From Sipunculus nudus (taxonomy: Eukaryota > Annelida > Sipuncula > Golfingiida > Sipunculidae): a DNA stretch of 64,000 nt. This document shows, one piece after another, positions 1 through 64,000 of this stretch. A program made the translations under genes and the position numbers. The first letter of the stretch is position 1. The number at the start of each line of letters is the position of its first letter. The DNA is taken from assembly GCA_026874595.1 (NCBI GenBank), contig CM049307.1:34142862-34206861 (forward strand), read 5' to 3'. The notes under the pieces are model-generated. The model did no database searches and was not told the DNA's origin. It saw only the letters and a list, made by a program, of their open reading frames with translations.

Positions 1-537
1 ATATTATGCATACACATATATTTTATTATTTTTAAATCATAAATGTTTAAACTGAATTTAAAAGAAAATAATGCCACAACATGGCATCTAGAAGAATATT
101 CCTTGAATCACTATTAAAAAGTTTTGCACATTGGAGTCTTCAGTACATGCTTAATTTTATTCACCAAAATAAAATAAAAGATTCAGTAAATTTGATAAAA
201 TAAAACATCTTTTCAAATAAAGTATACACACTGTTGGTTGAATGAGGGACAAACAATATCATTGTGCTAATTACTATCCCAGTTTTAATTTATTACTGGA
301 ATTAATAGTCAATTTCACACCTGGTGAAGTTTTTACTCTTCTGAAGTAAGGAATTACTTATCTCATGAACATCCACACTTTCTTAGCAATACACCACTCT
401 GTGGACACAATTAAATGTACACTTTAATCATTGTAACCCTGGTGGTAAAATACAAAATCTAAAATGTAGCATAGCCTAGAATAAGAATGAATCAAATACA
501 GAAAATAATATCATTCATCTAGTTTATGCACCATTTT
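1..537. other. intron sequence, no feature seen
   Basis: AT-rich DNA downstream of exon 10. I find no exon-like stretch and no clear repeat. A 16-base G tract follows at 538-553. Confidence 0.5.
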
Positions 538-559
538 GGGGGGGGGGGGGGGGAGTGCA

Positions 560-3280
560 GGGCAGAGGGGAAGCCTGCTGGTAGTGGCCAAGCTGAGCCA
601 AGGCAAGCTGCCTGGGGTGGGTTACATAATGCAAGTGAAGGCTGTACTACTAGTTGGGCTAGATGTAAACAACAATTGACATGGTGTATGAAAACGTGAA
701 TAAAAGCTATTCTTTCGAATCAATTTCTTTGAAATTTCAGATTTTAAAAGATTATATCCTTATGTATATATGCTGAGAAAATTAAATCAACAGTGCCACA
801 AAAGTTGGACAAAATTTAAGGTATTGATTTTTTATTTATGCTAATAACTTGAAAAATTTGCAAAATTCAGATCCAATTTTGGGTAAACAATTGAATCTTG
901 ATTAAATAAAGTTATATTCCTGAAAAAAAGTCTCTAGGTTCAGCAATTCTCATGTTAGGTGAGTAAATATATTTCCTGATTTTTTAAAAATTGCATTATA
1001 TTTTGGCCCATAACTTCAAAATAATACCCAATACTGACCTAATTTTTGGTATGTTCATAGAAGATGTTTGAAAGAATGTGAATACTAAATATGATCAAAA
1101 ACAGATCAGTGGTTTTGATATTAGGCAGCCTTGATGTGTAACAATGGCTTTTTTTATGGAAAACAGAGGTTTTTCCTTAATATCTCGTAGGAAAGAAGTC
1201 CTAATGACCAAATTTTCCGTACGGTAGGAGATTTTGGGGACATCTAAAATTATGCCAACAGCCTGGGGAGCAAAGAGATGTGCACTGAATGACCTACAGT
1301 CATCAAAGTGGACTGCTTGACAATGTAAGGGAATACAACAAGAGCCTCCAAAAAAATTCAATAACTAGCCTAATTTTGCAGCTTTTATTTTCAAATTTCA
1401 GATTTTAACAGATTAAATCCTTATGTGTACATGCTGTGAAAATTAAATCCACAGTACTTACATGAAAACTAGATGTGTTGGAACGACACGAATGCCCCCG
1501 CCTTGGGCAAATTAGAAACATTTGTAAAATTTGGAAAATTTTTTAAGTTCAGGAGGTGTCATATGGTCAAAAGTAGGTCAACAAGGGCAAAATGCAAACT
1601 CGATCTGTAACGGGTCATTATCAAGCAACACACCAAAAATCATGCCAGTATATGCAGGCATTGTGAAAAAAAGTCCATACATGTGCATTTTCCATAAAAA
1701 TTTCTGTCTTTCATGAAATTTTCTATGTTTAGGATCCGTAAAACAATCAAAAGTAGGTCAACCAGGATGAAACGCAAACTCGATCTGTAACTGTCATTAT
1801 CTGCCCACACAAAAAAAATCAGGGTGGTATCTGCAGGCATTGCGAAAAAAAGTCCGTACATGTGTATCTGTCATGAATATTTCTATTTTTCATGAAATTT
1901 TCTAAGTTTAGGAGCCGTAAAACGGTCAAAAGTAGGTCAACCAGGAGGAAACGCGAACTAGATCTGTAACTGGTTTATATCTGCTCACACACCAAATATC
2001 AGGCCAATATCTGCAGGCATTGCGAAAAAAAGTCCGTACATGTGTATCTGTCATGAATATTTCTATTTTTCATGAAATTTTCTAAGTTTAGGAGCCGTAA
2101 AACGGTCAAAAGAAGGTCAACCAGGACGAAAGGCTAACTCAATCTGTAACTGGTCTATATCTGCTCACACACCAAAAATCAGGCCAATATCTGCAGGCAT
2201 TGCGAAAAAAAGTCCGTACATGTGTATCTGTCATGAATATTTCTATTTTTCATGAAATTTTCTAAGTTTAGGAGCCGTAAAACGATTAAAAGTAGGTCAA
2301 CCAGGACGAAACGCGAACTCGATCTGTAACTGGTCTATATCTGCTCACACACCAAAAATCAGGCCAATATCTGCAGGCATTGCGAAAAAAAGTCTGTACA
2401 TGTGTATCTGTCATGAATATTTCTATTTTTCATGAAATTTTCTAAGTTTAGGAGCCGTAAAACGGTCAAAAGTAGGTCAACCGGGACGAAACGCAAACTC
2501 GATCTGTAACTGGTCTATATCTGCCCACACACCAAAATCAGGCCAATATCTGCAGGCATTGCGAAAAAAAGTCCGTACGACTGTTTCATTTCGGAATGAC
2601 GGAATGACGGACATGGGTAAAACTATTTGCCCCGGCCACTTTGTGGCGGGGGCATAAAAACGTGCCGTGGCCAAAGTTGGGCAAAATTTAAGGTACCAAT
2701 TTTATATTTTTGCCAATATTTAAAAAAATTTAACAGATTTTGATCTAATTTTTGGTATACAATTAAATTTTGATTGATTTAAGTTTTATTACTGAAAAAA
2801 AGTCCCGACCTTTAACACTTTTGGTCTTAAGTGACCAAATATCTTCCTGATTTTTTTACAAAGTCCATTATGTTTGGGCCCATAAATTTTTTAAATTAAA
2901 TAATACTGACTTAATTTCTGGCATGTTCATAGGAACTATAAAGAGGAATATTTATGGTAAATACTAAGAAAACCAGATGAGTGGTTTTGATATTAGGCAG
3001 TCCTGAAGTGTAAAAAAAGATTTGTAATAAAACATTGAGGTTTTTCCTTAATATCTAGAAGGAACGAAGTCCTATTGATCCAATTTTCGGCATGGTAGGA
3101 GATTTTGGGGACATCTAACTGTATGCCGAAATTCAGATTCTTAGGTCCAACGGTGTCGAAACGTGCCAGTCTTACGGATGGACATCCAGACGGACGGGCG
3201 GACGGACAGACAGACGGACGGACGACGGACAATGGACCACGACTATAGCTCAGATGACTTATAGTCAGCTGAGCTAAAAA
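560..3280 (+). repeat. family A dispersed repeat, split by a family B insertion
   Basis: Two parts, 560-1470 and 2656-3280, read through once the 1471-2655 element is removed. The same text is continuous near 12860. It contains the recurring phrases GTTGGGCAAAATTTAAGGTA, GATATTAGGCAGTCCTGAAG and GGTTTTTCCTTAATATCT. It ends with an ACGG-rich tract and CAGCTGAGCTAAAAA. Other copies are at 7389-8541, 12640-13486, 14815-15500 and 35480-35985. No coding content is evident. Confidence 0.75.
1471..2655 (+). mobile_element. family B element 1 with about six 180-bp tandem units
   Basis: Begins AGATGTGTTGGAACGACACG, a small hairpin (GTGTyG-GAA-CGACAC), followed by ATGCCCCCGCC. It ends in GGCGGGGGCAT, the inverse. 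Between the ends are 180-bp tandem units, each with AGGAGCCGTAAAACGGTCAA and CAGGCCAATATCTGCAGGCA. The architecture recalls the tandem-repeat-bearing pearl / Helitron-like elements of bivalves; this is an analogy only. The element interrupts a family A repeat. Confidence 0.75.
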
Positions 3281-3418
3281 TTAAAACAAGTGACCAATGG
3301 GTCATGACATTCAGCGGACAAGCATGATATTATAGCCTAACATTCATGACAGGATGGCCTGATATACGAAGGCCAGTGTAATTGCTATAGCTCAGAAGAC
3401 ACACATTCAGCTAAGCTA
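3281..3418 (+). mobile_element. 140-bp miniature element of the GACC...CTGAGC end group
   Basis: Head ACAAGTGACCAATGGGTCAT and tail GCTATAGCTCAG...CAGCTAAGCTAAA match the ends of families A and E and of the 30771 repeat, with only about 80 bp between. It lies directly after a family A tail. Confidence 0.5.
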
Positions 3419-3530
3419 AATGAAGGTGATTAACAAAGTCAATTACACTATCTTTTGCCCTTTAATTTTCATTTATGAAGGACAAAAGTTATTTTTCAAA
3501 ATATATATATTTTAAACATACAGGATGTTA

Positions 3531-56321
<52,791 letters not shown>

Positions 56322-57591
56322 CTCGACGATCAGAAATATTCTTTGGCAGCGTTTGATCTTTCCCTGTGCGCCATCTGCATGCACTTACCGGAAGTAACAC
56401 TACCATAAGTACACATGCACGTGTGGTAGATGTTTGGTGTAAAATGTTTACTACAGATGGCGCCCTGTACTTTGATGCAGTGATACAGCAGTTTTTTTGT
56501 TTGTTTTTTTCCTTTTAGCCAGGCCCTAGTAATCGAACTGCCAGTGTCTCCTGTGACAACTTTTGTGCTTGCAAATATTTCGTACTTTGAGCCTACTTTT
56601 ATAGATCTTATGTTATACGGCCTATATAAATGCTCCTTCATGGATAACAATTTATTATAATCAGTTACAGGGATTGTCAAAAATCTCGTAACTACTGAGC
56701 ATAGGTGGGGTTAAGATACATATGGCAATGTTAGATGAATATTCTTTATTCCGATGCATTACTAGGGCACATGAATAGAAGGTGTATGTTTTTATCAGAT
56801 TTTGATATGTTTTATTTTAATATAATATGATAAGATAATAAAGGCCTATATTATATTTCGGTGTGGCCTATCTTAAATTTATGAAATGATGTATAAAACT
56901 CAAATACAACAAGAAATTTGTATGGCCCGCCTAGACGGGTGCATTGCAGATTTTCGGATCATTCCGTTTATCCGTCTGTCACCAAATTTCGCGCTCATTC
57001 TCTCGAGAACCATTCAAGTGATTCGACCCCGTGATATTTTACCAAAGCATTAATGGCCATTAGAAAATGTGCACTTTCAGATTTCAGACTTGTTGAAATA
57101 CATTATGGCCACCATGTTCGCTACAGATTGAATTCCAGACCAATCGGAGATTCAGTATGGCCACAAGGCTTCCGTTTTCAGGAACTGGGCATCGAGAAGC
57201 CGTATCTAATGACATTAATTTGGGGTCCAAATCATTTGCAGGTTTCATTATTTCCATTTATATTCAATTTATATTATATTTTAAATTGGATTATTTAACA
57301 ACTAGATAAGTGAACTAGAGCTGGGAGGAGTGACAAGCTACATTCAAAGAAAATTTCTTAGATGTTGTTACAATTTATGACATAAAAAAATACTATTTAT
57401 AAGTCATTATAAGTTTGCTCCTATACAAATAATATTTCATTAGTTATATATTTAAGAAAAAAACAACATCTTCACATATTTTACTATCTTTCAAAATATG
57501 ATATTAAATTGACCTATTTGAATTTGTTTTTCATAATACCTTTTGATACTGTCTCATACTGTCTTCAAACAGGTTTCTGTATATTTTATAT
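56322..57591. other. 5' flank of the ABCC gene
   Basis: Should contain the 5' UTR and promoter. Upstream ATG codons occur near 56373-56380 in a frame that stops before the true start, a possible short upstream ORF. No CpG-rich block is seen. A plus-strand open frame at 57053-57298 shows no known motif. Confidence 0.45.
56596..56603 (-). promoter_or_regulatory. candidate TATA box of the ABCC gene
   Basis: TATAAAAG on the minus strand, about 275 bp upstream of the start codon. A weaker TATATA-like site lies at about 56627-56633. An ETS-like CCGGAAGT occurs at 56388-56395, between this box and the start codon. Position is the only evidence. Confidence 0.3.
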
Positions 57592-58740
57592 CTTTAACTA
57601 TAGGCCTACAACCTATATCGTAAGCGCTGTTTGTTATGACCTCGTATCCTGAATTGCAACACCAGAGGGGACCACTGTATTTTTGTCCAATCAGATGAGA
57701 CCTTGTGCTGGAAGACACAGCCAAGCGAGGAATACACGGAGCCAATCATGTTCATTTCGTTTTGAGTGCATGACAGCTCATCGCCCCGGTAACCGTCTGA
57801 GCAGGCCACAGGCTCAGAGAGAATTGCCCCAGACGTGGTTTGCTTAGGGCCTTCGGCACATAGGATGCCCGGTCGGTGAGCTGTAATTCAAACGAAACGT
57901 ATAACAACAAAGGCTGCGTGCACACCTCGCTGGCTGGTTTCAGTTCTGCAGACACCAGACACATGGCTACGCTAACACATGTAGTTATAATGTAATAATC
58001 CAATCGGTCGATGATGCGAGAATGCAGAGGGAGCGATTAAAATTCGACCGTAAACAGTCATTAAGCGGCGCTTGAAGCGCAGCTATGGGCGGAGCAAGGA
58101 TGCCTGTCGAATGTTTGTTTATTGGCATCTGGTTGGCTGCTTGTCACATCATACGCACGTTTTTTTTTTCAGCGGACAACGAACCGCCATCTGGTGTCTA
58201 AATATATTATAAACGGTCAAAGCTGGCAGCGTGAAAATCAGTTGCTTCTTTAGAAGCACAAGATTTCCGCTGCCTCGGGAGCGTAAATTCTTTCTTGCTA
58301 CCGATACGGAAAGTTATTCCTGATTTATGACCTTTAAATCATTTTTTCATTAGTCCTCTTGCGTTGGACCCCTCATTTTCCTAAATCCTGGTTCCGTCCC
58401 TGCAGCCTGCAATATGTATACTTCCTATATATTTCTAGAGTATTGTTTGATAATTCCTTTTCTTGATCAACTTTCACTGTGTAGACCGACAAGTGTAGGC
58501 CTTTCCATTAAATTTCTTCTCAGCTGATTACCAAGGGTTATGTTTCAAGACATAAAACACAGTGCAATCTGAATGCAGATTCTTCCAGTCAATGGACACT
58601 GACTTCAACATTATCTTTAATTACTTTGAAATTTTACACGCTTCAGTCTCATTGAGTCTACATAGTTAACGTAGTTAATCTTTACACACTTTGTGGTTTT
58701 GCTTTGTCCATTTCTCATCTGTAATGAACATTAATATTTC

Positions 58741-58888
58741 GACAAATGCAAGAAGATCATATTTTTTACCATGTTTTCATTTCTCCCTGTTCTTCTGATG
58801 TGTCCGGCAAACCAGACAAATGCAAGAAGATCATATTTTTTACCATGTTTTCATTTCTCCCTGTTCTTCTGATGTGTCCGGCAAACCA
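58741..58888 (+). repeat. 74-bp tandem duplication
   Basis: GACAAATGCAAGAAGATCAT begins at 58741 and again at 58815. The two 74-bp copies are almost identical, differing near the end. Confidence 0.9.
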
Positions 58889-58958
58889 TGCAGTCTGGGA
58901 TATAATAAGGATTGCATATCATGTCACAATAACAACTATTGATGCCTCCTCCATGCGT

Positions 58959-58982
58959 GGGGGGGGGGGGGGGGGGGGGGGG
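58959..58982 (+). repeat. poly-G tract (24 G)
   Basis: Uninterrupted G run in the spacer of the inverted duplication. Others nearby are C at 59377-59388, G at 59483-59504 and C at 59840-59850. Confidence 0.95.
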
Positions 58983-60719
58983 CTGTAGTCCGTTCATCCG
59001 GTCGTGTGTATGTTTCTTGAAAATATAACTCATTAAATCATGAATCTCATGAATTTGTCAGGCCATTGCGGGAATGGACCAGAGAAAAAGAAAATGGATT
59101 AGATCCGGTCCCCAGAACGTCATCAAAGAACAGACACTTCTGCACGAATAAACCTGGTTATACATAGGGACCCCCACATGGCGGAGGCTTGGATTAATTG
59201 AATGCAGTTTTCTAGATTAACATGTTTTTCTTTAACGGCCTAATGATACAAAATGCTTTTTGGTTCAACGTCAAACTATAGCTGGTTTTAGCCATCAGTC
59301 GATATTGTAGATCTTCTTAATGATTGAATGTCCATGGTCAGCTTTGGTGATGTGTTAGGTATAAGCCAGAAAGTGACCCCCCCCCCCCTGCGGCAATGAA
59401 ATTTTAGCGGTCTCCTTTGTTTTCTACCTGGATGTATCCTTTAATCTTTTCCGGCTTGGGCCTAAATTCCTCTCGCAATGTCGGGGGGGGGGGGGGGGGG
59501 GGGGTTCCAGGGAATAGTTTTGCTTCAGAAACCAACAAGAAGTAAAAAATTTAATCTTTTAAACCTACATTAATTTCTTTTTTTGAGAGAGAAAGTTCAT
59601 TGGTTAGGTGTACCATACTGTAATGGAAACGGGTGAATCATGTCATATTAATACCAGTCATTTTGGTATTTTATTCATTTTCTAAAGACAGCAGTTCATT
59701 GATATTTGAGGAACATTGCAACACTGTAACACATTTATAATAGCTTGGGGACTGCAGTTATAGCCAACTTTTAATGACAGAATGACATTCACTTTATTAG
59801 CAAAATGTGTGTATGAGGGGGAATAACGTGCATGGATACCCCCCCCCCCCCGGATGAAAAGGGGGGGCATCTACTCCTGTCCCCATCAGTTGTTCCTATG
59901 CCGTCCAGGTGCTCACAAACATATAAAGTTGGCAAACACCCTAAAATCGTCTTTTTATTAGAAACTGCATAATAATATTTTTATGAATTTTAAAACTATT
60001 ATTTTGTATTGGTTTATGAACAAGAACCTTTTTACATCATAACTGCTACGCTCCCGAGGCAGCGGAAATCTTACGCTTCTAAAGAAGCAACTGATTTTCA
60101 CACTGCCAGCTATGACCATTTATGATATATTTAGACACCAGATGGCGGTTCGTTGTCCGCTGAACAAAACGTGCGTATGATGTGAAAAGCAGCCAACCAG
60201 ATGCCAATAAACAAACACGCGACAGGCACCCTGGTTCCGCCAATAGCTGTGCTTCAAGCGCCGTTTGAAGAAAAGTTTACGTTCGAATTTTAATTGCTCC
60301 CTCTGCATTCTCGCATCATCGACCGATTCGATTCTGACAGTATGACTGTGTTAGCGTAGCCATGTGTCTGGTGTCTGCAGAACTGAAACCAGCCAGCGAG
60401 GTGTGCACGCAGCCTTTGTTGTTACGTTTTGTTTGAATTACAGCTCACCGACCGGGCATCCAATGTGCCCAAGTAATCCACGTCTGCGGCAATTCTCTCT
60501 GAGCCTGTGGCCTGTTCAGACAGTTACCGGGGCGATGAGCTGTCACTCAAAACGAAATGAACATGATTGGCTCCGTGTATTCCTCGCTTGGCTGTGTCTT
60601 CCAGCACAAGGTCTCATCTGATTGGACAAAATACAGTGCTCCCCTCTGGTGTAGCAATTCAGGATACGAGGTCATAACAAACAGCGCTTACCATATAGGA
60701 AGTATGCTTATAGTTAAAG

Positions 60720-61685
60720 CGCTGTGTAAAGAGCGTACATAATTGCATAATTTTGATAGTAATGAAATAAGTAGAAATTTGTTATAATAAAGTGCAGTTT
60801 TGCTTAGAAAAAGTAACATGTTAATTCCGGGATCTGCCATTATTGAAATGATTGAAAAAAAGAAGAAAAATAAGAATTGGATAATATGATAATATGATAT
60901 CCCAGCTTGCAGTAGTATTCATCTCATTTAATCAAGAGAATTTTATATTTTTGTAAAACTTCGTCTTGACCAAAGTTCAGAATTATTGTGAAAATCTCTT
61001 TAGATAGAAACGAGATAAACATATTTTTATGACGAAAATAAGAGTTAAAAGCTGGCATGAAATGACTCCTAGCTGTTCTTTCCGGAACAAATGAGAATAC
61101 CCATTTTTTCCGAGTTTCGAATTTCAAGGAATTATCCCCGGGAGAGACTGGAATTCCCTTTTATTCCTGGATATTATCCCCTGGAAAAATAGGAATCCTT
61201 TCATACCATCTCTTGATTCTCATTTTCCGGAGAAAATTCTGGATCCTCCTATATTCTCATTGTTCCCTCACCATAAATAAATTTAAGTCTAATATATATG
61301 CTATGTCATTTTTGTGTTAGGAATAATTAATAATTGAATCTATGCCAAAAAAGGTACAATATACTCGAAAGTGTCAATATAGGCGCTTCTTTTTCATATA
61401 ATGCGTTTCCTTTGATATATGCTTTTTATCATATTTATTGACAGGCTGATTGATGGCGCAAGTCCTTGATCTGATCTATAAAGACCTGCTGGATGAGACC
61501 GCAATTAATTGCTACATGTAATCCGAATCAGCCTGCTAGCAACTGGCATTGTACACCGATTTGGCATGTCATGCAATAAAATCAGACAGCTGATATACAA
61601 TACTGGTTTGTGGTATCGTTTCCTGTAATTTCTCTGCATATACAATATAATTTACTCATATTTTATATTCTATTATTTAATACAG
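60720..61685. other. flanking sequence, nothing recognised
   Basis: AT-rich. Around 61130-61260, GGAATCC/GGAATTCC and CCCGGGA-type words repeat (GGAAAAATAGGAATCC), suggesting a decayed repeat. No gene is seen. Confidence 0.35.
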
Positions 61686-61952
61686 AACATTGGCGATCTC
61701 ATTAACAAATCAGTTCCATGTAAAATTCAAGTGATGATACTATTCAGTGAAGAATATTCGGGAGAACATCTTGATTGACCCGAGTGTTTGGAGGATCTAA
61801 TTACAAAACGGGAACTTCCTGGTATTTCACACAAACAAAGGGCAGTAGCTGTCGAGGCCGGTCGTATTGTGCGAGTTCGTGACATTACACCATTGGGATA
61901 CACAGTGCATGCAAACTTAAATATACATGTACCTGACAATGGAGACGTCTAG
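61686..61952 (+). pseudogene. exon-like segment, 88 codons with one in-frame TGA, function unknown
   Basis: A good acceptor (pyrimidine-poor but TTTAATACAG) precedes a frame that starts NIGDLINKSVPCKIQVMILF. It meets TGA at 61776-61778 and continues as CLEDLITKRELPGISHKQRA and GYTVHANLNIHVPDNGDV to TAG at 61950. Composition looks coding on both sides of the TGA. I do not recognise the family. It may be the last exon of a decayed gene, a TE fragment, or an exon with an assembly error. Confidence 0.35.
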
Positions 61953-64000
61953 GGAGAAGACTTAGCGTCGCCCCGTTATATGCGAAAAGCTGCGGTTACC
62001 GTTTGAAAAGTGTCCGTGTTCCTGAAAGGAAAAATGATTGATTAGGACGGATGTGACTGGACGAATGAAGCGGTATAGGGTAAGAGCATATGTGGCAAAT
62101 TCGTTCTGAGTAAATTTTCTTTTTAAATATGTGACAACCTATGCATTTTTGTTCTTGACCTTCCTAAGAAGCCTAAAAAGTATTATATCAATTTTTTTAT
62201 TTAGTTTTGACATTTGTTTCAGCATGTTTTAAAATAGGCTTAAAAAAGATTAAAAAAAACTGCGACCGAAACATAAAACAGAGTAAACAGGGAAAGGAGC
62301 ATAAGAAAGGTTATTTTGGAATGCCTTTACATACAAGAGGCTCAAATTGACTTTCTGAACATTTTTTTGATTGTATAAAATTATATTTTGGGTTTATATT
62401 TGGGACCTATTCACACACCTTGTATGTTTAATAAATAAATATAGTATTTTAAACTATATACACATAGTGTTTTTTCTCCTTAAAATATTATGCTCCTTAA
62501 CCTTAATACTGACTTTCTCAATAGCGATTCTTACCTTATAAAGTCAGCAATTTTGTTGTTTTTATTGTCTTTATTAATATTACAATAATAATTATATGGA
62601 AAAATGTGGCTGTATCCGGAAAAAATGAAACGCATGAATTTCATTCAAGGCGTATGAGCTGTTGAATTAGGTACATGTAATTTTGTTTGCGTGTGCACCA
62701 ACTATTTTAGATCACGGTGTCAGGGAAATGAGTATTGGTTAAGCAGGCCTCCAAAGCTACAGTTTGCGTATTCTATTAGCTGTTATATAAAATCAAATAC
62801 TTGTATATAAAACAAAACTGGACTCCTATAAATCCTGTACATTCAGCTTCTGTCTCTGACGTGCCCTGTATTTAATGACTCTAGCAAATAAATCATATCC
62901 AACGAAAGCCACCCCATATTCCATAAGTCATTATACAGTAACAAAATATCTTCATACTTATCTTAATCTTCAAGTTAAGACTGCATTATACTGATAGTGT
63001 AAACCGGCTGCTACTCATACTTCATAGATTACTGTTTTCAAAAAGAATGTTTTGACAGAATGCTGTACCAATAATCTTGCTCGTACCGATGGAACAACAA
63101 ATGTTGCCAATTGTGCGATTACTAACTTCAATTTCTTGTGAGTTTATTTTCTTTGCAAAAACAACACATATTTGAACATTCGTTTTAAATAATTTAATGA
63201 TATTAAAAATTGGGAAAAGAATTAAGTAAAAAACATCATTTAACAGTTTACTATTGTTCTGTTTTGCGTCTGTTAAGCTTTTAATCAATTTACTGGTATA
63301 ACCTAAATGCCCTGATCTCATATTCCGAGAAATCATCACGGAATCATCCCGCCGAAAGAAATCATTTAAAAATTGACCGGTAGGGATAGGGGGGTTAAGA
63401 ATGGATAAAAAATCATATGCAAACACATTGGATAACATGATATGACTCAATGTAACACTCATGAATTTTGTTTAAATTTAATATTTAATTTAAAAAAAGA
63501 AGTTTGTTTCCTTCCACAGGACTTCATTTTGATTCATTTTATAAAAAGAACCTTTTGGCTTTCCCCCATAAACAGGCTCCTTAATGCATTCTTCATGAAA
63601 AATATGTGCTTTTCATTCAAAGAAAATTATCTGTCCTTTCCCTGTCCTAACGTAAATGTATGTAAATACTTGTTTACTATAAACTGCCTGATGTCAACAG
63701 CTTAAAAAAGATTTTAAATGAAGAGTAAAACGATTCATGCAAACAGCTGCCCCAAAGAAGGTCTGTTTGCTCCTAAATGATGTGCTGTTGCCCGCATAAA
63801 GAAGTTGGCTGATGTTATATGAACAGGGTTTAACATCTTATTTGCTTGCTAATATGTCCACACACTAGCTCCAAAAGTTGAATGAAACTGGGTCACATTG
63901 TGAAATGTGGGCTAGGGAACATTTCCTAAAACGTTGGGATGGATCGGTGCGACGTGAGAGAGGGTCTTGAACTAAACACAGGTTAGGTTACCCCTTTTTC
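61953..64000. other. right end of window, no supported gene
   Basis: AT-rich sequence. The longest open frame is 63022-63462 on the minus strand (146 codons), with no motif I can name and low-complexity composition. Confidence 0.4.

Follow-up and report, generated by a model that had tools for sequence, protein, structure and literature searches.

What kind of element has short ends that match from copy to copy and an interior that can differ? We asked this of a 64,000-nucleotide stretch of DNA (the window), in which several repeats had been described, in a sequence-only reading, as starting with one short head and finishing with one short tail. In the sense of that reading, the head is ACAAG(G/T)GACC..GGGTCA..CGCTCAGCTG and the tail is ..GTCAGCTGAGCTAAAAA. 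We found the reported heads at 3286, 7389, and 18187, all on the plus strand. Two more plus-strand heads are present with shifted starts (13643 instead of 13627, and 30761 instead of 30771), and the lone head at 33009 is also there, on the plus strand and diverged. As described, there are tails as well, all on the plus strand, which end at 3280, 8544, 13487, 19155, 32268, and 56069. The end motifs are well above the level of shuffled sequence: CGCTCAGCTG with at most one mismatch occurs 12 times in the window, versus 0.78 expected by chance; CAGCTGAGCTAAAAA with at most two mismatches occurs 5 times (0.27 expected); and GACGGACAGACGG with at most one mismatch occurs 4 times (0.02 expected), where two of the four matches overlap and one, at 16752, is not beside a tail. 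When we compared the inner ends, they were mutually complementary, as had been claimed. The longest perfect complementarity is 9–10 bp in seven of the ten complete elements and is shorter in those at 3286, 7389, and 18187.

We also searched the entire genome (G000; 1.43 Gb in 153 contigs). We found 16,601 heads (8,160/8,441 on the two strands, using a pattern with some bases left free) and 33,424 exact 17-base tails (16,826/16,598), while the reversed head and tail patterns, which served as controls, had 0 matches genome-wide. The co-occurrence of head and tail had been set beforehand as a refutation test. In the first 2.27 Mb of contig C1 (C1:0-2.27 Mb), there are 58 plus heads; for 36 of them an exact plus tail lies no more than 5 kb downstream, and for 14 no more than 5 kb upstream. 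With shifted lists, the number of downstream pairings averaged 10.4 and was at most 24 over 20,000 trials, so heads and tails pair far above chance. (The genome list of tails, which showed 100 of 100 on the plus strand, is an artefact of how the matches were listed, as minus tails do exist there; orientation was judged without it.)

The repeats with matching ends belong to a known kind of element, the non-autonomous rolling-circle transposons. Specifically, they are very probably HINEs (non-autonomous Helentrons) of a single family. The earlier reading did not recognize a named family, and its direction must be reversed: its "head" is the 3' end, its "tail" the 5' end. On the minus strand, the elements begin with a T-run, AGCTCAGCTGA (the 5' subTIR), a complementary inverted repeat, and a GTCC-type microsatellite. 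The body follows, with or without a tandem core, and then TCAGCTGAGC or a shorter form of it (the 3' subTIR), the palindrome GACCCATGGGTC, CTTG or CTAG, and a T. The HINE substructures are present, in the published order. The subTIRs are in the right places at both ends, but they match over 9–10 bp instead of the 11–15 bp in print, which slightly lowers our confidence in the identification. The inverted repeat beside the 5' subTIR appears as AGCTCAG...CTGAGCT within the 38-bp tail of the group A copies (defined below); compared with its own reverse complement, this 38-bp tail has 10 mismatches. The reported GACGG tract corresponds to the microsatellite: GACG/GACA-type tracts lie just inside several tails, and in some copies they are degenerate. 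Similarly, GACCCATGGGTC or a variant adjoins the 3' terminus, with mismatches in some copies. Among 19 heads that we inspected, the 3' terminus is CTTGT in 18 and CTAGT in one, and in 17 of the 19 the adjoining host base is again T, as expected for T-rich insertion. We also searched 314 kb of sequence for empty sites using the joined flanks of 10 elements, and found no clean site, with two weak matches (71–73%), both for a single element; the query for the element at 3286 had a shortened tail. Among the listed open reading frames, none of at least 110 amino acids lies inside 3286–3418, 7389–8544, 18187–19155, or 30761–32268.

Could the repeats instead be MITEs or foldback elements, mobilized by a cut-and-paste transposase that recognizes their inverted inner ends? 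Inverted inner ends do exist, but the inverted repeats are subterminal and asymmetric, the palindrome lies outside only one of them, and the microsatellite is on one side only. Given the T-rich junctions and an overall layout that is the HINE plan, we consider this very improbable.

The interiors were said to share nothing. This does not hold: among 29 oriented pieces, we found three groups of interiors, one of them widespread. Sequence of group A is common to the element at 7389–8544, the bodies before 3280 and before 13487, and the body after 13643. It is also found in loci L001–L004 and L029, as copies of 2.4–3.3 kb, and in one piece of L013. In group E, the element at 18187 resembles L004:138 and L013:4059, and in group N, the element at 30761 resembles L003:2149. 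Nor did we find the outcome that was named as refuting, that all interiors are decayed copies of one parent. Judging from these comparisons, the elements reflect neither the decay of one parent nor unrelated cargoes; rather, a few types of core are carried on shared ends. The idea of one mobilizing machinery with many cargoes is therefore right in substance (common subTIRs, a 3' hairpin, and different cores), except that not all of the interiors are unrelated. Common subTIRs and a 3' hairpin with different cores also describe HINE families from mite, fly, and oyster, according to the accessible portions of PMC4067079 and PMC7492417.

By analogy with the literature, the Rep/helicase of a Helentron, supplied in trans, would nick at the 5' T-run. 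One strand would be peeled off, stopping at the 3' hairpin, and would be joined into a T-rich target without a target-site duplication. Any DNA between the 5' and 3' signals would ride along, which is why the cores can differ. Read-through past the 3' signal would give tandem copies without a 3' end. L004:623-5237 fits this expectation: it is a tandem arrangement of these elements (which we call HINE-1), with a complete copy, directly followed by a copy without its 3' end, and then another tail.

In the rolling-circle sense, with the 5' T-run end on the right, every HINE-1 copy in the window is on the minus strand. The leftmost (1–3280) is a group A body and tail cut off by the left edge of the window, and we saw no head in it. 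It matches our library of element sequences at 1–1468 and 2656–3280, its tail has no mismatches (at 3243), and it is split by a nested element of another family. It is followed by a mini-element of about 135 bp at 3286–3418 (4 mismatches in the head and 8 in the tail) and a complete group A element of 1156 bp at 7389–8544 (1 mismatch in each). A single library match, 12650–15600, merges two elements: a group A body with its tail at 12650–13487 (no mismatches in the tail, at 13450) and, at 13643–15600, a group A element with an intact head (no mismatches) and no tail seen, which aligns to L002:5098-7703 over 1,968 bp at 90%. Comparison of heads and tails indicates that 18187–19155 is a complete group E element (969 bp, with 326-bp core repeats). 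The group N element at 30761–32268 is complete as well (1508 bp), with a tandem core and the 3' end CTAG. The remaining copies are a diverged head with a body fragment at 33009–33320 (library match 33064–33320), library matches to a group A fragment at 35477–35987 and a group E fragment at 53659–53867, and a tail at 56032–56069 with 12 mismatches over 38 bp and one over the last 17.

The window contains four further rolling-circle families, HINE-2, HINE-3, K279, and H326, and the five families together cover about 35% of it. There was no BLAST match between library sequences of different families. All of these copies are also on the minus strand in the rolling-circle sense. HINE-2 has a 180-bp core and ends with a hairpin and then CTTG or CTAG. 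One copy, at 1471–2660 (library match), is nested in the leftmost HINE-1 with the same polarity as its host; the other, at 21807–23560, has the 3' hairpin GTGTCGTTCCGACAC, then CATCTTG (in the rolling-circle sense), with GGCGGGGGCAT and an A-run on its right side. The exact left end of HINE-2 occurs 1,040/1,002 times on the two strands genome-wide. K279 is Helitron-like with a 279-bp core, and is found at 10045–11187 (library match and left ends) and, by library match, at 23759–24529, 34137–35270, and, as a fragment, 36271–36442. Of 20 K279 ends that we fetched, 18 have CTAG and then T in the rolling-circle sense; a 7-bp hairpin was measured in one. We had also considered K279 as a TIR element, and dropped this once its left ends were fetched. 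H326, also Helitron-like, has a 7-bp hairpin: at 29147–29835 it is TGGCACCTGCGGTGCCA, followed by ...TTAG and T, and at 39089–40137 the hairpin is followed by ...CTAG and T. K279 and H326 match the canonical Helitron 3' pattern of a hairpin, CTRR, and T, while their right (5') ends are not clearly defined. HINE-3 is represented by library matches to fragments at 15703–16353, 24615–25576, and 36595–36730, by two direct copies at 46995–48825 (library match), and by an element at 42840–44597 whose right end is GCTCACAGGTTCGCTAAAAA and whose left end is undefined, so its class is tentative. In four of the families, the 3' hairpin end is on the left; HINE-3 shows only a T-run end, on the right.

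The window also holds a Copia-like retrotransposon remnant at 37403–42484, with RVT_2 only at 41231–42484 and no Pfam match in the other frames scanned there, and a 365-bp inverted pair, 98% identical, at 54470–54834 and 55625–55989.

A HINE is expected to have an autonomous partner; for DINE-1 and the mite HINEs, the partner is described as an endonuclease-encoding Rep/helicase (PMC4067079, in the portion available). PF14214, the Helitron-like Rep domain, has 143 matches genome-wide, and some of the frames exceed 2,200 amino acids without a stop. In L037 we matched a Rep model and the domains DUF6570, OTU, and Helitron_like_N. L038 shares 99.7% identity with L037, and downstream of it, in L042, is an Exo_endo_phos domain, which corresponds to the endonuclease described for Helentrons. 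These domain matches indicate that the genome encodes Helentron-like Rep, OTU, and endonuclease sequence. A scan of two frame pieces, not extending to the 1.3 kb that separates L038 from L042, gave no match to a helicase model. For the partner search we used six Rep loci, within about 1.5 kb, and the flanks of four (one overlapping), for nine distinct loci; in these 9 of the 143, each seen in part, there was no autonomous element with exactly the HINE-1 ends. In L044, a K279 copy lies upstream of a Rep gene; we took it to be a separate insertion, as both of its ends are visible. The Helentron-like frames in L041 and L043 have tandem 69-bp (23-residue) repeats near the N terminus.

In the window, 22 of 22 library-matched segments, from five families, are in one orientation; in some cases one element accounts for more than one segment, and these copies were themselves among the sources of the library. 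On C1 we compared five lists (two HINE-1 head subfamilies, K279, HINE-2, and H326), each limited to its first 100 places. Dissimilar rolling-circle families tend to share a regional polarity over tens of kilobases, which was unexpected. Cross-family counts leave out pairs closer than 1 kb and pairs of T and G heads, which are subfamilies of one family. Among the matches listed, 405 of 536 cross-family pairs that are 1–100 kb apart agree: 49/51 at 1–10 kb, 63/80 at 10–25 kb, 104/132 at 25–50 kb, and 189/273 at 50–100 kb. Among the same matches, agreement was 332/537 at 100–200 kb and 499/891 at 200–400 kb, so it decays over about 50–200 kb. Because marker pairs are not independent, the safest figure is from a rotation test, in which strand labels were rotated within families: among the matches listed, 112 of 143 adjacent cross-family pairs 1–50 kb apart agree, versus 71.4 (standard deviation 6.4) under rotation, and 112 was never reached in 5,000 rotations.

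Runs of one polarity gave the same picture. The ends of the C1 lists may be biased, since plus matches seem to be placed first within a block, and run counts leave out markers above 13.86 Mb. Among the matches listed for C1:0-13.86 Mb, 288 markers form 70 runs, versus 141.6 (standard deviation 8.2) in 10,000 shuffles. After removing markers less than 1 kb apart, the 271 that are left among those listed still form 70 runs (expected 134.0, standard deviation 8.1, minimum 105), and when the initial 4.2 Mb is dropped, 195 listed markers form 61 runs (expected 98.1, standard deviation 7.0, minimum 70). At C1:64,037-1,169,102, all 34 listed markers that are at least 1 kb apart have one polarity, over 1.1 Mb; the density of plus heads there is about 6.5 times the genome mean. 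There are exceptions on C1: a minus head of another subfamily, at 221,910, interrupts the first 1.17 Mb, which is plus elsewhere; both polarities occur in L003; and a single K279 fragment in L004 is minus. Still, the pattern on C1 is well supported.

On other contigs, the pattern is supported, with exceptions and in small samples. We sampled 30 pieces of 5 kb from 10 contigs and added 4 pieces picked because they adjoin positive ones; library copies turned up on 7 contigs. Cross-family pairs less than 10 kb apart (overlapping pairs included) agree in 18 of 24 cases, and pairs 50–120 kb apart agree in 7 of 8. The discordant copies are a plus K279 on C4, a plus HINE-1 on C11, and a minus K279 on C5. 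Two weak plus heads, in L009 (8 mismatches) and L019 (6 mismatches), were left out of the library counts; they would disagree with minus copies 80–100 kb away on C4 and C7. Among the papers that our literature searches listed, none reports a regional Helitron polarity in its title or the opening of its abstract.

Do other repeats follow the same polarity? On C1, two sparse controls agree with rolling-circle markers 1–100 kb away in 80 of 160 cases. (The first control motif was dropped as too rare, with 436 exact matches.) One control is a 25-mer from a repeat of about 730 bp, whose class is not established and which is found in the window at 57592–58285 (plus) and 60047–60719 (minus) and at L019:1350-2075; it has 843/804 exact matches on the two strands genome-wide. 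Its same-strand neighbors number 49 of 99 (49.3 expected), but the close pairs are only 10 of 20. Some comparisons with this control count against our reading: it agrees with rolling-circle markers in 23 of 33 cases within 50 kb and with HINE heads in 15 of 22, which was reached by 8 of 50 rotations. Against all five families, it agrees in 36 of 63 cases within 50 kb, and it scatters with distance (17/24 at 10–25 kb and 50/140 at 100–200 kb). The other control has 22 places on C1, and calling it LTR-like is a guess at its class. Among the matches listed, five same-strand copies of it at C3:45985706-46013262 are spaced 6.88–6.89 kb apart, which suggests a tandem array of a 6.9-kb unit with at least five copies.

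What sets the polarity? Target composition and local duplication were each rejected as the sole cause. In the parts of the window that the library does not match, runs of at least 5 bases are about equally split (111 of A and 105 of T), and the flanks of a minus run hold 29 and 24. This run, at C1:11.486-12.005 Mb, has 15 of 15 K279 copies on the minus strand. When we compared their flanks on one side (about 590 bp each), three groups emerged, {L046, L053}, {L054, L058, L060}, and {L057, L059}; for the other eight, the run contained no match longer than 30 bp, which leaves about 11 distinct flanks. New copies might instead land in, or travel with, older rolling-circle DNA of the same polarity, through nesting, read-through, composites, or local duplication. 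This does happen: HINE-2 lies in HINE-1 at 1471–2660, and L004:623-5237 is a tandem; nine T heads lie 224–241 bp from a K279 motif, on the identical strand in all nine; rolling-circle sequence is present in four of five fetched flanks from a plus run at 12.60–12.88 Mb; and the flanks shared within the second and third groups above may be unrecognized older elements. As the main cause we think it unlikely, because cross-family agreement persists at 25–50 kb (104 of the 132 listed pairs), because the counts leave out pairs closer than 1 kb, and because 12 of 20 K279 flanks have less than 10% similarity to rolling-circle sequence. Weighing duplication, nesting, and the supply of T-runs, we conclude that a regional property, such as the direction of replication or of transcription, is the likelier cause.

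Transcription could act if insertion is into transcription-exposed single strands, or if one orientation is selected against within genes. The scale of tens of kilobases would also suit gene bodies, but the 34 of 34 markers of one polarity span a region longer than usual genes, and we are doubtful of this explanation. Our preferred reading, which is unproven and to which we give somewhat less than an even chance, is that insertions are oriented by the way replication forks move in the germline: an HUH nuclease needs a single-stranded target, and the lagging-strand template is the most exposed. Polarity agrees across families without sequence similarity and decays over about 50–200 kb. In the minus K279 run described above, which spans 520 kb, 11 of the 15 one-sided flanks have less than 10% similarity to the rolling-circle library, and the flanks are mostly distinct, as described above. 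Also, the orientation of IS200/IS605 elements follows host replication (PMC5371812), and the authors of the Helraiser study name IS608-like dependence on the lagging strand as one possibility (PMC4778049), in the portions of these papers available. Against this reading, GC skew shows no trend. The sign of AT skew matches in the window (+0.029), at 11.49–12.01 Mb (-0.040), and at 12.60–12.88 Mb (+0.026, about one standard error), but it fails in several small pieces (e.g., L001, L004, and L010), and undetected old copies could produce it. The fuller form of the fork reading, in which fork-coupled HUH transposition into single-stranded DNA in the germline set the regional polarity of the five families, over tens to hundreds of kilobases, and old copies form a fossil map of fork direction, we propose as a tentative possibility.

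The polarity pattern matters more than the elements themselves, and it is the part that is worth following up. PMC4778049 treats as unsettled the way in which a Helitron transposase gains access to single-stranded DNA in the cell, and the accessible portions of the Helraiser papers consider the supply of single strands and lagging-strand synthesis (PMC4778049, PMC5876387). If polarity tracks replication, this question becomes testable by aligning insertions with maps of fork direction, and transposon fossils would record germline replication.

The elements extend a known picture in which satellite-like cores are dispersed across a large genome by Helentrons. The closest likenesses, taken from the accessible portions of the papers, are by description. 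Cg_HINE from the oyster Crassostrea gigas (PMC7492417) likewise has subTIRs, an inverted repeat beside the 5' subTIR, satellite-like core repeats, a GTCY/GTCC/GTCK microsatellite, a 3' palindrome, and T-rich insertion, and one oyster group has similar flanks with unrelated cores. Cg_HINE differs in having subTIRs of 11–12 bp instead of 9–10 bp, and we liken it to our elements by description, not by sequence. It is described as integrating in both orientations and favoring no particular chromosome or segment, and the available part of that account makes no mention of regional polarity. The structural plan of DINE-1 and of the mite HINEs and Helentrons (PMC4067079) is also alike, with subTIRs of 12–15 bp and 13 bp, longer than in this genome. 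Pearl from bivalves, as described in PMC7492417, is a non-autonomous Helentron with central repeats of about 160 bp, and is similar by description only. The IS200/IS605 elements (PMC5371812) are bacterial, unlike the large eukaryote-like genome studied here, but they share both single-strand HUH transposition and a regional orientation.
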